64,000 bases of DNA. Source: Myxococcus stipitatus (GTDB lineage Bacteria > Myxococcota > Myxococcia > Myxococcales > Myxococcaceae). Below are positions 1-64,000 of the stretch, one piece after another. Both the position numbers and the translations under genes were made by a program. The notes below the pieces were generated by a model. The model saw nothing but the letters and a program-made list of their open reading frames with translations, ran no database searches and had not been told where the DNA came from. Location: the NCBI RefSeq assembly GCF_038561935.1, contig NZ_CP102770.1, forward strand, positions 7,130,001-7,194,000, given 5' to 3'. How positions within the stretch are numbered: position 1 is the first letter of the stretch; every line of letters starts with the position of its first letter.

Positions 1-2151
1 GGCCAGCTTCCGGGCATCGAAGGTCAGCGGCTTGCGGCTGGCCACCAGCACCAGGTCATGCGGCCCCAGCCACGTCGTCGCATGGGGGAAGGTGTCCCGC
101 AGCGTGCGGACCACCAGCCGGATGAGCTCGTCGTTGCTCTCGTACGTGTGGATCCACTGCACCAGGACACCATCGTCCGTGAGGTGCCGGTCCACCGTCT
201 GGAAGAAGTCCCGGGTGAACAGCCCGGACACCCCCGCCACCCACGGGTTCGAGGGCACACTCACCACGAGGTCATACTTGCGCTGCGCCAGCGCCATGAA
301 CGTCTTCGCGTCGTCCACGTGGACGTGCGTGCGAGGGTCATCCACCGCGTTGCGATTGTCCTCCTTGAACAGGCGGGCCGCGTCGATGACGGCCGGAGCA
401 ATCTCCACCATGTCCAGCCGCTCCACCGGATGCGCCAGCACGCTGCCCGCGGTAATCGCGGCCCCCGCCCCGACGAGCAGCACGTTCTTCGGGTCGCGAG
501 GATGCAGCAGCGCCCCCAGGTGCCCCGCCACCACCTGCGTCTCCACGTCACTGCCGTTGGACGCGTCGATCTTCCCGTTGAGCTTCATGAAGCGAAGCCC
601 CGCGGCCGGGTAGTCCGCCACCATCACCGTGGCGAAGGTGTCATCGCGATAGAAGACCGGACGGATGTCGCGCTCCGTCTCCTCGACCAGCTTCGCGTAG
701 CTCTCCGGGGGCTTCTGGTGCGAGCGGATGGACGCGATGCCCGACAGCCGCAGCGACCAGCCGCTCATCCCGCCCAGCACCACCACCGCCAGCAGCGCCG
801 CCGCCCCCACCGGCCAGAGCGCGCGAGCAGGACTCGCCGGACGCCCCGGCACCGCGTGGAAGGCCAGGGCCGCGGCGATGAGGTTCGCCACCACGCCCGC
901 CACGAAGTTGCCCTCCATGCCCCACCACGGCATCAGCACCAGCCCGCCCAGCGCGGAGCCCGTAATCGTGCCCACCGTGTTCCACAGGTACACGCCGCCC
1001 AGCTCGCGCCCCACCTCGGACACCTTCGCCGTCGCCACGCGCGCCGCCGCCGGGAACGCCGCCCCCATGAAGAACGTGGGCACCAGCAGCACGAGGCAGC
1101 AGAAGCCGAACGTCAGCCACTGGAACAGCGGCCACGTCTCCACCGAGCGCGTCATCATCCACTGCGCGGTGCGGAACAAGTGCGGCAGCCGGACATACAG
1201 CGGCAAGGCCACGCAGAGGCTCGCCACCAGCGCCACCTGCATGCGCCCGAACAGCCGCAGCGGGTCCGTCTTCTGCGCCCGCGTCATCAGCCAGAAGCTC
1301 CCCAGGCCGATGCCCAGGATGAACGCCGTCAGGATGAGCGTGAAGGCGTACGTCGACGCGCCCAGGACGATGGACAGCAGGCGGATCCACGTCACCTGGT
1401 ACAGCATCGCCGTGAAGCCAGACAGCAGCACGCCCACCAGCGCCGCGCGCACCGCCACGCGGGGATAGGCCACGTTCGCCGACTCGTCCGCCACCGGCGC
1501 CGAGGCCCCGGGCGCCAGCGCGGGAGGATGCCTGCGGGCCAGCAGCAGCGCCGCCACCGCGAGCACCCCATTGAGCCCCGCGGCCACCTTCGCGGAGGCC
1601 GACAGCCCCAGCACCGGCACCAGCCGCGTCCCCGCGATGAAGACACCCAGCGCCGCGCCCAGGCTGTTCACCGCGTACAGCCGCGCCAGTTCCCGCTGCA
1701 CGCCCGAGAGGCTGTCCGCGAAGTGACGCACCAGGGCCGGCAGCGTCCCGCCCATCAGCAGCGTGGGCACCACCAGCGACAGGGCCGCCACCAGGAGCCG
1801 AGGCCCCACGCGCCAGCCATCCGGCACGCCCGGCGCCACCGACAGCCACAGCGACCCGAGCGTGTCGAGCACGTGCGGGAAGACGAGCGCGTACAGCGCC
1901 ACCCCCAATTCCAGCACACCGTAGAGTGCCAGTGGACTCTTCACCCGGTCCGCTGTCCGCCCGAAGACAGTCGCCCCCAGCGCCAGGCCCCCCATGAAGG
2001 TGGCGAGGACCACGGCGTGCGCCTGGCCACTGTTGCCGAGGACATTCCCGAGATACTTGGACCAGACCAGCTCGTAGACCAGCGCGGTCCCTCCCGACAG
2101 GAAGAGGAGGACCGACACAAGGTTCTTCGGGAAACGCGCGTTGAGGGACAT
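1..2151 (-). CDS. Membrane/spermidine-synthase-like fusion protein (3' end cut by window)
   Basis: The frame opens at the ATG at 2151 and runs off the left edge without a stop (717 codons visible), so the C-terminus is missing. The first ~480 residues are a run of hydrophobic helices beginning with an FLSGG-TALVYELVW segment, typical of bacterial fused spermidine-synthase-like membrane proteins. From about residue 540 there is a soluble Rossmann-type methyltransferase/polyamine-synthase domain with an LLVGAGAA glycine loop, then an acidic VEIAP strand end and a DDAKTFM segment. The family resembles SpeE, but polyamine synthesis by these fusions is usually unproven, so substrate is open. It is divergent from mrpA with only 45 bp between start codons, so the two promoters must overlap. 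Confidence 0.8.
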   Translation of the reverse strand, partial: MSLNARFPKNLVSVLLFLSGGTALVYELVWSKYLGNVLGNSGQAHAVVLATFMGGLALGATVFGRTADRVKSPLALYGVLELGVALYALVFPHVLDTLGSLWLSVAPGVPDGWRVGPRLLVAALSLVVPTLLMGGTLPALVRHFADSLSGVQRELARLYAVNSLGAALGVFIAGTRLVPVLGLSASAKVAAGLNGVLAVAALLLARRHPPALAPGASAPVADESANVAYPRVAVRAALVGVLLSGFTAMLYQVTWIRLLSIVLGASTYAFTLILTAFILGIGLGSFWLMTRAQKTDPLRLFGRMQVALVASLCVALPLYVRLPHLFRTAQWMMTRSVETWPLFQWLTFGFCCLVLLVPTFFMGAAFPAAARVATAKVSEVGRELGGVYLWNTVGTITGSALGGLVLMPWWGMEGNFVAGVVANLIAAALAFHAVPGRPASPARALWPVGAAALLAVVVLGGMSGWSLRLSGIASIRSHQKPPESYAKLVEETERDIRPVFYRDDTFATVMVADYPAAGLRFMKLNGKIDASNGSDVETQVVAGHLGALLHPRDPKNVLLVGAGAAITAGSVLAHPVERLDMVEIAPAVIDAARLFKEDNRNAVDDPRTHVHVDDAKTFMALAQRKYDLVVSVPSNPWVAGVSGLFTRDFFQTVDRHLTDDGVLVQWIHTYESNDELIRLVVRTLRDTFPHATTWLGPHDLVLVASRKPLTFDARKLA

Positions 2152-2196
2152 AAGGGGACAGCGCGGAACCTTACTCGGTATGTTCGGGACCCACCA

Positions 2197-3171
2197 ATGA
2201 ACGCCCATCTCCTGCAAGCCGCATTGCTCGCCTGGTCCCCAGGCCTGCGGGTGACCCGCGCGCAGGGAGACTGCGCCGCCGTGCTTCGCCGCCCCGCGGA
2301 GGAGCTCCTGGACCGTCCGCTTCACCTGGTGCTCGGCGTGTCTCCCGAGCGCGCTCGCGAACTGGACGCCCTGGCGAAGGAGCACCGCCGCCACGTGGAG
2401 TTCATCTCCTCGCAGCTCGGCGGAGAGGACGCCACGCCCCTGCGACTGACGCTCGGCCTGGAGGAAGGAGAGTCGGCCGCGTGCGTGCAGGACCTCAACG
2501 CCCTGCTGGAAGGCGCGCCGCCCGTCCAAATCTCCCGGCTGTCGTCCTCGCTCAGCCACGAGATTCGCAACCCGCTGTCGTCCGTGAAGATGGCGGTGCA
2601 GACGCTGGCCCGGAACACCGGCCTGTCGGACCGCGACCGGCGACGGCTGACCATCGCCAACCGCGAGATTCGCACCATGGAGCGCATGCTGTGGCTCCTG
2701 TCCGAGTACGGCCGCGACACGACGCCCAACCTGGATGCCCACGCGCTGCGCTCGGTGCTCCAGGAGGCCACGGGCATGGTGGCGCTGGAACTGGCTGAAC
2801 GCCGCATCGACGTGCGCGTGGACGAGGAGGAGGACCTGCCTCGCGTGCGCGTGGACCCCAACCGCCTGCGCCCCGTGCTGGCCCAGGTGCTGCTCAACGT
2901 CGCCATGGCCCAACCCGAGGACAGTGCCGTGGAAGTCGCCCTGCGCCGAGGCCCTCCGGGCCGGGTGCTGATGGTGCTCAAGGACCCCGCCGCCGCCCTT
3001 CCTCCCGAGGAGAGCGGCACCCTGTTCGAGCCGTTCGGCTCACGCCTGGCCCGCGGCGCGGGCCTGTCCCTGGCCGCGCTCAGGCGCGTCATGATGGGAC
3101 AAGGTGGAGATGTCGCGGCCGAGGGCAGCGCCGAACCCGGCATGGTGTTCACCCTGACGTTCGCCACCTGA
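2197..3171 (+). CDS. mrpA: MrpA-type cytoplasmic sensor histidine kinase
   Basis: Protein of 324 residues with no transmembrane segment. The N-terminal ~110 residues are a small PAS-like or unassigned sensor region. The dimerisation/phosphoacceptor motif is SHEIRNPL with the His at residue 121. The ATP-binding half is degenerate: an N-box-like LLNVAMAQP is present, the G1 DxGxG is replaced by DPAAALPP, an LFEPF F-box and an RGAGLSLA G2-like loop remain. The ATG at 2197 starts at an MNAHLLQ reading; the frame is open far upstream but that part overlaps the divergent gene. It is followed 10 bp later by mrpB, giving the mrpA-mrpB operon order known in Myxococcus xanthus, with mrpC next. In M. 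xanthus MrpA is thought to act mainly as a phosphatase on MrpB (from memory). Identity rests on context plus domain layout. Confidence 0.87.
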   Translation: MNAHLLQAALLAWSPGLRVTRAQGDCAAVLRRPAEELLDRPLHLVLGVSPERARELDALAKEHRRHVEFISSQLGGEDATPLRLTLGLEEGESAACVQDLNALLEGAPPVQISRLSSSLSHEIRNPLSSVKMAVQTLARNTGLSDRDRRRLTIANREIRTMERMLWLLSEYGRDTTPNLDAHALRSVLQEATGMVALELAERRIDVRVDEEEDLPRVRVDPNRLRPVLAQVLLNVAMAQPEDSAVEVALRRGPPGRVLMVLKDPAAALPPEESGTLFEPFGSRLARGAGLSLAALRRVMMGQGGDVAAEGSAEPGMVFTLTFAT

Positions 3172-3181
3172 GAAGGACGAC

Positions 3182-4633
<1,452 letters not shown>

Positions 4634-4634
4634 A

Positions 4635-4656
4635 CACTGTCCAGGCCGCGACAGTG
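4635..4656. promoter_or_regulatory. MrpC-like operator (inverted repeat)
   Basis: Perfect dyad CACTGTC-N8-GACAGTG starting 1 bp after the mrpB stop. It resembles the GTGTC-N8-GACAC form reported for MrpC sites in M. xanthus (TGTC-N8-GACA core shared). It lies upstream of the MrpB-like dyads, as expected for MrpC autoregulation. It could also form a weak RNA hairpin, but no T-run follows. Confidence 0.5.
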
Positions 4657-4667
4657 ACGCGTCCGCT

Positions 4668-4715
4668 TTGAACGTTTCGTTCAACTTGATCAGACTGTTT
4701 GAACGTTTTGTTTCA
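4668..4715. promoter_or_regulatory. Tandem MrpB-like enhancer sites
   Basis: Two related dyads. The first is a perfect 7-bp inverted repeat TTGAACG-TTT-CGTTCAA at 4668-4684. The second, TTGAACG-TTT-TGTTTCA at 4699-4715, has the same left arm and a degenerate right arm. Centres are 31 bp apart, about three helical turns, so both face the same side of the DNA. They lie ~125-160 bp upstream of the predicted mrpC start, a normal distance for a sigma-54 activator. Confidence 0.65.
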
Positions 4716-4727
4716 GGTTTTGGACAC
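4710..4727. promoter_or_regulatory. Second MrpC-like operator, overlapping an MrpB-like site
   Basis: GTTTC-N8-GACAC, one mismatch from the GTGTC-N8-GACAC form. Its left half overlaps the right arm of the second TTGAACG dyad (4699-4715), so MrpC binding here would compete with MrpB. That geometry fits the negative autoregulation described for MrpC in M. xanthus. Confidence 0.45.
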
Positions 4728-4809
4728 AGCGAGGTGGGTGCTACGGGCCTCTAGCGCTAAGTACCCGGCATTCCTGGATGTGTTCCCCCCGGAGCACTTC
4801 ATTCCCGTC

Positions 4810-4824
4810 TGGCACGTTCCTTGG
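4810..4824 (+). promoter_or_regulatory. Sigma-54 (-24/-12) promoter of mrpC
   Basis: TGGCAC-N5-TTGG matches the -24/-12 consensus TGGCAC-N5-TTGC except for the last base of the -12 element. The predicted transcription start (~4834) would leave a ~60-nt leader before the mrpC ATG at 4897. No other -24/-12 candidate of this quality is seen between mrpB and mrpC. Confidence 0.65.
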
Positions 4825-4896
4825 AACTGGAAAGCCCCGTTGCCGCCGAAGCAGGCGGCCTTGCTTTCCCCTGATTCCTTCCACGGAGTGAATGCC

Positions 4897-5643
4897 ATGC
4901 ACGGTTTCAATCGCCCCCTCGGCCCTATCGGTTCCAACGTCGTGGCACCGCTCCAGGCGACCAGCTCCGGGATGATGGTGACCGCGAACAAGCTCGTTCC
5001 GGGACAGGAAGCCATCGACTTCAAGGGGTACTTCAAGGTCGAGTCCTTCCCGCACAACTCGACCATCTACCGCCCCGGCGACAACACGGACCGCGTCTAT
5101 CTGCTCAAGTCCGGTCGCGTGCGGCTGATGCGCATCGGCAAGAATGGCACGCGCTCCGTGGTGTCCATCCTCCGCCCGGGTGACCTGTTCGGCGAGCTGT
5201 TCCGCCCCGAGGGCACGCCCATCGAGGAGATGGCCATCGCCGCGGGCGAGGCCGAGGTGTGGAGCATCGAGGGCCGCGACTTCCGCGCGCAGCTGGAGGC
5301 CCGCCCCGCCCTGGCCGTCGACGTGGTGCGCGCCTACGCCGAGCGCGTGCGTGCGCTGCGCAAGCGCGTGCTCGGGCTGACCTTCAAGGAAGTCCCCGCG
5401 CGGCTGGCGGACACGCTCCTGACGCTCGTGGAGGCGCACGGCGAGCGCTGCCCCCACGGCGGTGAGACGGACCTGCGCGGCATCACCCAGCAGGACCTGG
5501 CGGACCTGGTCGGCGCGTCGCGCTCGTTCGTGTCCACGCTCATCAACGAGATGAAGCGCGAGGGGGTGCTGGGCAACGTCGGCCGCATCCTCTGCGTCCG
5601 CGACCAGAAGGCCCTGCGCAAGATTGCCTCGAAGGAGAAGTGA
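4897..5643 (+). CDS. mrpC: MrpC, CRP/FNR-family developmental master regulator
   Basis: From the ATG at 4897, preceded by GGAG at 4885-4888, the product is 248 residues, the length I recall for M. xanthus MrpC. An upstream TTG extension exists in frame but would run through the promoter. Residues ~45-150 form a cyclic-nucleotide-binding-type beta roll (YRPGD, LRPGDLFGE) without an obvious cAMP pocket. The C-terminal winged helix has ITQQDLADLVGASR and SFVSTLINEMKREG recognition segments. A second internal Met at residue 26 corresponds to the start of the shorter MrpC2 form described in M. xanthus. The N-terminal Thr-Thr-Ser-Ser kinase target recalled from M. xanthus reads Ala21-Thr22-Ser-Ser here. 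Transcribed separately from mrpAB from the sigma-54 promoter upstream and followed by a strong terminator. Confidence 0.92.
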   Translation: MHGFNRPLGPIGSNVVAPLQATSSGMMVTANKLVPGQEAIDFKGYFKVESFPHNSTIYRPGDNTDRVYLLKSGRVRLMRIGKNGTRSVVSILRPGDLFGELFRPEGTPIEEMAIAAGEAEVWSIEGRDFRAQLEARPALAVDVVRAYAERVRALRKRVLGLTFKEVPARLADTLLTLVEAHGERCPHGGETDLRGITQQDLADLVGASRSFVSTLINEMKREGVLGNVGRILCVRDQKALRKIASKEK

Positions 5644-5680
5644 GCAGCAGCGCCTCCTCGGGCGCCCGCGACTCCCATGA

Positions 5681-5717
5681 AAGGCCCGCCCCCGCACCTG
5701 AAGCGGGGCCGGGCCTT
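5681..5717. terminator. Bidirectional terminator hairpin
   Basis: 15-nt arms (5681-5695 and 5703-5717) with one mismatch and a 7-nt loop between the convergent mrpC and hydroxylase genes. Arms start AAGG and end CCTT, giving short A/T flanks on both strands. Confidence 0.8.
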
Positions 5718-5734
5718 CGTCGTTTCCACCCGGC

Positions 5735-7309
5735 TCAGGCGCGAGCGGTCCGCAGCTCGTCGACCTCGGTGCGCAGCAGCCAGTCGTCCTGGAAGTCCGT
5801 CGCGGCGGCGGCGATCTGCGAGAGCCGCTCCGGCCGGGCCTTCCCCGACTCGCGCAGCGTGCGCACCTCCCGGTAGAGCGCGGCGAGCGACGGGTGCAGC
5901 GCCAGCGACTTGCGCGCGCGGGCCTGCTCCTCGCCGTCGCCCGCGGCGAATGCCTCGAGCTCGCCGAACCACTGGTCCCACGTCTCGGGGTCCGCTGGAC
6001 CTCCCGCAACCGAGGGCAGGTGCGGGGTGAGGAAGAGCTTCGTCACCGCGGGGACGTCCAACGTCCGTCCACCCAGCCGCGCCCGGAGCGCCAGGACCTC
6101 TCCGCCTCCCGCCGCGAAACCTTCCAGTTCCAGACCACTCGACATCGACACCTTGAACGGGCCGCGCTCCGGCAGCTCGCCCGCACCGAAGGCCACCAGC
6201 GCCTCGCCGTTCCACGGGCGCGCGCCGTCGCTCTTCCCACCGCGTGAGACGATGATGGGCCCCTCCATCCGCACCAGCGCGGACGTGAGCCCCGGTGCCA
6301 CCGGCCCCGACGCCAGCACCGACTCCCTCACCCGCCCCGTCACCTCGCGCCCATCCGCCAGCACCAGGTGATTCACCGTGCGCGCCTCGCGAGCGACCTC
6401 CAGCCCGAAGTCGCCCCCGCGCTTCCACGCCAGCGTGGACTCGAACTCCGACAACACCTCGAACAGGTGCTCGAAGTCGCGCGCCACGAAGAGCTGCGGC
6501 TGCATCCGGGTGATGTCGTAGTCCGCGTCCGCGCACGCGACGGTGAGCGGCAGCTTGCGCACCGCGGGCGTGAGGCAGTGCACCGCCTCACCGATGCTCG
6601 ACAGGATGCCCGCGCCGTAGATGCGCGGCTGGTCCAGGCTCCCCACGAGCCCGTACTCCGCGGTCCACCAGTACAGCCGCGCCGCCCGCGTGCTCTCGCT
6701 CACGTAGCGACGGCTCGCGCTCGCCGCCGCCAGCCGCGCCTCCGCGTGCGCCACCTCGTCCGCGCTCGCGTCCGGGTCCTCCTTCACGACCGAGAGGTTG
6801 CGGATGGCCTCGAAGACGGCCTGGTCCTCCACGCTCGCAATCGACTTGAAGCCCACCATGCCGCAGGCCTTCAGGTACTCGGCGTAGCGGCGGTTCGCGA
6901 TGATGGGCGCGTGCCCCGCGCTCTCGTGCACGATGTCCGGCGCGGGCGTGTACTCGATGTGCTCGTGCGTGCGGATGTCCGCGGCGATGGCCAGCACCCC
7001 CATCGACTGGAGCTCCGTGAAGACCGCGGGCGGGATGAAGCCGCGCACGCCCACCGCCGACCAGCCCAGCCGCGACAGCTGCGCGTTCATCTCATCCAGG
7101 CTGGGAATGGCCTCGGCGTTGATGCCCGTCGCCGCCAGCCCCTCCAGGTACACCGGGTGCGCCCGCTCCGCGAGGTGTCCCCGGAGCTTGCCCATGATGT
7201 GGCGCCAGACCGCGTGGTCCCTCGGCGTATACGCCGCGTAGTCCTGGCTCACCACGTAGCGCCGCAGATGCGCGGGCAGGCGGGATATCGTCAGTTCCGT
7301 TGGCGTCAT
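5735..7309 (-). CDS. Aromatic amino acid (phenylalanine) hydroxylase with long C-terminal extension
   Basis: A 524-residue protein starting at the ATG at 7309 with GGAG ~9 nt upstream. The iron-binding catalytic core lies in the first ~270 residues: the HESAGH motif supplies the two His ligands (128 and 133), and the AEYGLVG segment near residue 220 supplies the Glu. These are hallmarks of tetrahydrobiopterin-dependent phenylalanine/tyrosine/tryptophan hydroxylases. Most bacterial PhhA proteins are 260-300 residues; here ~250 extra residues follow with no motif I recognise. Phenylalanine-to-tyrosine conversion is the likeliest reaction, but substrate cannot be fixed from motifs. A LysR regulator lies just upstream on the same strand. 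Confidence 0.85.
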   Translation of the reverse strand: MTPTELTISRLPAHLRRYVVSQDYAAYTPRDHAVWRHIMGKLRGHLAERAHPVYLEGLAATGINAEAIPSLDEMNAQLSRLGWSAVGVRGFIPPAVFTELQSMGVLAIAADIRTHEHIEYTPAPDIVHESAGHAPIIANRRYAEYLKACGMVGFKSIASVEDQAVFEAIRNLSVVKEDPDASADEVAHAEARLAAASASRRYVSESTRAARLYWWTAEYGLVGSLDQPRIYGAGILSSIGEAVHCLTPAVRKLPLTVACADADYDITRMQPQLFVARDFEHLFEVLSEFESTLAWKRGGDFGLEVAREARTVNHLVLADGREVTGRVRESVLASGPVAPGLTSALVRMEGPIIVSRGGKSDGARPWNGEALVAFGAGELPERGPFKVSMSSGLELEGFAAGGGEVLALRARLGGRTLDVPAVTKLFLTPHLPSVAGGPADPETWDQWFGELEAFAAGDGEEQARARKSLALHPSLAALYREVRTLRESGKARPERLSQIAAAATDFQDDWLLRTEVDELRTARA

Positions 7310-7417
7310 ATCCGAACACTCCAGGTGGATTCTTCCAGTTGCCAGGAAGATACCGATGGCGTTGGGATTCGGAAATCCGGCAGAATTCGACGTCTTCGTC
7401 GGTTTAACGACGAGCGC

Positions 7418-8326
7418 TCATACGGGTTGACGCAGTCCGTCGAGCAACGTCGTGGCGCCCAGGCTCAGCGCACCCGACGGCCAGAGCGCCACGACCTCCA
7501 CGGCCTGGGGCTCCTCCTCCTCGAGCGGCCACGCGTGGATGTCGGGAGGGAACGGGTGCATGCGGCGCAGGTCCGGAGCAATCGCGCACGCGCTGAAGGC
7601 CCGCAGCAAGTCGTACAGGAGCAGGAAGCTCTCGACGCGCGCCACCTCGGCCACGGTGACGCCGTGCGCCGCGAAGCGCGCGCTGTTGGCGCCGCCGTAG
7701 GGGTCATCGCGCAGCCAGTCGACGAAGGGCTGCCCTCCCAAGTCCCTCACGTGCAGGGAGCGCCGGGAGGCCGCCGTGCTCGCCAGCGCGCTGCCGGGCC
7801 CCGCCAGCACGACGAAGGGCATGCGCAGCAGGGACTCGGACTCCACGCCCTCATGGGGCGGGAGCGGGGTGAAGTCGAGGGCCAGGTCGAGCTGGCGGGT
7901 CTGCACCTGGCGGGTGAGTTCATGCGGTCCGCCGAAGCTGAGGACCAGCTTGAGGCCGCGCGCGGCCGCGTCCTGTGCCACCTTGCCCAGCAAGGAGAGG
8001 GACAAGGTGGGGTTGAGGCCCAGGCGCACCACGGGCTCGGCGCTGGCCAGGTCAATCAGCCGCTTCATGTCGAGCTGGTGCAGGGGCGTCTGCGTGCCGG
8101 CGAAGAGGCGCTCGCCTCGCGCGGTGAGCTGGAGGCGGCGGCCGGGGCCTCGCTCGAGCAGCGTCGCGCCGTCCGCCAGCGCCATCTCCAGCGAGCGGAT
8201 GTGCTCGCTTACCACGGAGCGCGCCACGCCCAGGTGCTCGGCGGCGGCGTCGATGCTGCCGGCCTCCACCGCGGCGGTGAAGGACTCCAGCCAGACGAGG
8301 TGTCGCAGGAGCTTGCGTGGCGGCAT
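7418..8326 (-). CDS. LysR-family transcriptional regulator
   Basis: 302 residues. The N-terminal helix-turn-helix reads AVEAGSIDAAAEHLGVARS with a following SEHIRSLE, the usual LysR arrangement, although the common LFxR segment is replaced by LLERGPGRRL. The rest is a periplasmic-binding-type effector domain. The start at 8326 (ATG) has a G-rich upstream stretch. It is divergent from the sulfatase gene (154 bp apart) and lies upstream of the hydroxylase on the same strand with 108 bp between, so it could regulate either; the effector is unknown. Confidence 0.85.
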   Translation of the reverse strand: MPPRKLLRHLVWLESFTAAVEAGSIDAAAEHLGVARSVVSEHIRSLEMALADGATLLERGPGRRLQLTARGERLFAGTQTPLHQLDMKRLIDLASAEPVVRLGLNPTLSLSLLGKVAQDAAARGLKLVLSFGGPHELTRQVQTRQLDLALDFTPLPPHEGVESESLLRMPFVVLAGPGSALASTAASRRSLHVRDLGGQPFVDWLRDDPYGGANSARFAAHGVTVAEVARVESFLLLYDLLRAFSACAIAPDLRRMHPFPPDIHAWPLEEEEPQAVEVVALWPSGALSLGATTLLDGLRQPV

Positions 8327-8480
8327 GGGCCCCCCATCCTGGCACCGCCGCGCCCGCCGTCACGAGCTTCCGTGCGGCGCCCCCGCTGTCCCCAGGCGGG
8401 ACGAGCCCCCACCGCAAGGGGGCAGCCGGGCGCGTGTCATTCCTTGAACATCGCCCGCGAGCGGGCTAGCAGGAAGCGCG

Positions 8481-10394
8481 ATGTCTCGGACGCCTCCCGC
8501 CACCCTCACGCCCCCAGAGAGGCTCCGCCAGAGACTGGCCGACGCCCGGCCGCTGCTGGGACCCGCGCTGCTCTGGTGCACCCTGCACGGGCTGCTCGCG
8601 CTGCTCTTCTTCGGAGCCCCGCTGCTCGCCTCCGTGGAGCGGCTGGCCCCGTCGCTGCGGCCCGTGCTGCTCGCGGGCGGCGTCGTCCAGGCCCTGTTCC
8701 TGGGGCTGCTCGCCTTCGTGGCCACGCTGCCCCTGGTGCTGCTCGGGCGGCGCTACGCGCTGACGATGACCGTCGCGGTGGCCCTGGGCGTGGCCATGCT
8801 CGGCGTGGATGCGCTGGTGCTGTCGTCGCTGGGCTTCCACATCAACGGCCTGGTGCTCGCCGTCGCGCTCCAGCCGCGGGCGCTGGCGGAGACGGGGCTC
8901 GCGCCGCATGAGCTCGCGATGGCGGCCCTGGCGGCGCTGGCCGTCCTGTCGTTCGATGTCTGGACCGGCCTGCGCTTCCTGCGACGCGTCCAGCGGCCTC
9001 GCCGTGTGGGACGGCTCGTCGCGCTCCTGGTCCTCATCACTGCCGCGGAGCGACTGACGAGCGCCTATCTCGTCTTCGCCCATGGCGGCGCGGTGCTGCA
9101 CGCGGCCACCACCCTGCCCCTCCAGGCCCCGGTGCGGATGAACACGCTGCTCACGCGGCTGACGGACCGGCCGCCCGCCTCCGGCCTGCGCCTGGGCGTC
9201 AGCCCCGAGGCCGGCGCTCCCGCCGCGAGCATCGAGCCCTCCGCCGTGCGCTTCACGCGGCGCCCCGACATCCTGCTCATCCTCGCGGAGAGCCTGCGCG
9301 ACGACTTCTTCACGCCGCAGGTCATGCCGCACCTGTGGCGCCGGGCGGAGCACGGCACGCGCTTCCTGCATCACCACAGCGCGGCGAGCTCCACGGACTT
9401 CTCCCTCTTCAGCCTGTTCTTCGGCCTGGAGGCCCAGCGCCGGGACGCGGTGGTGGGCGCGGGGCGCGCGCCACTCCTGTTCCCCGCGCTCAAGGCCAAT
9501 GGCTACCGACAGGCCTTCTTCGCCGCGTCCTCCGTGGACTGGATGGGACTGAAGGACACGGTCTTCCGCGACGTCCACGGCGGCCTGCGCACGGACTACG
9601 AGGGCCGCAGCCACCTGCGCGACGCGGAGATGGTGAAGGACGCGGTGAACCTGGCCCGGTCGACGCCGAGCGATGTCCCGCTCTTCACCTTCGTCTTCTT
9701 CGCGGGGACGCACTTCGACTACGACTACCCGCCGCGCTCGGCCGTGTTCTCTCCGGCGTGGAATGGCGATGGGGGGCTTGCCACCGCGCGGGTCCCCGCC
9801 GAGCACCTCAAGGCGCGCGCGTGGAACTCCGCCTACGAGGTGGACACCAAGGTGGAGGAGCTGTTGACGCAGTGGGAGGCCGCGCGAGGCACGCGCCCCC
9901 TGGTCGTCTTCACCGGAGACCACGGCGAGGAGTTCCGCGAGCACGGCCGCGTGGGCCACGCCAGCGACGTCACCGAGCTCCAGCTGCATGTCCCCATGCT
10001 CATCTTCGACGAGCGCCTGGCCCCGGGCGAGGTCGACTCCGTCACGGGTCACATCGACCTGGTGCCCACGCTGTTCGACCTGCTCGGCGACACGCACCCG
10101 CCAGAGAAGCTGGGTGACGGCATTCCGATGACGCGGCCGGACCCTCGGCGCTACCTGCTCACCACCATCGGCTGGGAGCCTCGCTACGCGCTCATCGGCC
10201 GGGAGCTGAAGGTGCGCTTCGGCGCGGGACTGCCGGGCACGGAGCTCTCGGACATGTGGGACCGCCCGCTGCCGGACGCGCAGGAGCGCTTCGCCGCCGA
10301 GGCCCCTCGCATCCTGCGCCGCCTCCGAGGGGGCGACGCGGAGCGCGAGGAGTCCCCCGAGCCCACGAGCACCGCGACCACGCCTCCGCGCTGA
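8481..10394 (+). CDS. Membrane-anchored sulfatase/LTA-synthase-like hydrolase
   Basis: 637 residues. About five hydrophobic helices occupy residues 20-~210, followed by a periplasmic alkaline-phosphatase-superfamily domain. Motifs seen: DILLILAESLRDDF (metal Asp/Glu), SSTDFSLFSLF (likely Thr/Ser nucleophile region) and FTGDHGEEF with a following REHGRVGH. This layout is shared by phosphoethanolamine transferases, LtaS-like enzymes and the YejM/PbgA group. A role in modifying envelope lipids or glycans is the reasonable inference; the substrate is not evident. ATG at 8481 has AGGAAG ~5 nt upstream. Confidence 0.8.
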   Translation: MSRTPPATLTPPERLRQRLADARPLLGPALLWCTLHGLLALLFFGAPLLASVERLAPSLRPVLLAGGVVQALFLGLLAFVATLPLVLLGRRYALTMTVAVALGVAMLGVDALVLSSLGFHINGLVLAVALQPRALAETGLAPHELAMAALAALAVLSFDVWTGLRFLRRVQRPRRVGRLVALLVLITAAERLTSAYLVFAHGGAVLHAATTLPLQAPVRMNTLLTRLTDRPPASGLRLGVSPEAGAPAASIEPSAVRFTRRPDILLILAESLRDDFFTPQVMPHLWRRAEHGTRFLHHHSAASSTDFSLFSLFFGLEAQRRDAVVGAGRAPLLFPALKANGYRQAFFAASSVDWMGLKDTVFRDVHGGLRTDYEGRSHLRDAEMVKDAVNLARSTPSDVPLFTFVFFAGTHFDYDYPPRSAVFSPAWNGDGGLATARVPAEHLKARAWNSAYEVDTKVEELLTQWEAARGTRPLVVFTGDHGEEFREHGRVGHASDVTELQLHVPMLIFDERLAPGEVDSVTGHIDLVPTLFDLLGDTHPPEKLGDGIPMTRPDPRRYLLTTIGWEPRYALIGRELKVRFGAGLPGTELSDMWDRPLPDAQERFAAEAPRILRRLRGGDAEREESPEPTSTATTPPR

Positions 10395-10418
10395 TGCGGC
10401 GCTCGGAGTGCCCGCCCC

Positions 10419-11012
10419 TCAGAAGCGGAGCCGAGCCCCCAGCGCGAGCGAGAACAGCCCCGTGTTCACCGTGAGCGGGTTCTGGACGAACTGGACGATG
10501 CGGTAGTCGGTGGCGACCAGCTCGTAGTACCCCTCCAACAGAGGCACACCCAGCTCCGGCATCGCGTGCCCCACGCTTCCCCCCAGGAGGAGCGCGGGGC
10601 GCAGCGCCGTCTTGAACCAGTAGTAGCCGGACTCGTAGCGGTCCGGCAGCGTCAGGAAGTAGCGGTCGCCGAAGGTGTAGCTGAACGCCGCGCCCACGGT
10701 GAGCGGGCGGATGCTCCAGTCTCCCCGGGCGATGTGGAACGGATGCCACTGGGCCTTGAGCGTCAGCGTCACGAAGTCCGCGCCCGCGACGGACCGGGGC
10801 GCCCAGCCGAGCAGCAGCTGCACGTCCACCTGCTCATCCAGGAACGCCCACCCCGGCCCCGCGGCCAGCATCCCGATGGAGCCCGCGAACTGGAGCGACG
10901 CATGGTCCGGCACGTACCACGGCGCGTCGGACGCCCGAGACTCCGCGCGCGCGGGAAGTCCCATGAGCAGCCACACCAGCAGCAGTCCCGCCATGAGTCC
11001 CGAGCGAGTCAT
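10419..11012 (-). CDS. Putative outer-membrane beta-barrel protein
   Basis: 197 residues beginning MTRSGLMAGLLLVWLLMG with a signal peptide ending near PARA. The mature part alternates polar and hydrophobic residues and is rich in Tyr, Phe and Gly, and the chain ends in RLRF with a C-terminal Phe, as in BAM-inserted barrels. The ATG overlaps the stop of the upstream phosphoesterase gene (TGATG), implying translational coupling. No named family recognised. It converges on the sulfatase gene 24 bp away. Confidence 0.65.
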   Translation of the reverse strand: MTRSGLMAGLLLVWLLMGLPARAESRASDAPWYVPDHASLQFAGSIGMLAAGPGWAFLDEQVDVQLLLGWAPRSVAGADFVTLTLKAQWHPFHIARGDWSIRPLTVGAAFSYTFGDRYFLTLPDRYESGYYWFKTALRPALLLGGSVGHAMPELGVPLLEGYYELVATDYRIVQFVQNPLTVNTGLFSLALGARLRF

Positions 11013-11854
11013 CAGTAGAAGACCTGCTCGATGCGCACCGATGCACCCGCGACGGTGACCACCAGGTAGTTCCGCAGCTCGAGGGCGTCGGTGATGAAGT
11101 AGCGCACGCCCTCGCGCACATCGCTGCCGAAGCGGTGGACGTGGCCATGGAAGGACACCACGACATTGCGCTCCGCCTGGAGGTGCTCGAAGGGCTCCTT
11201 CAGCGACGGGTCGAAGTCCGAGTGCCATGGCGGCACATGGGAGAAGGTGAACAGGTGCCCTCCGCGCGGCGGTGACCGCAGCTCCGCGCGCAGCAGGTCC
11301 AGGTCCGGCACGTTGCCGGGGTAGCCGAACTCGCGGGAGTTCGAATCGAAGAGGACGAAGCGGCTCCCGCCGTAGTCGAACACCAGGTCCGCCGCGCCGA
11401 AGTGGTGATGGAAGAGCTGCCGCCCCGTTCCCAGGAGGTCGTGATTGCCGATGACGGCCAGTGCGGGCACCGGCGCATCGTTGAGCAGGCTCGCCACCCG
11501 GCCATACTCCTGGGCCGAGCTGAACTCCGTCAGGTCCCCCACCTGGATGACGAAGTCGACATCCCGCGTCGCCACGTCCTTCATGGCGTCGTTCGCTTCC
11601 TTCAGGAAGACGCCGATGTCGCCCATCACCGCGAAGCGGAAGGAGCCGTCACCGCGGTCTCTCGGGAGCTTCTCGAGCGCACGCGCGTTCACGTGCTGCT
11701 CGCCCCCTCGGACCTCGTAGGGGTGCAACTCGAAGACGCCGCACCCCGCGAAGAGCAGCAACAGCCATGGGAGCCAGTACCTCACGGCCGTCCAGGTAAC
11801 GACGTGATGCAACCTCTTCAACCCTTGGGCCGAGTCCACCGCCCGACATGACAC
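11012..11854 (-). CDS. Calcineurin-type metallophosphoesterase lipoprotein
   Basis: Metal-binding motifs in order: AVMGDIG, QVGDLTE, VIGNHD, SHVPPWH and FHGHVH, a complete metallophosphoesterase set. The N-terminus contains PWLLLLFAGC, a lipobox, so the protein is probably anchored in an outer or inner membrane. The longest frame begins at a GTG at 11854, but this gives an unusually long pre-signal segment; an internal GTG just before RYWLPW would give a tidier signal peptide, so the start is uncertain. Coupled to the downstream beta-barrel-like gene by a 1-bp stop/start overlap. Confidence 0.78.
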   Translation of the reverse strand: MSCRAVDSAQGLKRLHHVVTWTAVRYWLPWLLLLFAGCGVFELHPYEVRGGEQHVNARALEKLPRDRGDGSFRFAVMGDIGVFLKEANDAMKDVATRDVDFVIQVGDLTEFSSAQEYGRVASLLNDAPVPALAVIGNHDLLGTGRQLFHHHFGAADLVFDYGGSRFVLFDSNSREFGYPGNVPDLDLLRAELRSPPRGGHLFTFSHVPPWHSDFDPSLKEPFEHLQAERNVVVSFHGHVHRFGSDVREGVRYFITDALELRNYLVVTVAGASVRIEQVFY

Positions 11855-12009
11855 ATGTGCTCATGCACACCATCACCTGACGGACACATGTCTCGCTCGC
11901 GGTGCGCGCTCCGAGCCGATGACGTTGTCGACTGCTTCGCCCTCGCCGCGTTGTCCGAGCGTCACAGTCTCTTCACCCTCCGGCCGTGAGCGCCGGATAT
12001 GTCCTGCTC

Positions 12010-12036
12010 ACGGAGGTCCATCCCGGGCCTCCGTGA
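12010..12036. repeat. Inverted repeat upstream of a small membrane gene
   Basis: Perfect 8-bp arms CACGGAGG / CCTCCGTG with an 11-nt spacer, 22 bp before the GTG start at 12058. It could be an operator or a leader hairpin; no poly-T follows, so it is not an obvious terminator. Confidence 0.4.
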
Positions 12037-12057
12037 TGAAGCCGGGAGCACACGAAC

Positions 12058-12486
12058 GTGAGCGCCTTGCTGTCGTTCATCCTGGTGGCGGTCAGTCCCG
12101 TGGGCGGCATCCTCGCGGCCGTGCCGCTGGGCATCCTCGGCCTGGGCTATCCCCCGTGGGCCGTGGTCATCACGTGCGTGCCGCTGGGATATCTCCAGGT
12201 CCTCGCCGTGGACCTGGGCTGGGACGCACTGGAGCGGTGGGAGATGTGGCGCCGGCTGCGCTCCCGGCCACGCGGGGCGATGGTGCACCGGTTGCTGTCG
12301 CACTGCGGTGGATTCTGGTCCACCGTGGCGCTCGTTCCGTTGGTGGGACCGTGGGCCGTGATGGGGCTGATGCGGACCGCGGGGGTGCCTCAGCGCCGCG
12401 TGGCCGTCCCCATCCTCTTCGCCTTGACGGTCATTGCGTCTCTGCTCGGAATCGTCTGCGCCGTCGCGCCCGAGTGGGTTCGTTGA
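12058..12486 (+). CDS. Small multi-pass membrane protein
   Basis: 142 residues from a GTG at 12058 with GGGAG ~10 nt upstream. Hydrophobicity suggests four membrane segments (about residues 3-28, 33-55, 80-105 and 118-140) with a short basic loop rich in Arg near residues 63-73. The size, Gly/Pro-rich first helix and PLVGPWAV segment resemble the 'small multi-drug export' family, but this is a weak resemblance. It precedes dgcN on the same strand. Confidence 0.6.
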   Translation: MSALLSFILVAVSPVGGILAAVPLGILGLGYPPWAVVITCVPLGYLQVLAVDLGWDALERWEMWRRLRSRPRGAMVHRLLSHCGGFWSTVALVPLVGPWAVMGLMRTAGVPQRRVAVPILFALTVIASLLGIVCAVAPEWVR

Positions 12487-12564
12487 CCTTGCCGGCATCT
12501 CGGGGAAGTGCTGAAAAGTCCTGCAACCGAGAAGGCCCCAGACCGGGGCGCGGGGAGGACGTTG

Positions 12565-13581
12565 GTGGAGATCCAGAAGCCCTACCTGTTGTTCCTGGGA
12601 GATGTACCCGACCAGCTCGCGGCGAAGACGGCGCACGGCATCGTCGACTGGAGGCCCGAGTTGTGTGTCGGCCAGCTCCGGCTCCCCGGCTGCAAGGCGG
12701 ACTGCGGCCTGACGGACCTGGACATCGCCCAGGCGAAGGCGAAGGGCGCCAGGACGCTCATCGTCGGCGTGGCCAACGCGGGCGGCGTGCTGCCGGAGCA
12801 CTGGGTGGGCAAGCTGGTGGAAGCGCTGGACGCGGGCATGGACGTGGCGACGGGACTGCACAGGCGCCTGTCGTCCTTCCCCGCCATCGCGGAGGCTGCC
12901 CGGCGCAATGGCCGCGCGCTGCATGACGTGCGGATTCCGGACATGGAGTTCGCGACGGGCAAGGGGACTCGGCGTCAGGGGTTGCGGCTGCTGACGGTGG
13001 GGACGGATTGCTCGGTGGGGAAGAAGTACACGGCGCTCGCGCTGGAGAAGGAGATGCGCGCGCGCGGACTCCAGGCGGACTTCCGCGCCACGGGGCAGAC
13101 GGGCATCTTCATCTCGGGCCGCGGTGTGGCCATCGACGCGGTGGTGTCCGACTTCGTGGCCGGCGCGGCCGAGTGGCTGTCACCCGAGAACGCGGTGGAC
13201 CACTGGGACCTGGTGGAGGGACAGGGGTCGCTGTTCCATCCCTCGTTCGCGGGGGTGACGCTCGGGCTGCTGCACGGCGCGCAGCCGGATGCCTTCGTCG
13301 TGTGTCATGAGCCCACGCGCACGAAGATGCGGGGCGTCCAGCATGCGCTGCCGTCCATCCAGGCGGTCATCGAGCGCACCGTGCTGGAGGGGCAGCTGAC
13401 GAACCCGGGCATCCAGTGCACCGGGCTGGCCATCAACACCGAGCACCTGGCGGAGCCGGAGGCCCTGGGGCTCCTGGAGCGGCTGGGACGGGAGCATGGG
13501 CTTCCGTGTGTCGACCCGATTCGGACAGGGGTCGGGCCGTTGGTGGATGAGCTGGTGCGCCGCTTCCCGGCTCGGGGCTGA
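12565..13581 (+). CDS. dgcN: DUF1611-family N-acetyltransferase, DgcN-like
   Basis: The frame is open from a GTG at 12508, but a GGGGAGGA ribosome site 5 nt before the GTG at 12565 and a VEIQKPYLLFLGD beginning favour the shorter form (338 residues). The C-terminal half carries the P-loop-like GTDCSVGKKYTA, conserved in DUF1611. In characterised bacteria and archaea, DgcN acetylates D-glutamate and the adjacent DgcA epimerase converts N-acetyl-D-glutamate to the L form. The gene is 6 bp upstream of a dgcA-like gene, the same arrangement, so joint D-amino-acid catabolism is the likely role. Exact substrate is inferred, not seen. Confidence 0.8.
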   Translation: MEIQKPYLLFLGDVPDQLAAKTAHGIVDWRPELCVGQLRLPGCKADCGLTDLDIAQAKAKGARTLIVGVANAGGVLPEHWVGKLVEALDAGMDVATGLHRRLSSFPAIAEAARRNGRALHDVRIPDMEFATGKGTRRQGLRLLTVGTDCSVGKKYTALALEKEMRARGLQADFRATGQTGIFISGRGVAIDAVVSDFVAGAAEWLSPENAVDHWDLVEGQGSLFHPSFAGVTLGLLHGAQPDAFVVCHEPTRTKMRGVQHALPSIQAVIERTVLEGQLTNPGIQCTGLAINTEHLAEPEALGLLERLGREHGLPCVDPIRTGVGPLVDELVRRFPARG

Positions 13582-13587
13582 GGGGCC

Positions 13588-14574
13588 ATGCGCAAGGTCA
13601 CCATCAAGCATGAGAGCTGGCCCATCGCGGGCAGCTTCACCATCTCCCGGGGCTCGAAGACCTCCGCCGAGGTGGTGGTCGTCACGCTGGAGGAGGACGG
13701 CGCCGTGGGGCGCGGCGAGTGTGTCCCCTACGCGCGGTATGGCGAGACGGTGGACGGGGTGCTGCGGGCCCTGGAGGCCGCGAGGCCCCGAATCGAGGCG
13801 GGCCTGGGGCGGGACGGTGTCCCCGAGGTGCTGGAGCCCCGTGCGGCGCGCAATGCCTTGGACTGTGCGCTGTGGGACTTGGAGGCGAAGAAGGCGGGCA
13901 AGGCGGTCTGGGAGTTGTTGGGGATGGCCGAGCCCCGTCCACTCGTCACCGCGTACACACTGAGCCTGGATACGGTGGACGCCATGGGGGTGGCCGCGAA
14001 GAAGGCCGCGCACCGGCCCTTGCTCAAGGTGAAGCTGGGGCGAGGGAGTACGGAGGACCTCGAGCGGCTGCGAGCCATTCGCGCGGGGGCGCCCGAGAGT
14101 CGGCTCATCGTGGATGCGAATGAAGGATGGAAGCCCGAGGAGCTCCCCACGCTGCTGGCCGCCTGTGCGGAGCTGGGGGTGGTGATGGTGGAGCAGCCCC
14201 TGCCCGCGTCCGATGATGAGGCATTGAGAGGGTTGCACCGCCCGGTGGCGGTCTGCGCCGATGAGTCCGCGCATGACCGACATGGGCTGACAGAGCTTGT
14301 GGGCAAGTACGACGCCATCAATATCAAGCTCGACAAGACGGGAGGACTCACCGAGGCCCTGGCCCTGGCCCGGGAAGCACGAGGGCACGGGCTCCAGCTC
14401 ATGGTGGGATGCATGGTCGCCACGTCCCTGGCGATGGCGCCGGCGGCGCTCGTGGCACAGGGCGCGGAGGTGGTTGATTTGGATGGACCGCTGCTGCTCG
14501 CCAGGGACCGCGAGCCGGGCATCCGCTTCGAGGGGAGTACCCTCTTCTGGCCCCCCCGAGAGCTGTGGGGCTGA
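13588..14574 (+). CDS. dgcA: Enolase-superfamily epimerase, DgcA/dipeptide-epimerase-like
   Basis: 328 residues with the full muconate-lactonising subgroup active site: KVK acid/base lysines (147, 149), metal ligands Asp176, Glu202 and Asp225, and the second-face lysine of IKLDK near residue 250. These features define L-Ala-D/L-Glu epimerases and their N-acetyl-D-glutamate racemising relative DgcA. The ATG at 13588 follows the dgcN stop by 6 bp, so the two are co-transcribed. In a predatory bacterium the pathway could use D-glutamate released from prey peptidoglycan (inference). A strong hairpin follows the stop. Confidence 0.85.
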   Translation: MRKVTIKHESWPIAGSFTISRGSKTSAEVVVVTLEEDGAVGRGECVPYARYGETVDGVLRALEAARPRIEAGLGRDGVPEVLEPRAARNALDCALWDLEAKKAGKAVWELLGMAEPRPLVTAYTLSLDTVDAMGVAAKKAAHRPLLKVKLGRGSTEDLERLRAIRAGAPESRLIVDANEGWKPEELPTLLAACAELGVVMVEQPLPASDDEALRGLHRPVAVCADESAHDRHGLTELVGKYDAINIKLDKTGGLTEALALAREARGHGLQLMVGCMVATSLAMAPAALVAQGAEVVDLDGPLLLARDREPGIRFEGSTLFWPPRELWG

Positions 14575-14580
14575 AGAGCC

Positions 14581-14615
14581 CTCCTGGCCATGGGAGGTCT
14601 GCCCATGGCCAGGAG
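14581..14615. terminator. Hairpin terminator after dgcA
   Basis: Perfect 14-bp arms (14581-14594 and 14602-14615) around a 7-nt loop, between convergent dgcA and the metalloprotease gene. No long T-run, as is common in this GC-rich genome. Confidence 0.75.
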
Positions 14616-14646
14616 ACTTCCTGCGAGTGCCTTTGAAATGTCGCGG

Positions 14647-15597
14647 CTACAGCTGCGTGACAGCCGAGACGATCAAGGATGGAGCCAACCCATAAAGCGA
14701 AATAGCAGCGCGGTAGTCCGTTTCCGTCTGGACATAGCCTCCCACTGAACCGGGAGGCCTGCACTTGAGACTAAACATGACCGACACTGCATCATACCCT
14801 CCCACAAGCAGTCGACCATCATCCCCATACCCAGGTGCTCCCGTGTCCTCACCCAAGATGTCATCGGCACAGACGCCTATCGGCTCCGCCCACATTTGTT
14901 CGTGACGGAATCCCAGCACATGACCCAACTCATGGCGGAGAATCCCTTCAAGCGTACGTCCTCCACTTGACGTAGTGAAGGCATTCGGGCTGATGTTCAA
15001 CCGCGCCTCATGACGAGCAGCACTCGGAAAGAAGGCCAACGCGTTATACTCATGTTCCTCTGCACTTGGACTAGGCTTAACGTCGAAAGTCACGTTGAGA
15101 TTGAAGTCCGGCGGCTCTTGGGCACACATTCCATCTTCAGCCGGAATGTAGCTAATCGTCACCCCAACTCGTCGACTCCATGACTCCGCGGCCGTGGCCA
15201 TTGCGGCAATCACGAGATTCTTCTGCGCGCCAAATGCATTAGAGATGCAATACTTCAACGAATGCTTCGCGGCATCAGTCCAGACGTCGTCCACAAACAC
15301 ACTGCTCCCGCTCCCAACAGGCCTCTGATTGACCGTCAGCGGTTGAGAGGCACGAGTCATGTACTCCTTGTAATACTTTCGCAACGCATCCTCGCCGTAG
15401 ATGGCGATGTCCCCTTCGACGATGAACACCCCGGGGCGCACGGGGCTCTCCATCACCTGGGCGCGGAAAGCCTTCCACCCATCGTCAAAGGCCTCGTCAC
15501 GAGAAGGGACTCCGATGTCCGATGCCTCGCCGCAGGAGACCGCCAACACGAGCGCCAGCGCTTGCGCCGCTCGCAAGCCAATTCTGGGCATCTTCAT
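14647..15597 (-). CDS. Matrixin-like zinc metalloprotease lipoprotein, copy A
   Basis: 316 residues from the ATG at 15597 (GAGG ~8 nt upstream; a longer frame begins at 15633). The signal peptide ends with a LAVSC lipobox (Cys22). The zinc site HELGHVLGFRHE places His222, Glu223, His226 and His232; SVMFS nearby is a candidate Met-turn. Residues 23-~90 look like a propeptide or N-domain. It follows the small secreted gene by 13 bp, so the two are co-transcribed. A paralogue lies at 16128-17063: the first ~90 residues are identical except residue 81, the rest diverges clearly, and the last ~25 residues are again nearly the same. Confidence 0.85.
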   Translation of the reverse strand: MKMPRIGLRAAQALALVLAVSCGEASDIGVPSRDEAFDDGWKAFRAQVMESPVRPGVFIVEGDIAIYGEDALRKYYKEYMTRASQPLTVNQRPVGSGSSVFVDDVWTDAAKHSLKYCISNAFGAQKNLVIAAMATAAESWSRRVGVTISYIPAEDGMCAQEPPDFNLNVTFDVKPSPSAEEHEYNALAFFPSAARHEARLNISPNAFTTSSGGRTLEGILRHELGHVLGFRHEQMWAEPIGVCADDILGEDTGAPGYGDDGRLLVGGYDAVSVMFSLKCRPPGSVGGYVQTETDYRAAISLYGLAPSLIVSAVTQL

Positions 15598-15946
15598 TGG
15601 AAGCCTCGACTCAGATGAAGTTGATGTAGCCAATCACCGGGAAGGTCGGCTGCTCCGCGAAGCACGTGGTGGTGTTGACTTCGAAGTTGACCTCCTTGCC
15701 CGCCAGGAACGCCCCCGTCAGGAGCGACAGGATGCTCTTCCCGTTCGTCGACGCAGGCGAGAAGCGTAGCGACGTGCTCGAACACCCCGCCGGGCCCACC
15801 GCCGCGCCCGACACATCCACCCAGCAGATGTTCCGGTCCGTCTCACACCCCATGTTCAGGATCTTCCGCAGACCCGTCGGTGTAGCCGCCGCCTCACCCG
15901 CGAAACCCAGGACCGCCACCACCGACACCATCATCAGCTTCTTCAT
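15333..15946 (-). repeat. Direct repeat, left copy (~614 bp, ~99.7% identical)
   Basis: Matches 16799-17412 at a constant offset of 1466 bp with two differences that I found by eye. It covers the whole small secreted gene, the 13-bp spacer and the first ~88 codons of the protease gene. Identity ends abruptly at the small gene's ATG on one side and inside the protease gene on the other. Confidence 0.9.
15611..15946 (-). CDS. Small secreted Cys-containing protein, copy A
   Basis: 111 residues: MKKLMM signal peptide ending near AAA, then a ~90-residue mature domain with four Cys (GCET, ICW, GCSS, TTCF), which could form two disulfides. AGGAG lies 7 nt upstream of the ATG at 15946. The segment SLLTGAFLAGKEVNFEV followed by Cys and a terminal GYINFI is reminiscent of small DUF5992/SubB-like OB-fold proteins, but this is a weak impression. 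The protein is identical to copy B at 17077-17412. It always precedes a matrixin-like protease here, so it may be a partner, inhibitor or carrier for that enzyme. Confidence 0.75.
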   Translation of the reverse strand: MKKLMMVSVVAVLGFAGEAAATPTGLRKILNMGCETDRNICWVDVSGAAVGPAGCSSTSLRFSPASTNGKSILSLLTGAFLAGKEVNFEVNTTTCFAEQPTFPVIGYINFI

Positions 15947-16127
15947 GTTTGGACTCCTGGAATGAATGACAACTCATTGAGCCCCCTCTTCTGACTGCCC
16001 CGAGGGCCATGGGGCATGAACTCCTCCTGCCCCTGGGCATACCCGCCACAGGGTCACGAGGCTCTCCAGAAATACGTCTCACAGCATGGCGACGAGGACG
16101 TCACCGCACAGGCCCGCAACACCTCGA

Positions 16128-17063
16128 CTACAAGGTCGTGACAGCCGAGACAATCAGAGACGGAGCCAACCCATAGAGAGAAATGGCGGCGCGATAGTCC
16201 GTTTCCGTCTGGGCATAGGCCCACGGAGAACCTGCTGGTCGACACTGGGCGTAGTGCATGACCGATAGGGCGTCATACCCACCGACGAGCTGCCTCGCGT
16301 CGTCCTGGTGCCCAGGCTGGAACAGGTCTTCAGCTTCACAATCTGACACCCCAGGAATCGGGGAGATCCAGATGTGCTCGTGCCGGAACCCCAGCACATG
16401 CCCCAACTCATGCCGCAGCGTCGCCTCCAAGGTTTGTCCATTCGCCGTCAATGGGTCAAAGGCCCTCTCATAGATCCAAAGGATGCGATCAGTGGAACTC
16501 GGAGGAAAAGCCGAGGCAATGAAAGCAGATGGCCCAGAGACATATCGGACCTCGAAGTTCACTCGGAGGTTTAATCCTGGGTCCTCCGGGTCACACCACA
16601 GGTCCTCAGACGCAAGATGCGTGAAGCTCACCCCGACCCGCCGACTCCAGGATTCCCCCGCCGCCTTCATCGCGGCAGCCACCTTGGCATGCTGAGCCGG
16701 AAGGAACCTGTGCGTGATACAGTAGGTCAACGAGTGCTTCTGCTCCTGCCCCAGGACATCATCCACAACGATGCCACCGCCGGCGTCCCGCAACCGAACC
16801 GTCAGCGGTTGAGAGGCACGAGCCATGTACTCCTTGTAATACTTTCGCAACGCATCCTCGCCGTAGATGGCGATGTCCCCTTCGACGATGAACACCCCGG
16901 GGCGCACGGGGCTCTCCATCACCTGGGCGCGGAAAGCCTTCCACCCATCGTCAAAGGCCTCGTCACGAGAAGGGACTCCGATGTCCGATGCCTCGCCGCA
17001 GGAGACCGCCAACACGAGCGCCAGCGCTTGCGCCGCTCGCAAGCCAATTCTGGGCATCTTCAT
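16128..17063 (-). CDS. Matrixin-like zinc metalloprotease lipoprotein, copy B
   Basis: 311 residues from the ATG at 17063, with the same lipobox, propeptide-like region and HELGHVLGFRHE zinc site as copy A, followed by an SVMHYA Met-turn, which is closer to the family norm than the SVMFS of copy A. The catalytic part differs from copy A over most of its length (for example in the loops after the zinc site), while the N-terminal third is essentially identical. Co-transcribed with the small secreted gene 13 bp upstream. Likely cell-surface or outer-membrane-anchored protease. Confidence 0.85.
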   Translation of the reverse strand: MKMPRIGLRAAQALALVLAVSCGEASDIGVPSRDEAFDDGWKAFRAQVMESPVRPGVFIVEGDIAIYGEDALRKYYKEYMARASQPLTVRLRDAGGGIVVDDVLGQEQKHSLTYCITHRFLPAQHAKVAAAMKAAGESWSRRVGVSFTHLASEDLWCDPEDPGLNLRVNFEVRYVSGPSAFIASAFPPSSTDRILWIYERAFDPLTANGQTLEATLRHELGHVLGFRHEHIWISPIPGVSDCEAEDLFQPGHQDDARQLVGGYDALSVMHYAQCRPAGSPWAYAQTETDYRAAISLYGLAPSLIVSAVTTL

Positions 17064-17412
17064 TGGAAGCCTCGACTCAGATGAAGTTGATGTAGCCAAT
17101 CACCGGGAAGGTCGGCTGCTCCGCGAAGCACGTGGTGGTGTTGACTTCGAAGTTGACCTCCTTGCCCGCCAGGAACGCCCCCGTCAGGAGCGACAGGATG
17201 CTCTTCCCGTTCGTCGACGCAGGCGAGAAGCGTAGCGACGTGCTCGAACACCCCGCCGGGCCCACCGCCGCGCCCGACACATCCACCCAGCAGATGTTCC
17301 GGTCCGTCTCACACCCCATGTTCAGAATCTTCCGCAGACCCGTCGGTGTAGCCGCCGCCTCACCCGCGAAACCCAGGACCGCCACCACCGACACCATCAT
17401 CAGCTTCTTCAT
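16799..17412 (-). repeat. Direct repeat, right copy
   Basis: Partner of the repeat at 15333-15946. No transposase, terminal inverted repeats or target duplications border either copy, so unequal crossing-over or gene conversion is a better explanation than transposition. Confidence 0.9.
17077..17412 (-). CDS. Small secreted Cys-containing protein, copy B
   Basis: Same 111-residue protein as copy A; the coding DNA differs at one silent position (17326 versus 15860). The ATG at 17412 has GGAG 9 nt upstream; an in-frame ATG at 17418 is too close to that site. Upstream sequence is unrelated to that of copy A beyond the start codon, so the two copies probably differ in expression. The long lower-GC upstream region holds several dyads. 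Confidence 0.75.
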   Translation of the reverse strand: MKKLMMVSVVAVLGFAGEAAATPTGLRKILNMGCETDRNICWVDVSGAAVGPAGCSSTSLRFSPASTNGKSILSLLTGAFLAGKEVNFEVNTTTCFAEQPTFPVIGYINFI

Positions 17413-17989
17413 ATGCATGGGCTCCGGCAATGCCTCGCAATGAGTTGAAGTGACCGCCAGGACCGGCATTGCCAAGACGAACCATACCCGCAAACACCAA
17501 ACACCTCAATACACCCTCACCACCGAACAACCATTTTCCTCTCTACGAACGCCTTTCCCCTCAATAACAGAAAACTATCCCCCTGCCGCCCTCAACGACA
17601 GAAAACTGTCACGCAGACCTGCCTCACAGTGGCGCCCCCCCCTAGGCTTCCCAGCCCTTCTGGTGACAAAAATTGTCAACCAGACAAGTTTCGTCACCCT
17701 CTGCGTCTTCACTCCCATTCACACCTGCCAGAGGCGGCCGGGACAAAGCAAGACTCTGCAACCGCCTCCTGGTGAAATTCCCCAGGCCTACCCAATCCAG
17801 ACCTGGATCCTCGCGGAGTCCCCACGACACACACTGAACGCCAACCCCTGGAGCAATCCGCTCTTCGCATGCCAGGTCCTCGCGGTGCCCCTTGTTCTCC
17901 GCACACACGGCACGCCCCCGAATTCCCCGTGACGGATTCAGCTCGCCAGCCCAAACAAGGAGTCACTCAAAGGTGCACAGGAAATCGTC
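17413..17989. other. Long non-coding intergenic region
   Basis: About 580 bp between the divergent genes at 17412 and 17990, visibly lower in GC than its neighbours. Apart from the dyad cluster at 17566-17694 I see no gene: the open frames have no recognisable start site, motif or codon bias. It should contain both divergent promoters. Confidence 0.6.
17566..17694. promoter_or_regulatory. Cluster of TGACA/TGTCA-type dyads
   Basis: Within the lower-GC 17413-17989 gap. GACAG-AAAA-CTGTC at 17597-17610 is a perfect dyad; TGACAA-AAA-TTGTCA at 17664-17678 is perfect; weaker relatives lie at about 17566-17579 (AACAGAAAACTATC) and 17682-17694 (GACAAGTTTCGTC). Centres of the first two are ~31 bp apart. 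They probably bind a repressor or activator of the secreted-protein/protease operon reading left from 17412, or of the lipoprotein gene reading right from 17990. Confidence 0.45.
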
Positions 17990-18591
17990 ATGAGCGCGAA
18001 GCGACTGAGCTGTATGTGGGCATTCCTCCTTGTGGCATGCGCCCCTGACGTGACGGTCGGCGCCCCCAAGGACTGCGGACAGAAGGAAGAGATGGGGGTT
18101 CAGACGCCGGCTCGGAGCCCGACGCGGGGTCCCCGACGGGCAAGCGCGTCTTCGGCACCAGCGGCAGCTACGCGGCCCATCTCCAGATCATCAGCAGAGG
18201 CACCTCTGGCCTCGACGGCGCCGACCACCTCTGCACGACCATCGCCCGGGCGCTGGCTGGACTGACCAATGAGGACAAGGATTGGCTCTCCAGCCCGAAG
18301 ATCGAGGCCATGGACCACATCGCGGGCATCGGGCCCTGGCAGCAACTCACCGAGAAAGGCCCCCTCCAGAAGACCTTCAACAAAAAGGCTCAACTTGCGA
18401 ATACGCCCCTGCCCCCTGAGCTCCACCGAAGCGGGCCGCATCCTGGGCTCGGAATGTGTCTGGACCTGGGCCGCAAGGACGACGAGACCTGCGGCCGCTT
18501 CGAGGGGACCACCGGCTACGGCAATCTGGTGAGCACGTCGCGCATCGAGGCCTGGACCGAGAGCGCCTGTGCCGCCTCCGGCCTGTCCTAA
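17990..18591 (+). pseudogene. Frameshifted lipoprotein gene (DUF1554-like C-terminal domain)
   Basis: The ATG at 17990 opens a lipoprotein signal (MWAFLLVACAP) in one frame, while the rest of a plausible protein continues in another: a GSDAGSEPDAGSP linker, then a FGTSGSYAAHLQ segment, a GLDGADHLC motif and paired Cys near the end, stopping at 18591. The shift is best placed at the five-G run at 18094-18098: one extra G would join EEMG to GSDAG smoothly and give a 200-residue protein. The GADxLC pattern resembles Cys-containing extracellular domains common in myxobacteria. A true mutation, a sequencing error or recoding are all possible. Confidence 0.6.
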
Positions 18592-18771
18592 GCCTTGTGC
18601 CCCCTGACCGCTCACATCTACAGCGTCGAACAGCAGGTCCGCCCACACCGCCTGGGGTGCACGAAACACCCCTTTCGTGACGAGCGGCTGACGCCTGGAA
18701 CGTCCGCGAGACACACCGTGACAGGGGGCCCTTGCCCTGGGGAGGCCGGAAGCACAGCATGCGCGGCCACA

Positions 18772-20610
18772 GTGTCCGCGAACGTCACGCCTCCCACTCC
18801 CCACACCACGTACACCGAGCGCCGCGCCTCCGCGCAGGCCGAGCTGTCCGCCCTGGACCGCATCAGCGCTCGCTACGCCAACCTCCGCACCCTCGCCTTC
18901 CTCGTCGCCGTCGTCCTCGGAGGGCTCATCATCACCGGCCGCATCCCGAAGACCTGGTGGTGGGGCGCGGTGGGCGCCGGCGTCGCCTACGGCGTGCTGG
19001 CCGTCCTCCATCACCAGATCTTCCGCCGCGAGGCCCGCCAGCGCCTCTACGTGACACTCAACGAGCGCGGCCTCGCGAGACTCGGCCACGGCTGGCACGA
19101 GTTCACCGAGCGCGGCGAGCGCTTCGCCTCCCCTTCCCACCTCTACACCCCCGACCTGGATGTTTTCGGCCAGGGCAGCCTCTTCCAGCTCCTCAACGAG
19201 ACGGCCACCCGCGCCGGCGAGGAACGCCTGGCCTCCTGGCTCTCCTCACCCGCCCCGGTCGAAGCCGTGGAGGCCCGCCAGGGCGCCGCACGGGAGCTGG
19301 CCCCGCGCGTGGACTTCCGCCAGGACCTCTGCGTCGACGCACGCACCGTGGCCAAGGAGAAGGCCGACCCCGCCCTCTTCATCCAATGGGCCGAGGCCGG
19401 CCCCTCCCTCACGTCCATCCGCTGGTCCCGCCCCCTCGCCATCCTCCTCCCCCCGGTGACGCTGGCCCTCTTCATCCTGGGCGAGGTCGGCGTCCTCCCC
19501 GGCTCCTCCGTCTGGGCCGGACTGGCCGCGCAGCTCGCCGTCGCCGTGGCCACCCGCCGCACGCTGCGGAAGATGGATGAGGCCGTGGAGAAGGGGGAGC
19601 AGGGCTTCGTCCGCTACGCCCCCCTCTTCGAGCGCATGGAGAGCCAGCGCTTCGAACACCCCCTCCTGCGAAACCTCCAGCAGGGCCTTCAGCCCCAGGG
19701 CGAGCCGCCCGTCTCGGCGCACTTCCACCGCTTCAGCCAGCTCTTCTCCCTCATCGAGTTCAAGCGCCACCAGTTCCACCCCCTGGTGCACTGGCTCACC
19801 CTCTGGGACATCCACGCCCTCTTCGCCCTGGAGAACTGGCGCGCGAAGCACGGCGCCCGCCTGCGCCACTGGTTCGAGTCCCTCGCCGAGCTCGAGGCCC
19901 TCTCCTGCATCGCCGGCCTCGCCCATGACCGCCCCGCCTTCGCCTGGCCCACCCTGGAGGCCCGAGGCCCCGTGATGGAGGCCCGGCAGCTGGGCCACCC
20001 GCTCCTCGACGCCCCCGTCCCCAACGACGTCTCCCTGCCCGGCCCCGGGCACGCCCTGGTCATCACCGGCTCCAACATGAGCGGCAAGACGACACTGATG
20101 CGCGCCATGGGCACCAACGTCGTGCTGGCCCTCGCGGGCGCCCCGGTGTGCGCCACGTCGCTGCGCCTGTCCCCGCTCCAGGTCCTCACCAGCATGCGCG
20201 TGAAGGACTCGCTGGAGCGCGGCGTCTCCTACTTCTACGCGGAGGTGCAGCGCATCAAGGCCGTGCTGGACGCCGCGCGCACGGCGAACGGGCAGGCCCT
20301 GTTCCTCCTCGACGAAATCCTCCTGGGCACCAACACCCGCGAGCGCCAGCTCGCCTCGCGCGAGGTGCTCCGGCTCCTCCTGTCCACCGGGGCCGCGGGC
20401 GCGGTGACGACACACGACCTGTCGCTGACGGCGCTCGCCCAAGAGCCCGGCGCGCACGTGCTCAACGTCCACTTCCGCGACCACCTGGAGGACGGGAAGA
20501 TGGTCTTCGACTACACGCTGCGCGAGGGCGTCGTCGACACGACCAACGCGCTGCGCGTGCTGCGCCTCGCCGGCGTCCCCGTGGACGACCCCGAAGCTCC
20601 CGTGAACTGA
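18772..20610 (+). CDS. MutS-like membrane-associated ATPase
   Basis: The start is taken as the GTG at 18772 (612 residues); the frame is open further upstream without a good ribosome site. Two hydrophobic hairpins, near residues ~33-75 and ~220-262, suggest membrane anchoring. The C-terminal ATPase has Walker A GSNMSGKTTLM, a signature SYFYAEVQRI stretch, Walker B ALFLLDEIL and the GTNTRER and TTHDLSL motifs of the MutS family. It lacks the mismatch-recognition and connector domains of MutS1, so it is not a classical repair protein; such membrane MutS relatives are common and mostly uncharacterised. Convergent with fadA. Confidence 0.8.
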   Translation: MSANVTPPTPHTTYTERRASAQAELSALDRISARYANLRTLAFLVAVVLGGLIITGRIPKTWWWGAVGAGVAYGVLAVLHHQIFRREARQRLYVTLNERGLARLGHGWHEFTERGERFASPSHLYTPDLDVFGQGSLFQLLNETATRAGEERLASWLSSPAPVEAVEARQGAARELAPRVDFRQDLCVDARTVAKEKADPALFIQWAEAGPSLTSIRWSRPLAILLPPVTLALFILGEVGVLPGSSVWAGLAAQLAVAVATRRTLRKMDEAVEKGEQGFVRYAPLFERMESQRFEHPLLRNLQQGLQPQGEPPVSAHFHRFSQLFSLIEFKRHQFHPLVHWLTLWDIHALFALENWRAKHGARLRHWFESLAELEALSCIAGLAHDRPAFAWPTLEARGPVMEARQLGHPLLDAPVPNDVSLPGPGHALVITGSNMSGKTTLMRAMGTNVVLALAGAPVCATSLRLSPLQVLTSMRVKDSLERGVSYFYAEVQRIKAVLDAARTANGQALFLLDEILLGTNTRERQLASREVLRLLLSTGAAGAVTTHDLSLTALAQEPGAHVLNVHFRDHLEDGKMVFDYTLREGVVDTTNALRVLRLAGVPVDDPEAPVN

Positions 20611-20626
20611 GCGCGCACAAAAGAAA

Positions 20627-20659
20627 GCGGGCCCCGGGAAGCACTTCCCCGGGGCCCGC
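20627..20659. terminator. Bidirectional terminator hairpin
   Basis: GCGGGCCCCGGG pairs with CCCCGGGGCCCGC across an 8-nt centre, allowing a 12-bp stem, between the convergent MutS-like and fadA genes. A-rich sequence precedes it and GTTTC follows. Confidence 0.75.
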
Positions 20660-20691
20660 GAAGTTTCAGGTCCTGAAGCCCGAGCGCGCGA

Positions 20692-21864
20692 CTACTTCGC
20701 GTTCTCGATGAGCGCCGCGGCGCCCATGCCGCCACCGATGCACATGGTGACGACGCCGTAGCGGCCGTTGCGGCGCTTCAGCTCCTGCAGAATCGTGGCG
20801 ACCAGGCGCGCACCGGACACGCCCAGCGGGTGGCCCAGGGCGATGGCGCCGCCGTTGGGGTTCACCTTGTCCTCGGAGATGCCCAGCTCACGGATGCAGT
20901 ACAGCGCCTGCGGAGCGAAGGCCTCGTTCAGCTCGAAGACGTCGATGTCCTTCACCTCGAGCTTGTTCTTCGCCAGCAGCTTGCGCACCGCGGGCACGGG
21001 GCCGATGCCCATGACCTCCGGAGGCACACCCGCGACGGCGAAGTCCAGGAAGTAGCCCAGCGGCTTGACGCCCAGCTCCTTCGCCTTCTCCTCGCTCATC
21101 ACCACCGCGGCCGCCGCGCCGTCGGTCAGCGGCGACGCGTTGCCGGCCGTCACCACGCCCTTGGCGTTGAACGCGGGCTTGAGCTTGTTCAGGCCCTCGA
21201 ACGTCGTCTCCGGGCGCAGGATGGTGTCCACCGACACCGTCACCGTCTTCGCGTTGCCCTCCTCGTCGTACACGGTGGTCGTGACGGGGATGATCTCCGC
21301 GGCGAACTTGCCCTGCTCCCGCGCGGCGGCGGCGCGGCGCTGGCTCTCGGCGGCGAACTTGTCGGAGTCCTCGCGCGACACGTTGTGACGCGAGGCGATG
21401 TTCTCCGCCGTCACACCCATCGACGAGTAGATCTCCGGGTGGTTCGCCATGATTTCGGGGTTGGCGCTCACCTTGTTGCCGCCCATGGGGACCATGGACA
21501 TGGACTCGGTGCCACCGCCGATTCCCACGTGAATCTGGCCCGCCTGGATGGCCGCGGCCACCTGGGCGATGGCCTGCGTTCCGGAGGAACAGAAGCGGTT
21601 GATGGTCATCGCCGGCACGTCGACCGGCAGGCCCGCCAGGAGCGTGGCCTGACGCGCCACGTTCATCCCCTGCTCGGCCTCGGGCATCGCACAGCCGAGG
21701 ACCACGTCCTCGACATCCGAGCCCTTCAGACCAGGGACCTTGGCGACGGCTTCCTTGATGGCGATGGCGGCCAGGGTATCCGGCCGCGTGTCCTTGAACT
21801 CGCCCTTGTGCGCGCGGGTGAACGGCGTGCGGACCGCACTGGCAATCACGACTCGACCAGGCAT
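20692..21864 (-). CDS. fadA: Acetyl-CoA acyltransferase (beta-ketothiolase), FadA-type
   Basis: 390 residues from the ATG at 21864, which has AGGAG ~10 nt upstream; an in-frame ATG at 21900 lies in the leader. The nucleophilic Cys is in RFCSSGTQ, the catalytic His in GHPLGVSG and the second Cys in CIGGGMG near the C-terminus. It performs the thiolytic last step of beta-oxidation. It lies 79 bp downstream of the fadN-like gene on the same strand, so the two encode the two halves of one pathway. Confidence 0.92.
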
Positions 21865-21943
21865 TTTGCTTGTCTCCTTGCCCGAGGAGTCCCCGGGCAT
21901 TCAGCGAATCTTTGTGTCGTGGTCAATGGATACCGGCGGGCCG

Positions 21944-24334
21944 CTAGTTGCGCAGCGGCTTGCCCTTCTCAATCATGTGCGTCAGACGGTCCTGGGTCTT
22001 CTCCTCGCCGCACAGGCTCAGGAAGGCCTCGGCCTCCAGCTCGAGCAGCTTGTCCTCGGTGACGAGCGCCGTGGTGCTCGTGTCACCGCCGGTCAGCACG
22101 CGGGCCAGCTTCTGGCCAATCTTGCGGTCGTGCTCGCTGACCTGCCCGTTCATCTGCATGTCGTACAGCATCATGTCGATGGTGGCGTAGCCGCTGGGGC
22201 CGCCCAGGCGGAAGCGCGTGGGGCGCGGCGCGCGGAAGCCCGAGTCCGCCATGCCCAGCACGCGGGCCTTCGCGTCCGACAGGAGGAAGTCGCGGTTGGC
22301 GCTGATGCCGTCCGACGCGGAGAGGAAGCCCGCCTCGCGCGCCTCCTCGGCGCTGGTGGCGACCTTCGCGGTGCCGATGGACAGGAACACCTTCTTGAGG
22401 AAGGGCAGCGGGTCGAAGTCCTTGTCCGTGGAGTACGCGCCGTAGATGTTGCGGAGCAGCTGCATGTTGCCGCCGCCGCCGGGGATGAGCCCCACGCCGA
22501 CCTCGACGAGGCCCATGTACAGCTCCGCGCTCGCCTGCACCGCGTTGCCGCCCATCGTCGCCTCGGCGCCGCCGCCCAGGGTCAGGTTGAAGGGCGCCGT
22601 CACGACGGGCACCGGGCTGTAGCGCATGCGCTGGTTCGCCTGCTGGAAGGACGTCACCAGCTTGCGGATGTCCTCGTACTGGCCGCTCTTCGCCGCCCAC
22701 ACCAGCGCGACGATGTTGGCGCCCGCGGAGAAGTTGGCGCCGTCGTTGCCGATGACGAGGCCCTTGAAGTTCTTCTCCGTCTCATCCAGCGCCGTGTGCA
22801 TCATCTCGATGATCTGGTCATCGATGGAGTTCATCTTCGTGTGGAACTCCAGCAGCGTGGCGCCGTCGCCCATGTCCCACAGGGTGGCGGAGTCGTTGCC
22901 GGCGACCTTCTTGTTGCCGCGCTTGAGGTACTCCACGCGCTGCGTGCGCGCGTTCTCCGGCACCACCTTCACGGACTTCGTGGGGATGTCCCAGTACGTG
23001 TCCTTGCCGTTCGCCACGCCGTAGAAGGACTCGCGGCCCGCGGCCAGCATGTCCTCCACCCACTTGGCGGGCTTCAGGCCGAGCGCCTTCATCCGCTCGA
23101 CGCCCTTCTTCACGCCGTACGCGTCCCAGACCTCGAAGGGCCCCAAATCCCAACCGAAGCCCCAGCGCACGCCGCGGTCCACGTTGACCACGTCGTCGGC
23201 AATCTCGGGGATGCGGCGGCTGGTGTACGCCAGCACGTCCAGCGTCACCTGCTCGGCGAACTTCGCGGCCTTGTCCGTCCCGTTGAGGACGACCGCCACG
23301 CGCTCCTTGACGTCCTCCACCTCGCGGGCGGCGCCCAGCGACTCGAAGCGCACCTTGCCCTGCGGCCGGTACTCGAGCGTCTTCAAGTCGAGCGCGAGGA
23401 TGTCCTTGCCGCCGCTGCTGCGGTCCTTCTTGTAGAAGCCGCCGCCGGACTTGTCGCCCAGCATGCCCTTCTCCACCATCTTCTGGAGGAAGTCGGGGAT
23501 GGCGAAGACGTTGCGCTCCTCATCCTGGGTGAGCGTGTCGTAACAGTTCTTCGACACGTGGATGAAGGTGTCCAGGCCGACGATGTCCGCGGTGCGGAAC
23601 ACGGCCGACTTGGGGCGGCCCATGGCGGGGCCGAAAATCTTGTCCACCTCCTCGATGGACAGCTCCGCGGGGCCCATGGCGGCGATGGTCCGCATCATCC
23701 CGTACACGCCGATGCGGTTCGCGATGAAGTTGGTGGTGTCCTTGCCGTAGACGATGCCCTTGCCGAGGACCTCCTCACCAAAGCGGTGGATGGTCTTCAT
23801 CACCGCGGGGTCGGTCTCCGTGCCCGCCACGAGCTCCAGGAGCTTCATGTAGCGGACCGGGTTGAAGAAGTGCGTGACGAGGAAGTTCTTCTTGAACGCC
23901 GCGCCCCGGCCCTGCGTCATGCCGACAATCGACATGCCCGAGGTGTTGGAGGAGACGATGGCGTCCTTGCGCGCGTGCTTCTCCACCTTCTCGAAGAGCG
24001 CCTGCTTGACGGCCAGGTCCTCCTTCACCACCTCGATGACCCAGTCACAGTCAGCGATGCGGTGCAGGTCGTCCTCGAAGTTGCCCACCTCGATGGCGGT
24101 GAACACCTGCTCGGACATGATGGGGCTGGGCTTCTGCTTGCGCATGTTGGCCAGCGCCCCGAGGGCGAACTTGTTGCGGAAGGCCTTGGACGAGGTGTCC
24201 TCGCCCGGAGCGGCCTTCGGCGGAACGATGTCCAGGAGGAGCGCGCGCACGCCCGAGTTGGCCAGATGGGCGGCGATGCCGCTGCCCATCACTCCGGCGC
24301 CCAGCACAGCTACCTTGCGGATCCGCGTCGTCAT
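21944..24334 (-). CDS. fadN: 3-hydroxyacyl-CoA dehydrogenase/enoyl-CoA hydratase, FadN-type
   Basis: 796 residues from the ATG at 24334 with GGGAG ~9 nt upstream. The N-terminal NAD-binding domain begins LGAGVMGSGIA, followed by the 3HCDH catalytic region (HFFNPV) and a C-terminal 3HCDH domain; the enoyl-CoA hydratase/isomerase (crotonase) domain is last, with a GGGAEATMGG oxyanion region and VGVGLIPGGGG. This dehydrogenase-first order is that of Bacillus FadN rather than E. coli FadB. With FadA it completes hydration, oxidation and thiolysis of fatty acyl-CoA. A dyad at 24383-24400 lies in its promoter region. Confidence 0.92.
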   Translation of the reverse strand: MTTRIRKVAVLGAGVMGSGIAAHLANSGVRALLLDIVPPKAAPGEDTSSKAFRNKFALGALANMRKQKPSPIMSEQVFTAIEVGNFEDDLHRIADCDWVIEVVKEDLAVKQALFEKVEKHARKDAIVSSNTSGMSIVGMTQGRGAAFKKNFLVTHFFNPVRYMKLLELVAGTETDPAVMKTIHRFGEEVLGKGIVYGKDTTNFIANRIGVYGMMRTIAAMGPAELSIEEVDKIFGPAMGRPKSAVFRTADIVGLDTFIHVSKNCYDTLTQDEERNVFAIPDFLQKMVEKGMLGDKSGGGFYKKDRSSGGKDILALDLKTLEYRPQGKVRFESLGAAREVEDVKERVAVVLNGTDKAAKFAEQVTLDVLAYTSRRIPEIADDVVNVDRGVRWGFGWDLGPFEVWDAYGVKKGVERMKALGLKPAKWVEDMLAAGRESFYGVANGKDTYWDIPTKSVKVVPENARTQRVEYLKRGNKKVAGNDSATLWDMGDGATLLEFHTKMNSIDDQIIEMMHTALDETEKNFKGLVIGNDGANFSAGANIVALVWAAKSGQYEDIRKLVTSFQQANQRMRYSPVPVVTAPFNLTLGGGAEATMGGNAVQASAELYMGLVEVGVGLIPGGGGNMQLLRNIYGAYSTDKDFDPLPFLKKVFLSIGTAKVATSAEEAREAGFLSASDGISANRDFLLSDAKARVLGMADSGFRAPRPTRFRLGGPSGYATIDMMLYDMQMNGQVSEHDRKIGQKLARVLTGGDTSTTALVTEDKLLELEAEAFLSLCGEEKTQDRLTHMIEKGKPLRN

Positions 24335-24382
24335 TGGAAGAGGCTCCCTTGAGGGAATTAGGGGACTGCACAAATGTAGGCG

Positions 24383-24400
24383 ATTGACCCGAAAGTCAAT
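24383..24400. promoter_or_regulatory. Candidate operator of fadNA
   Basis: ATTGAC-N6-GTCAAT, a perfect 6-bp dyad ~50 bp upstream of the fadN start and ~65 bp from the divergent aminopeptidase gene. TetR- or FadR-like acyl-CoA-responsive repressors often bind such dyads; the actual regulator is unknown. Confidence 0.4.
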
Positions 24401-24463
24401 CTGTTCGGAAGGTGGAGCCCCTCGCCATGGGGTCATCACCCCGGCTAAGAAAACAGACCTTCC

Positions 24464-26218
24464 ATGGCTCGCCCCGACCCGCACTCCTACAACGACAGCA
24501 CGCAGCCCGAGACGGAAACCCTGGACTGGAAGGCCCGAGTGGACTTCCACACGAGGAGGCTCCACGCCGAAGCCACGTTGACGCTGAAGGAAGCATCCGC
24601 CGGTCCTCTGGACCTGGACACGCGCGATTTGGAGATTCTCAGAGTCGTAGACGCTGGGGGTCGCCCCTTGCCCTACATGCTGGCACCTCCCGAGCCCATC
24701 CTGGGGAGCCGGCTGAGGGTGGAATTGCCCGCGGGGGTGCGGCAGCTGACCGTGCACTACCGCACGTCGCCCACTGCCAGCGCGCTCCAGTGGCTGACAC
24801 CGTCGCAGACGGCGGGCGGACAGCATCCGTTCCTCTACAGCCAATGCCAGGCGATTCACGCGCGCAGCGTGGTGCCGCTGCAGGACACGCCTCGCATCCG
24901 CATCCGGTACCGCGCGGCGCTGCGCGTGCCCAAGGCGCTCAAGGCCGTCATGGCGGCCAGCTTCGTGCGGCGCGAGGAGCACGGCGTGGAGGCGGAGGAG
25001 CAGTACGAGATGCCGCAGCCGGTGCCCCCCTACCTCCTGGCCTTCGCGGTGGGGAGCCTGGCGCCGAAGGAGCTGGGCCCGCGCTCACGCGTGTGGGCGG
25101 AGCCGGAACAGCTCGAGGACGCGGCGGAGGAGTTCTCCGGCGTGGACGACATGCTGCGCGCCGCCGAGTCCCTCTTCGGGCCGTATGACTGGGAGCGGTT
25201 CGACCTGCTCACCATGCCCCCGTCGTTCCCCTACGGCGGCATGGAGAACCCGCGGCTGACGTTCCTCACGCCCACCCTGATTGCCGGGGACAAGAGCCTG
25301 GTCAACGTGGTGGCGCATGAGCTGGCGCACTCGTGGACGGGCAACCTCGTCACGAATGCCTCCGCGGAGCACTTCTGGCTCAACGAGGGCTTCACCGTCT
25401 TCGCCGAGCGCCGCATCCTGGAGGCACTCGCCGGCCAGGAGGTGGCCGCCCTGCACGCCGCGCTGGGCCGGAGGGCCCTGGACGAGGCCCTGCACCACTT
25501 CCGCGAGCACCCGCACCTCACGGCGCTGCGCACGCACCTGACGGGCGTGGACCCGGACGAGGCCTTCTCCCAGATTCCGTACGAGAAGGGCTACCTGTTC
25601 CTCCGCGCCATGGAGGACGCGGTGGGGCGCGAGAAGTTCGACGGCTTCCTGCGCAGCTACCTGGCCACGTACCGCTTCAAGGCCCTCACCACCGAGGAGT
25701 TCATCGCCTTCACGGAGCGGGAGCTTCCCGGGGTGCTCAACCGCGTCAACGCGGAGGCATACCTGCGCCGTCCGGGCGTGCCCGTCAGCGCCCCCGCGCC
25801 CCGCTCGCGGCGGCTGGAGGCCCTGCTGCGCACCCGCGGCACGGTGCCGTCCGTGGACGCCGTGAAGGACTGGACGCCCGCGGAGTGGCAGCTCTTCCTG
25901 GAGTGGATGCCGGCGGACGCGCCCAAGGACCTGTTCCGGCAGCTCGACGAGCGCTTTGGCCTCACGCGAAGCCGCAACTCGGAGGTGCTGGTGGCGTGGC
26001 TCGTGGCGGCGCTGCGCGCGGGCTGGGAGCCGGCGGTGGGCCGCACAGAGGCGTTCCTGGGCGAGGTGGGCCGGATGAAGTACCTCAAGCCCTTGTACGG
26101 CGTGCTCAGCGCGTCCCGCGAGCACCGAGGCCTGGCGCGCTCGCTCTTCAAGCAGTACGGGGAGCGCTACCACCCCATCGCCCGGCAGGGCGTGGAACTC
26201 ATCCTGTCCCGCGCCTGA
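24464..26218 (+). CDS. M1-family metallo-aminopeptidase
   Basis: 584 residues. The exopeptidase motif reads YGGMENP and the zinc site HELAHSW with a Glu 19 residues after the second His (His285, His289, Glu308), diagnostic of family M1. The overall length and the helical C-terminal tail match leukotriene-A4-hydrolase-like aminopeptidases rather than long PepN. No signal peptide, so probably cytoplasmic. Transcribed divergently from fadN. Confidence 0.88.
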   Translation: MARPDPHSYNDSTQPETETLDWKARVDFHTRRLHAEATLTLKEASAGPLDLDTRDLEILRVVDAGGRPLPYMLAPPEPILGSRLRVELPAGVRQLTVHYRTSPTASALQWLTPSQTAGGQHPFLYSQCQAIHARSVVPLQDTPRIRIRYRAALRVPKALKAVMAASFVRREEHGVEAEEQYEMPQPVPPYLLAFAVGSLAPKELGPRSRVWAEPEQLEDAAEEFSGVDDMLRAAESLFGPYDWERFDLLTMPPSFPYGGMENPRLTFLTPTLIAGDKSLVNVVAHELAHSWTGNLVTNASAEHFWLNEGFTVFAERRILEALAGQEVAALHAALGRRALDEALHHFREHPHLTALRTHLTGVDPDEAFSQIPYEKGYLFLRAMEDAVGREKFDGFLRSYLATYRFKALTTEEFIAFTERELPGVLNRVNAEAYLRRPGVPVSAPAPRSRRLEALLRTRGTVPSVDAVKDWTPAEWQLFLEWMPADAPKDLFRQLDERFGLTRSRNSEVLVAWLVAALRAGWEPAVGRTEAFLGEVGRMKYLKPLYGVLSASREHRGLARSLFKQYGERYHPIARQGVELILSRA

Positions 26219-26248
26219 GCGCGCGCGGGACGGAAGGGGACACCGGAG

Positions 26249-27130
26249 CTACTTCGAGGAGACCGCCTTGAGGCGCTTCTCGGAGAGCTCCAGGTACTTC
26301 TCATCCATGTCGATGCCCACGTAGCGGCGGTTCAGCTTGAGGGCGGCCACGCCCGTGGTGCCGCTGCCGTTGAAGGGGTCCAGGATGAGCGCGTCCTCGG
26401 GGGTGCTCGCCTCGATGATGCGCTCCAGCAGGGCCACGGGCTTCTGCGTGGGGTGGCTGCCGAAGGCCTTCTCCTCGCCGCCGCGCGGGACGGTGAGCGT
26501 CCACAGCCGGCCCTCGCCGTCCGCGGTGACTTCCGCGTCGCCGGAGGGAGGCAGCACCCAGGCGTCGCGCATCTGCTTGCCGCCGTTGTCCGCCTTCATC
26601 TTCGAGTAGTTGAAGACGTGCTGGAGCTTGCCGCCCGACTTGGGCGAGGCCCAGATGAGCAGCTCCGTGGAGTGCGTGAAGTAGCGGCACGCCAGGTTGG
26701 GGCTCGCGTTGGGCTTGAACCAGGTGACGGTGTTGAGGAGCTTGTAGCCGAGCTTCTGCATCGCGAAGCCGGCGTTGAAGATGACGTGCTGCGTGCCGCT
26801 CACCCAGAGCGTGCCGGTGGGCTTGAGCAGGCGCTGGCAGGCGGCGAGCCACGCCGTGGTGAAGGCATGGTCCTCCTCCACCCCGCGCGACACGTCCCAG
26901 TTGCCCTTCTGCACGGACACGCGTTTGCCACCCTTGCAGGTGGTCCCCCCGTTGGAGAGGAAGTACGGCGGGTCCGCGAAAATCATGTCGAACGTCTGGG
27001 GCTCGAACTGCTGCAAAAGCTCCAGGCTGTCCCCGCGCAGGAGCGTCCAGGCGTCGCCCTTCGCGTGCACGTTCTCGCTCAGGGAACGGCGGACAACCTT
27101 CAGGTTTCGGGCAGCAGCTTCCGCGAACAT
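26249..27130 (-). CDS. Orphan DpnA-like DNA adenine methyltransferase
   Basis: 293 residues from the ATG at 27130, preceded by GGAGGCGAG. The catalytic motif IV is FADPPYFLSNGG near residue 50, and the S-adenosylmethionine motif DPFNGSGTTG lies near the C-terminus, so it is a beta-class N6-adenine enzyme. The segments NLACRYFTHSTE and SHPTQKP closely resemble M.DpnIIB (DpnA), which methylates GATC including single-stranded DNA; GATC specificity is inferred. No restriction enzyme or partner methylase is nearby, so it is probably a solitary methylase with a regulatory, repair or anti-restriction role. Confidence 0.85.
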   Translation of the reverse strand: MFAEAAARNLKVVRRSLSENVHAKGDAWTLLRGDSLELLQQFEPQTFDMIFADPPYFLSNGGTTCKGGKRVSVQKGNWDVSRGVEEDHAFTTAWLAACQRLLKPTGTLWVSGTQHVIFNAGFAMQKLGYKLLNTVTWFKPNASPNLACRYFTHSTELLIWASPKSGGKLQHVFNYSKMKADNGGKQMRDAWVLPPSGDAEVTADGEGRLWTLTVPRGGEEKAFGSHPTQKPVALLERIIEASTPEDALILDPFNGSGTTGVAALKLNRRYVGIDMDEKYLELSEKRLKAVSSK

Positions 27131-27178
27131 CTCGCCTCCGTCGGACTCTTCGTCTGGGACGCGGCGGACTGTGCAGTC

Positions 27179-27240
27179 ACCTGAGTGCTACGTCTAATTA
27201 TTGGCCTGTAGCACCCTGAAACTTGACGGGTGACTCAGGT
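27179..27240. repeat. Nested inverted repeats
   Basis: An inner pair GTGCTAC (27185-27191) / GTAGCAC (27208-27214) sits inside an outer pair ACCTGA (27179-27184) / TCAGGT (27235-27240). A transcript could fold into an outer stem enclosing an inner hairpin and a short side region. It lies just upstream of the methylase start; function unknown. Confidence 0.4.
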
Positions 27241-27348
27241 CGTAGAAGCGCCGCGAGCAGGGCGGGAGCGCCTCTGATGAGGCCCTCCGTCACCCTGCTC
27301 GACGGTGCTGCTTCTCACTGTGATGCGAAGCGCGGCGACAGCCTGGAA

Positions 27349-27621
27349 TCAGGCCTTGGCCTTCTTGCCACCCTTGGCGGGGGCAGCGGCGCCCTCGGCC
27401 GGAGCAGCGGCGTCCTTCGCCGGGCTGGCCGCGTACTTCTTGCGGAAGCGGTCGATACGGCCCGCCGTGTCCATGAGCTTGTACTTGCCCGTGAAGAAGG
27501 GGTGGCAGTTCGAGCAGACTTCCACCGAGAACGAGCCACGGGTGGAGTGGGTCTCAACAACGTTCCCGCACGCACAGGTGATGCGGGCCGGCGGGTAGAC
27601 AGGGTGCAGTTCCGGCTTCAT
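27349..27621 (-). CDS. rpmE: 50S ribosomal protein L31 with Ala/Lys-rich tail
   Basis: 90 residues from the ATG at 27621 with GGAG ~8 nt upstream. [11 protein letters not shown] and the zinc-binding CACG...CSNC pairs identify the Cys-containing (C+) form of L31; [19 protein letters not shown] is the conserved centre. The last ~22 residues are a low-complexity Ala/Pro/Lys tail not present in typical L31. It lies 111 bp downstream of the candidate selenoprotein gene. Confidence 0.95.
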
Positions 27622-27731
27622 GACGCTCTCCAAGGTGCCTTGCCCCCGGCCGCCAACGGCCAGGAGGTCCGACACTGACAGTGGCCGGCGCTTATAACGG
27701 CGCGCCGACCGGGGCACAAGCCTGGCACGGC

Positions 27732-28874
27732 TCAGTGGGCCGTCGAGCCAGGGGGCTCGATGCGCTCCACCGCCTTCTGGACGGCCGGATCTCCCGGCAC
27801 GTCAGGTCCAAGCTGTATGTAGGACAGTAGATGCGTCCGGGGCGCCGGGGTTGCGCCCTCCGCCGCTGTTTTCTGCAGGGCGGTGCGCCGGGCCTCCAGG
27901 CTGGCGACCGCCGACTCGAGCGCCGCCTTCTGCGCCGGGTCCGTCGCCTGGGTGATTCGCTCCTTCGCCCGGGCGAGGTTGGACTCCACCAGGCGGAGCT
28001 GGTCCTTGGCGCGCGCCTGCTCGGAGATGTCCGTGAAGCGGCCGGGGCCGTTGATGGCCAGCTCCAGCTTCGCGACCTGCCGGCCGCGCTCCCCGGGCTG
28101 CAGCAGCGTGGTCATCCCCACCCGCTGCGAGATGCCCGAGCCCCGCCCGTCATGGGACTGGAGGACGAAGTCCACGCCGTCCAGGCCACTGGCCAGTTGG
28201 AGCAGCTCGTCGTAGGGCACGGCGGCGAGCAGCACCACCAGGTCCACGTGCTCCTCCTGACGCAGCCGCTTCGCCTCGGCGACCACCGCGGGCGCGACGG
28301 GCAAACCCCTCCGCATCCCGGGCGTCTTGCCCTTGACGCTGGGGTCCATGGGCTCCGGCTCGGCCTTCGCGGGGGAGGCGCCCACCACGCCGACCTTGAA
28401 CCCGCCCACCTGCGTCACCAGCGACGCGGGGAACAGGAGCTTGCCCCGCGCATCCACCAGGTTCGCGGACAGCAGCTTCATCTTGGACTTGCGCGTCTGC
28501 TTGCGCAGGAAGTCCACGCCCAGTCCCAGGTCCCGGGTGCCCACCGCCATGGCGACGGTGCCTTGTGCCTCCATCTGCGCGAGCAACAGCTCCGCGCGTG
28601 CACGGGCATCCGGGGACTCACCGCTGTCCCGGCTCCTGAAGAGCGCGTTGCCCGCGTCCAACACCACGAGCGGTACACCCTTGGCGCGCTCCTGCTCTAT
28701 CGCGACTTTTCGTCTGGCCAGACCGCCAGACGGGTTGTGTCGTCAACCACAGGGGGCGATTTCGCCCCCATTGTCTCCGGTGAAGAGCAGCACGAGCTGC
28801 TTGGGCGCGGCGCCCGCCACCAGGGGCAGGAGCCAGAACGCCAGCGCGGCGAGGCGCGGGGAACGGATGCTCAC
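27732..28874 (-). CDS. Candidate selenoprotein: UshA-like phosphoesterase-fold protein with in-frame TGA (Sec44)
   Basis: The GTG at 28874 overlaps the stop of the upstream gene by 4 bp (GTGA). Translation gives a signal peptide (MSIRSP... GAAP), then [14 protein letters not shown] and a TGA at 28745-28743, then [12 protein letters not shown] in the same frame, continuing to 27732 (380 residues). Related bacterial proteins carry PCGC followed by GGLARR, so TGA occupies a conserved Cys position. An 8-bp stem with a GGTCTG loop starts 10 nt after the TGA. The body resembles 5'-nucleotidase/metallophosphoesterase proteins (VVLDAGN), but the GNH[DE] motif reads GTRD and the later GHxH is missing, so metal catalysis is doubtful. 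A coiled-coil-like segment lies at ~residues 300-350. If the TGA is a plain stop, the gene is broken. Confidence 0.75.
28711..28745 (-). promoter_or_regulatory. SECIS-like element: UGA plus stem-loop
   Basis: On the minus strand: TGA (28745-28743), 10 nt, then CGTCTGGC (28732-28725), loop GGTCTG (28724-28719), GCCAGACG (28718-28711). The stem is perfect and the loop contains GGUC/GGUCU as in E. coli formate dehydrogenase SECIS elements, 18 nt after the UGA, within the accepted bacterial spacing. The stem forces AGA and CGA arginine codons, which are rare in this genome. Confidence 0.7.
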
Positions 28875-29719
28875 TTCTTGCCTCCCTTCTTCGGGGGAGC
28901 CTTGGACTTGTCGAGCTCCGCGATGCGCTCCTTGGCCGTCTTGGCGGCGCCGGACTTGGGGTAGCTCTTCACGAGCTCCTCGAGCGCCATGCGCGACTCA
29001 TCGCGCATCTTGAGCTGGGCGAAGCACTCCGAGGAGCGCAGGTACGCGTCCGGCGCGGACGGCGTCTTCGGGTGGTCCTGCACCACCTTGCCGTACTCGA
29101 AGAGGGCCTCGCGGCACTTGGACTCGGAGAGGTACGTCTCTCCCAGGCCGTAGTGGGCCTCGCCCACCAGCGGGTCCTTGGTCCACTTCTTCATCAGCTC
29201 GGTGAAGAGCTGCCGGGCGACGAGGACCTCGCCGGCCTTGGCCTTCTCCTTCGCGAGCGCGAGGAAGTCCTTGGGGTTGTCGGGGCGCTTGAGCTCCTCG
29301 GCCTTCTTCTTGGCCTCGGCCTCCTTCACCGCGGCGGCGCCCTGCATGGCGAGCAGCTTCTGGTCCTGCGCGCCCAGGGCCGTCTCCAGCTCGGTGATTT
29401 TGTGGATGTACGTCTCCACCTGGCCTCGGAGCTGGGAGAGGTCCTCCATGGTCTTCTGGAGCTGGATGCCGATGTCCGCGTCCTTGCGCCGCGCGGCGGT
29501 GTCCAGGCCATCGAGCGCCTTGGTGACCTCGGCGACCTTCTCATCGATTTTCGGCAAGGTGGCGGCCAGCTGCTCGCGCGCCTCCTTCAGCTCCGCCTGC
29601 ATCTGCGCGGAGTCGGCGCCGAGACGGTCGACCTTCGCCTCGAGGGCGCGGCCGCGGTCGGCGGGATAGAAACAACCAGGGAGCGCCACGAGCAGGGCGA
29701 GCAGGACGAGCCTTCGCAT
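28871..29719 (-). CDS. CpoB/YbgF-like coiled-coil and TPR lipoprotein
   Basis: 282 residues. Signal peptide with lipobox LVALPGC, then an extended coiled coil (about residues 25-130, rich in Glu/Lys/Ala heptads), then TPR-like repeats with YGLGETYLSESK and YLRSSECF, ending in a Lys/Gly tail. This is the layout of CpoB/YbgF, the periplasmic partner of Tol-Pal, although no tol genes are in the window. Its stop overlaps the GTG start of the candidate selenoprotein gene (GTGA), so the two are translationally coupled. Confidence 0.75.
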   Translation of the reverse strand: MRRLVLLALLVALPGCFYPADRGRALEAKVDRLGADSAQMQAELKEAREQLAATLPKIDEKVAEVTKALDGLDTAARRKDADIGIQLQKTMEDLSQLRGQVETYIHKITELETALGAQDQKLLAMQGAAAVKEAEAKKKAEELKRPDNPKDFLALAKEKAKAGEVLVARQLFTELMKKWTKDPLVGEAHYGLGETYLSESKCREALFEYGKVVQDHPKTPSAPDAYLRSSECFAQLKMRDESRMALEELVKSYPKSGAAKTAKERIAELDKSKAPPKKGGKK

Positions 29720-29809
29720 GGGGTCGGCATCTTAGGGCCAAATCGCCGGCTCGTCCGGACTTCTCTCGCCCTGTTTTCGACTTCCCAATCCGTCCGCCTG
29801 CCTGCCTCG

Positions 29810-31075
29810 TCAGCGAGCACCACTCAACGATTCCAGGCGCCCGGCGGCGTGCGCACACGCCACTTTGAGGCGGCTGGGGTTGAGGAAGAACGGGACGGGG
29901 CGCGAGCGGCCCTCCTCCAGGGACACCAGGGCCCGGCGATACTCCACGACCGCGTCGAGGGGGCGGCGGCACTGCTCCAGCAGCAGCCCCAGCAGGTACC
30001 GCGCGGCCGCGTGGTCCGGGTCCAGGGAGAGACACCGGCGCAAGTCCCGCTCCGCCACCGCGTCCGAGGCCCCTGACGAGGCTCCATCCAGGACACACGC
30101 GAAGAGCAGGTCCGCCTCGGTGAAGGCCGCGGCGGAGGCCCATGCCTGGGCGGGCGCTTCGGGGCTCCGGGGCTCCGGTGTCGGCGACGTGTCCTCCCGT
30201 CCCGAGGGCGCGCTTCGCTCCTGGCTCCGGAGCCCTCCCACTCGGACGTGGAAGAAGGCCGACGTGGTGCGCATCACCGTCAGCGCCGGAGGCACCTGGA
30301 GCAGCGGCTCCGACGAGGAGAGCACCAACGTGCCCCCCGGCACGAGGCTGTCCGCCAGCGCCGCCACCGTCCGATGGAAGGACTCCACCGTGAAGTAGAT
30401 GAGGACATTGCGGCAGAAGACGATGTCGAAGCCCCCCTCCTCCGCGGGCCGGGGGTACGGCGTGTCCATCAGGTTGTGGACCTGGAAGCTCGCGCGCTCT
30501 CGCAGCGCCGACACCAGCGCCATCCGAGAGCCCTTGGGCATGAAGTAGCGCTCGCGCGTCCCGGCGGGCACGCGGCGCAGTTGCTCGGGAGTGAACGACA
30601 GCGAGCACGCGCGCCGCAGCGCCGCCTCGGAGATGTCCGTGCCCAGCACGGTGCTGCCCGGACTGGCGCCGGACTCGGCCAGCAGCATCAGCAGCGTGGC
30701 CACCTCCTCGCCCGTGGAGCAGCCCGCGCTCCACAGACGCAGGGGCCGCCCTCCCGCCCTCGCGACCAGCGGCGCGAGCACGTGCTCCCGGAAGTCGTTG
30801 AGCTGCACCTCGTCGCGGAAGAGGTCCGTCTTGTTCACCACCACCGCGGAGATGAGGCCCTCCAGGTCCGCCGCGCCCGTCGGGGACTTGAGGAACGCGA
30901 GGTACTGGTGCGGCGTGAGGCCTCGGCAGCGCTCGGCGAGGCGATCATCCAGCCGTCGAATCTGGGGGCCGCTCAACGCCATGCCCGTACGCGCCGTGAG
31001 GAAGGCGCGCACGGAGGCCCATTGCCCACCCGAGGCCCGCACCGGCGGCTCAGCGCCCCACTGCGAGCGACTCAC
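29810..31075 (-). CDS. cheR3: CheR methyltransferase with C-terminal TPR-like tail (Che3 system)
   Basis: 421 residues from a GTG at 31075 that lies inside the end of cheB (26-bp overlap). The methyltransferase core has [13 protein letters not shown] (SAM loop), LGTDIS, and CRNVLIYF, all standard CheR motifs. After ~residue 290 there is a Pro-rich linker and a helical TPR-like stretch ([26 protein letters not shown] region), which may help recruit it to receptors. It methylates glutamates on the MCPs of the same operon. Last gene of the operon. Confidence 0.87.
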
Positions 31076-32105
31076 CCCGGGCCAGCCGCGCCAGCGAGGC
31101 GGCGACTTCGTCTCCGTGGATGAGGTGGTCCACCGCCTTGCGCTCCACCGCCGCGCCCGGCATGCCGAACACCACGCAGGACTCCTCGTTCTGCGCCAGC
31201 GTCAGGCCTCCCGCCTGGCGGATGGCCAGCAGTCCCTCCGCGCCATCGGCGCCCATGCCCGTGAGCACCAGGCCCACCGCGCGCCGACCATACGTCCGGG
31301 CCGCGCTCTCCAGCAGCGTCGTCCCCGACGGCATGTGCCCGTCCCGCTCCACGCCGGCCTTGAGCGCCACCCGGCCCCGGAAGGGAATCACGGTGTGCTG
31401 CCCCGGCGGCGCGATGAGGACATGGCCCGGCATCAAGGGCTCACCGTCCTGCGCCAGCCGCACCTTCAGCCGGCTGGCGTTGGCGAGCCAGCCCGCCAGC
31501 GACTCGGCGAAGGCGGCGTTGATGTGCTGGACGATGACGATGGGCGCGGGGAAGTCCGCGGGCAGCTCCGAGAGCATCCGGTAGAGCACCTGGGGCCCGC
31601 CGGTGCTGGCGGCCACCACCACCACGCCCATGGACACCGCGGGCAGCACGGACGTCGTCACGCGCGGCGGGGTGATGCCCTTCTGCGGACGGCGCAGGTG
31701 GCGGATGACGCGCACCGAGGAGAGCAGCTTGATCTCCCGCACCAGGTTCCACGCCTCGGGGCCGGCGTCGATGGCGGGCTTGATCTGCAGCGCGAGCGCG
31801 CCCAGCTCCAGCGCCCGGTACGTCAGCTCCGGCGCCTGCGAGCGAGGGTCCGCCGTGAGCACCAGGATGGGCGTGGGGCACTCGGCCATGATGTGCTCGG
31901 TGGCCGTGAGCCCGTCCATGACGGGCATGTCCACGTCCATGGTGATGACGTGGGGACGCAGCTCCTTGGTCATCTCCACGGCCTGCTTGCCGTCCGCGCA
32001 GGAACCGACCACCTCGATGTCGGGGTCCTTGCTCAGCGCCTCGCAGATGAGCTGTCGGCAGATGAGTGAGTCATCGACCACCAGCACCGACACTTTCTTG
32101 CCCAT
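31050..32105 (-). CDS. cheB3: CheB methylesterase/response regulator (Che3 system)
   Basis: 351 residues from the ATG at 32105 (GGACAGGGC upstream); a longer frame from 32147 is less likely. Receiver domain with VVDDS and phosphoacceptor Asp57 in [12 protein letters not shown], then the methylesterase domain with the catalytic triad in AASTGGP (Ser), QHIN (His) and GMGADG (Asp). It removes receptor methyl groups after phosphorylation by CheA. Overlaps the downstream cheR gene. Confidence 0.9.
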
Positions 32106-32185
32106 GCCCTGTCCATACCCCGTGCGCGAGGCGCCGAGTATAGCCAATGCACTGTCCTGTCCTCAGGAGGTTGCGCGAACTGCCC

Positions 32186-34732
32186 TCAGGACAGCAGTCG
32201 CCCCACCACATCCACCAGGTCCTGGCGCACCAGGTCCCCCTTGGTGATGTAGCCGTCCGCCCCCGCCGAGAGCCCACGCCGCCGGTCCTCCTCACCACCA
32301 CGGGTGGTGAGAATGACGACGGGCAGGCGGGACTGGGTGGGATGCCCCTTGAGGCGCCGGGTCAGCTCCAGCCCGTCCATGCCTGGCATCTCCAGGTCCG
32401 TGACGACGAGGTCCACCGGGGGGCCCTCCAGCACGTCCAGCGCCTCCGCCCCATCGCCCGCCACCACGGTGTCGTACCCCACCGCCTCCAGGAGGCTGGA
32501 GATGAGCTCCCGCGTGAGCGGTGAGTCGTCCACGACCAGGATCCTCCGGCGGCGGGACTCGGGCTCCACGGGCGTCGAGCGGGGCAGCTTCACCGGAGAC
32601 GTCCCGTGGGCGCTGGCCGTGAGGTAGGCGGCGGAGAGCACCATGGCGAGCCGGCCATCCGCCAGGGATGTGGCCCCGGTGAGGTGGGCGAAGCGGGCGA
32701 GGACACCTCGAAGGGGGAGGATGGCCTGGACGCGCTCCTCCAGGACCCGGTCCACCACGACGGCGGCGGCCCCGCTCTGGCTTCGGACCACCAGGACGAG
32801 CTCCCCTTCTCGCACCTCCCGCTCGGGGGCGAGGCCCAGGAGCGCCCCGAGGGAAGCGAGGGGCAACACCCTCCCCTCCACGAGCAGCGCGGGGCGGCCG
32901 GCCACCTCGCACAGGTGCAGGGGCTCCACCTTGAGGGCGCGGGAGACGTGGGTGGCGCTCAGCGCGAGTGTCTCGTGGCCAACCTGGACGAAGAGCAGGG
33001 GGGCCACGGTGAGGGAGACGGGGACGCGCAGCTCGAAGATGGTGCCCCAGCCCGGGGCGGACTCCACGCCCACATCGCCGCCCAGTCCCTGGATGGAAGC
33101 GCGCACGGCGTCCAGTCCCACGCCCCGGCCGGACAGGTCGGTGACGACGTCGCGGGAGGTGAAGCCCGGCAGGAAGATGAGCTCGCGGGTGGCGGCGTCG
33201 GAGAGGGCGTTGGCGGCGCTCTCGTCGAGGATGCCTCGGCGGACGGCCACCCGGCGCAGCTCCGCGGGGTCCAGGCCCAGGCCATCGTCCTCGACGCGGA
33301 GGATGATGCGGCTGCCCTCTCGCGCGGCGCGCAGCGTGAGGCAGCCTCGCGGGTGCTTTCCGGAGGTCACCCGGTCGACGCGCGTCTCCAGGCCATGGTC
33401 CAGGGCGTTGCGCACCAGGTGCATGAGCGGCTCGCGCAGGGCCTCGACGACGGCGCGGTCCGCGCGGGTGTCCTCACCGTCGACGACGAGCTCCACTTCC
33501 TTGCCCAGGGCGCGCGAGAGGTCGCGGACCATGCGTGGGTAGGGCTCGAAGAGGACGGAGAGCGGGAGCATCCGGAGGCCCTGCACCTCCTCGACGACTT
33601 GTCCCAGGTCTCGCAGCTCCTCGTTGGACAGGAGCTTGGATTCGCGGTGGAGGTCGGCGGCGAGCTCCTTGGCCGTGCCCAGTCGCGCCACCAGCGCCGC
33701 CGCGGCGGGCCCCAGGTCCTCGGCCTCGCGAGCAAGCTGCCCCAGCTCTCGGGCCAGGGCCAGCCGTCGCGCGTGGGCCCGCTCGCGCCTCCGGGCAATC
33801 TGGGCGAGGTTCGTCACGGCGCTCGTCAACAGGTCCAGGCTCGCCACGTCGATGCGCACGGCGTCCAGGCGCGTCTCGGGTTGCCTCGGGGCGGAGGGTG
33901 TCTTCGCGGCCGACGAGCGAGGGCTCGAGGAGGACACGGGGGACGTCGTGAGCAGGAGTCCTGGGCCAGGCATGGCCGGGGTTCCTCGCGCGGGCGTCGC
34001 CTCCACTCTCGGCGCGGAAGGCCATCCTCGCGTCGCGGCCGTCGTCGACGTGCCGGATGTCGGCAGGGACGTTCCCCCCTCGGCTCGCTGCGTGACGGGA
34101 GAGGGGTGGACTGTCCCAGCCCGCGCTCGACGAACGTCTTCCTCGATGCCCCCTTTGCGACCGGGTCCTGGCTCGCCTTGAACCGGCGGCCCGGCGGCGA
34201 CCGGAACACGCGCCTCCCCTGCCCCCTCCACCCGCTTCGCCTCGGCCCCCACGGCGGCCGCACGCGCGAGTGCGACCGACGACGCGCTCGGCTCCTGCGC
34301 CTTGGCTTCACCGCCCTCGGACGCCGCCACCGTGGACGACAGGCGCTCCGCCTCGGCTCGAATACACGCCTGGAGCCAGCCGACCAGCCGCTCCACCTCA
34401 GGCGAAGCGGTCCCCGAGGACGGCGGCGCACTCGACAGCAGCAACACCGCATCCGCCGCGCTCAGCAGCGCATCCGTGGAGTCGGCGGACAGCAGGTAGC
34501 GCTTGGGCTCCGCGCAGCGCACGAGCTCTTCCATCTCGTGCACCAGCGAGTTGATGTCGTCGAAGCCCATCATCCGGGCCTCGCCCTTGAGCCCGTGCAG
34601 CTCGCGCAGCGCCCCGCGCCCGGACTCCACGTTCGCCCCCGCCTCCAACTCCATGAGCGCCCGGTTGATGCGCTCCAGACGCACCGTCACCAGGTCCCGG
34701 AACTGCCTGAGGAGGCGCTCGCTCGGGTTCAC
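32186..34732 (-). CDS. cheA3: Hybrid CheA histidine kinase with C-terminal receiver (CheA3-type)
   Basis: 848 residues. Hpt domain with phosphoacceptor His46 in ELHGLKGEAR; a long Pro/Ala/Ser linker (~130-285); P3/P4 kinase with LVRNALDHGLE (N-box), ILRVEDDGLGLD (G1) and SGRGVGLDAV (G2); a P5 CheW-like domain; and a C-terminal receiver with VVDDSPLTRE and VVTDLEMPGMDG. The CheY-binding P2 domain is not evident. Its start overlaps the MCP gene upstream by 4 bp. The order and hybrid receiver match the Che3 system of M. xanthus, where CheA3 modulates CrdA. Confidence 0.9.
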   Translation of the reverse strand: MNPSERLLRQFRDLVTVRLERINRALMELEAGANVESGRGALRELHGLKGEARMMGFDDINSLVHEMEELVRCAEPKRYLLSADSTDALLSAADAVLLLSSAPPSSGTASPEVERLVGWLQACIRAEAERLSSTVAASEGGEAKAQEPSASSVALARAAAVGAEAKRVEGAGEARVPVAAGPPVQGEPGPGRKGGIEEDVRRARAGTVHPSPVTQRAEGGTSLPTSGTSTTAATRGWPSAPRVEATPARGTPAMPGPGLLLTTSPVSSSSPRSSAAKTPSAPRQPETRLDAVRIDVASLDLLTSAVTNLAQIARRRERAHARRLALARELGQLAREAEDLGPAAAALVARLGTAKELAADLHRESKLLSNEELRDLGQVVEEVQGLRMLPLSVLFEPYPRMVRDLSRALGKEVELVVDGEDTRADRAVVEALREPLMHLVRNALDHGLETRVDRVTSGKHPRGCLTLRAAREGSRIILRVEDDGLGLDPAELRRVAVRRGILDESAANALSDAATRELIFLPGFTSRDVVTDLSGRGVGLDAVRASIQGLGGDVGVESAPGWGTIFELRVPVSLTVAPLLFVQVGHETLALSATHVSRALKVEPLHLCEVAGRPALLVEGRVLPLASLGALLGLAPEREVREGELVLVVRSQSGAAAVVVDRVLEERVQAILPLRGVLARFAHLTGATSLADGRLAMVLSAAYLTASAHGTSPVKLPRSTPVEPESRRRRILVVDDSPLTRELISSLLEAVGYDTVVAGDGAEALDVLEGPPVDLVVTDLEMPGMDGLELTRRLKGHPTQSRLPVVILTTRGGEEDRRRGLSAGADGYITKGDLVRQDLVDVVGRLLS

Positions 34733-36546
34733 CCGCGCTCCTCCCGCAGCGTCTCGCGTCCAATCTGGAACCGCTCCACCACCTCCCGCAGGTCTCTGGC
34801 CAGCACCAACAGGTCCGTGTTGGCCGAGCTCACCTGCTTGGTCGCGTTGAGGCTCTGCTGCGTGATGCGGAGGATGTCCGCCATCGTCTCCGCGAGCTGG
34901 TCGGTGCCCGTCTGCTGCTGCTGCGTGGCGAGGGAGATGCTGCGCACGGCGTCCGACGTCTTCCCCGCCAGCCGGGTGATCTGCCGCAGCGACTCCGACA
35001 CCTGCTGCGCCAGCGTGGTCCCCGTCTCCACCGCCTTCACGCCCCCTTCCGTCGCGGAGACCGCCGCCGCCGAGGCCTCACGCACCTCCTCGATGAGCCC
35101 TTCAATCTCCTTCGTGGACTCCAGCACGTTCTCCGCCAGGCGCCGCATCTCCGCGGCCACGAGCGAGAAACCTCGGCCCACGTCCGCCGCCTTGGTGCCC
35201 TCCAGCTCGGCGTTCAGCGCGAGCAGGTCCGACTTGTCCGCGACGCCATTGATGAACGCGACAATCTTTCCAATCTGCTGCACACGCTTGTTGAGCCGCA
35301 CCACCGCGGAGGCAATGGCCACGTTGTCCTGGCGCATCCGCTCCATCGACCCCAGGAACGACTCCGCGCTGCGCTGCCCCTGCTGCGCCGCGCCCAGCGT
35401 GCGCTGAGCGATTTGCGCCACCGAGCCCGCGTTCTCCGCGATCTGCCGAGCCGAGCGCGCCAGCTCCTCCGTCGTCGCACTCGTCTCGTCCAGCGAGCTT
35501 GCCTGCTCCGCGGCCCCCGCCTCGTAGCGCCCGGACGTGGTGAGGATCTCCTCCGTCGTCGCGGAGATCTGCGCCCCCGCGCGCTGGAGCTGCGACATGA
35601 CGTCCGCCAGATGCGCGCGCATCGTGGTGAAGGCGGCCGACACGTCCCAGATTTCATCCTCCGCGGGCACCACACGCGGACTGGCCAGGTCGCCCTCCGC
35701 GATGCGCCGGGCCTCGTTCGACAGCTCACGCAAGGGCCGCCCCAGCAGCGTGCCGCCCAGGTACGCCGTCGTCAGCGCCAGCCCGAAGACGAGCAACACC
35801 AACGGCCCGCCCGACGCCAGCGCCTCCAGCCGCAGCGTCGACGCCAGCTCCGCCGTCGGAGCCCCGTTCGCCACCAGCCGATCCAACGCCCGCTCTCCCA
35901 AGGCCGACGAGAGCTGCACCGACAGCACCGCCGGCGTCACCACGGAGATGAAACCGAACGCCACCAGCCGCGCCCGAATCTCCGCCCGCCGAGGCATCGC
36001 CGCGATGAGCTGCGCATGCGTCATCCCCAGCTCCCCCAGCCACAGCACCACCTGGCGCGAGCGGAGGATGACCAGGCAGTGGACCAGCAGCGACGTCAGC
36101 GGGCCGAACAAGAACCCCAGCCCCGCGATGCGCCGGGACATGTCCGCGTCCGCCCCCGCCAGCCCCCACAGCGACGCCCCCAGCCCCACCGTGGTGAGCA
36201 GCCACAACCCCAGCGAGGTGAGGAACGCCTCGTCCGGAGCCCGCGTCACCTCCAGCACGGCGGCCTTCAAGGACTCGGGCGTCGCCGCCACATCCCCGCG
36301 CTCCAGCCCCCGCAGGGTGCGCAGCCGGCTCAGCCCCGCCGCGGCCCCGATCACCATGGCCACGCCACACAGGAGCATCCCCAGCCGCAGGAGCAGGGAC
36401 AGGCGCCCGTCCACCGCGAGCGACTCCGACAGGGTGAGCCGGGCGTAGTGCAGCCCCAGCCCCGCCCCCACCAGGTTCGCCAGGGGAATGGGCATCATCA
36501 GGTGCCGGCTGAACGACGCCTTGCGCCCGCCGCCTCGCGTGCTCAT
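34729..36546 (-). CDS. mcp3B: Methyl-accepting chemotaxis protein, Mcp3B-like
   Basis: 605 residues. The N-terminal ~270 residues hold about six hydrophobic helices with no large periplasmic loop, then a HAMP-like segment (GRPLRELSNEARRIAEGDL), then the MCP signalling domain with tip DKSDLLALNAELEGTKA and GRGFSLVAAEMRRLAENV. Absence of a periplasmic sensor suggests detection of membrane state or of a partner protein such as CrdB. 4-bp overlaps with both neighbouring genes show tight translational coupling. The 3A/3B assignment between the two MCPs is by order only. Confidence 0.83.
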   Translation of the reverse strand: MSTRGGGRKASFSRHLMMPIPLANLVGAGLGLHYARLTLSESLAVDGRLSLLLRLGMLLCGVAMVIGAAAGLSRLRTLRGLERGDVAATPESLKAAVLEVTRAPDEAFLTSLGLWLLTTVGLGASLWGLAGADADMSRRIAGLGFLFGPLTSLLVHCLVILRSRQVVLWLGELGMTHAQLIAAMPRRAEIRARLVAFGFISVVTPAVLSVQLSSALGERALDRLVANGAPTAELASTLRLEALASGGPLVLLVFGLALTTAYLGGTLLGRPLRELSNEARRIAEGDLASPRVVPAEDEIWDVSAAFTTMRAHLADVMSQLQRAGAQISATTEEILTTSGRYEAGAAEQASSLDETSATTEELARSARQIAENAGSVAQIAQRTLGAAQQGQRSAESFLGSMERMRQDNVAIASAVVRLNKRVQQIGKIVAFINGVADKSDLLALNAELEGTKAADVGRGFSLVAAEMRRLAENVLESTKEIEGLIEEVREASAAAVSATEGGVKAVETGTTLAQQVSESLRQITRLAGKTSDAVRSISLATQQQQTGTDQLAETMADILRITQQSLNATKQVSSANTDLLVLARDLREVVERFQIGRETLREERG

Positions 36547-38333
36547 GCCTCCTCCCGCACCGCGACGTGGAAGCGCTCCACCACGCGCTTGAGGTCCCTC
36601 GCCAGCGTGGACAGGTCCGCGTTCGCCACCGCCATCTGCTTGGTCGCCGCCGAGTTCTGCTCCGTCACCCGGAGGATGTCGCCCATCGCCGCGGCGAGCT
36701 GGTCGGTGCCCGTCTGCTGCTGCTGCGTGGCGAGCGAGATGCTGCGCACCGCATGCGACGTCTGCCGAGCCAGCTCCAGGATGAGGCTCAGGCTCTCATC
36801 CACCTCGGCCGCCAGCACCGTGCCCGCCTCCATCGCCTTGAGCCCCGCCTCCGTGGCCATCACCGCGGCGTGCGTCGCGTCGCGAATCTCCTCGATGAGC
36901 TGCTCGATGGCCTTGGTGGAGCGGATGACGTTCTCCGCCAGGCGCCGCATCTCCGCGGCCACCAGCGAGAAGCCTCGGCCCACCTCCCCCGCCTTGGTGC
37001 CCTCCAGCTCCGCGTTGAGGGCCAGCAGGTCCGACTTGTCGGCAATCTCGTTGATGAACTCCACCACCTTGCCAATCTGCTGCACGCGCTTGTTGAGGCG
37101 CACCACTGCGTCGGCGATGGCCTGGTTGTCCTGCTTCATGCGCTGCATGGCGCCCAGGAAGGCGGCCGCGCCCCGCTGGCCCGACTGCGCGGCGCCGAAG
37201 GTCGACTCGGCGATGGTGGACACCGACTCCGCGTTGCCAGCGATCTGCTGCGCCGAGCGAGCCAGCTCCTCCGTGGTGGCACTCGTCACGTTGAGCGAGC
37301 TCGCCTGCTCATCCGCGCCCGACTCCTGCTCGCCGGACGTGGCCACCAGCTGCTCGGTGGTGGTGGATATCTGGAGCCCGGCGCGCCGCAGCTGGATGAG
37401 GGCCTGGCCCAGCTGCGCCTGCATCTGCGCGAAGGCGGCGGACATGGCCCACACCTCGTCCTCGGCGGCGATGACGCGCGGGGGGCGCAGGTCTCCCTGG
37501 GCGATGCGGGTGGCGTCCTCGGTGATGGCGCGCAGCGGGGCCGCGATGACGGTGCCCCCCAGGTACGCCGTGAGGAGCACCAGCACCGCGACCAGCCCCG
37601 CCACCACCAGCCCGCGCCCGTCGTCCGCCCGCCGCAGCGCCGCGTCCTGCTCCCCCGGCGAGCGCGCCGACACCACGTCATCCATGGCCCGCGAGGCCCG
37701 CGTCACCGTGGCGTCGAGGATGAAGAGCGACGGGGTGAGCACCGCGATGACCGTGAAGAGCACCATGCGCCGGCGGATGTGCAGCCGCCGAGGAGGCGCC
37801 GCGGCCACCACCTCCAGCGGCGAGAGCCCCTTGGAGGCGACCAGCTCCACCGCCTCCCGGCACCGGCGCACCACCAGCAGGTAGATGAGCAGCGCCGTCA
37901 GGGAGCCCAGCGACGCCCCCACCAGGATGATGCGAGGCCCCAGCGACAGCGGCGCGTCCACCCAGGGCAGGAAGACACAGGCCACCATCAGCGCGCCCAT
38001 CAGCCAGCTCTGGAGCGCGAAGGAGAAACACCGCTCGGGGAAGCCTCGCGCCTCCAGCAGCGCCGCCTTCAGGTTCTCCGGAGAGGGAGGCACATGCCCC
38101 TCCCCCACGCCCTGGAGCACCCGCAGCGAGCGTCGTGCATGCCAGTGGATGAGCCAGAGCGACAGCGCCGCCACACCCGCGACGAGCACCAGGAACTGGA
38201 ACCACGTCCCGGAGGGCAGCGCTTCGGCGAGCAGCCCATGCAACAGCGCCAGGGAGATTCCCAGGGCACTGACGGGAGCCACCGGCCAGGACAGCCACCG
38301 CGCCAGGCCTCGCACCTCCCGGGGCGCCGTCAT
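36543..38333 (-). CDS. mcp3A: Methyl-accepting chemotaxis protein, Mcp3A-like
   Basis: 596 residues, paralogous to the downstream MCP. Same layout: about six membrane helices in the first ~270 residues, a HAMP-like segment ending ARIAQGDLR (approximate), and a signalling domain with EIADKSDLLALNAELEGTKAG split as tip and GRGFSLVAAEMRR. The tip sequence is nearly identical in the two MCPs, so they can join mixed arrays, while the membrane parts differ. Starts within the last 4 bp of the short CheW-like gene. Confidence 0.83.
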   Translation of the reverse strand: MTAPREVRGLARWLSWPVAPVSALGISLALLHGLLAEALPSGTWFQFLVLVAGVAALSLWLIHWHARRSLRVLQGVGEGHVPPSPENLKAALLEARGFPERCFSFALQSWLMGALMVACVFLPWVDAPLSLGPRIILVGASLGSLTALLIYLLVVRRCREAVELVASKGLSPLEVVAAAPPRRLHIRRRMVLFTVIAVLTPSLFILDATVTRASRAMDDVVSARSPGEQDAALRRADDGRGLVVAGLVAVLVLLTAYLGGTVIAAPLRAITEDATRIAQGDLRPPRVIAAEDEVWAMSAAFAQMQAQLGQALIQLRRAGLQISTTTEQLVATSGEQESGADEQASSLNVTSATTEELARSAQQIAGNAESVSTIAESTFGAAQSGQRGAAAFLGAMQRMKQDNQAIADAVVRLNKRVQQIGKVVEFINEIADKSDLLALNAELEGTKAGEVGRGFSLVAAEMRRLAENVIRSTKAIEQLIEEIRDATHAAVMATEAGLKAMEAGTVLAAEVDESLSLILELARQTSHAVRSISLATQQQQTGTDQLAAAMGDILRVTEQNSAATKQMAVANADLSTLARDLKRVVERFHVAVREEA

Positions 38334-38701
38334 GCGGCCCCCCGGGGAAGCCTCCGCAAGAAGCGCTCGAAGTCCGCCAGTCCCAACAGCGGCCAGAGCT
38401 CTCCTCGAGCCAGGACGAAGCCTCGCAGGCTCCCCCCCGAGGCCCCCGCCACCACGCCCGGCACGGGCATCAGCCAGTGGGTCTCCGAATCAATCTCCAG
38501 CGCATCCACCCCCACCGTGCCCCCCGAGGTCGCCACCAGCACCCTCGAGGCCGCCGGCGGAGCCCGGAAGGCCAGCGCCGCGGAGGCCGCGTCCTCCCCA
38601 TCCGGCGCGGTGATGGAGACCACTTCATGCGCCGCGAAGGCGAGCCGATGCGAGCCCGCATGGCACAGCAGCATGCCCCGGACGGGACTGGCTGAGGCCA
38701 T
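38330..38701 (-). CDS. Short CheW-like protein
   Basis: 123 residues, shorter than the usual ~150 for CheW. It keeps the CheW pattern of MLLCHAGSHRLAFAAHEVVSI at the start and GFVLARGELWPLLGLADF at the end, but the middle is trimmed, so the second beta-barrel lobe may be incomplete. Lies between a longer cheW and the first MCP, with a 3-bp gap and a 4-bp overlap respectively. It may be a specialised coupling or scaffold component of the Che3 array. Confidence 0.7.
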   Translation of the reverse strand: MASASPVRGMLLCHAGSHRLAFAAHEVVSITAPDGEDAASAALAFRAPPAASRVLVATSGGTVGVDALEIDSETHWLMPVPGVVAGASGGSLRGFVLARGELWPLLGLADFERFLRRLPRGAA

Positions 38702-38704
38702 GGC

Positions 38705-39139
38705 TCACGCCCCCTGGCTGAGATGGTCGAACAACCCGTCGGGGTCGATGACGGCCACGTCCCTGGGGCCGCTCTTGGCGGGGCCTCGCAGGTGGACCTG
38801 GACGCCGGTGGAACCCAGCGGCTCCAGCGCTCCCGTCACCGGGGAGACACCCGCCACCGTGGTCGCCGTGAGGGCCAGCGTCCCACGCGGGAGCCGTACC
38901 AGGACGGCCCTCCGCGAGGATTGGCTCACCCCGACGACCAGCAGGCCCATGTCCACCACCGGGATGACTTCTCCTCGGTGTGCGAACACGCCCAACAGGT
39001 GCGCCGGGGAGCCCGGTACCCGCGTGAGTTCGGGGAAGGTGACGACCTCCGCCGCGCTCTCCGCGGGCACCGCGTACCAGCTACTGCCGCAGGCAAAGAC
39101 GAGATAGGACTGACGCGCTTCCGGCTCGTGGACGGCCAT
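38705..39139 (-). CDS. cheW3: CheW coupling protein (Che3 system)
   Basis: 144 residues with the full CheW fold: YLVFACGSSWYAVPAESAAEVV at the start (split here as a strand and helix), VPGSPAHLLGVFAHRGEVIPVVDM in the centre, typical of receptor/kinase coupling proteins. First core chemosensory gene of the operon, 26 bp after crdB. Which of the two CheW-like genes corresponds to M. xanthus cheW3 is assigned by completeness. Confidence 0.8.
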   Translation of the reverse strand: MAVHEPEARQSYLVFACGSSWYAVPAESAAEVVTFPELTRVPGSPAHLLGVFAHRGEVIPVVDMGLLVVGVSQSSRRAVLVRLPRGTLALTATTVAGVSPVTGALEPLGSTGVQVHLRGPAKSGPRDVAVIDPDGLFDHLSQGA

Positions 39140-39165
39140 GTGCGCACAGCCTACCCCAGCCGGAA

Positions 39166-39918
39166 CTAGCGCTGGAACTCGACGCGGCGGTTCTCGCTCC
39201 AGGCATCCTCGCTGGAGGAGGTGTTCACCGGGCGCGTCTCACCGTAGCCCACCGTCGTCACGGCGTTGGACTTGACGCCCAGGTCCGTCAGGTAGCGCTT
39301 GACGGCCGCCGCGCGGCGGTTGGACAGCTGGAGGTTGTACTCCTCGGTGCCGCGCTCGTCGGCGTGACCCGCCAGGGTCAGCTTGCCCTGCTGGCCCGTC
39401 TTGATGCAGGTGGCCAGGTCGGACAGGCGCTGCTGGGCCTCGGAGGTCAGCGAGGACTCGTTGAAGCCGAAACGAATGGGGCTCCAGTCGCACTTGTCGG
39501 CGGCGGCCGTCACGCAGCGGCCGGCGGTGCACTCCTTGCCCTCACCGCAGTCGGAGTTGGACGCGCAGGTGTCCGTGGGGGCCTGGCAGCGGCCACCCTG
39601 GCACTTGCCGCCGGAGGGGCAGCCGGAGTCATCCTTGCACTGGGCCTCGGCGCACTTGCCGGCCTCGCAGATGCGGCCGTCGCCGCACTGATTGTCGACC
39701 GTGCACTCAGGGGGCTTGGGCGCGCACTTGTTGCCCTGGCACGTGAAGCCCTCCTTGCAGTTGGCGTCGGTGGCGCACTCCTGGCACTGGCCCTGAACGC
39801 AGACCTCGCCCTTCTCGGAGCACGTCGAGTCGTCATTGCAGTTGGGATAGGTGGGGGGGCAGCCAGTCAACACGGCCATCGCGAGGCCGAGACCCGCCCA
39901 AAGAGAAATCCGACGCAT
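39166..39918 (-). CDS. crdB: CrdB-like Cys-rich OmpA-family lipoprotein
   Basis: Start chosen at the ATG at 39918, 4 nt after GGAGG; the ATG at 39921 is too close to that site. 250 residues: lipobox LTGC, then ~115 residues with about 20 Cys in short CxxGxxC-like repeats (DGRICEAGKC, GGKCQGGRC, GKECTAGRC), then an OmpA peptidoglycan-binding domain with LAGHADERGTEEYN and LSNRRAAAVKRYL. The known M. xanthus CrdB is an outer-membrane lipoprotein with a peptidoglycan-binding domain, at the same place. It may report envelope status to the MCPs. Confidence 0.85.
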   Translation of the reverse strand: MRRISLWAGLGLAMAVLTGCPPTYPNCNDDSTCSEKGEVCVQGQCQECATDANCKEGFTCQGNKCAPKPPECTVDNQCGDGRICEAGKCAEAQCKDDSGCPSGGKCQGGRCQAPTDTCASNSDCGEGKECTAGRCVTAAADKCDWSPIRFGFNESSLTSEAQQRLSDLATCIKTGQQGKLTLAGHADERGTEEYNLQLSNRRAAAVKRYLTDLGVKSNAVTTVGYGETRPVNTSSSEDAWSENRRVEFQR

Positions 39919-39951
39919 CATTCCTCCTGAAAACTTGAAAACGAAAGAATC

Positions 39952-39968
39952 ACCCGTAGGGGACGGGT
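39952..39968 (-). promoter_or_regulatory. Leader hairpin of crdB
   Basis: ACCCGT-N5-ACGGGT, 33 bp upstream of the crdB start, in the probable 5' leader. Could modulate translation or be an operator in the 218-bp crdB-crdA divergent region. Confidence 0.35.
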
Positions 39969-40136
39969 CGTGCGTCGCGTGTAGTCTCGTTCCCTGGGGT
40001 GAGTCAAAGCATTTGTCCCGCTTGAGACACCCGCTCCGCGCCCCGAAACCCTTGAATGTCCAAATAATTTCCGTGAGATTGTCACGAGTGCCCGCGAGCG
40101 GCCGCGTGACGTGGCCCCAGGCTGGGAGCGCCCTTC

Positions 40137-41630
40137 ATGCCCGCATCCGTGCTCATCGTCGATGACGAGAAGAACATCCTGCTGACCCTGAGTCAGGCAT
40201 TGCAGCTTGCGGGATATCAAACACATCTGGCGGCAAGCGGGCAGGTGGCCCTGGACGTGGTGAGCGCACGCCCGGTGGACGCGGTGTTGATGGACGTGAA
40301 GATGCCGGACATGGATGGGCTGACGGCGCTCGCCCGCCTCACGGAGCTCAAGCCGGAGCTGCCCGTCATCATGATGTCCGGGCACGGCACCATCGACACG
40401 GCGGTGAAGGCGACGCAGCTGGGGGCGCGGGACTTCCTGGAGAAGCCGATTGCTCGGGAACGGCTGCTGGTGGCCCTGCGCAACGTGCTCAAGCACCAGG
40501 CGGCGATGGAGGAGCTGCGGGAGCTGCGGGAGCAGCTGGGGCGGTACGACATGGTGGGCAGTGGCCCGGCCATGCAGCGCATCTTCTCGCTCATCCAGCG
40601 GACGGCGCCGTCCGAGGGTCGGGTGCTGATCACGGGGGAGAACGGGACGGGCAAGGAGCTCATCGCGCGGGCGCTGCACCAGAACTCGCGGCGCAAGGCC
40701 GGGCCGTTCGTGAAGCTCAACTGCGCGGCGGTGCCTCACGAGCTGATTGAGAGCGAGCTGTTCGGGCACGAGAAGGGCGCCTTCACGGGGGCGGTGAGCG
40801 TGCGGCGCGGCAAGTTCGAGCTGGCGCACGAGGGGACGCTGTTCCTCGATGAGATTGGGGACATGCCGCCGGCGATGCAGGCGAAGCTGCTGCGGGTGCT
40901 CCAGGAGGGAGAGCTGGAGCGGGTGGGCGGAGCGGAGACGCTCAAGGTGGACGTGCGCGTCATCGCGGCGACGAACAAGCACCTGGAGAAGGAGATTGCC
41001 GCCGGGCGCTTCCGTGAGGATTTGTATTACCGCATCAACGTCGTCCAGATTCACTCGCCTCCGCTGAGGGAGCGGCGCGAGGATTTGCCGGACCTGATTG
41101 GGACGTTCCTGCGGGAGGCGTGTGCGAAGAACGGGCGCCGGCCGTTGACGCTGTCGCCGGACGCGCTCGCCGTCATGAGTGCCTATGACTACCCAGGCAA
41201 TGTGCGCGAGCTGCGCAACCTGGTCGAGCGACTGGCCATCCTGTGCGAGGGGCCTGTCGTTACTCGCACGGATGCATTGGAGCTATTGCCTCGTGGGCGA
41301 GGTGCGGTGCCGCCACCTGTCGAGCCGATGCCGGTCGCGGACACTTCGCATCCGTCGGCGGATACCGCCGTGGTGGCGGCCTCGAGCACCCCCGCCCCCG
41401 CGCTGGCAACGCCTCCGCTGCCGCCCCCTGTGCAGACGGGCTTCCGCCCCCGCGCGGACAAGACGTTCCGCGAGCAGGTGGAGGACGCGGAGCGCGACAT
41501 CATCCTGTTTGTCCTCGCCCACACTCACGACAACGTGACGGAAGCGGCGCGCCTGTTGGACCTGGAACGAGGCCACTTTTACAAGAAGATGAAGGCCCTG
41601 GGCCTGCGGCGCGGCGCCTCGGACACGTGA
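40137..41630 (+). CDS. crdA: CrdA, NtrC-family response regulator of the Che3 system
   Basis: 497 residues. Receiver with IVDDE and phosphoacceptor Asp53 in AVLMDVKMPDMDG; AAA+ domain with GENGTGKE Walker A, GAFTGAV sigma-54 loop, and FLDEIGDM Walker B; a Pro/Ala-rich linker; and a Fis-type helix-turn-helix (TEAARLLDLERGHFYKKMKALGL region). In M. xanthus CrdA is divergent from che3, is phosphorylated by the separate kinase CrdS and is modulated by CheA3 to time development. GGGAG lies ~9 nt before the ATG. Confidence 0.9.
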   Translation: MPASVLIVDDEKNILLTLSQALQLAGYQTHLAASGQVALDVVSARPVDAVLMDVKMPDMDGLTALARLTELKPELPVIMMSGHGTIDTAVKATQLGARDFLEKPIARERLLVALRNVLKHQAAMEELRELREQLGRYDMVGSGPAMQRIFSLIQRTAPSEGRVLITGENGTGKELIARALHQNSRRKAGPFVKLNCAAVPHELIESELFGHEKGAFTGAVSVRRGKFELAHEGTLFLDEIGDMPPAMQAKLLRVLQEGELERVGGAETLKVDVRVIAATNKHLEKEIAAGRFREDLYYRINVVQIHSPPLRERREDLPDLIGTFLREACAKNGRRPLTLSPDALAVMSAYDYPGNVRELRNLVERLAILCEGPVVTRTDALELLPRGRGAVPPPVEPMPVADTSHPSADTAVVAASSTPAPALATPPLPPPVQTGFRPRADKTFREQVEDAERDIILFVLAHTHDNVTEAARLLDLERGHFYKKMKALGLRRGASDT

Positions 41631-41741
41631 CCATTCGACTTCATTGATGCCTCGCGGGCGTAGTGCGGCATGAAAGAGAGACGAACCATGCCTCCCTGGT
41701 TCGCGAGTCGAGGACTACTCCCAACCAGTCCTGTCAGCACC

Positions 41742-42527
41742 TCACTGTGAGGGGAAGCGTTGTTCGCCCTCCGTCGTCGCCGAGCTCTGACTTGGCGGCC
41801 CGGTCCGAACAGGAAGCTCCCGCCATTGGAGTCCGTCACCTTCGATGGCGCTCACTGCATCGAGGAACCGCTCGGTGCAGATGACCATCGTCGCGAAGTT
41901 CCCCACGCGAAACAGGTCCAGGTCCGCTGGTAGCGACGACGCTTCGAGGATGGGCTCATCGGGGCGCATGAGCGCGAATCTGCCGCATGTCGCGCAGGGC
42001 CGCGCAACGCCTGCGGGAATGCAATCTGGGTGAAGCCGCCCATGGTGAGCCAGCTGCGCCTCCATGAGCTCTAGAGGCGACTTCTGGCGCGTCCGGAGTT
42101 CGGCAGGAAAAGCTTCGAGGCCACGGATGCCTCCCCTCCGGAGCCCATCGAGCACATGGCGAGGGAACAACAGCGCGTCGACGACCCAGGCAAAGTCGGG
42201 GAGTCGTCCGCTACATCGGCCGACCAACGGACCGAAGGTCGTCCCGGGCGGAAGTTGCGCGCCTGGCGGAACGAGGGGCCTCACCAATTCACGAAGTCGC
42301 ACGAGCTCTGCGAACGGCTCTTGCCTCGCCTTTCGGAAGTCCCTTTCCTCCTCCCCAAGCACGGTGAGGTCGACTCCTGGATAGTAGTGACCTGTCGCGG
42401 CCCATCCAGTTGCACACGAGGGGCACCTCAACAGTCCTGGCAGGCCCCAGCGGTGCGCAGCATCCACGTACCCACCGCACTTGGTGGCAGCGTCGCGGTC
42501 TTCATCCAACAAATAGAATCGGTCCAT
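41742..42527 (-). CDS. sitI: SitI6-type double-CXXCG immunity protein
   Basis: 261 residues from the ATG at 42527, 1 nt after the toxin stop (TGAGATG); an in-frame upstream ATG would overlap the toxin gene. MDRFYLL, GGYVDAAHRWGLPG, then a CPSC pair near residue 35 and a CATCG pair near residue 180 define the Myxococcus paralogous double-CXXCG family, members of which (SitI6 type) protect against their cognate SitA lipoprotein toxin. Placement directly downstream of the toxin fits. Specific naming beyond the SitI6 family is not possible. Confidence 0.85.
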   Translation of the reverse strand: MDRFYLLDEDRDAATKCGGYVDAAHRWGLPGLLRCPSCATGWAATGHYYPGVDLTVLGEEERDFRKARQEPFAELVRLRELVRPLVPPGAQLPPGTTFGPLVGRCSGRLPDFAWVVDALLFPRHVLDGLRRGGIRGLEAFPAELRTRQKSPLELMEAQLAHHGRLHPDCIPAGVARPCATCGRFALMRPDEPILEASSLPADLDLFRVGNFATMVICTERFLDAVSAIEGDGLQWRELPVRTGPPSQSSATTEGEQRFPSQ

Positions 42528-42528
42528 C

Positions 42529-43191
42529 TCACGTCCCCGGGCGCGAATAGTACGACTGAATCGGCCCACCCATGAGCTGGAACCGGTAGATGAGTTCGCC
42601 CGCGTGCTTGAAAATCTCCTCGGGCGATGCGGTTGAGTTTTTCCTCATGTACTGCCGCCACGCATCATTCCATTGCCCGCCCTTCCCACCGACTTCATGG
42701 ATTCGTCGGTGCACTTCGTATGGGAGCGGCAGCGTGTAGTTGTGAATCTTCACGCCCTGTCGCGCGAACCACCGCGAGAGGACCTCCTCCTGGGGAAAGA
42801 TGTGGTGCTTCTCCCATCTGCCCGGAGGCAGCCTGTGTGACGGAGGGATGACCTTTTCCGGGGCCCCGTAGAAGTTGGGGAACGTCATCACCGCGCCCTT
42901 GGGGAGGCGCTGGGCACCGCCCCAGTTCCGCCTCGGGCCGGCCCCTGGCGCGGCCGCAGCCGCAGGAGGACGGGCCGGAGGAAACCGCGCGAGTTCTACC
43001 CGCGCGAAGTCCTCATCGCATCGATAGAAGCCACATTCGTCACCGAGACACAGTAGCGTAACGCACTCGTCTTCGAGCGGGGTGTCGCACTCGAGCTCCG
43101 CCGCTTCCCAGGCTTGCTGCATCGTCGGCGTGAGAGTCGTTGAACATCCCGACCACGCCAGGAGCAGCGCCGAAAACCATACAGCTCTCAT
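42529..43191 (-). CDS. sitA: SitA6-type polymorphic toxin lipoprotein with HH-type nuclease domain
   Basis: 220 residues from the ATG at 43191 (GGAAAC upstream; an ATG at 43200 is also possible). Lipobox LAWSGC, then a Cys-containing region CVTLLCLGDECGFYRC typical of the SitA6/TIGR02269 lipoproteins of myxobacteria, a Pro-rich linker, and a C-terminal toxin domain with EKHHIFPQ, NYTLPLP and EVHRRIH, consistent with an HNH/AHH-like nuclease. SitA proteins are delivered between kin by TraA/B outer-membrane exchange and kill cells lacking the matching SitI. A SitB partner was not found next to it. Confidence 0.82.
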   Translation of the reverse strand: MRAVWFSALLLAWSGCSTTLTPTMQQAWEAAELECDTPLEDECVTLLCLGDECGFYRCDEDFARVELARFPPARPPAAAAAPGAGPRRNWGGAQRLPKGAVMTFPNFYGAPEKVIPPSHRLPPGRWEKHHIFPQEEVLSRWFARQGVKIHNYTLPLPYEVHRRIHEVGGKGGQWNDAWRQYMRKNSTASPEEIFKHAGELIYRFQLMGGPIQSYYSRPGT

Positions 43192-43422
43192 GGTTTCCAT
43201 TGGGAATGAAGAATACCTCACACCCGACTCACCACTGAGCCCTTTGCCTCCCATCGTCTCGCAATGAACACTCCCCGATCATCGCCATGACATGGTGAGC
43301 CAACCCAGGATTTGAGCGAAACCCCATCGGTGCAAAGGACGTCCATGGAAAGCACAAGCCTCCTGCCGGCAGGCCCTCAAGGCGCGTTGACCGGGGAACG
43401 GGCTGTGCTGGAAGCTCGACCG

Positions 43423-44181
43423 ATGCGCCACTTGGTGTTCCTACTCCTCCTCGCGTCAGTTCCGGCACCAGCCGCAACCCCGACTCCGGAGATGCCGCCT
43501 CAGTTCATCAACATCCCCGCGGTTGAAGAGAATGCATGGCTGACGATGGAGTGCACTCGGGGCAAGACGAAAGACGAGGTCTCGTGCGTATTCAGTCAGG
43601 TCCGGATTGAGCAGAAAACAGAGTCCAAAGCGATGGAGGAAGCTGAGAAGTTTCGAGCCGAGTTCCTCAAGCACAGTGCGGCGACTCGGCGAGAACTGGC
43701 CAAGATGTGCGCAGACTGGAAGCCCACCCTGCAGAAGTCCGCGGAAGCACCGAGCAACGAGCCCTTCGGGCGTGATGCTGCACGCATCGAGCTGATGGCC
43801 CTGATGGCTGCTCCGTGCGCATGCGAGGATGACGAATGTCGCATCGCTGCGTTCTCCAAGTTGATTGCAACCCAAGAACGCATCTGCCGAATCCGCACGA
43901 GTTCGTTCTCAACCACGCTTCGTCGTATCAGCAAGAACAAATGGGTCAACACGCCAGTACCAGCGGGACTCTGCAACGCAGTCACTGCAATCGTAGTTGA
44001 GCGAAAGGACACATCATCCTGGACATTCACTCAGACTCGAATCACTGTCGACAAGGACACCGAGCTTTGTTCCGGGATGGCAGCAAACATCAACCGCCCT
44101 TACGTGTTCTCTTCAGACGCGCCGTCCTCGACGAAGATGGACTGCAGGTTTGTCACCACCTCGATTCTCGGCTGGGATTGA
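43423..44181 (+). CDS. Secreted protein of unknown function
   Basis: 252 residues from the ATG at 43423 (GGAAG ~8 nt upstream); an open frame continues to 43312 but lacks a start signal. MRHLVFLLLLASVPAPAA is a signal peptide. The mature part has eight or more Cys, including a closely spaced CACEDDEC, and is mostly polar helix and strand; no family recognised. Divergent from sitA (231 bp apart). Base composition is lower in GC than the core genes, suggesting an accessory origin. Confidence 0.65.
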   Translation: MRHLVFLLLLASVPAPAATPTPEMPPQFINIPAVEENAWLTMECTRGKTKDEVSCVFSQVRIEQKTESKAMEEAEKFRAEFLKHSAATRRELAKMCADWKPTLQKSAEAPSNEPFGRDAARIELMALMAAPCACEDDECRIAAFSKLIATQERICRIRTSSFSTTLRRISKNKWVNTPVPAGLCNAVTAIVVERKDTSSWTFTQTRITVDKDTELCSGMAANINRPYVFSSDAPSSTKMDCRFVTTSILGWD

Positions 44182-44544
44182 CATCTATCGCGATGCGCGA
44201 AGCAGTTCCGCCAAGGCAAGTCAGCCTGGCTCCATCGTGCTGGCCAGGGACAAGCACCCTGCCCCGAGATGCGAAGGACTCGGGAATACGATCACACCAA
44301 CTCGGAAGGACGTTGCGGAGCCTCGCAATCAGGAGGCGACGGGCTTCAACCGACGTGATCACCCGCAGTCAACGAAATGCCTCCCCATCAACTCGTTCCG
44401 CCCCAGCGACCCGCCCTGCTGCTCCACGAACAGAAAGGCACGCAGCTTGCGGTACGAAATTCCGGAACCGGCACCCTCGCACGAAATTCATTCGTGTCCC
44501 GGAAAGCCAAACCCTGGCGCACCGGGACACGCAAAGACAGTCCA
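44182..44544. other. Intergenic region without identified gene
   Basis: About 360 bp between the secreted-protein gene and the convergent DUF6891-like gene. Several short open frames exist on both strands but none has a ribosome site, motif or the usual third-position GC bias. It may be a decayed accessory gene; no repeat or RNA gene seen. Confidence 0.5.
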
Positions 44545-45597
44545 TCACTCCTGAGCGGTCGCCGGAAGGTGACGCAGCACGCCCTCGCACAGCTCCCGCG
44601 CACTGACGGCGGGCATCAAGTGGTCCACGGTCGTCATCCGGAGAACCCCCGGGTACTGCACGTCATGGACGCGGGCCTTCAGTCGGTCCACCTGACGGTA
44701 GAAGATCTGCATCAACATCTCATCGCCATCCACGAACCCCGCCCCGGGAAAGAGCGGCTCAATCTCCGACAAGAGTCGCGCTGAGGAGTTGGGCGGCTCC
44801 GAGTGACTCTCCACGACCGCAATCACCGCATACAAATCGAACACATCCATCTCGGGCACCTGAATCGCCTCGAAATTGAGCGCTTCGCCATAGTGGCGCT
44901 TCGCGCACTCGACGACGAACTGCTTCGCCCCCTCGATGGCCGCCCCCTCCTCGACATTCTCCAGGAGCTGCAACCCGCGACACACGCCCCCCACGGTCCA
45001 GTCCGGAATCAACTCATTGCGACGCCGCTTCCGCCACGGGAACGCTGGAATCTCGATGCACGAATCCAGGTCGCCATCCCAATGCGTCTCGATACCGTGG
45101 CTCGCCAGCGTGTCGCAGACCTTCCCCGCGAGCGCCCTCTCCAACTCCGGCTTCACCTGGCACTTGGGCACGAGCGCCGTGGACGTGAACGAGAGCCGCA
45201 ACGCCTCCCCGTCCACCAGCGTCCGCGTCAGCGCCTCACGCGAATAGAAGACCGCGCCACGGACCACCGCCGGGTGGCGCACCGCTCCCGCGGCCACTTC
45301 TCCCCAGCCATCCTCCACGTCCTGCAAAGCCACGATGCCCTCGCGCTGGAGGGCCGCGAACGCCTGGTCCAACGCATCGTTCGTCGTCGCCTCGTCGCCC
45401 CACCCGTGCTCCCGGGCATCCTGCGCGTCCAGCCACTGGCGGGACTGCTCCATCCACGACTCCAGCGCATCCCCCACGTCCGGATGCGCCACGAACCGCG
45501 CACGCAGCCGCGCGAGCACCTCCCCCTCGGAACGGCAACCGCCCTGGACCTCGACCTCCACCCACTGACGCAGCGACTCCGGCATCTCCTGATTCAT
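44545..45597 (-). CDS. DUF6891-like cytoplasmic protein
   Basis: 350 residues from the ATG at 45597 (an in-frame start at 45660 is less likely). The N-terminal part (SLRQWVEVEV, DALDQAFAALQREGIVAL and RGAVFYSREAL) matches the pattern I associate with DUF6891. The C-terminal ~150 residues are acidic and unrecognised. No signal peptide or membrane segment. Function unknown. Confidence 0.55.
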   Translation of the reverse strand: MNQEMPESLRQWVEVEVQGGCRSEGEVLARLRARFVAHPDVGDALESWMEQSRQWLDAQDAREHGWGDEATTNDALDQAFAALQREGIVALQDVEDGWGEVAAGAVRHPAVVRGAVFYSREALTRTLVDGEALRLSFTSTALVPKCQVKPELERALAGKVCDTLASHGIETHWDGDLDSCIEIPAFPWRKRRRNELIPDWTVGGVCRGLQLLENVEEGAAIEGAKQFVVECAKRHYGEALNFEAIQVPEMDVFDLYAVIAVVESHSEPPNSSARLLSEIEPLFPGAGFVDGDEMLMQIFYRQVDRLKARVHDVQYPGVLRMTTVDHLMPAVSARELCEGVLRHLPATAQE

Positions 45598-45685
45598 GGC
45601 CCGCGACCATACCCAGGCCCCGCCGGACTTCACAACACAGTTACTACAACACCCGCGCACTCAATTGGCGCGCCGCCTCGGAGGC

Positions 45686-45994
45686 TCAGGGAACCCCCAT
45701 CAAGCGCAGCCCAGCGGCCGTGGCGGCGGCCACCACGACGACCGCGATGAACGGCGCCTGCCTCCAGGCGAGCACCGCCCCCACCAGCACCCCCACCGTC
45801 CGAGCCCCTCCCGAGAACCCGCCCTGCGCCACCAGCGTCGACGTGGCGACGAGCGCCGCCAACATCGCGATGGTCGCCAGCGACATCAAATCCTGCACCC
45901 GCGCGGAGAGCCGCAGCCGCTCGCTCAAGAGCGGACCCGCCACGCGAAAGCCATACGTCCCCAGCGCCAACACCAGAATCGGCAGCAGCGTCAT
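45686..45994 (-). CDS. azlD: AzlD branched-chain amino acid exporter subunit
   Basis: 102 residues with about three to four membrane helices; the start LLPILVLALGTYGFRVAGPLL is characteristic of AzlD. The ATG at 45994 overlaps the azlC stop (ATGA), so AzlC and AzlD are translationally coupled as in the known two-subunit exporter of branched-chain amino acids. Confidence 0.82.
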   Translation of the reverse strand: MTLLPILVLALGTYGFRVAGPLLSERLRLSARVQDLMSLATIAMLAALVATSTLVAQGGFSGGARTVGVLVGAVLAWRQAPFIAVVVVAAATAAGLRLMGVP

Positions 45995-46686
45995 CGCAGA
46001 GCCACTCCCACCGCGAGAATCGACAACAACACCGGCAGGCCCGCTGGCAACACCGGCGTCGCCGCCAGCGCGATGACCGCCCCCACCAGCGCCACCTTGC
46101 GCGCCTTCGTCGCCTTGGCTCCAGCCTCGGCCGCCACCGTCTCCTCCTTCTTCGGAGGCAGCAGCGACGGCAACAGCAGCGCGAGCATGCACGCCGGAAA
46201 CGCCGCATCCAGCCCCAGCGACTCCGGGTTCCCCACCGTCTTCCCAATCCACCCGCCCGCCACCACGCCCACGTTCCAGCCCACGAACAGCAGTCCGCCA
46301 CACAGCCAATAGGCCGCGCGCCGGCGCTCCGGGTCTCGCTGCGCCAGCGCGAACGCCACGGACTCATCCACCATCAGGTGCGCGCCCAGCAGCTTCATGG
46401 GCCACTTGCGCCCCAGCACATCCGCCACCACCAGGCCGAACGGCAGATGCCTCGCGTTGAGCAACAAGCCCGCGAGCACCGCCGCCACGGGACTGCCTCC
46501 CGCGGCCACCATCCCCACCGCCACGAACTGTGAACCGCCCGCGAACACCACCACCGACATGAGCGCGGCCAGCCACACGGGCATGCCCGCCGCCACCGCG
46601 AGCGCGCCAAACGACACACCCACCACACCCGCGGCAAGCGCCACCGCCCCCACGTCCCGCAAGAGGGCGCGATCCACTTTTCCCAT
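45991..46686 (-). CDS. azlC: AzlC branched-chain amino acid exporter subunit
   Basis: 231 residues from the ATG at 46686 (a longer frame from 46722 would invade the regulator's promoter). Multi-pass membrane protein with AGVVGVSFGALAVAAG, FAGGSQFVAVGM and LLNARHLPFG, the signature of AzlC. Works with AzlD encoded just downstream. Divergent from an XRE-cupin regulator 47 bp away, which probably controls it. Confidence 0.88.
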   Translation of the reverse strand: MGKVDRALLRDVGAVALAAGVVGVSFGALAVAAGMPVWLAALMSVVVFAGGSQFVAVGMVAAGGSPVAAVLAGLLLNARHLPFGLVVADVLGRKWPMKLLGAHLMVDESVAFALAQRDPERRRAAYWLCGGLLFVGWNVGVVAGGWIGKTVGNPESLGLDAAFPACMLALLLPSLLPPKKEETVAAEAGAKATKARKVALVGAVIALAATPVLPAGLPVLLSILAVGVALR

Positions 46687-46712
46687 ACACACCAATCTGG
46701 ACAGAAGCCGGC

Positions 46713-46730
46713 CGTTCGTCAATAAGAACG
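46713..46730. promoter_or_regulatory. Candidate operator for azlCD/regulator
   Basis: CGTTC-N8-GAACG dyad between the divergent azlC and XRE-cupin genes, ending 3 bp before the regulator's ATG. Position suggests the regulator represses itself or both genes. Confidence 0.4.
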
Positions 46731-46733
46731 ACC

Positions 46734-47306
46734 ATGCCGGTAAAACGAACGCCCAAGCCGCTCCGCCCGTTGGATGCCATCGCCAGTGCGTTGCGCCGGG
46801 AGCGGGAGCGCGCGGACGTCTCGCTGTCGGAGCTCGCCCGGCGCGCCAACGTCTCCAAGTCCACCCTCTCCCAGCTGGAGGCCGGCACCGGCAATCCCAG
46901 CATCGAGACCCTGTGGGCCCTGGCCGTCGCCCTGGGCATCCCCTTCAGCCGGCTCGTGGACCCGCCCATCCGCCAGGTGAAGGTCATCCGCGCGGGCGAG
47001 GGCGCCGCCATCCGCTCCGAGCAGGCCCACTTCACGGGCATCATGCTCTCGGCCTGTCCTCCCGGTGCGCGCAGGGACCTCTACGTCATCAACCTGGAGC
47101 CCGGCTCCTCGCGCCAGGCCCAGGCCCACATCCCCGGCAGCGTCGAGCACCTCTACGTCAGCAAGGGGCGCCTGCGCACAGGTCCCTCGGACACCACGGT
47201 GGAGCTCGGGCCCGGGGATTACGCGACCTTTCCCGGGGATGTTCCCCACTTCTACGAAGCGCTCGCCCCGCACACCGTCGCCGTCCTCCTCATGGAGCAC
47301 GTGTAG
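46734..47306 (+). CDS. XRE-family regulator with cupin effector domain
   Basis: 190 residues. Helix-turn-helix at ~25-75 (LSELARRANVSKSTLSQLE, IETLWALAVALGI) followed by a cupin domain with PGSVEHLYVSKG and LGPGDYATFPGDVPHFYEA. This layout is typical of regulators that sense small metabolites and control a divergent exporter, here azlCD. The effector could be a branched-chain amino acid (inference). Confidence 0.85.
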   Translation: MPVKRTPKPLRPLDAIASALRRERERADVSLSELARRANVSKSTLSQLEAGTGNPSIETLWALAVALGIPFSRLVDPPIRQVKVIRAGEGAAIRSEQAHFTGIMLSACPPGARRDLYVINLEPGSSRQAQAHIPGSVEHLYVSKGRLRTGPSDTTVELGPGDYATFPGDVPHFYEALAPHTVAVLLMEHV

Positions 47307-47372
47307 GAACTCACACACCGTCGCATCTCCGGGGCTGAACCGGCGCGCGGGACATGGGAGACTCCCAGGCGC

Positions 47373-48887
47373 ATGAGTACGGCGCCCATCCTCGGAATCG
47401 ACTTCGGGACCACCAACACGTCGGCGGCCTTCTTCGACAAGGCGGGCAAGCTGAGGGTGGTGCCCGTCACGGACAAGAGCTTCACGCTGCCCTCGGTGGT
47501 GTGGTTCCACGCGGCGGACAAGGCCATCGTCGGCCACGCGGCGCGGCGGCAGATCATCGACGACCCGCGCCACACCGTCTTCGGCGCCAAGCGCTTCCTC
47601 GGCCGTCGCTACCAGTCCGAGTACGTCACCCAGCACAAGGACAAGTACGCCTTCGAGCTCGTCGAGGCCCCCGACGGCTACACCGCCGTGAAGATGTACG
47701 GGAAGGTGACATCGCTGACGGACGTCACGCAGCTGGTCATCAAGCAGATCCTCACCCTGGCGAACCACGCCGCCGGAGAGCCCTTCCGCGAGTGCGTGTT
47801 GACGGTTCCCGCGCACGCCAGCATCCGCCAGCGCGAGGCGGTGCGACAGGCGGCCGAGCAGTGTGGCCTCCAGGTCCGCGCCATCATCAACGAGCCCACC
47901 GCCGCGGCGCTGTACTACGCCAACCTGCGCAACCCCGAGCAGACGGTCATGGTGTTCGACCTGGGCGGCGGCACGTTCGACGCCACGCTCCTCGCCGTGC
48001 ACAACCGGGTGGTGAAGGTGCTGGCCACCGGCGGCGACGCGTTCCTCGGCGGCGCCAACTTCGATGAGCGCATCGTCGAGTTCCTCGTGTCCGACTTCCA
48101 GCGCCAGCACGGCCTCGACCTGCGCGCGAACCAGGTCGTGATGCAGCGGCTGGTCTTCGCGGCCGAGTCCGCGAAGATGACGCTGAGCACCCGCGAGTCC
48201 ACCGTGATGCGCGTGCCCTGCATCGCCCAGAAGGACGGCGGCTTCGTCGACTTCGACTACACGCTCACGCGCAAGCAGCTCGAGGAGATGGTGTTCCAGC
48301 TCATCGAGCGCGCCGCCTCCGCGTGCGACGACGTGCTGGAGCGCGCGAAGCTGAAGGCGGAGAACATCGACGAGCTGGTGCTGGTGGGAGGGCAGACGCG
48401 CATGCCCGTCATCCGACAGCGCTTCTCCCACTTCAAGCGGCTGTCCTCGGACAAGGAGGTCAACCCGGAGCTGGGCGTGGCCGTGGGCGCGGCCATCCTC
48501 GGCCGCAACCTTTCGCGCGGCATCAGCGGGCTGACGGACGTGGTGCCCATGCCCATCGGCATCATGGTGCCCGGTGGCGCGCAGCACGAGGTCATCCCCG
48601 CCAACACGCCCGTGCCCGCCACGCGGTCCGTGACACTCGAGCTGCCGCTCATCCCGGGCCCCATCTCCGTGGCCCTGTTCGAGTCCCTGGACACCACCAC
48701 CGTGGAGCGCGAGCTCTTGGGCACCGTGCGCATCGAGCTGGACTGGCGGACGACCCACAAGGGCCCCACCACGCTGGAGCTGCGCATGGGCCAGGACTTC
48801 ATCCTCAACGCGGCGCTCGTCTCCCCTCAGGGCACGCGCCACCCGCTCGCCATCACGGACTTGCGCGCGCCCAAGCGGACCTCGTAG
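47373..48887 (+). CDS. Short Hsp70 (DnaK-like) chaperone without lid
   Basis: 504 residues. The ATPase domain has GIDFGTTNT, VFDLGGGTFD, the NEPTAAAL segment and VLVGGQTRMP, a complete Hsp70 set. After ~residue 380 there is a beta-sandwich substrate-binding part (PMPIGIMVPGG, TLELPLIPGP), but the chain stops where the helical lid of DnaK (638 residues) would begin and the EEVD/D-rich tail is absent. No dnaJ or grpE is adjacent. Likely a specialised chaperone or regulatory Hsp70 of the kind multiplied in myxobacteria. Confidence 0.85.
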   Translation: MSTAPILGIDFGTTNTSAAFFDKAGKLRVVPVTDKSFTLPSVVWFHAADKAIVGHAARRQIIDDPRHTVFGAKRFLGRRYQSEYVTQHKDKYAFELVEAPDGYTAVKMYGKVTSLTDVTQLVIKQILTLANHAAGEPFRECVLTVPAHASIRQREAVRQAAEQCGLQVRAIINEPTAAALYYANLRNPEQTVMVFDLGGGTFDATLLAVHNRVVKVLATGGDAFLGGANFDERIVEFLVSDFQRQHGLDLRANQVVMQRLVFAAESAKMTLSTRESTVMRVPCIAQKDGGFVDFDYTLTRKQLEEMVFQLIERAASACDDVLERAKLKAENIDELVLVGGQTRMPVIRQRFSHFKRLSSDKEVNPELGVAVGAAILGRNLSRGISGLTDVVPMPIGIMVPGGAQHEVIPANTPVPATRSVTLELPLIPGPISVALFESLDTTTVERELLGTVRIELDWRTTHKGPTTLELRMGQDFILNAALVSPQGTRHPLAITDLRAPKRTS

Positions 48888-48906
48888 CGCCCGCACCTGG
48901 CGGGCG
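48888..48906. terminator. Bidirectional terminator hairpin
   Basis: CGCCCGC-acctg-GCGGGCG, a perfect 7-bp stem directly after the Hsp70-like stop and 5 bp before the stop of the convergent gene. Confidence 0.7.
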
Positions 48907-48911
48907 GAGGC

Positions 48912-49223
48912 TCACTGGAGGTCTTCCGGGAGGATGCTCGTGATGGAGGTCCCCTGACCGGGGTCCATCACGATGACCTCCGCGGCCACGTGGACTCCGG
49001 CGGCGATGTAGAAGCCCACGCGCACCTGCGCCGCGTCGGTGAGGCGGCCCCGCGCCCGCGAATCGGTCCAGAGGTAGCGGGTGCGGTCGTCGATGCGAAG
49101 GGTGAGGTCCTCGCCCGCGCCCAGGTCATGCACGGTGAGGTGGTCCGGTCCGGCCTCGACGATGGAACCGCTCACCGCCTCGTCTACCTTGTCCAGGTCA
49201 ATGCTCGCGCTTCCCGTCAGCAT
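48912..49223 (-). CDS. Small beta-rich hypothetical protein
   Basis: 103 residues, no signal peptide or membrane helix. It begins MLTGSASIDLD and alternates short strands (GSIVEAGPDHLTVHD, LTLRIDDRTRYLW, VRVGFYIAAG), the pattern of a small OB- or SH3-like barrel similar to DUF5666-type domains, but I do not recognise the family. It lies alone between a terminator and a 229-bp gap. Confidence 0.6.
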   Translation of the reverse strand: MLTGSASIDLDKVDEAVSGSIVEAGPDHLTVHDLGAGEDLTLRIDDRTRYLWTDSRARGRLTDAAQVRVGFYIAAGVHVAAEVIVMDPGQGTSITSILPEDLQ

Positions 49224-49452
49224 GGCGCTCCCATTCCGGAGGCTCGCTGCTCGGCCTCGCCCGACTCACCGGCCGAGCCCGAGCCCCTTCACCCGCCCGA
49301 CGCGGTGAAGCCTGGCCCCCATCCAGCCCACAAGCTGCCCCCGACACGCGGCCGGGGCCAGCCAGGGTCAGCCCCCTGCCCCTCCACTCTCCGGGGGAGC
49401 ACCATGGAGCCTGGACGCCCAAGTGCTGAACAAGGCGTGAGCCCTGGGCGCG

Positions 49453-50127
49453 CTACGCGGCCACTCGCGCCACGCACTCGGGCACGTCATTCGTGGGCGA
49501 GTTGACCACGCGCGCCACCTCGTAGGCCTCCAGCCCGCCATCAACGGCGGGCACGAGCAGGGGCAGCAACACGGACGCGTCCTGCGGCTCGGGGCGCAGC
49601 CACACCTCCTGCGCCTGGGGCGGGAGGATGACGGGCATCCGGTCGTGGATGGGCGCCATCAGCGTGTTGGGGCCGGTGGTGATGATGGTGCAGGTGCGCA
49701 GCACCTCGCCCGTGTCCGGCGCCGTCCACTCCTCCCACAGCCCCGCGAGCGCCAGCGGCTTTCCGTCTCCACGCTGGAAGAGGAAGGGCGTCTTCGGCTT
49801 CGTCGACTGCTTCCACTCGTACCAGCCATCCACCAGAACCAGGCACCGGCGCCGCTTCAGCGCGCTGCGGAAGCTGGGCTTCTCCGCCACGGTCTCCCCT
49901 CGCGCGTTGATGAGCTTGCTGCCGATGCTGGCCTCCTTCGCCCACGAGGGGATGAGTCCCCAGCGGAAGGCATCCAACATCCGCGCGCCATCATTGGGCA
50001 CCACGGGCATGAGCTGCGTGGGGGCCAGGTTGAAGCGCGGACGGTCCACCGCCGTGCGAATGCCGGCGAGGCCCAGTTCCACGACGAGCTGATCAGGAGA
50101 CGTTCGGACGGTGACTCGGCCACACAT
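49453..50127 (-). CDS. SOS response-associated peptidase, HMCES/YedK family
   Basis: 224 residues from the ATG at 50127. The protein begins MCGR, with Cys2 the residue that, after Met removal, crosslinks to abasic DNA; also present are FNLAPTQ, NARGET, WYEW and IHDRMPVIL with the conserved His. HMCES/YedK shields abasic sites in single-stranded DNA through a thiazolidine link. Upstream extension of the frame is ignored because the mature enzyme must start with Cys2. Confidence 0.92.
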   Translation of the reverse strand: MCGRVTVRTSPDQLVVELGLAGIRTAVDRPRFNLAPTQLMPVVPNDGARMLDAFRWGLIPSWAKEASIGSKLINARGETVAEKPSFRSALKRRRCLVLVDGWYEWKQSTKPKTPFLFQRGDGKPLALAGLWEEWTAPDTGEVLRTCTIITTGPNTLMAPIHDRMPVILPPQAQEVWLRPEPQDASVLLPLLVPAVDGGLEAYEVARVVNSPTNDVPECVARVAA

Positions 50128-50236
50128 GGGCGCGGAGTATCGCCCTGTCTGGGACTGGACCCAAGCCATCCGTGAATGGAGGGCCCCGGAGCAAGCAGAC
50201 GCCACGGGCGCGCCTCCTGGTCTACATAGACGGCCC

Positions 50237-50878
50237 ATGAACCGGTCCACGCTCGTGTCCGTCTGTGCCGCCACCCTGCTCCTCGCCTGCACGGAGCGCT
50301 CGTCCAGCCCCTCCGCCCCTGTGGACGCGAGCCCGACACCTCCTGCCACCAAGACACCTGCGCCCAGCGCGGCCGCCGCTCCCGAGGACTCAGGCCCTCC
50401 GCCGAGCGAAGTGAAGTGCTCCGCGAAGGCCCTGCCCCCCAAGCCCCCGAGCGCCGCCGTCCCTCCCCTCCCCCCGCCCGTGGAGACCATGCGCGAGAAC
50501 ATCATCGCCGCGGCTCGGGCGTGTGATTACGCGCGCCTCGCGAAGCTGGTGGATGAGAACGGAAAAGGCGTGCGCTTCACGTTCGGCGAAGGCACGGACG
50601 CGGTGGCGTACTGGAAGGAAGAGGAGGCCCGGGACGTGCCCGTCCTCGCGCGCATCGCGCAGGTGCTCGAGCTCCCCTATGCGCAGGAGGGAGACCTCTA
50701 CTACTGGCCCTCCGTCCACATCACCGGCCTCAAGAGCGCGAAGGACTGGAAGCCGCTCGTCGGCATCTACCCGGAGGCCCAGCTCAAGGCGATGCAGAAG
50801 GACAACGGCTCCTATCTGGGGCTGCGCGTGGGCATCAACAAGGCGGGAGACTGGCAGCTCGCCGTCGCGGGGGACTGA
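50237..50878 (+). CDS. Lipoprotein of unknown function
   Basis: 213 residues from the ATG at 50237. Lipobox LLLAC, then ~55 residues rich in Pro/Ala/Ser (a cell-wall-spanning linker), then a compact C-terminal domain with two Trp-containing segments (YYWPSVHITGL, DWKPLVGIYP) and GDWQLAVAGD at the end. Such 'linker plus small domain' lipoproteins are frequent in myxobacteria; no named family recognised. Confidence 0.7.
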   Translation: MNRSTLVSVCAATLLLACTERSSSPSAPVDASPTPPATKTPAPSAAAAPEDSGPPPSEVKCSAKALPPKPPSAAVPPLPPPVETMRENIIAAARACDYARLAKLVDENGKGVRFTFGEGTDAVAYWKEEEARDVPVLARIAQVLELPYAQEGDLYYWPSVHITGLKSAKDWKPLVGIYPEAQLKAMQKDNGSYLGLRVGINKAGDWQLAVAGD

Positions 50879-50984
50879 GGTCCCGTCCACCGTTCGCTGC
50901 TCGGGGTGGACCACTCGCCGCGTTTCCCTCGCCGTTCCCTGCATGCGTCCGTCCCGCTCAGCCGCCAGTGACATCGTGGCGTGC

Positions 50985-52520
50985 ATGAGAAGACCTCGAC
51001 TGCCGCTCCTGTTCGCCGCCCTGCTCCTCGCCACTTCAGCGGCCTCCGCCGAGGACCTCGCGCGCCCCCGCCTCCAGTCGGCGCTCGAGGCCATGGGTGG
51101 AGAGGCGAAGCTGCGAGCCCTCTCCAGCCTCCGCATCGGTGGCATCGGCCACTGGAACCTCATGGAGCAGTCCGAGCGGCCCTCGCCCCCGTGGCTCGTC
51201 ATGTACGAGCAGGTCGACGAGGTGAGGGACCTCCGTCAGCGCCGCCTGCGCCAGAAGACCGAGGGCCGCGGCGCCGGGGGGCGCGATGCGTGGCAAGGCG
51301 CGACGATGGTGTTGTCCGACGGCGTGGTGGGGTTGGAGATGGGTGGGCAGTGGCGTCCTGCGGGGGGCGCGCAGTTGCAGGACATGGAGGAGCACCTCGA
51401 CTTCGCTCCCGAGCGCGTCCTCCTCACCGCGCTGGCCGCCACGGACCTGCGCTCCGCTCCCGACACGGTGGTGCAGGACGTCCCGCACCACGTGCTGACG
51501 TTCCGGCATGGGCAGGCGTCGGTGAAGCTGTTCCTGAATGCGCGGACCCTGCTGCCCACGCAGGTGGAGCTCGTCGCCGCGCATCCTGGCGACATGTTCT
51601 GGAGCGTCTGGGGAGACGTCCGCACCCGGCTCCTCTTCCAGGCCTGGGCGCTGGAGCCCGAGGGCCTGCGCTATCCGCGCCATTGGGAGTGGGAGCGCAA
51701 CGGTGGCTCCTATCACTCCTTCACCGTCACCCGGCTGGAGCTGGACGCCAAGGTCGTCGAGGCGGACTTCGCGCTCCCCGACACCGTGAAGCAGGCCTTC
51801 GCCGCACGGAGCAAGAGCACCGTCGAGGACCGCCCCCTCGGCCGTCCCGACCGTCCCGCCGTCGAGCTGGCGCCCGGCGTGGTCCACATCCCCGGGGCCT
51901 GGGACATCGCCCTGGTGAAGCAGGACGATGGACTGGTCATCATCGAAGCCCCCATCTCCTCGGGCTACTCCGCGCGCGTGATGGAGGAAGTCCAGCGCCG
52001 CTTCCCCGGCGTGAAGGTGAAGGCCACCGTGTCCACCAGCGATGCGTGGCCCCACGTGGGCGGTGTGCGGGAGTACGTCGCGCGCGGAGTTCCCCTCTAC
52101 GTGCTGGACGTCAATGTGCCGCTCGTGGACCGCGTCGTGAAGACGCCTCGCACGCTCGCTCCGGATGCCCTCGCGAAGGCACCTCGCGGCGCGGTGCTCC
52201 GTCCCGTGGGCAAGCGCACCGCGCTTGGCTCGGGGAAGAACCGGGTGGAGCTGGTGCCGGTGCGAACGGAGACCGGCGAGCGCATGCTCTTCGTCTGGCT
52301 CCCCGAGCACCGCCTCCTCTACACCAGCGACCTGGTGCAGCCGATGCCGGACGGCTCGTTCTTCAACGTGCAGCAGGTCTCCGAGACGGTGGAGGTCGCG
52401 GCCCGGGAGAAGCTCGACGTGGCGCGCGTCTTCGGCATGCACCTGGCGGCCACCGACTGGCCCGCGCTGCCTCGAGCGGTGGAGAAGGCGCGCGCTCCCG
52501 TCGCGGGCACGACGCCCTGA
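50985..52520 (+). CDS. Secreted protein with degenerate metallo-beta-lactamase fold
   Basis: 511 residues from the ATG at 50985. Signal peptide ending near AASA, an N-terminal ~270-residue beta-rich domain, then a metallo-beta-lactamase-like domain (WDIALVKQDDGLVIIEAP, PHVGGVREYV). The metal motif usually HxHxDH is replaced by TSDAWPHVGG, so three of the ligands are lost, although a later MHLAATDW remains. It is probably not a zinc hydrolase but keeps the scaffold, possibly for binding. The gene ends 8 bp before the convergent LytR-type regulator. Confidence 0.75.
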   Translation: MRRPRLPLLFAALLLATSAASAEDLARPRLQSALEAMGGEAKLRALSSLRIGGIGHWNLMEQSERPSPPWLVMYEQVDEVRDLRQRRLRQKTEGRGAGGRDAWQGATMVLSDGVVGLEMGGQWRPAGGAQLQDMEEHLDFAPERVLLTALAATDLRSAPDTVVQDVPHHVLTFRHGQASVKLFLNARTLLPTQVELVAAHPGDMFWSVWGDVRTRLLFQAWALEPEGLRYPRHWEWERNGGSYHSFTVTRLELDAKVVEADFALPDTVKQAFAARSKSTVEDRPLGRPDRPAVELAPGVVHIPGAWDIALVKQDDGLVIIEAPISSGYSARVMEEVQRRFPGVKVKATVSTSDAWPHVGGVREYVARGVPLYVLDVNVPLVDRVVKTPRTLAPDALAKAPRGAVLRPVGKRTALGSGKNRVELVPVRTETGERMLFVWLPEHRLLYTSDLVQPMPDGSFFNVQQVSETVEVAAREKLDVARVFGMHLAATDWPALPRAVEKARAPVAGTTP

Positions 52521-52528
52521 CCTCGCGG

Positions 52529-53341
52529 CTAGCGAGCCCGTCCGAGCCTGCGCTCCAGCACGTCCTTGCGACCACGGCTGACGCGCAGGCGCTGACCGGT
52601 GCTCAGCACCACCACCGTCTCCGTGGGTGAGTCATGGTGGAGCTCGCGAATGCGCTCCACGTTGACGATGGCCGAGCGGTGGATGCGCACGAACCGCTCG
52701 GCCTCCAGCTGGGACTCCAGCGCCGCGAGGCTCTCTCGCAGCACGTACTCCTTGTCGCCCACGTGCAGCGTGACGCAGTAGTCGTCGGCCGCGATCCAAT
52801 CGATGTCCGTCACCGGCACGAGCACCGAGCGCGTCCCCACCTTCACCAGCAGCCGGCCCAGCCCCGGCTCCACGGGTGTCTTCACGGCGTCCTGCACCGG
52901 CGCGGAGACGGGCCGGGCCGACGCGTCCGAGAGCAGCGCCGCGAGCTTCCGCCCCAGCTCCGCCGCCTCCTCCTGCCGCAGCCGTGAGCGCGCGCGGCTC
53001 AGGGCCTCGTCGAAGCGCTCGTCCGCGAAGGGCTTCACCAGATAGTCCACCGCATGCGCATCGAACGCGCGCACGGCGAAGGCGTCATACGCGGTGATGA
53101 AGATGACCGCGGGCATCCGGGCCACGCCCACCTCGCGGATGACCCCAAAGCCATCCAGCTCCGGCATCTGCACGTCGAGCAGCACCAGCTTCGGCTTCAG
53201 CGACGCGATGGCCTCCACCGCTTCGCGCCCGTCGCGGCACTCCCCACACACCACCATGTCCGTGTGACGGTCCAGGGCCTGCCGCAAGCCTCGCCGCGCC
53301 AACGGCTCGTCATCCACCAGGAGGACACTCAGCTCAGCCAC
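52529..53341 (-). CDS. LytTR-family response regulator
   Basis: 270 residues taking the GTG at 53341, which overlaps the kinase stop by 8 bp. Receiver domain with LLVDDEPLARRG and phosphoacceptor Asp in LVLLDVQMPELDG, then a LytTR DNA-binding domain with DIDWIAADDYCVTLHV and RFVRIHRSAIVN. Pairs with the LytS-type kinase upstream. The regulated genes are not evident. Confidence 0.9.
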   Translation of the reverse strand: MAELSVLLVDDEPLARRGLRQALDRHTDMVVCGECRDGREAVEAIASLKPKLVLLDVQMPELDGFGVIREVGVARMPAVIFITAYDAFAVRAFDAHAVDYLVKPFADERFDEALSRARSRLRQEEAAELGRKLAALLSDASARPVSAPVQDAVKTPVEPGLGRLLVKVGTRSVLVPVTDIDWIAADDYCVTLHVGDKEYVLRESLAALESQLEAERFVRIHRSAIVNVERIRELHHDSPTETVVVLSTGQRLRVSRGRKDVLERRLGRAR

Positions 53342-54479
53342 GCGCGCCTCCAGCCACGGGCGCCGCGACGAAGGGCTGGAGCGGAAGCAGGACGGTGGCC
53401 ACCGTGCCCACACCTTGCGACGGCGCGCCCACGCTCACGCGCCCCGCCTCGCCATAGAGCTGCGAGAGCCGCGCCCGCGTGTTCGACAGCCCGATGCCTG
53501 GGCTGCGCTCCACGTCGAAGCCCTCGGGGAGGCCGGGTCCATCGTCCTCCACCACCAGCTCCAGCGCGTCTCCCTTCCGCCGAGCACCGATGCGCAACCG
53601 GCCCGCCGCGGAGCGCGCGGAGACACCGTGGCGGATGGCGTTCTCCACCAGCGGCTGGAGCACCAGGTTCGGGACTCGCGCGTCGAGGAGCGCGTCATCC
53701 ACCTCCCACGTCACGCGCAGCCGGTCCTGGAAGCGCAGCTGCTGAATCTCCAGGTAGCGAGACAGCACGGAGACTTCGTCCCGCAAGGAGACCTCTTGCG
53801 TCGCGCCCTGCTGGAGCAGCCGGCGCAGGATGTCGCTCAACAGCACGAGCATCCTCGCGGCCGTGTCCGTCTCGTTCGCGCGCACCAGCACGACGATGGC
53901 GTTGAGCGTGTTGAACAAGAAGTGGGGATGGAGCTGGACCTGGAGGGCCAGGAGCCGGGCCTCCGCGAGCTCGACGGCTAGCGCCGCCGCCTGCCGCTCC
54001 TTCTCCCGCGCGCGCTCCTGCGAAGCCAGCGACTGCGCCACCGCCACCACCGCCGCGTACGTCATCGCCATCATGGGCATCCAGCCCACGGCGTAGCGCA
54101 GCACCATCGTCGAGAAGGACAGCGACCCGGCCGCCGCCAGGCCCGAGGAGAAGGCCTGCTGGCACAGCGAGTACACCAGGGCGAAGAGGCCCCCCACGCC
54201 CAGGCACGTCACGCCATGGCCCGCCCAGGCCTTCGCTCGGAAGGGTCTGCCCAAGGGCCAGCGCCGCACCAGGTGGAGCAGCAGCGGCGTGAGGGGGACC
54301 CACACGTACCAGGCCGGAAGCTGCGTCAGGACGGCGCGCCAGAACGGCATGGGCCGCTGCGCCGACAGGCTGAAGAAGTACGTTTCCACGCCGGAGAACA
54401 TCCCGGGAGCGGACCAGATGGCGGCCCACTTCAGCACTCGCCGCCACGGGCTGGACGGCGTCTGTTCCACGGGGCTCAC
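53334..54479 (-). CDS. LytS/YehU-type sensor histidine kinase
   Basis: 381 residues. About four membrane helices in the first ~150 residues, a short coiled coil, then the His_kinase domain with LHPHFLFNTLNA (phosphoacceptor His), LVENAIRHG (N-box), VVEDDGPGLP and GIGLSNTRARL (G boxes). Forms a two-component pair with the adjacent LytTR regulator, with which it overlaps. Divergent from the VOC gene. Confidence 0.9.
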   Translation of the reverse strand: MSPVEQTPSSPWRRVLKWAAIWSAPGMFSGVETYFFSLSAQRPMPFWRAVLTQLPAWYVWVPLTPLLLHLVRRWPLGRPFRAKAWAGHGVTCLGVGGLFALVYSLCQQAFSSGLAAAGSLSFSTMVLRYAVGWMPMMAMTYAAVVAVAQSLASQERAREKERQAAALAVELAEARLLALQVQLHPHFLFNTLNAIVVLVRANETDTAARMLVLLSDILRRLLQQGATQEVSLRDEVSVLSRYLEIQQLRFQDRLRVTWEVDDALLDARVPNLVLQPLVENAIRHGVSARSAAGRLRIGARRKGDALELVVEDDGPGLPEGFDVERSPGIGLSNTRARLSQLYGEAGRVSVGAPSQGVGTVATVLLPLQPFVAAPVAGGARG

Positions 54480-54618
54480 GAGGCCCTCAGTCTAGCGAAG
54501 TCTCACGGACTTCGACGTTCATTCCCGCCGCCGCCTCGGAGGGTCTGCGCGCGGGCAGGTGGCTTGCTTGCGCGCCTCGTCCCCGGTGCCCACTTGTCCA
54601 GGGAGGAGGTCACGACAC

Positions 54619-55083
54619 ATGGCCATTGGAAGAACGAAGGCGGTCCCCACCCTCGCGGTGACGGACCTGGGCGCGGCGCGAAGGTTCTACTCGGAGGTGC
54701 TGGGGTTCGAGGAACTTCACGACGTCGGGGAGGAAGAAGGCGCCGCCATGTACGAGGTGAGCGACGGGTCCTTCCTGCTGCTCTACGAGCGCTCGACGCC
54801 GTCCGGCTCCACCGCCACCTCCTGCGCGTTCGCCGTGGAGGACGTGGAGGCCACCGCCGATGCGCTGCGGCGCGCGGGCGTGAAGCTCGAGGACTACGAC
54901 ATTCCCGAGATGGGCATCCAGACGAAGAACGGCATCGCCACGATGGGCGACATCAAGTCCGCCTGGTTCAAGGACCCGTCCGGCAACATCCTCGCCATCG
55001 ACAACTCCCTCTCCCTGCTGGAGCGCCGAGGCCGCGAGTCACGCACGGGCGCGCCCCAGGAACAGGAAGGCCTGCATGCCTGA
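54619..55083 (+). CDS. VOC-family (glyoxalase-like) protein
   Basis: 154 residues from the ATG at 54619 with AGGAGG 9 nt upstream. Typical VOC features: VPTLAVTDLGAARRFYSEVLGFEE at the start (read as strand-helix-strand) and WFKDPSGNILAI at the end. Metal ligands of true glyoxalase I are not clearly conserved, so it may be a dioxygenase-like, resistance or binding protein. Ends with an extra ~20 polar residues. Confidence 0.8.
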   Translation: MAIGRTKAVPTLAVTDLGAARRFYSEVLGFEELHDVGEEEGAAMYEVSDGSFLLLYERSTPSGSTATSCAFAVEDVEATADALRRAGVKLEDYDIPEMGIQTKNGIATMGDIKSAWFKDPSGNILAIDNSLSLLERRGRESRTGAPQEQEGLHA

Positions 55084-55101
55084 GGCGCGACGGGGACGGC
55101 G

Positions 55102-56547
55102 CTAGGTCGGCAGCTTGATGCCCGACAGCCGCTGGTAGAGCGCCACCGCGAAGCCATCCGTCATGCCGGAGATGTAGTCCGTGACACACAGGAGTCGCTG
55201 GTACTTGGACAACCGCGCCAGCGCTCCGTCGATGTCCTCTCCACGCAGCGGCGCGTCCGAGCGCTGGAACAGTTCCAGGGGGAGGAGCTGCCGCAGCTTC
55301 TTCTCCTCGCGGTTCGGCGCGTCCGTCACCACCGCCGCCGCGAACATGTCCAGCAGGCCGCCCAGCGTCTTGAAGCCCGCGCTCTCGATTTGCAGCACGC
55401 GCTCGTTCTCGTAGCCGTGGCGCCGCGTGTGCTCCTTGATGACCTTCAGCGGCAGGCGGACATCGTCGCGCGCGGAGACGAGCGGCGTCTCCCACTCCCC
55501 TGCCTCCATCGCCTCCACGTGCTCCAGGAACACGCGCACCGACGCCTGGATGAGCACACCGATGGCCCTCGCGCGTGCCTGCGCCATGCGCGTCTCGGGG
55601 TGCGCCGGCGGAGGTCGCGCATCACTCTTCACCGGAGCGGGCAGCACCGCGTCCAGGAGCTCGCAGGCCTCCTTCGTGGGAATCAGCCCCAGCTTCGCGG
55701 AGTCCTCCAGGTCGATGACCGCGTAGCAGATGTCATCCGCCGCCTCGACGAGGAAGGCCAATGGATGCCGGGAGAAGACGCCCTCCTCGCGCTCCCGCAG
55801 CCCCGCGGCGCGATACGCCTCCAGCGCCAGCTCGCGGTCGTCCTGGAAGTAACCGAACTTCTTCTCCGACACGCGCGCCTTCTCCGACGCGCGCCCGCCC
55901 GGCAGCACCGAGGGCCGGGGGTACTTGCTCATCGCGCCCAGCGTCGCCGCCGTGTAGCGCAGACCGCCGCGCCGCTCGCGGGACTGGAGGCGGTTGAGGA
56001 TTCGGAAGCCCTGCGCGTTGCCCTCGAAGCTCTCCAGGTCCTTCCACTCCTCGCGAGACTTGAAGGGGCTCGAGCGCTCCGGCGTCCCGGGCGCCACGAG
56101 CCGCTGCTCCACCCAGTGCTGGATGGCCGCCTCGCCCGAGTGGCCGAAGGGCGGATTGCCGATGTCATGCGCCAGGCACGCCGCGGCGACGATGGTGCCC
56201 AGGTGCGAGGGCTCCACCTTCACGTCCTGCATCTTCAGCCCCCGGCCCGCGAGCTGACCCAGGGAGCGCCCCACACAGGACGCCTCGATGCTGTGCGTCA
56301 GCCGCGTGCGCGTGTAGTCGCTCGTCGACAGGGGGAAGACCTGCGTCTTGTCGTGCAGGCAACGAAACTCGCTGGAGAAGACGATGCGGTCGTAGTCCAC
56401 GTCGTACGGCGTGCGCTCATCCAGCGGCAGGTGCTCCTCCTGGACGGGAGGCCGCTCCACCAGCGCCTCCGCGGGCTTCAGGTCCGAGCCCACCCGGTGT
56501 CCCGAAAGAAACCGCCGCCACTGCTCCGTTCGACCGCTGCTACCCAC
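55102..56547 (-). CDS. dGTPase-like deoxynucleotide triphosphohydrolase
   Basis: 481 residues from the GTG at 56547, which has GAGG ~6 nt upstream. HD-domain motifs: TRLTHSIEAS (first His), CLAHDIGNPPFGHSGE (HD pair and neighbouring His) and LVEAADDICYAVIDLED (Asp). SSEFRCLHDKTQVFP and GNAQGFRILNRLQ match Dgt-type enzymes, which hydrolyse dGTP or other dNTPs to nucleoside and triphosphate. Nucleotide specificity is unknown. The frame continues upstream over the divergent OmpA gene's promoter and was not used. Confidence 0.87.
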   Translation of the reverse strand: MGSSGRTEQWRRFLSGHRVGSDLKPAEALVERPPVQEEHLPLDERTPYDVDYDRIVFSSEFRCLHDKTQVFPLSTSDYTRTRLTHSIEASCVGRSLGQLAGRGLKMQDVKVEPSHLGTIVAAACLAHDIGNPPFGHSGEAAIQHWVEQRLVAPGTPERSSPFKSREEWKDLESFEGNAQGFRILNRLQSRERRGGLRYTAATLGAMSKYPRPSVLPGGRASEKARVSEKKFGYFQDDRELALEAYRAAGLREREEGVFSRHPLAFLVEAADDICYAVIDLEDSAKLGLIPTKEACELLDAVLPAPVKSDARPPPAHPETRMAQARARAIGVLIQASVRVFLEHVEAMEAGEWETPLVSARDDVRLPLKVIKEHTRRHGYENERVLQIESAGFKTLGGLLDMFAAAVVTDAPNREEKKLRQLLPLELFQRSDAPLRGEDIDGALARLSKYQRLLCVTDYISGMTDGFAVALYQRLSGIKLPT

Positions 56548-56737
56548 GGCTGCCTCGCTGTCGCTTTCGTGGAAGGACTCCGGGCGAGCATGCTGCCCCC
56601 CTCGCACGCCGAGGCAAGTTTTCCCGGTCCATTGGAGTTCTGGCGCCTGGGGCGTCATGTGCCCCTGGACGGACGACGCGCCCCTGGGCAGCCTGCGGCC
56701 GGTTCCCATCTCCATCGGAACCCAAGGAGTCTCACGT

Positions 56738-57253
56738 ATGAAGCTCAAGGCGTTGTGCATCGCCGTGTCGCTGGTCGCTCTCCCGGGCGTGGCCGCCGCG
56801 CAGAGCCCCTTCGATTCCATCAAGAAGGCCGCGGGCGACGCGGGCAAGGCCTCCGTCGAGAAGCGCGTCAACACCAAGCTGACCGATGAGGCGAAGAAGA
56901 ACCAGTGCAGCTTCAAGACGGGCACCGCGGAGCTGGCCCCGGGCTGCGACGCGAAGCTCAAGAAGCTGGCCTCCGCGCTCATCGACGCCAAGAAGCAGCT
57001 CACCGCCGCGGGCGTGAAGAGCTACAAGTTCGAGGTCTCCGGCCACACCGACTCGACGGGTGACGCCGCCAAGAACAAGAAGCTCAGCGAGGAGCGCGCG
57101 GAGACCATCGTCAAGGAGCTGGTCTCGCGTGGCATCGAGCGCGGCGAAATCAACGCCGTGGGCTTCGGCGCCGAGCGCCCCCTGGTGAAGCCGGACAACA
57201 CCGAGGCCAAGAAGGCCAAGAATCGCCGGTACGAGCTCCAGGTCCGCCTGTAG
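56738..57253 (+). CDS. OmpA-family envelope protein
   Basis: 171 residues from the ATG at 56738 with AAGGAG upstream. Signal peptide (MKLKALCIAVSLVALPGVAAAQ), a ~40-residue charged helical spacer, then the OmpA peptidoglycan-binding domain with FEVSGHTDSTGDAAKN and LSEERAETIVKEL, ending RRYELQVRL. No beta-barrel, so it is periplasmic or peptidoglycan-bound. Ends 6 bp before the convergent GMC oxidoreductase stop. Confidence 0.88.
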   Translation: MKLKALCIAVSLVALPGVAAAQSPFDSIKKAAGDAGKASVEKRVNTKLTDEAKKNQCSFKTGTAELAPGCDAKLKKLASALIDAKKQLTAAGVKSYKFEVSGHTDSTGDAAKNKKLSEERAETIVKELVSRGIERGEINAVGFGAERPLVKPDNTEAKKAKNRRYELQVRL

Positions 57254-57259
57254 CCCGCG

Positions 57260-58888
57260 TCAGCGGTTCACCTGCTTCAAGGGCGCCATCTCACCGGATG
57301 GCGCCTCCTCGTCCACCTCCCGCGCGCGTGGGATGAACGCCATGGCGCGCTCGGCGAGCGCGGTGATGGTGAGCGAGGGATTGACGCCGGGGTTCGCGGA
57401 GACGGCCGAGCCGTCCACCACGTACAGGCCCTCGTAGCCGAAGACGCGGTGGCGATGGTCGATGACGCCCGTCTCCGCCGAGTCCCCCATGCAGCACCCT
57501 CCAAGGATGTGCGCCGTCGTGGGGATGCCCAGCACCGTCTCGCTCACCAACGTCATCGGGTAGCCGTCCAGCTTGTCCGAGACACGCCGGGCCAGGTCGA
57601 ATGCCTCGGGCATGTTGGCCGTGGGCGCGGGGCCTGCTTGCAGCCCGGTGACGAGTCCCTTGCGCAGCCCCGTGCTCAGCCCGCGCCCGCGCCGCATGCG
57701 CAGGTGGCCTTCCAGCGTGCGCATGTAGAGGAGCACCACGGAGCGCCGCGCGAAGTTCGGGACGAACCACGCCTTGAGGAAGCGCAGCGGGTGCCGCGCG
57801 AGCAGGCCCACGAGTCGGGCCACTCGAGAGAGCATCCTCGCGCCGCGCACCTGGGGCGCCATCAGCAACCGGAAGAACCCCGAGCCCGACGGATAACGCA
57901 CCGGCTCCAGGTGCGAGCGCTCGTCGGTGTGGAGGATGGAGCCGATGGCGATGCCCTTCGAGAGGTCCAGCTCCTTGCGCCCGCTGATGATGCCGATGAG
58001 CGCCTCGGAGTTGGTGCGCACGCCGTCCCCCAGGCGCTCCGACAGGCGGGGGAGTCCCTCCGGGTGCTCCTTGAGCCGCAGCAACAGGTCCAGGGTGCCC
58101 AGCACGCCCCCCGCGAAGATGACGTTGCGCGCGAGGAAGCGCCGCTTCCTCCGAGGCAGCCAGCCCGAGCCCTGACGCGCCTCCACCTCGTAGCCACCCC
58201 CTGGCAGCGGACGCACCCACGTCGCCTCGGTGTCGGCGTGCAGCGACAGGCCCCGCTTCTCCGCGAGGTAGAGGTAGTTGCGGTCCAGCGTGTTCTTCGC
58301 GCCGTGCCTGCAGCCCAACATGCAGCCGCCACAGGCGATGCAGCCGGTGCGGTCCGGCCCCTCCCCACCGAAGTAGGGGTCCTTCACGGTGACCCCCGGC
58401 TCGCCGAAGTACACGGCCACCGTCGTGGGCTGGAAGTCCGTCCGGCCCAGGTCCTGGCCCACCTGCTGGAGGACCCGGTCCGGCTCGGTGATGAGCGGAT
58501 TGACGGTGGCGCCCAGCATCCGCCTCGCGGTGAGGTAGTGCTCGGACAGCTCCTGCTTCCACGAAGCGAGGTGGCCCCAGGAGGGCGCCTCGAAGAAGTC
58601 GTCCTTCGGAACCGGCAGGGTGTTCGCGTAGACGAGCGAGCCTCCGCCCACGCCCACGCCCGACAACACGGTGACGTGCCGGAAGAACGTCATCTTGAAG
58701 AGCCCTCGCCAGCCAAGCCGGGGCATCCACATCCAGCGCTTCAGGTTCCAGTTCGTCTTCGGAAAGTCCGCGGCGCCCAGCCGCCGGCCCTTCTCCAGCA
58801 TCACCACGCGGTAGCCCTTCTCGGTCAACCGCAGCGCACTGGCACTCCCGCCAAAGCCCGAACCGATGATGAGCCAGTCGCAATCCAT
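57260..58888 (-). CDS. GMC oxidoreductase with Cys-rich cluster (cholesterol-oxidase-like)
   Basis: 542 residues from the ATG at 58888. FAD-binding GSGFGGSASALRL at the N-terminus, GVGVGGGSLVYAN, and the C-terminal GMC motif with HILGGCCMG and YVVDGSAVSANPGVNPSLTI. A ferredoxin-like cluster CIACGGCMLGC near residue 190 suggests an iron-sulfur centre, as in several cholesterol/steroid or alcohol oxidoreductases that pass electrons to an acceptor. Substrate is probably a sterol, sugar or alcohol (inference). Confidence 0.83.
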   Translation of the reverse strand: MDCDWLIIGSGFGGSASALRLTEKGYRVVMLEKGRRLGAADFPKTNWNLKRWMWMPRLGWRGLFKMTFFRHVTVLSGVGVGGGSLVYANTLPVPKDDFFEAPSWGHLASWKQELSEHYLTARRMLGATVNPLITEPDRVLQQVGQDLGRTDFQPTTVAVYFGEPGVTVKDPYFGGEGPDRTGCIACGGCMLGCRHGAKNTLDRNYLYLAEKRGLSLHADTEATWVRPLPGGGYEVEARQGSGWLPRRKRRFLARNVIFAGGVLGTLDLLLRLKEHPEGLPRLSERLGDGVRTNSEALIGIISGRKELDLSKGIAIGSILHTDERSHLEPVRYPSGSGFFRLLMAPQVRGARMLSRVARLVGLLARHPLRFLKAWFVPNFARRSVVLLYMRTLEGHLRMRRGRGLSTGLRKGLVTGLQAGPAPTANMPEAFDLARRVSDKLDGYPMTLVSETVLGIPTTAHILGGCCMGDSAETGVIDHRHRVFGYEGLYVVDGSAVSANPGVNPSLTITALAERAMAFIPRAREVDEEAPSGEMAPLKQVNR

Positions 58889-59112
58889 TCCGTGTCCGTC
58901 CTCGAACGTCCGCGCGCGCGTGGCGACCCCAGCGACTCGGGGAAGCTTATGCGAAACATCCGGGTGCTCCGCGCACCCTGCATGCACGCTCGGGCCTTCG
59001 CATGACGCCCGCCCGACAGGAGGGCAGGTGTGGCGCCCCTCGGGTTCGAGTCCTCGACACCTGTGAGTGGGCTTGCATCGTTGAGCGGCGGACAGGCTCG
59101 TGGCGCAAGGCA

Positions 59113-59147
59113 GAAGCCCGCCGGGGGCGGACCCCACGGCGGGCTTC
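59113..59147 (-). terminator. Terminator of the Arg-rich gene
   Basis: Perfect 11-bp arms GAAGCCCGCCG / CGGCGGGCTTC with a 13-nt loop, just past the stop of the gene at 59163-59651. Confidence 0.75.
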
Positions 59148-59162
59148 GGGCTCGACTCGGGC

Positions 59163-59651
59163 TCAGCGGCGCGACGCCGTCTTGCGCGTGCGGCGCATCG
59201 CGGGCATCCGCGTCGCGTACCGGCGGCTCGTGCGCGAGGCCACGCGCTTCGGACGGGACGTCCTGACGCTCCGCCGCGCGCGCGTCGTCCGGGTGCGCAT
59301 GCGCGATGACATGCGTGCCGAGGTCATGAGGGGCTTGCGGGCACTCGGCTTCCGCATGCGGTAGCCGCCCCCGGCCTTCTCATACTCGGACTTCAGGAGC
59401 TGTGCCTTGCGCGCGCTCCAGTGCCCCGCGCGCCCGCCGCGCGACCCCGCGAGCAGGCGCTTGCGGATGCGCTCCCGCATCGCCGGCCGCGTGTACCGGC
59501 TGCTGGCGGTGGCACGAGCCCCGGCCGTCACGCGGCGCCGGGACACGGCGACACGCCGAGGACGCGACACGCGCGTGCGAGAAACCATCCGCCTCCGACG
59601 AGGCATCATCCGGGTGCGCGACGTGGCGCGCGAGTTCTTCCTGGCAACCAT
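59163..59651 (-). CDS. Strongly basic Arg-rich protein
   Basis: 162 residues from the ATG at 59651 after a G-rich ribosome site. Arg and Ser/Thr make up most of the chain, with repeated RRR, SRT and RTR blocks; the only ordered-looking segment is WSARKAQLLKSEYEKAGGGYR in the middle (a conserved-looking helix). No Cys, no signal peptide. Composition suggests a nucleic-acid-binding, histone-like or spore-DNA-protecting protein, but no known family is recognised. Confidence 0.65.
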   Translation of the reverse strand: MVARKNSRATSRTRMMPRRRRMVSRTRVSRPRRVAVSRRRVTAGARATASSRYTRPAMRERIRKRLLAGSRGGRAGHWSARKAQLLKSEYEKAGGGYRMRKPSARKPLMTSARMSSRMRTRTTRARRSVRTSRPKRVASRTSRRYATRMPAMRRTRKTASRR

Positions 59652-59770
59652 CAAGTCCCCCCTCCCTGCAACAGGCCTGCTCGCCACAGGTGGGGACGGC
59701 CAAGGCACCACGCAATCGCCCCGCCCTCGCGCCTGCTTCCGGCGACAAGGGCCTGCCCCCTCCGCTGCCC

Positions 59771-59959
59771 TCACTTCGCTCCGGACTCGGCGGGACGGAA
59801 GAGCGCGCACGCCCGCACCGGCTGCGGCGGGTACTTCCCGGGCAACAGCGGGCACATGATGAACACCGACGTCCGCGTCTCGACATAACGCGGCGGCGCG
59901 GCACAGCGATGACACAGGCTCTCCGGGAACGGGAGTGACTCGGGCCGCGGCGTCGTCAT
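59771..59959 (-). CDS. Small Cys-pair protein with conserved KYPPQPV motif
   Basis: 62 residues from the ATG at 59959, preceded by GAGGGCACC. It contains LCHRCAAPPRYVETRTSVF, a further MCP Cys, then KYPPQPVRACALF. This spacing (CxxC ... C ... KYPPQPxxxC) recurs in small bacterial proteins of unknown function and probably forms a zinc ribbon. The size and clear ribosome site support a real gene. Confidence 0.7.
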   Translation of the reverse strand: MTTPRPESLPFPESLCHRCAAPPRYVETRTSVFIMCPLLPGKYPPQPVRACALFRPAESGAK

Positions 59960-60025
59960 GGTGCCCTCGATTGTAGACGCCTCCGGGCAGCACCGCCTGG
60001 ACATCTCTCACGAGAGACGGGGGGA

Positions 60026-60859
60026 CTACGGGCCGCTCGCCGGAGGGGGCGCTTCGCGAAGCCACTGGATGGCGGCCTGGACCACGTCCGCCGGGATGAA
60101 GTGGCCTCCGGAGAACTCGTGGTAGTGCACCGCGAAACCCGCCGAGCGCAGCTCCGCCACGATGCGCCGGCTGCTCCCCTCGACGGGGAGCACCAGGTCC
60201 TTGTCCCCATGCGCGACGAAGATGAGCGGCGCGCCCTGGGGCTCTTCCGCGTGAACGAACCCGGGCGCGAAGGCGAGGACGCGGGAGAACAAGTCTCCGT
60301 TGAGGATTCCCAGCGCCAATGCGTAGGACCCGCCCGCGGAGAACCCCGCCACGCTGATGCGCTCCCGCGCCACGAGGTGACGGGAGAAGACCTGGGCCAG
60401 CGCGCGGTCGATGAAGACCAGGTCCTCGCCGTGCTTCCCCATCTTGTCGTCCCACGTCAGCCCTCGTGAGTCGGGGATGAGCAGGAGGATGCCCTCGGAA
60501 TCCGCCAGCGCTTGCAGCGCTTGAAGCATCTGCCCCGCGTTGCCCCTGGAGCCGTGCAGCACCAGCATCAGCGGCGCGGGCTGGTCCGGTCGGTGGGACT
60601 TCGGCACGTACAGCAGGCCGTCGCGCGCTCCACCCAATCCCAGGGGATGTGCGCCCGGAGCCACGCGCGTGCCCGTCACCTGTCCGGGGCGTGCATCCAG
60701 GCGGCCCGAGGTGTCCACCTGCGGCGCGGGCGCGGCTTCACGGGTCACGACACAGCCCGCGAGGCTCAGCACCAGCCAGGAGGCCGTGAGAAGGCATCGC
60801 AGGACGGGGCGGACACTCGGGGGCTCGAGGCCCGAGTGAGGACCTGGGAAATGGCGCAT
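60026..60859 (-). CDS. Polyhydroxybutyrate-depolymerase-like esterase lipoprotein
   Basis: 277 residues. Lipobox LSLAGC near residue 36, then an alpha/beta-hydrolase domain with LVLHGSRGNAG (oxyanion loop), nucleophile GFSAGGSYA, and a C-terminal GDKDLVLPV (Asp) and SGGHFIPADV (His), a complete Ser-Asp-His triad. The compact size and LpqC-like pattern suggest a secreted carboxylesterase or feruloyl/PHB-type esterase. Substrate not known. Confidence 0.82.
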   Translation of the reverse strand: MRHFPGPHSGLEPPSVRPVLRCLLTASWLVLSLAGCVVTREAAPAPQVDTSGRLDARPGQVTGTRVAPGAHPLGLGGARDGLLYVPKSHRPDQPAPLMLVLHGSRGNAGQMLQALQALADSEGILLLIPDSRGLTWDDKMGKHGEDLVFIDRALAQVFSRHLVARERISVAGFSAGGSYALALGILNGDLFSRVLAFAPGFVHAEEPQGAPLIFVAHGDKDLVLPVEGSSRRIVAELRSAGFAVHYHEFSGGHFIPADVVQAAIQWLREAPPPASGP

Positions 60860-61178
60860 GAGCGGCTCCTCGTGGAAGCACCTCGTGATGGCGCATCATC
60901 CAACGCGGGGCAGGACTCGCATGCATCTGGTTGACGGCACGTGCCGATGCGCGAACCTCGACGCACCGCACCTTGCTGAATGCCTCGACTGGAACACCGA
61001 CGCATCAGTCGTCACGGACGACGAGGCATCGCGCGAGGCACCGAGAAACCAGGACCTCGGCTCCGAATCGCGCGTGGCCACCGCCGGACTCAACCATCCT
61101 GGGCGGCGGCGCTCCGCGCTCGTGCCCGCTGGCGAGGACACCCGGGAGCCCGAGTGCCTCGCCCCGCATAGCGTGCGT
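60860..61178. other. Intergenic region without identified gene
   Basis: About 320 bp between the PHB-depolymerase-like gene start and the stop of the upstream same-strand esterase gene. It should hold the promoter of the former; I see no gene or strong dyad. Confidence 0.5.
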
Positions 61179-62042
61179 CTACCGCCCGGCCTCGGCCACG
61201 GGCGGCAGCCACTTGCGCAGCACCGTCGGCGCGGATGACCGGTAGATGTTGTCGTGGCGCAGGTCCGGGCGGGGCTCGACCTCCCACTTCAACCCCGGAG
61301 GCGCACTCGCCTGGAGGACCTCGCGCAGCCGCGCCACGGCGGGGACGATGTCCTCCGTCTCGTTCGACGACGACACGAACAGCGACGCGCGCAGGTCCGC
61401 GCGGCTCGCGAGGCGCGCTCCCGCCTCACGCACCAACGCCTCCTCGTTCCACCAGAGGCTCGGGCTCAGCGCCAGGTACGTGCCGAACAGCTCCGGCTGG
61501 AGGAAGAAGGTCTCCATGATGAACAGCCCCGCGAGCGACTCGCCGATGATGGCCCGCTCGCCCGTCACGCGGAACCGCCTCTCCACCTCGGGAATCAGCT
61601 CCTCGCGGATGAAGTCCCGGAACGCCGCCGAGCCCCCCGCGCCAGGCACCCACTCCAAATCCCTGGGAACCGACGAGGGCCCCGTCATGTCGCGCTTGCG
61701 CACCGTGTTCTCGATGCCCACCACGAGCAACGGCCGGAGCTCTCCGGCGCGAATCGCCGCATCCACCGCGCTGGCGACATGCGGGAAGTCCTCCTGGAGC
61801 CCGCCGTCCGGCATGTAGAGCACCGGGAAGCGGGCCTCCTTCGCCGCGTCGTAGCCCGGAGGCAGGTACACGGTGAGGCGGCGCTCCTCCTTCAGCTTCG
61901 CGGACGCGAGCACGAAGACCTGATGCGCGGGCACCGGCTCGGCCGCGGCGGGAGGCGCGCTGCCCACCGTCGCACACCCCGCGACGAACACCCCCAACCC
62001 CACGCACACCATCGACTGCCACAGCCCAACGCGCTTGCGCAT
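61179..62042 (-). CDS. Enterochelin-esterase-like (Fes/IroE-type) lipoprotein
   Basis: 287 residues from the ATG at 62042. Lipobox FVAGC, then an esterase D-type alpha/beta hydrolase with LTVYLPPGYDA, FPVLYMPDGG, nucleophile GESLAGLF and a late RHDNIYR carrying the His. This family includes siderophore esterases and predicted acyl esterases; siderophore genes are not nearby, so a general secreted esterase is equally possible. It lies 19 bp downstream of xthA. Confidence 0.8.
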   Translation of the reverse strand: MRKRVGLWQSMVCVGLGVFVAGCATVGSAPPAAAEPVPAHQVFVLASAKLKEERRLTVYLPPGYDAAKEARFPVLYMPDGGLQEDFPHVASAVDAAIRAGELRPLLVVGIENTVRKRDMTGPSSVPRDLEWVPGAGGSAAFRDFIREELIPEVERRFRVTGERAIIGESLAGLFIMETFFLQPELFGTYLALSPSLWWNEEALVREAGARLASRADLRASLFVSSSNETEDIVPAVARLREVLQASAPPGLKWEVEPRPDLRHDNIYRSSAPTVLRKWLPPVAEAGR

Positions 62043-62061
62043 CACGGTCCGCCCTCCTCCG

Positions 62062-62832
62062 TCAGTCCCGAAGCTCCAGCCACACCGGCGCATGGTCCGA
62101 GGGCTGCTTGCCCTTGCGAGCCTCCCGGTCCGTGTCCGCCCCCGTCAGTCGAGGCACCAGCTGCGCGGACACGTACAGGTGGTCGATGCGCAGGCCCCGG
62201 TTCTTCGGGAAGGCCAGCATCCGGTAGTCCCACCACGAGAAGCGCTGCGTGTCGGGATACAGCTTCCGGTACGCATCCGACAGCCCGAAGGCGCACAGGC
62301 GCTGAAGCGCGTCGCGCTCCCGCACCGAGCAGAGCGTCTGCCCCTCCCACTCCTTCGGGTCATAGACGTCGATGTCCTCGGGCGCGATGTTCCAGTCGCC
62401 GCCGAGCACCAGCGCCTCATCGGGGTTGTGCCGCGTGTCCAGGTAGCGCCGAAGCCGGCCGTACCACTCGAGCTTGTACTCGTACTGCGGTGAGTCCAAC
62501 GACTGCCCGTTGGGCGCGTACGCGCTCACCACGCGGATGCCCCCCACCGTCGCGGCGATGAGGCGCGCGTGCGTGTCATCCACGCCGTCCGACAGCCCCT
62601 TCACCACGTCGCGAGGCTCCTCCTTCGCCAGGATGGCCACGCCGTTGTAGGTCTTCTGCCCGTGGACCGCCGCGTGGTAGCCGGCCGCGCGCACGGCCTC
62701 CATCGGGAAGTCGTCCTCCGTGCACTTCAGCTCCTGAAGGCACAGCACATCCGGCTGCGCGCTCTTCAGCCACTCGAGCAGCCGCTCCTGACGCGCCCGC
62801 ACCGAGTTCACATTCCAGGTGGCGATTTTCAT
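62062..62832 (-). CDS. xthA: Exodeoxyribonuclease III (AP endonuclease)
   Basis: 256 residues from the ATG at 62832, chosen because MKIATWNVNSVRAR is the conserved beginning. Motifs: CLQELKC (metal Glu), AYAPNGQ, GGDWNIAPEDIDV, WWDYR and the closing SDHAPVW (His). Normal length for XthA. Removes 3' blocks and cuts at abasic sites in base-excision repair. A longer upstream frame overlaps unrelated sequence and was rejected. Confidence 0.95.
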   Translation of the reverse strand: MKIATWNVNSVRARQERLLEWLKSAQPDVLCLQELKCTEDDFPMEAVRAAGYHAAVHGQKTYNGVAILAKEEPRDVVKGLSDGVDDTHARLIAATVGGIRVVSAYAPNGQSLDSPQYEYKLEWYGRLRRYLDTRHNPDEALVLGGDWNIAPEDIDVYDPKEWEGQTLCSVRERDALQRLCAFGLSDAYRKLYPDTQRFSWWDYRMLAFPKNRGLRIDHLYVSAQLVPRLTGADTDREARKGKQPSDHAPVWLELRD

Positions 62833-62932
62833 CGCGGGCACCGTCGCACGCCACCCACGCCCTCGCCACGCTTTTTCCCCTCGCGTGCGGCCGCGAAGCC
62901 ACACCGCGTCTCACGTCCCCAAGGGAAGGCGC

Positions 62933-62948
62933 TGGCACGGCCATCGCA
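62933..62948 (+). promoter_or_regulatory. Candidate sigma-54 promoter
   Basis: TGGCAC-N5-TCGCA keeps the invariant GG of the -24 and GC of the -12 element with correct spacing; one mismatch in the -12 box. It points at the TPR gene at 63029, leaving a leader of about 70 nt that contains GCGCCC-N5-GGGCGC and GGAGGAC/GTCCTCC hairpins. Confidence 0.5.
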
Positions 62949-63028
62949 ATAGCCCCAGGTGGGAGGACGCCCACAGGTGTCCTCCTGGAGCGCCCTTTCC
63001 GGGCGCCCCGCCTGGAGTCGAGGTCGCC

Positions 63029-64000
63029 ATGAGCCCGAGGACGAGGAAGGCCCCCCGCCGCACCCTGGGTTTCACCCTGCCCCCCACGCTGAAGAAGGCA
63101 CTGCTGCCCTCGTGCCTCGCCGCGCTGGGCCTGGCCGCATGGAGCGACGTCCCCATTCCGGCCGCCTGGCGCCCGTGGGTCGCCCTCGCGGAGCAGCAGG
63201 TGCGCACCGCGCCCAGGCCCGCCCCCGTGAGCGGCACGAGCCAAGGCTTCACCACCGCGCCCCTGCCCCTCCCGGCCCATGCCCCGGAGGTGCCGCGGGA
63301 GAACCTGGAGCCCGCGCCGCGCCCCGCGCCCGAGGACGCCCTGGCGATGTCGCATGAGCACACGCGCCGGGTGGACCACCTGAGCCGCGCGCGCTCCCTG
63401 AAGGACCTGGGCGACGTGTCCGGCGCGCTCACCGAGGTGCGCCGCGCATTGCATGACGACCCGGCCGACACGGACGCGCTCGCGATGGCCGCGCGGCTGG
63501 CCCGCCTCCACGGCCAGCTGGAGGTCGCGCTCGTCGCCTACGCCCGACTGGGCAACCTGGTGCCCGAGGAGGCTGGGGCGCTCGTCCAGCAGGCTCGCTT
63601 GCTCGTGTCCCAGGGGCGCCACGCGGAGGCCGTGCGCGTGGGTGAGGAGGCGGTGCTCCGCGCCCCGGAGGACGCGGAGGTGTACCAGGTGCTCGGACGC
63701 GCGCACCTGGGCGCGGGCGAGCTGAGCGCGGCCATCCTCCGCTTCCAGCAGGCGGTCCACCTGGACCCCGAGCATGGCTACGCCCTCAACAACCTCGGGT
63801 TCGCGTACCTGCGAGCCGGAGAGGACGCGAAGGCCGCCGAGGTGCTCGCCCAGGCCGCGCAACTGCTGCCCCACGTGGCCTACGTGCACAACAACCTGGG
63901 CGTGGCCTGGGAGCGGCTCGGGAAGAAGGACGAAGCCCGCGCCGCGTACGCGACCGCCACCCGGCTGTCGCCTCGCTACGTCCAGGCCCGCGTCAACGTG
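63029..64000 (+). CDS. TPR-repeat protein (3' end cut by window)
   Basis: At least 324 residues from the ATG at 63029; the frame runs off the right edge. A basic start and a hydrophobic stretch (LPSCLAALGLAAW) suggest a membrane anchor, followed by a Pro-rich linker and at least five TPR repeats from about residue 115 (for example VYQVLGRAHLGAGELSAA, YALNNLGFAYLRAGED, YVHNNLGVAWERLGKK). Likely a scaffold for protein assembly at the envelope. Preceded by a possible sigma-54 promoter. Confidence 0.8.
   Translation, partial: MSPRTRKAPRRTLGFTLPPTLKKALLPSCLAALGLAAWSDVPIPAAWRPWVALAEQQVRTAPRPAPVSGTSQGFTTAPLPLPAHAPEVPRENLEPAPRPAPEDALAMSHEHTRRVDHLSRARSLKDLGDVSGALTEVRRALHDDPADTDALAMAARLARLHGQLEVALVAYARLGNLVPEEAGALVQQARLLVSQGRHAEAVRVGEEAVLRAPEDAEVYQVLGRAHLGAGELSAAILRFQQAVHLDPEHGYALNNLGFAYLRAGEDAKAAEVLAQAAQLLPHVAYVHNNLGVAWERLGKKDEARAAYATATRLSPRYVQARVNV

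Follow-up and report, generated by a model that had tools for sequence, protein, structure and literature searches.

A predicted UshA-like selenoprotein of Myxococcus stipitatus and a second hairpin ahead of its UGA codon

A minus-strand reading frame of Myxococcus stipitatus that runs from GTG 28874 to 27732 is interrupted solely by a TGA at 28745-28743 (codon 44), and the question it raises is whether this codon breaks the gene or is read as selenocysteine (Sec), as the original prediction had proposed. Positions refer to the window, by which we mean the whole stretch of 64,000 nucleotides that was analyzed. All coordinates of the frame and its single TGA were reproduced, and the start is indeed coupled to the preceding lipoprotein gene, as had been claimed, with the GTG at 28874 overlapping the stop codon of the minus-strand TPR lipoprotein gene at 28871-29719. 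Because the Sec machinery is present, the TGA lies at a Cys position, a SECIS hairpin is conserved and covaries, and both the TGA and the GGUC loop of the hairpin are lost in one informative genome (G095), we conclude from the sequence comparisons that GTG 28874-27732 is almost certainly a real selenoprotein gene, with the TGA predicted to be read as Sec. The features of the gene and its upstream partner are as follows.

27732..28874 (-): predicted selenoprotein gene, UshA-like, 380 aa, Sec at codon 44; the frame is open but for one TGA, and orthologues with TGA at the same codon occur in 90 Myxococcota genomes
28743..28745 (-): predicted Sec-UGA (codon 44) of the Pro-Cys-Gly-Sec motif; aligns with TGC/TGT of the Cys forms
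28806..28874 (-): signal-peptide-like N-terminus, codons 1-23, with an AGA-A-type cleavage site, as read from the translation
28871..29719 (-): TPR lipoprotein gene (TPR_6), the conserved upstream partner; adjoins nearly all family-level orthologous loci

The distribution of the TGA was examined among relatives of the gene. The 33 relatives found by a scan of GTDB have TGA at the site, with a single exception: of the two Archangium lansinium copies, one has TGC. Among 195 Myxococcota genomes, 90 carry the TGA form (matches at E 1e-28 or better, and including G057, the TGA of which was seen only on reading the locus); selA was found in 88 of these 90, and the two genomes without a selA match are both incomplete (80% and 87%). 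Four of the six Cys-only genomes have no selA and two still have it, a count that leaves out G108 since its match stops short of the motif. The association of TGA with selA (Fisher 7e-5) is descriptive only because the genomes are related. The codons that replace TGA at the site are exclusively Cys codons (TGC/TGT), so that the proposed alignment of the TGA with a conserved Cys, rather than with random codons, was confirmed.

A maximum-likelihood tree requires seven or more Sec/Cys changes along branches with good support; when independent pairs on this tree were compared, selA never moved in the direction opposite to the Sec/Cys change, with pairs too few for significance. The clearest individual case is G095, a complete genome from a genus in which the six other genomes all have TGA and selA. 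Synteny is retained in G095 (CheB, CheR, TPR lipoprotein, the selenoprotein orthologue, L31, and methyltransferase), the site reads TGC, and GGC-GGC-TTG replaces GGC-GGT-CTG, which removes the GGUC loop. Neither selA nor tRNA-Sec scored over its cut-off in G095; its relatives G096 and G097 have tRNA-Sec. Closely related genomes offer a clean natural experiment in which Sec/Cys changes occurred in place, repeatedly, and in some cases with loss of the Sec machinery. Genomes of the Archangium type, and some of the same genus, also carry Cys paralogues (L025/L092, L093, L094, L095, L096, and L098) that are not located near the TPR lipoprotein gene and have neither of the two hairpins described below; from these, duplication plus Sec-to-Cys change looks recurrent. 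Two distant Sec forms deserve separate mention. The first (L130, G011:C129:26630-27586) has a cytochrome domain and its genome, 92% complete, has tRNA-Sec and no selA match, reflecting either an assembly gap or a different SelA. The matched stretch of the other (L120, G163:C6:227126-228094) holds a TAG besides the TGA.

In bacteria, SelA and SelD charge tRNA-Sec, and SelB binds the SECIS hairpin. The source genome (10.17 Mb, rated 100% complete) was searched for selA, selB, selC, and selD, and all four were found: selA at 560 bits (curated cut-off 268), selB at 317 bits with a neighboring segment (cut-off 242; a 638-aa frame), selD at 385 bits (cut-off 125), and a single tRNA-Sec match over the Rfam gathering score, for which ARAGORN gave the anticodon UCA. 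Formate dehydrogenase, a common bacterial selenoprotein, had no member over the cut-off, and none with an internal stop, in this genome. From these parts and the established pathway, the UGA at 28745 would be decoded as selenocysteine by tRNA-Sec(UCA), with SelA and SelD responsible for charging and SelB for delivery upon recognition of a GGUC-loop hairpin downstream; the product would then be exported to the periplasm by way of its putative signal peptide.

The downstream hairpin assigned to this role is the following.

28711..28732 (-): bSECIS hairpin, 8-bp stem, loop GGUCUG, beginning 10 nt after the UGA; identified from its fold, from GGC-GGT-CT invariant in 54/54 Sec forms, and from covariation

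Its stem (28732-28725 paired with 28718-28711) is a perfect 8 bp, as originally described, and the element agrees with the published bacterial SECIS model (PMC13188914) in its 16-37 nt spacing, in a G within the first two loop positions, and in a minimum free energy below -7.5. The stretch comprising the TGA and this hairpin folded with z -2.5 against dinucleotide shuffles, and the region 28782-28704, which includes the upstream hairpin, gave -38.6 kcal/mol (z -4.0). Folding energy alone is a weak discriminator, not outstanding in many species under synonymous resampling, because resampled sequences in GC-rich genomes often fold as well; the Rfam scan of the region gave no match. Conservation is far more telling. 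GGC-GGT followed by CT was present in all 54 distinct Sec forms, always 18 nt after the UGA, and GGT was kept in 2 of 14 Cys forms. TGA forms retain the hairpin and Cys forms have lost it, contrary to the refuting pattern named in the original prediction (no hairpin in orthologues, with TGA replaced at random). Across 32 distinct hairpins, 83% of the stem cells were paired, 24 cells showed changes on both sides versus 6.8 ± 2.6 in shuffles, and the covariation score exceeded every slid control. The codon GGT51 is 100% invariant among synonymous codons of the orthologues. The suggestion that rare AGA, CGA, AAA, and ATA codons cluster in and after the stem under RNA constraint held for AGA54, a stem codon with 95% invariance among synonymous codons, but not for CGA55, AAA56, and ATA59, which lie at or after the stem end and are only 74%, 50%, and 44% conserved. 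A covariance model of the hairpin (R1) matched only the 28711-28732 site across the source genome, the next match having an E of 0.9; R1 is family-specific, so the genome may encode other selenoproteins.

A second perfect inverted repeat, also of 8 bp and overlooked in the original prediction, precedes the UGA at 28769-28752.

28752..28769 (-): upstream hairpin GGGGGCGA-AA-TCGCCCCC, its 3′ end 6 nt short of the UGA; under synonymous resampling no other stretch of the gene gives as strong a local-fold signal (mean z -3.5), and Cys forms have lost it

Synonymous choice is nearly invariant over codons 33-43, except 35 and 38, and it is these codons that form the hairpin. Local folding was evaluated by redrawing synonymous codons according to the codon usage of each gene, for 19 orthologues in 167 windows; the upstream hairpin gave the peak (mean z -3.5 over the 19 orthologues, with a spread over the 167 windows of 0.5), and the SECIS was the second-strongest signal of the gene (mean z -1.6). 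The upstream hairpin is present in the family-level Sec forms, and covariation support for it within the family is thin. We speculate that in this lineage it acts at the RNA level in connection with Sec decoding, perhaps by slowing the ribosome before the UGA or by keeping the SECIS from mispairing. The more specific proposal, that it is a new cis element acting as a 5′ partner of the SECIS to raise or regulate UGA redefinition in a GC-rich lineage, is made tentatively and strikes us as possible rather than probable.

The encoded protein was assigned by profile and structure comparisons. It is homologous to the UshA-like (seleno)protein model NF041198 over profile positions 18-374 of 519 (E 3e-53), at 181.3 bits for the full protein and 178.9 for the mature form, under the curated cut-off of 275. 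The N-terminal domain and the PCG[U/C] motif of NF041198 are present and the C-terminal multiheme domain of its full-length members is missing, the match ending at position 374; the cytochrome c554-type domain PF13435 was found only in L003, L101, L103, and L130 among the relatives examined. A Pfam search with the protein gave no family, and the SoxB thiosulfohydrolase model TIGR04486 scored 50.6 bits, under its curated cut-off of 550. An AlphaFold2 model (mean pLDDT 87.5, with a weaker Sec loop at 61-74) had as its closest solved folds UshA, other 5′-nucleotidases, and SoxB (Z 29-30 over ~270 residues), which places it within the metallophosphatase fold of UshA and the 5′-nucleotidases (Z 30). 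The Cys-Gly-Sec motif falls in the loop that follows strand 1, a site of metal ligands in active nucleotidases. The columns invariant over 55 diverse relatives are CG[U/C], the GG after it, and three others. The same genome also encodes, around C1:7891604 (L003 and L090), a relative of the Cys type (PCGC) that includes a fused cytochrome c554-type domain, and a heme-less Sec form and a heme Cys form therefore coexist.

Several other explanations of these observations were weighed. Were the gene decayed or missequenced, the TGA would be a nonsense mutation and the frame would restart at GTG 28667, from which a mechanical open reading frame of 311 aa does exist; the chance of this is negligible, for this TGA persists across dozens of species at protein identities that fall to <40%, codons 26-43 ahead of the TGA are intact and conserved, and only Cys codons alternate with TGA at the site. 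Conservation thus refutes decay, and the recurrence of the TGA in dozens of independently sequenced species excludes the sequencing error that resequencing had been proposed to reveal. Read-through of the UGA as another amino acid (Trp or a near-cognate), or regulated leaky termination, would likewise conserve the frame without any selenocysteine; we regard it as very improbable, given that TGA is replaced by Cys and not Trp, that it accompanies selA and tRNA-Sec, and that a conserved SECIS-type hairpin disappears together with the TGA.

Granted that the TGA specifies Sec, the upstream hairpin and the protein each admit a competing account. The hairpin could be unrelated to Sec, either arising incidentally from the NGGE(I/V)APCG peptide under GC-rich codon usage or serving as some other regulatory or pausing signal, and we rate this only just short of an even chance. 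The hairpin is absent from most of the distant Sec forms (L108-L110, L120-L125, and L129), and it is therefore a lineage-specific addition and no general requirement; only one clear compensatory change was seen, in L031 and alongside an amino-acid change; and the peptide also differs in most Cys forms. However, the same peptide with resampled synonymous codons folds far more weakly, and three Cys forms that keep the NGGE peptide (L025, L097, and L099) have lost the hairpin (z 0 or above), with L093 intermediate at z -1.85. As for the protein, an active metal-dependent nucleotidase or phosphatase with Sec as a metal ligand would fit the match to UshA (Z about 30) and the Asp of motif I, which is retained in the close family. 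This we consider unlikely. Of the motifs that we take to be the metal ligands of the 5′-nucleotidase family (GD, GNHE, SHLG, and GHSH), GD reads GN, GNH[DE] reads GTRD, SHLG reads LAAV, and GHSH reads SHDG; moreover, the C-terminal substrate-binding domain is missing, and the invariant core is CG[U/C]...GG. Given these alterations and the position of Cys-Gly-Sec in the nucleotidase metal-ligand loop, the protein is probably no phosphatase but a disabled metallophosphatase scaffold that carries a site for selenol/thiol redox or sulfur-transfer chemistry. Of the redox or metal motif suggested originally for Sec44, the redox role is plausible and in keeping with the family; no test supported a role of Sec in metal binding.

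The selenoprotein probably works jointly with its co-encoded partner: nearly all family-level orthologues, the in-place Cys forms as well as the Sec forms, have the TPR lipoprotein gene in front of them and the Cys paralogues do not, a conserved linkage that suggests joint function. Directly upstream of the pair, at 29810-34732 of the window on the minus strand, lie CheR-like, CheB-like, and CheA-like chemosensory genes, and the order of CheR and CheB is kept in many orthologous loci.

The short, cytochrome-less myxobacterial subfamily, its operon, its machinery-linked and repeated Sec/Cys switching, and the upstream hairpin appear to be new; searches of the open-access literature turned up nothing relevant on a myxobacterial selenoprotein or on any upstream stem-loop in Sec genes of bacteria. 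A myxobacterial selenoprotein subfamily is thereby added, and because the curated NCBI model scores it under the cut-off, its genes are likely called as truncated genes in annotation. UshA-like CxU selenoproteins have been described from ocean metagenomes (PMC2398784) and are included in a 2026 review (PMC13188914). The protein described here shares with that type (NF041198, COG0737; PMC2398784, PMC13188914) the same Pro-Cys-Gly-Sec/Cys motif and the occurrence of known Sec and Cys members, but it scores 181 bits versus 275, lacks the cytochrome c554-type multiheme domain, and has a TPR lipoprotein partner and an upstream hairpin. It resembles the UshA 5′-nucleotidase and SoxB in fold (Z about 29-30, ~270 residues) and in sequence, yet falls far under both curated cut-offs, has altered metal-ligand motifs and no C-terminal domain, and carries Cys-Gly-Sec instead. 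The downstream element fits the published bSECIS model in spacing, loop G/GU, stem length, and energy; in this lineage, unlike in the reviewed model, which has a downstream stem-loop only, a second hairpin precedes the UGA and, as a candidate second cis element of bacterial Sec insertion, is open to direct test.
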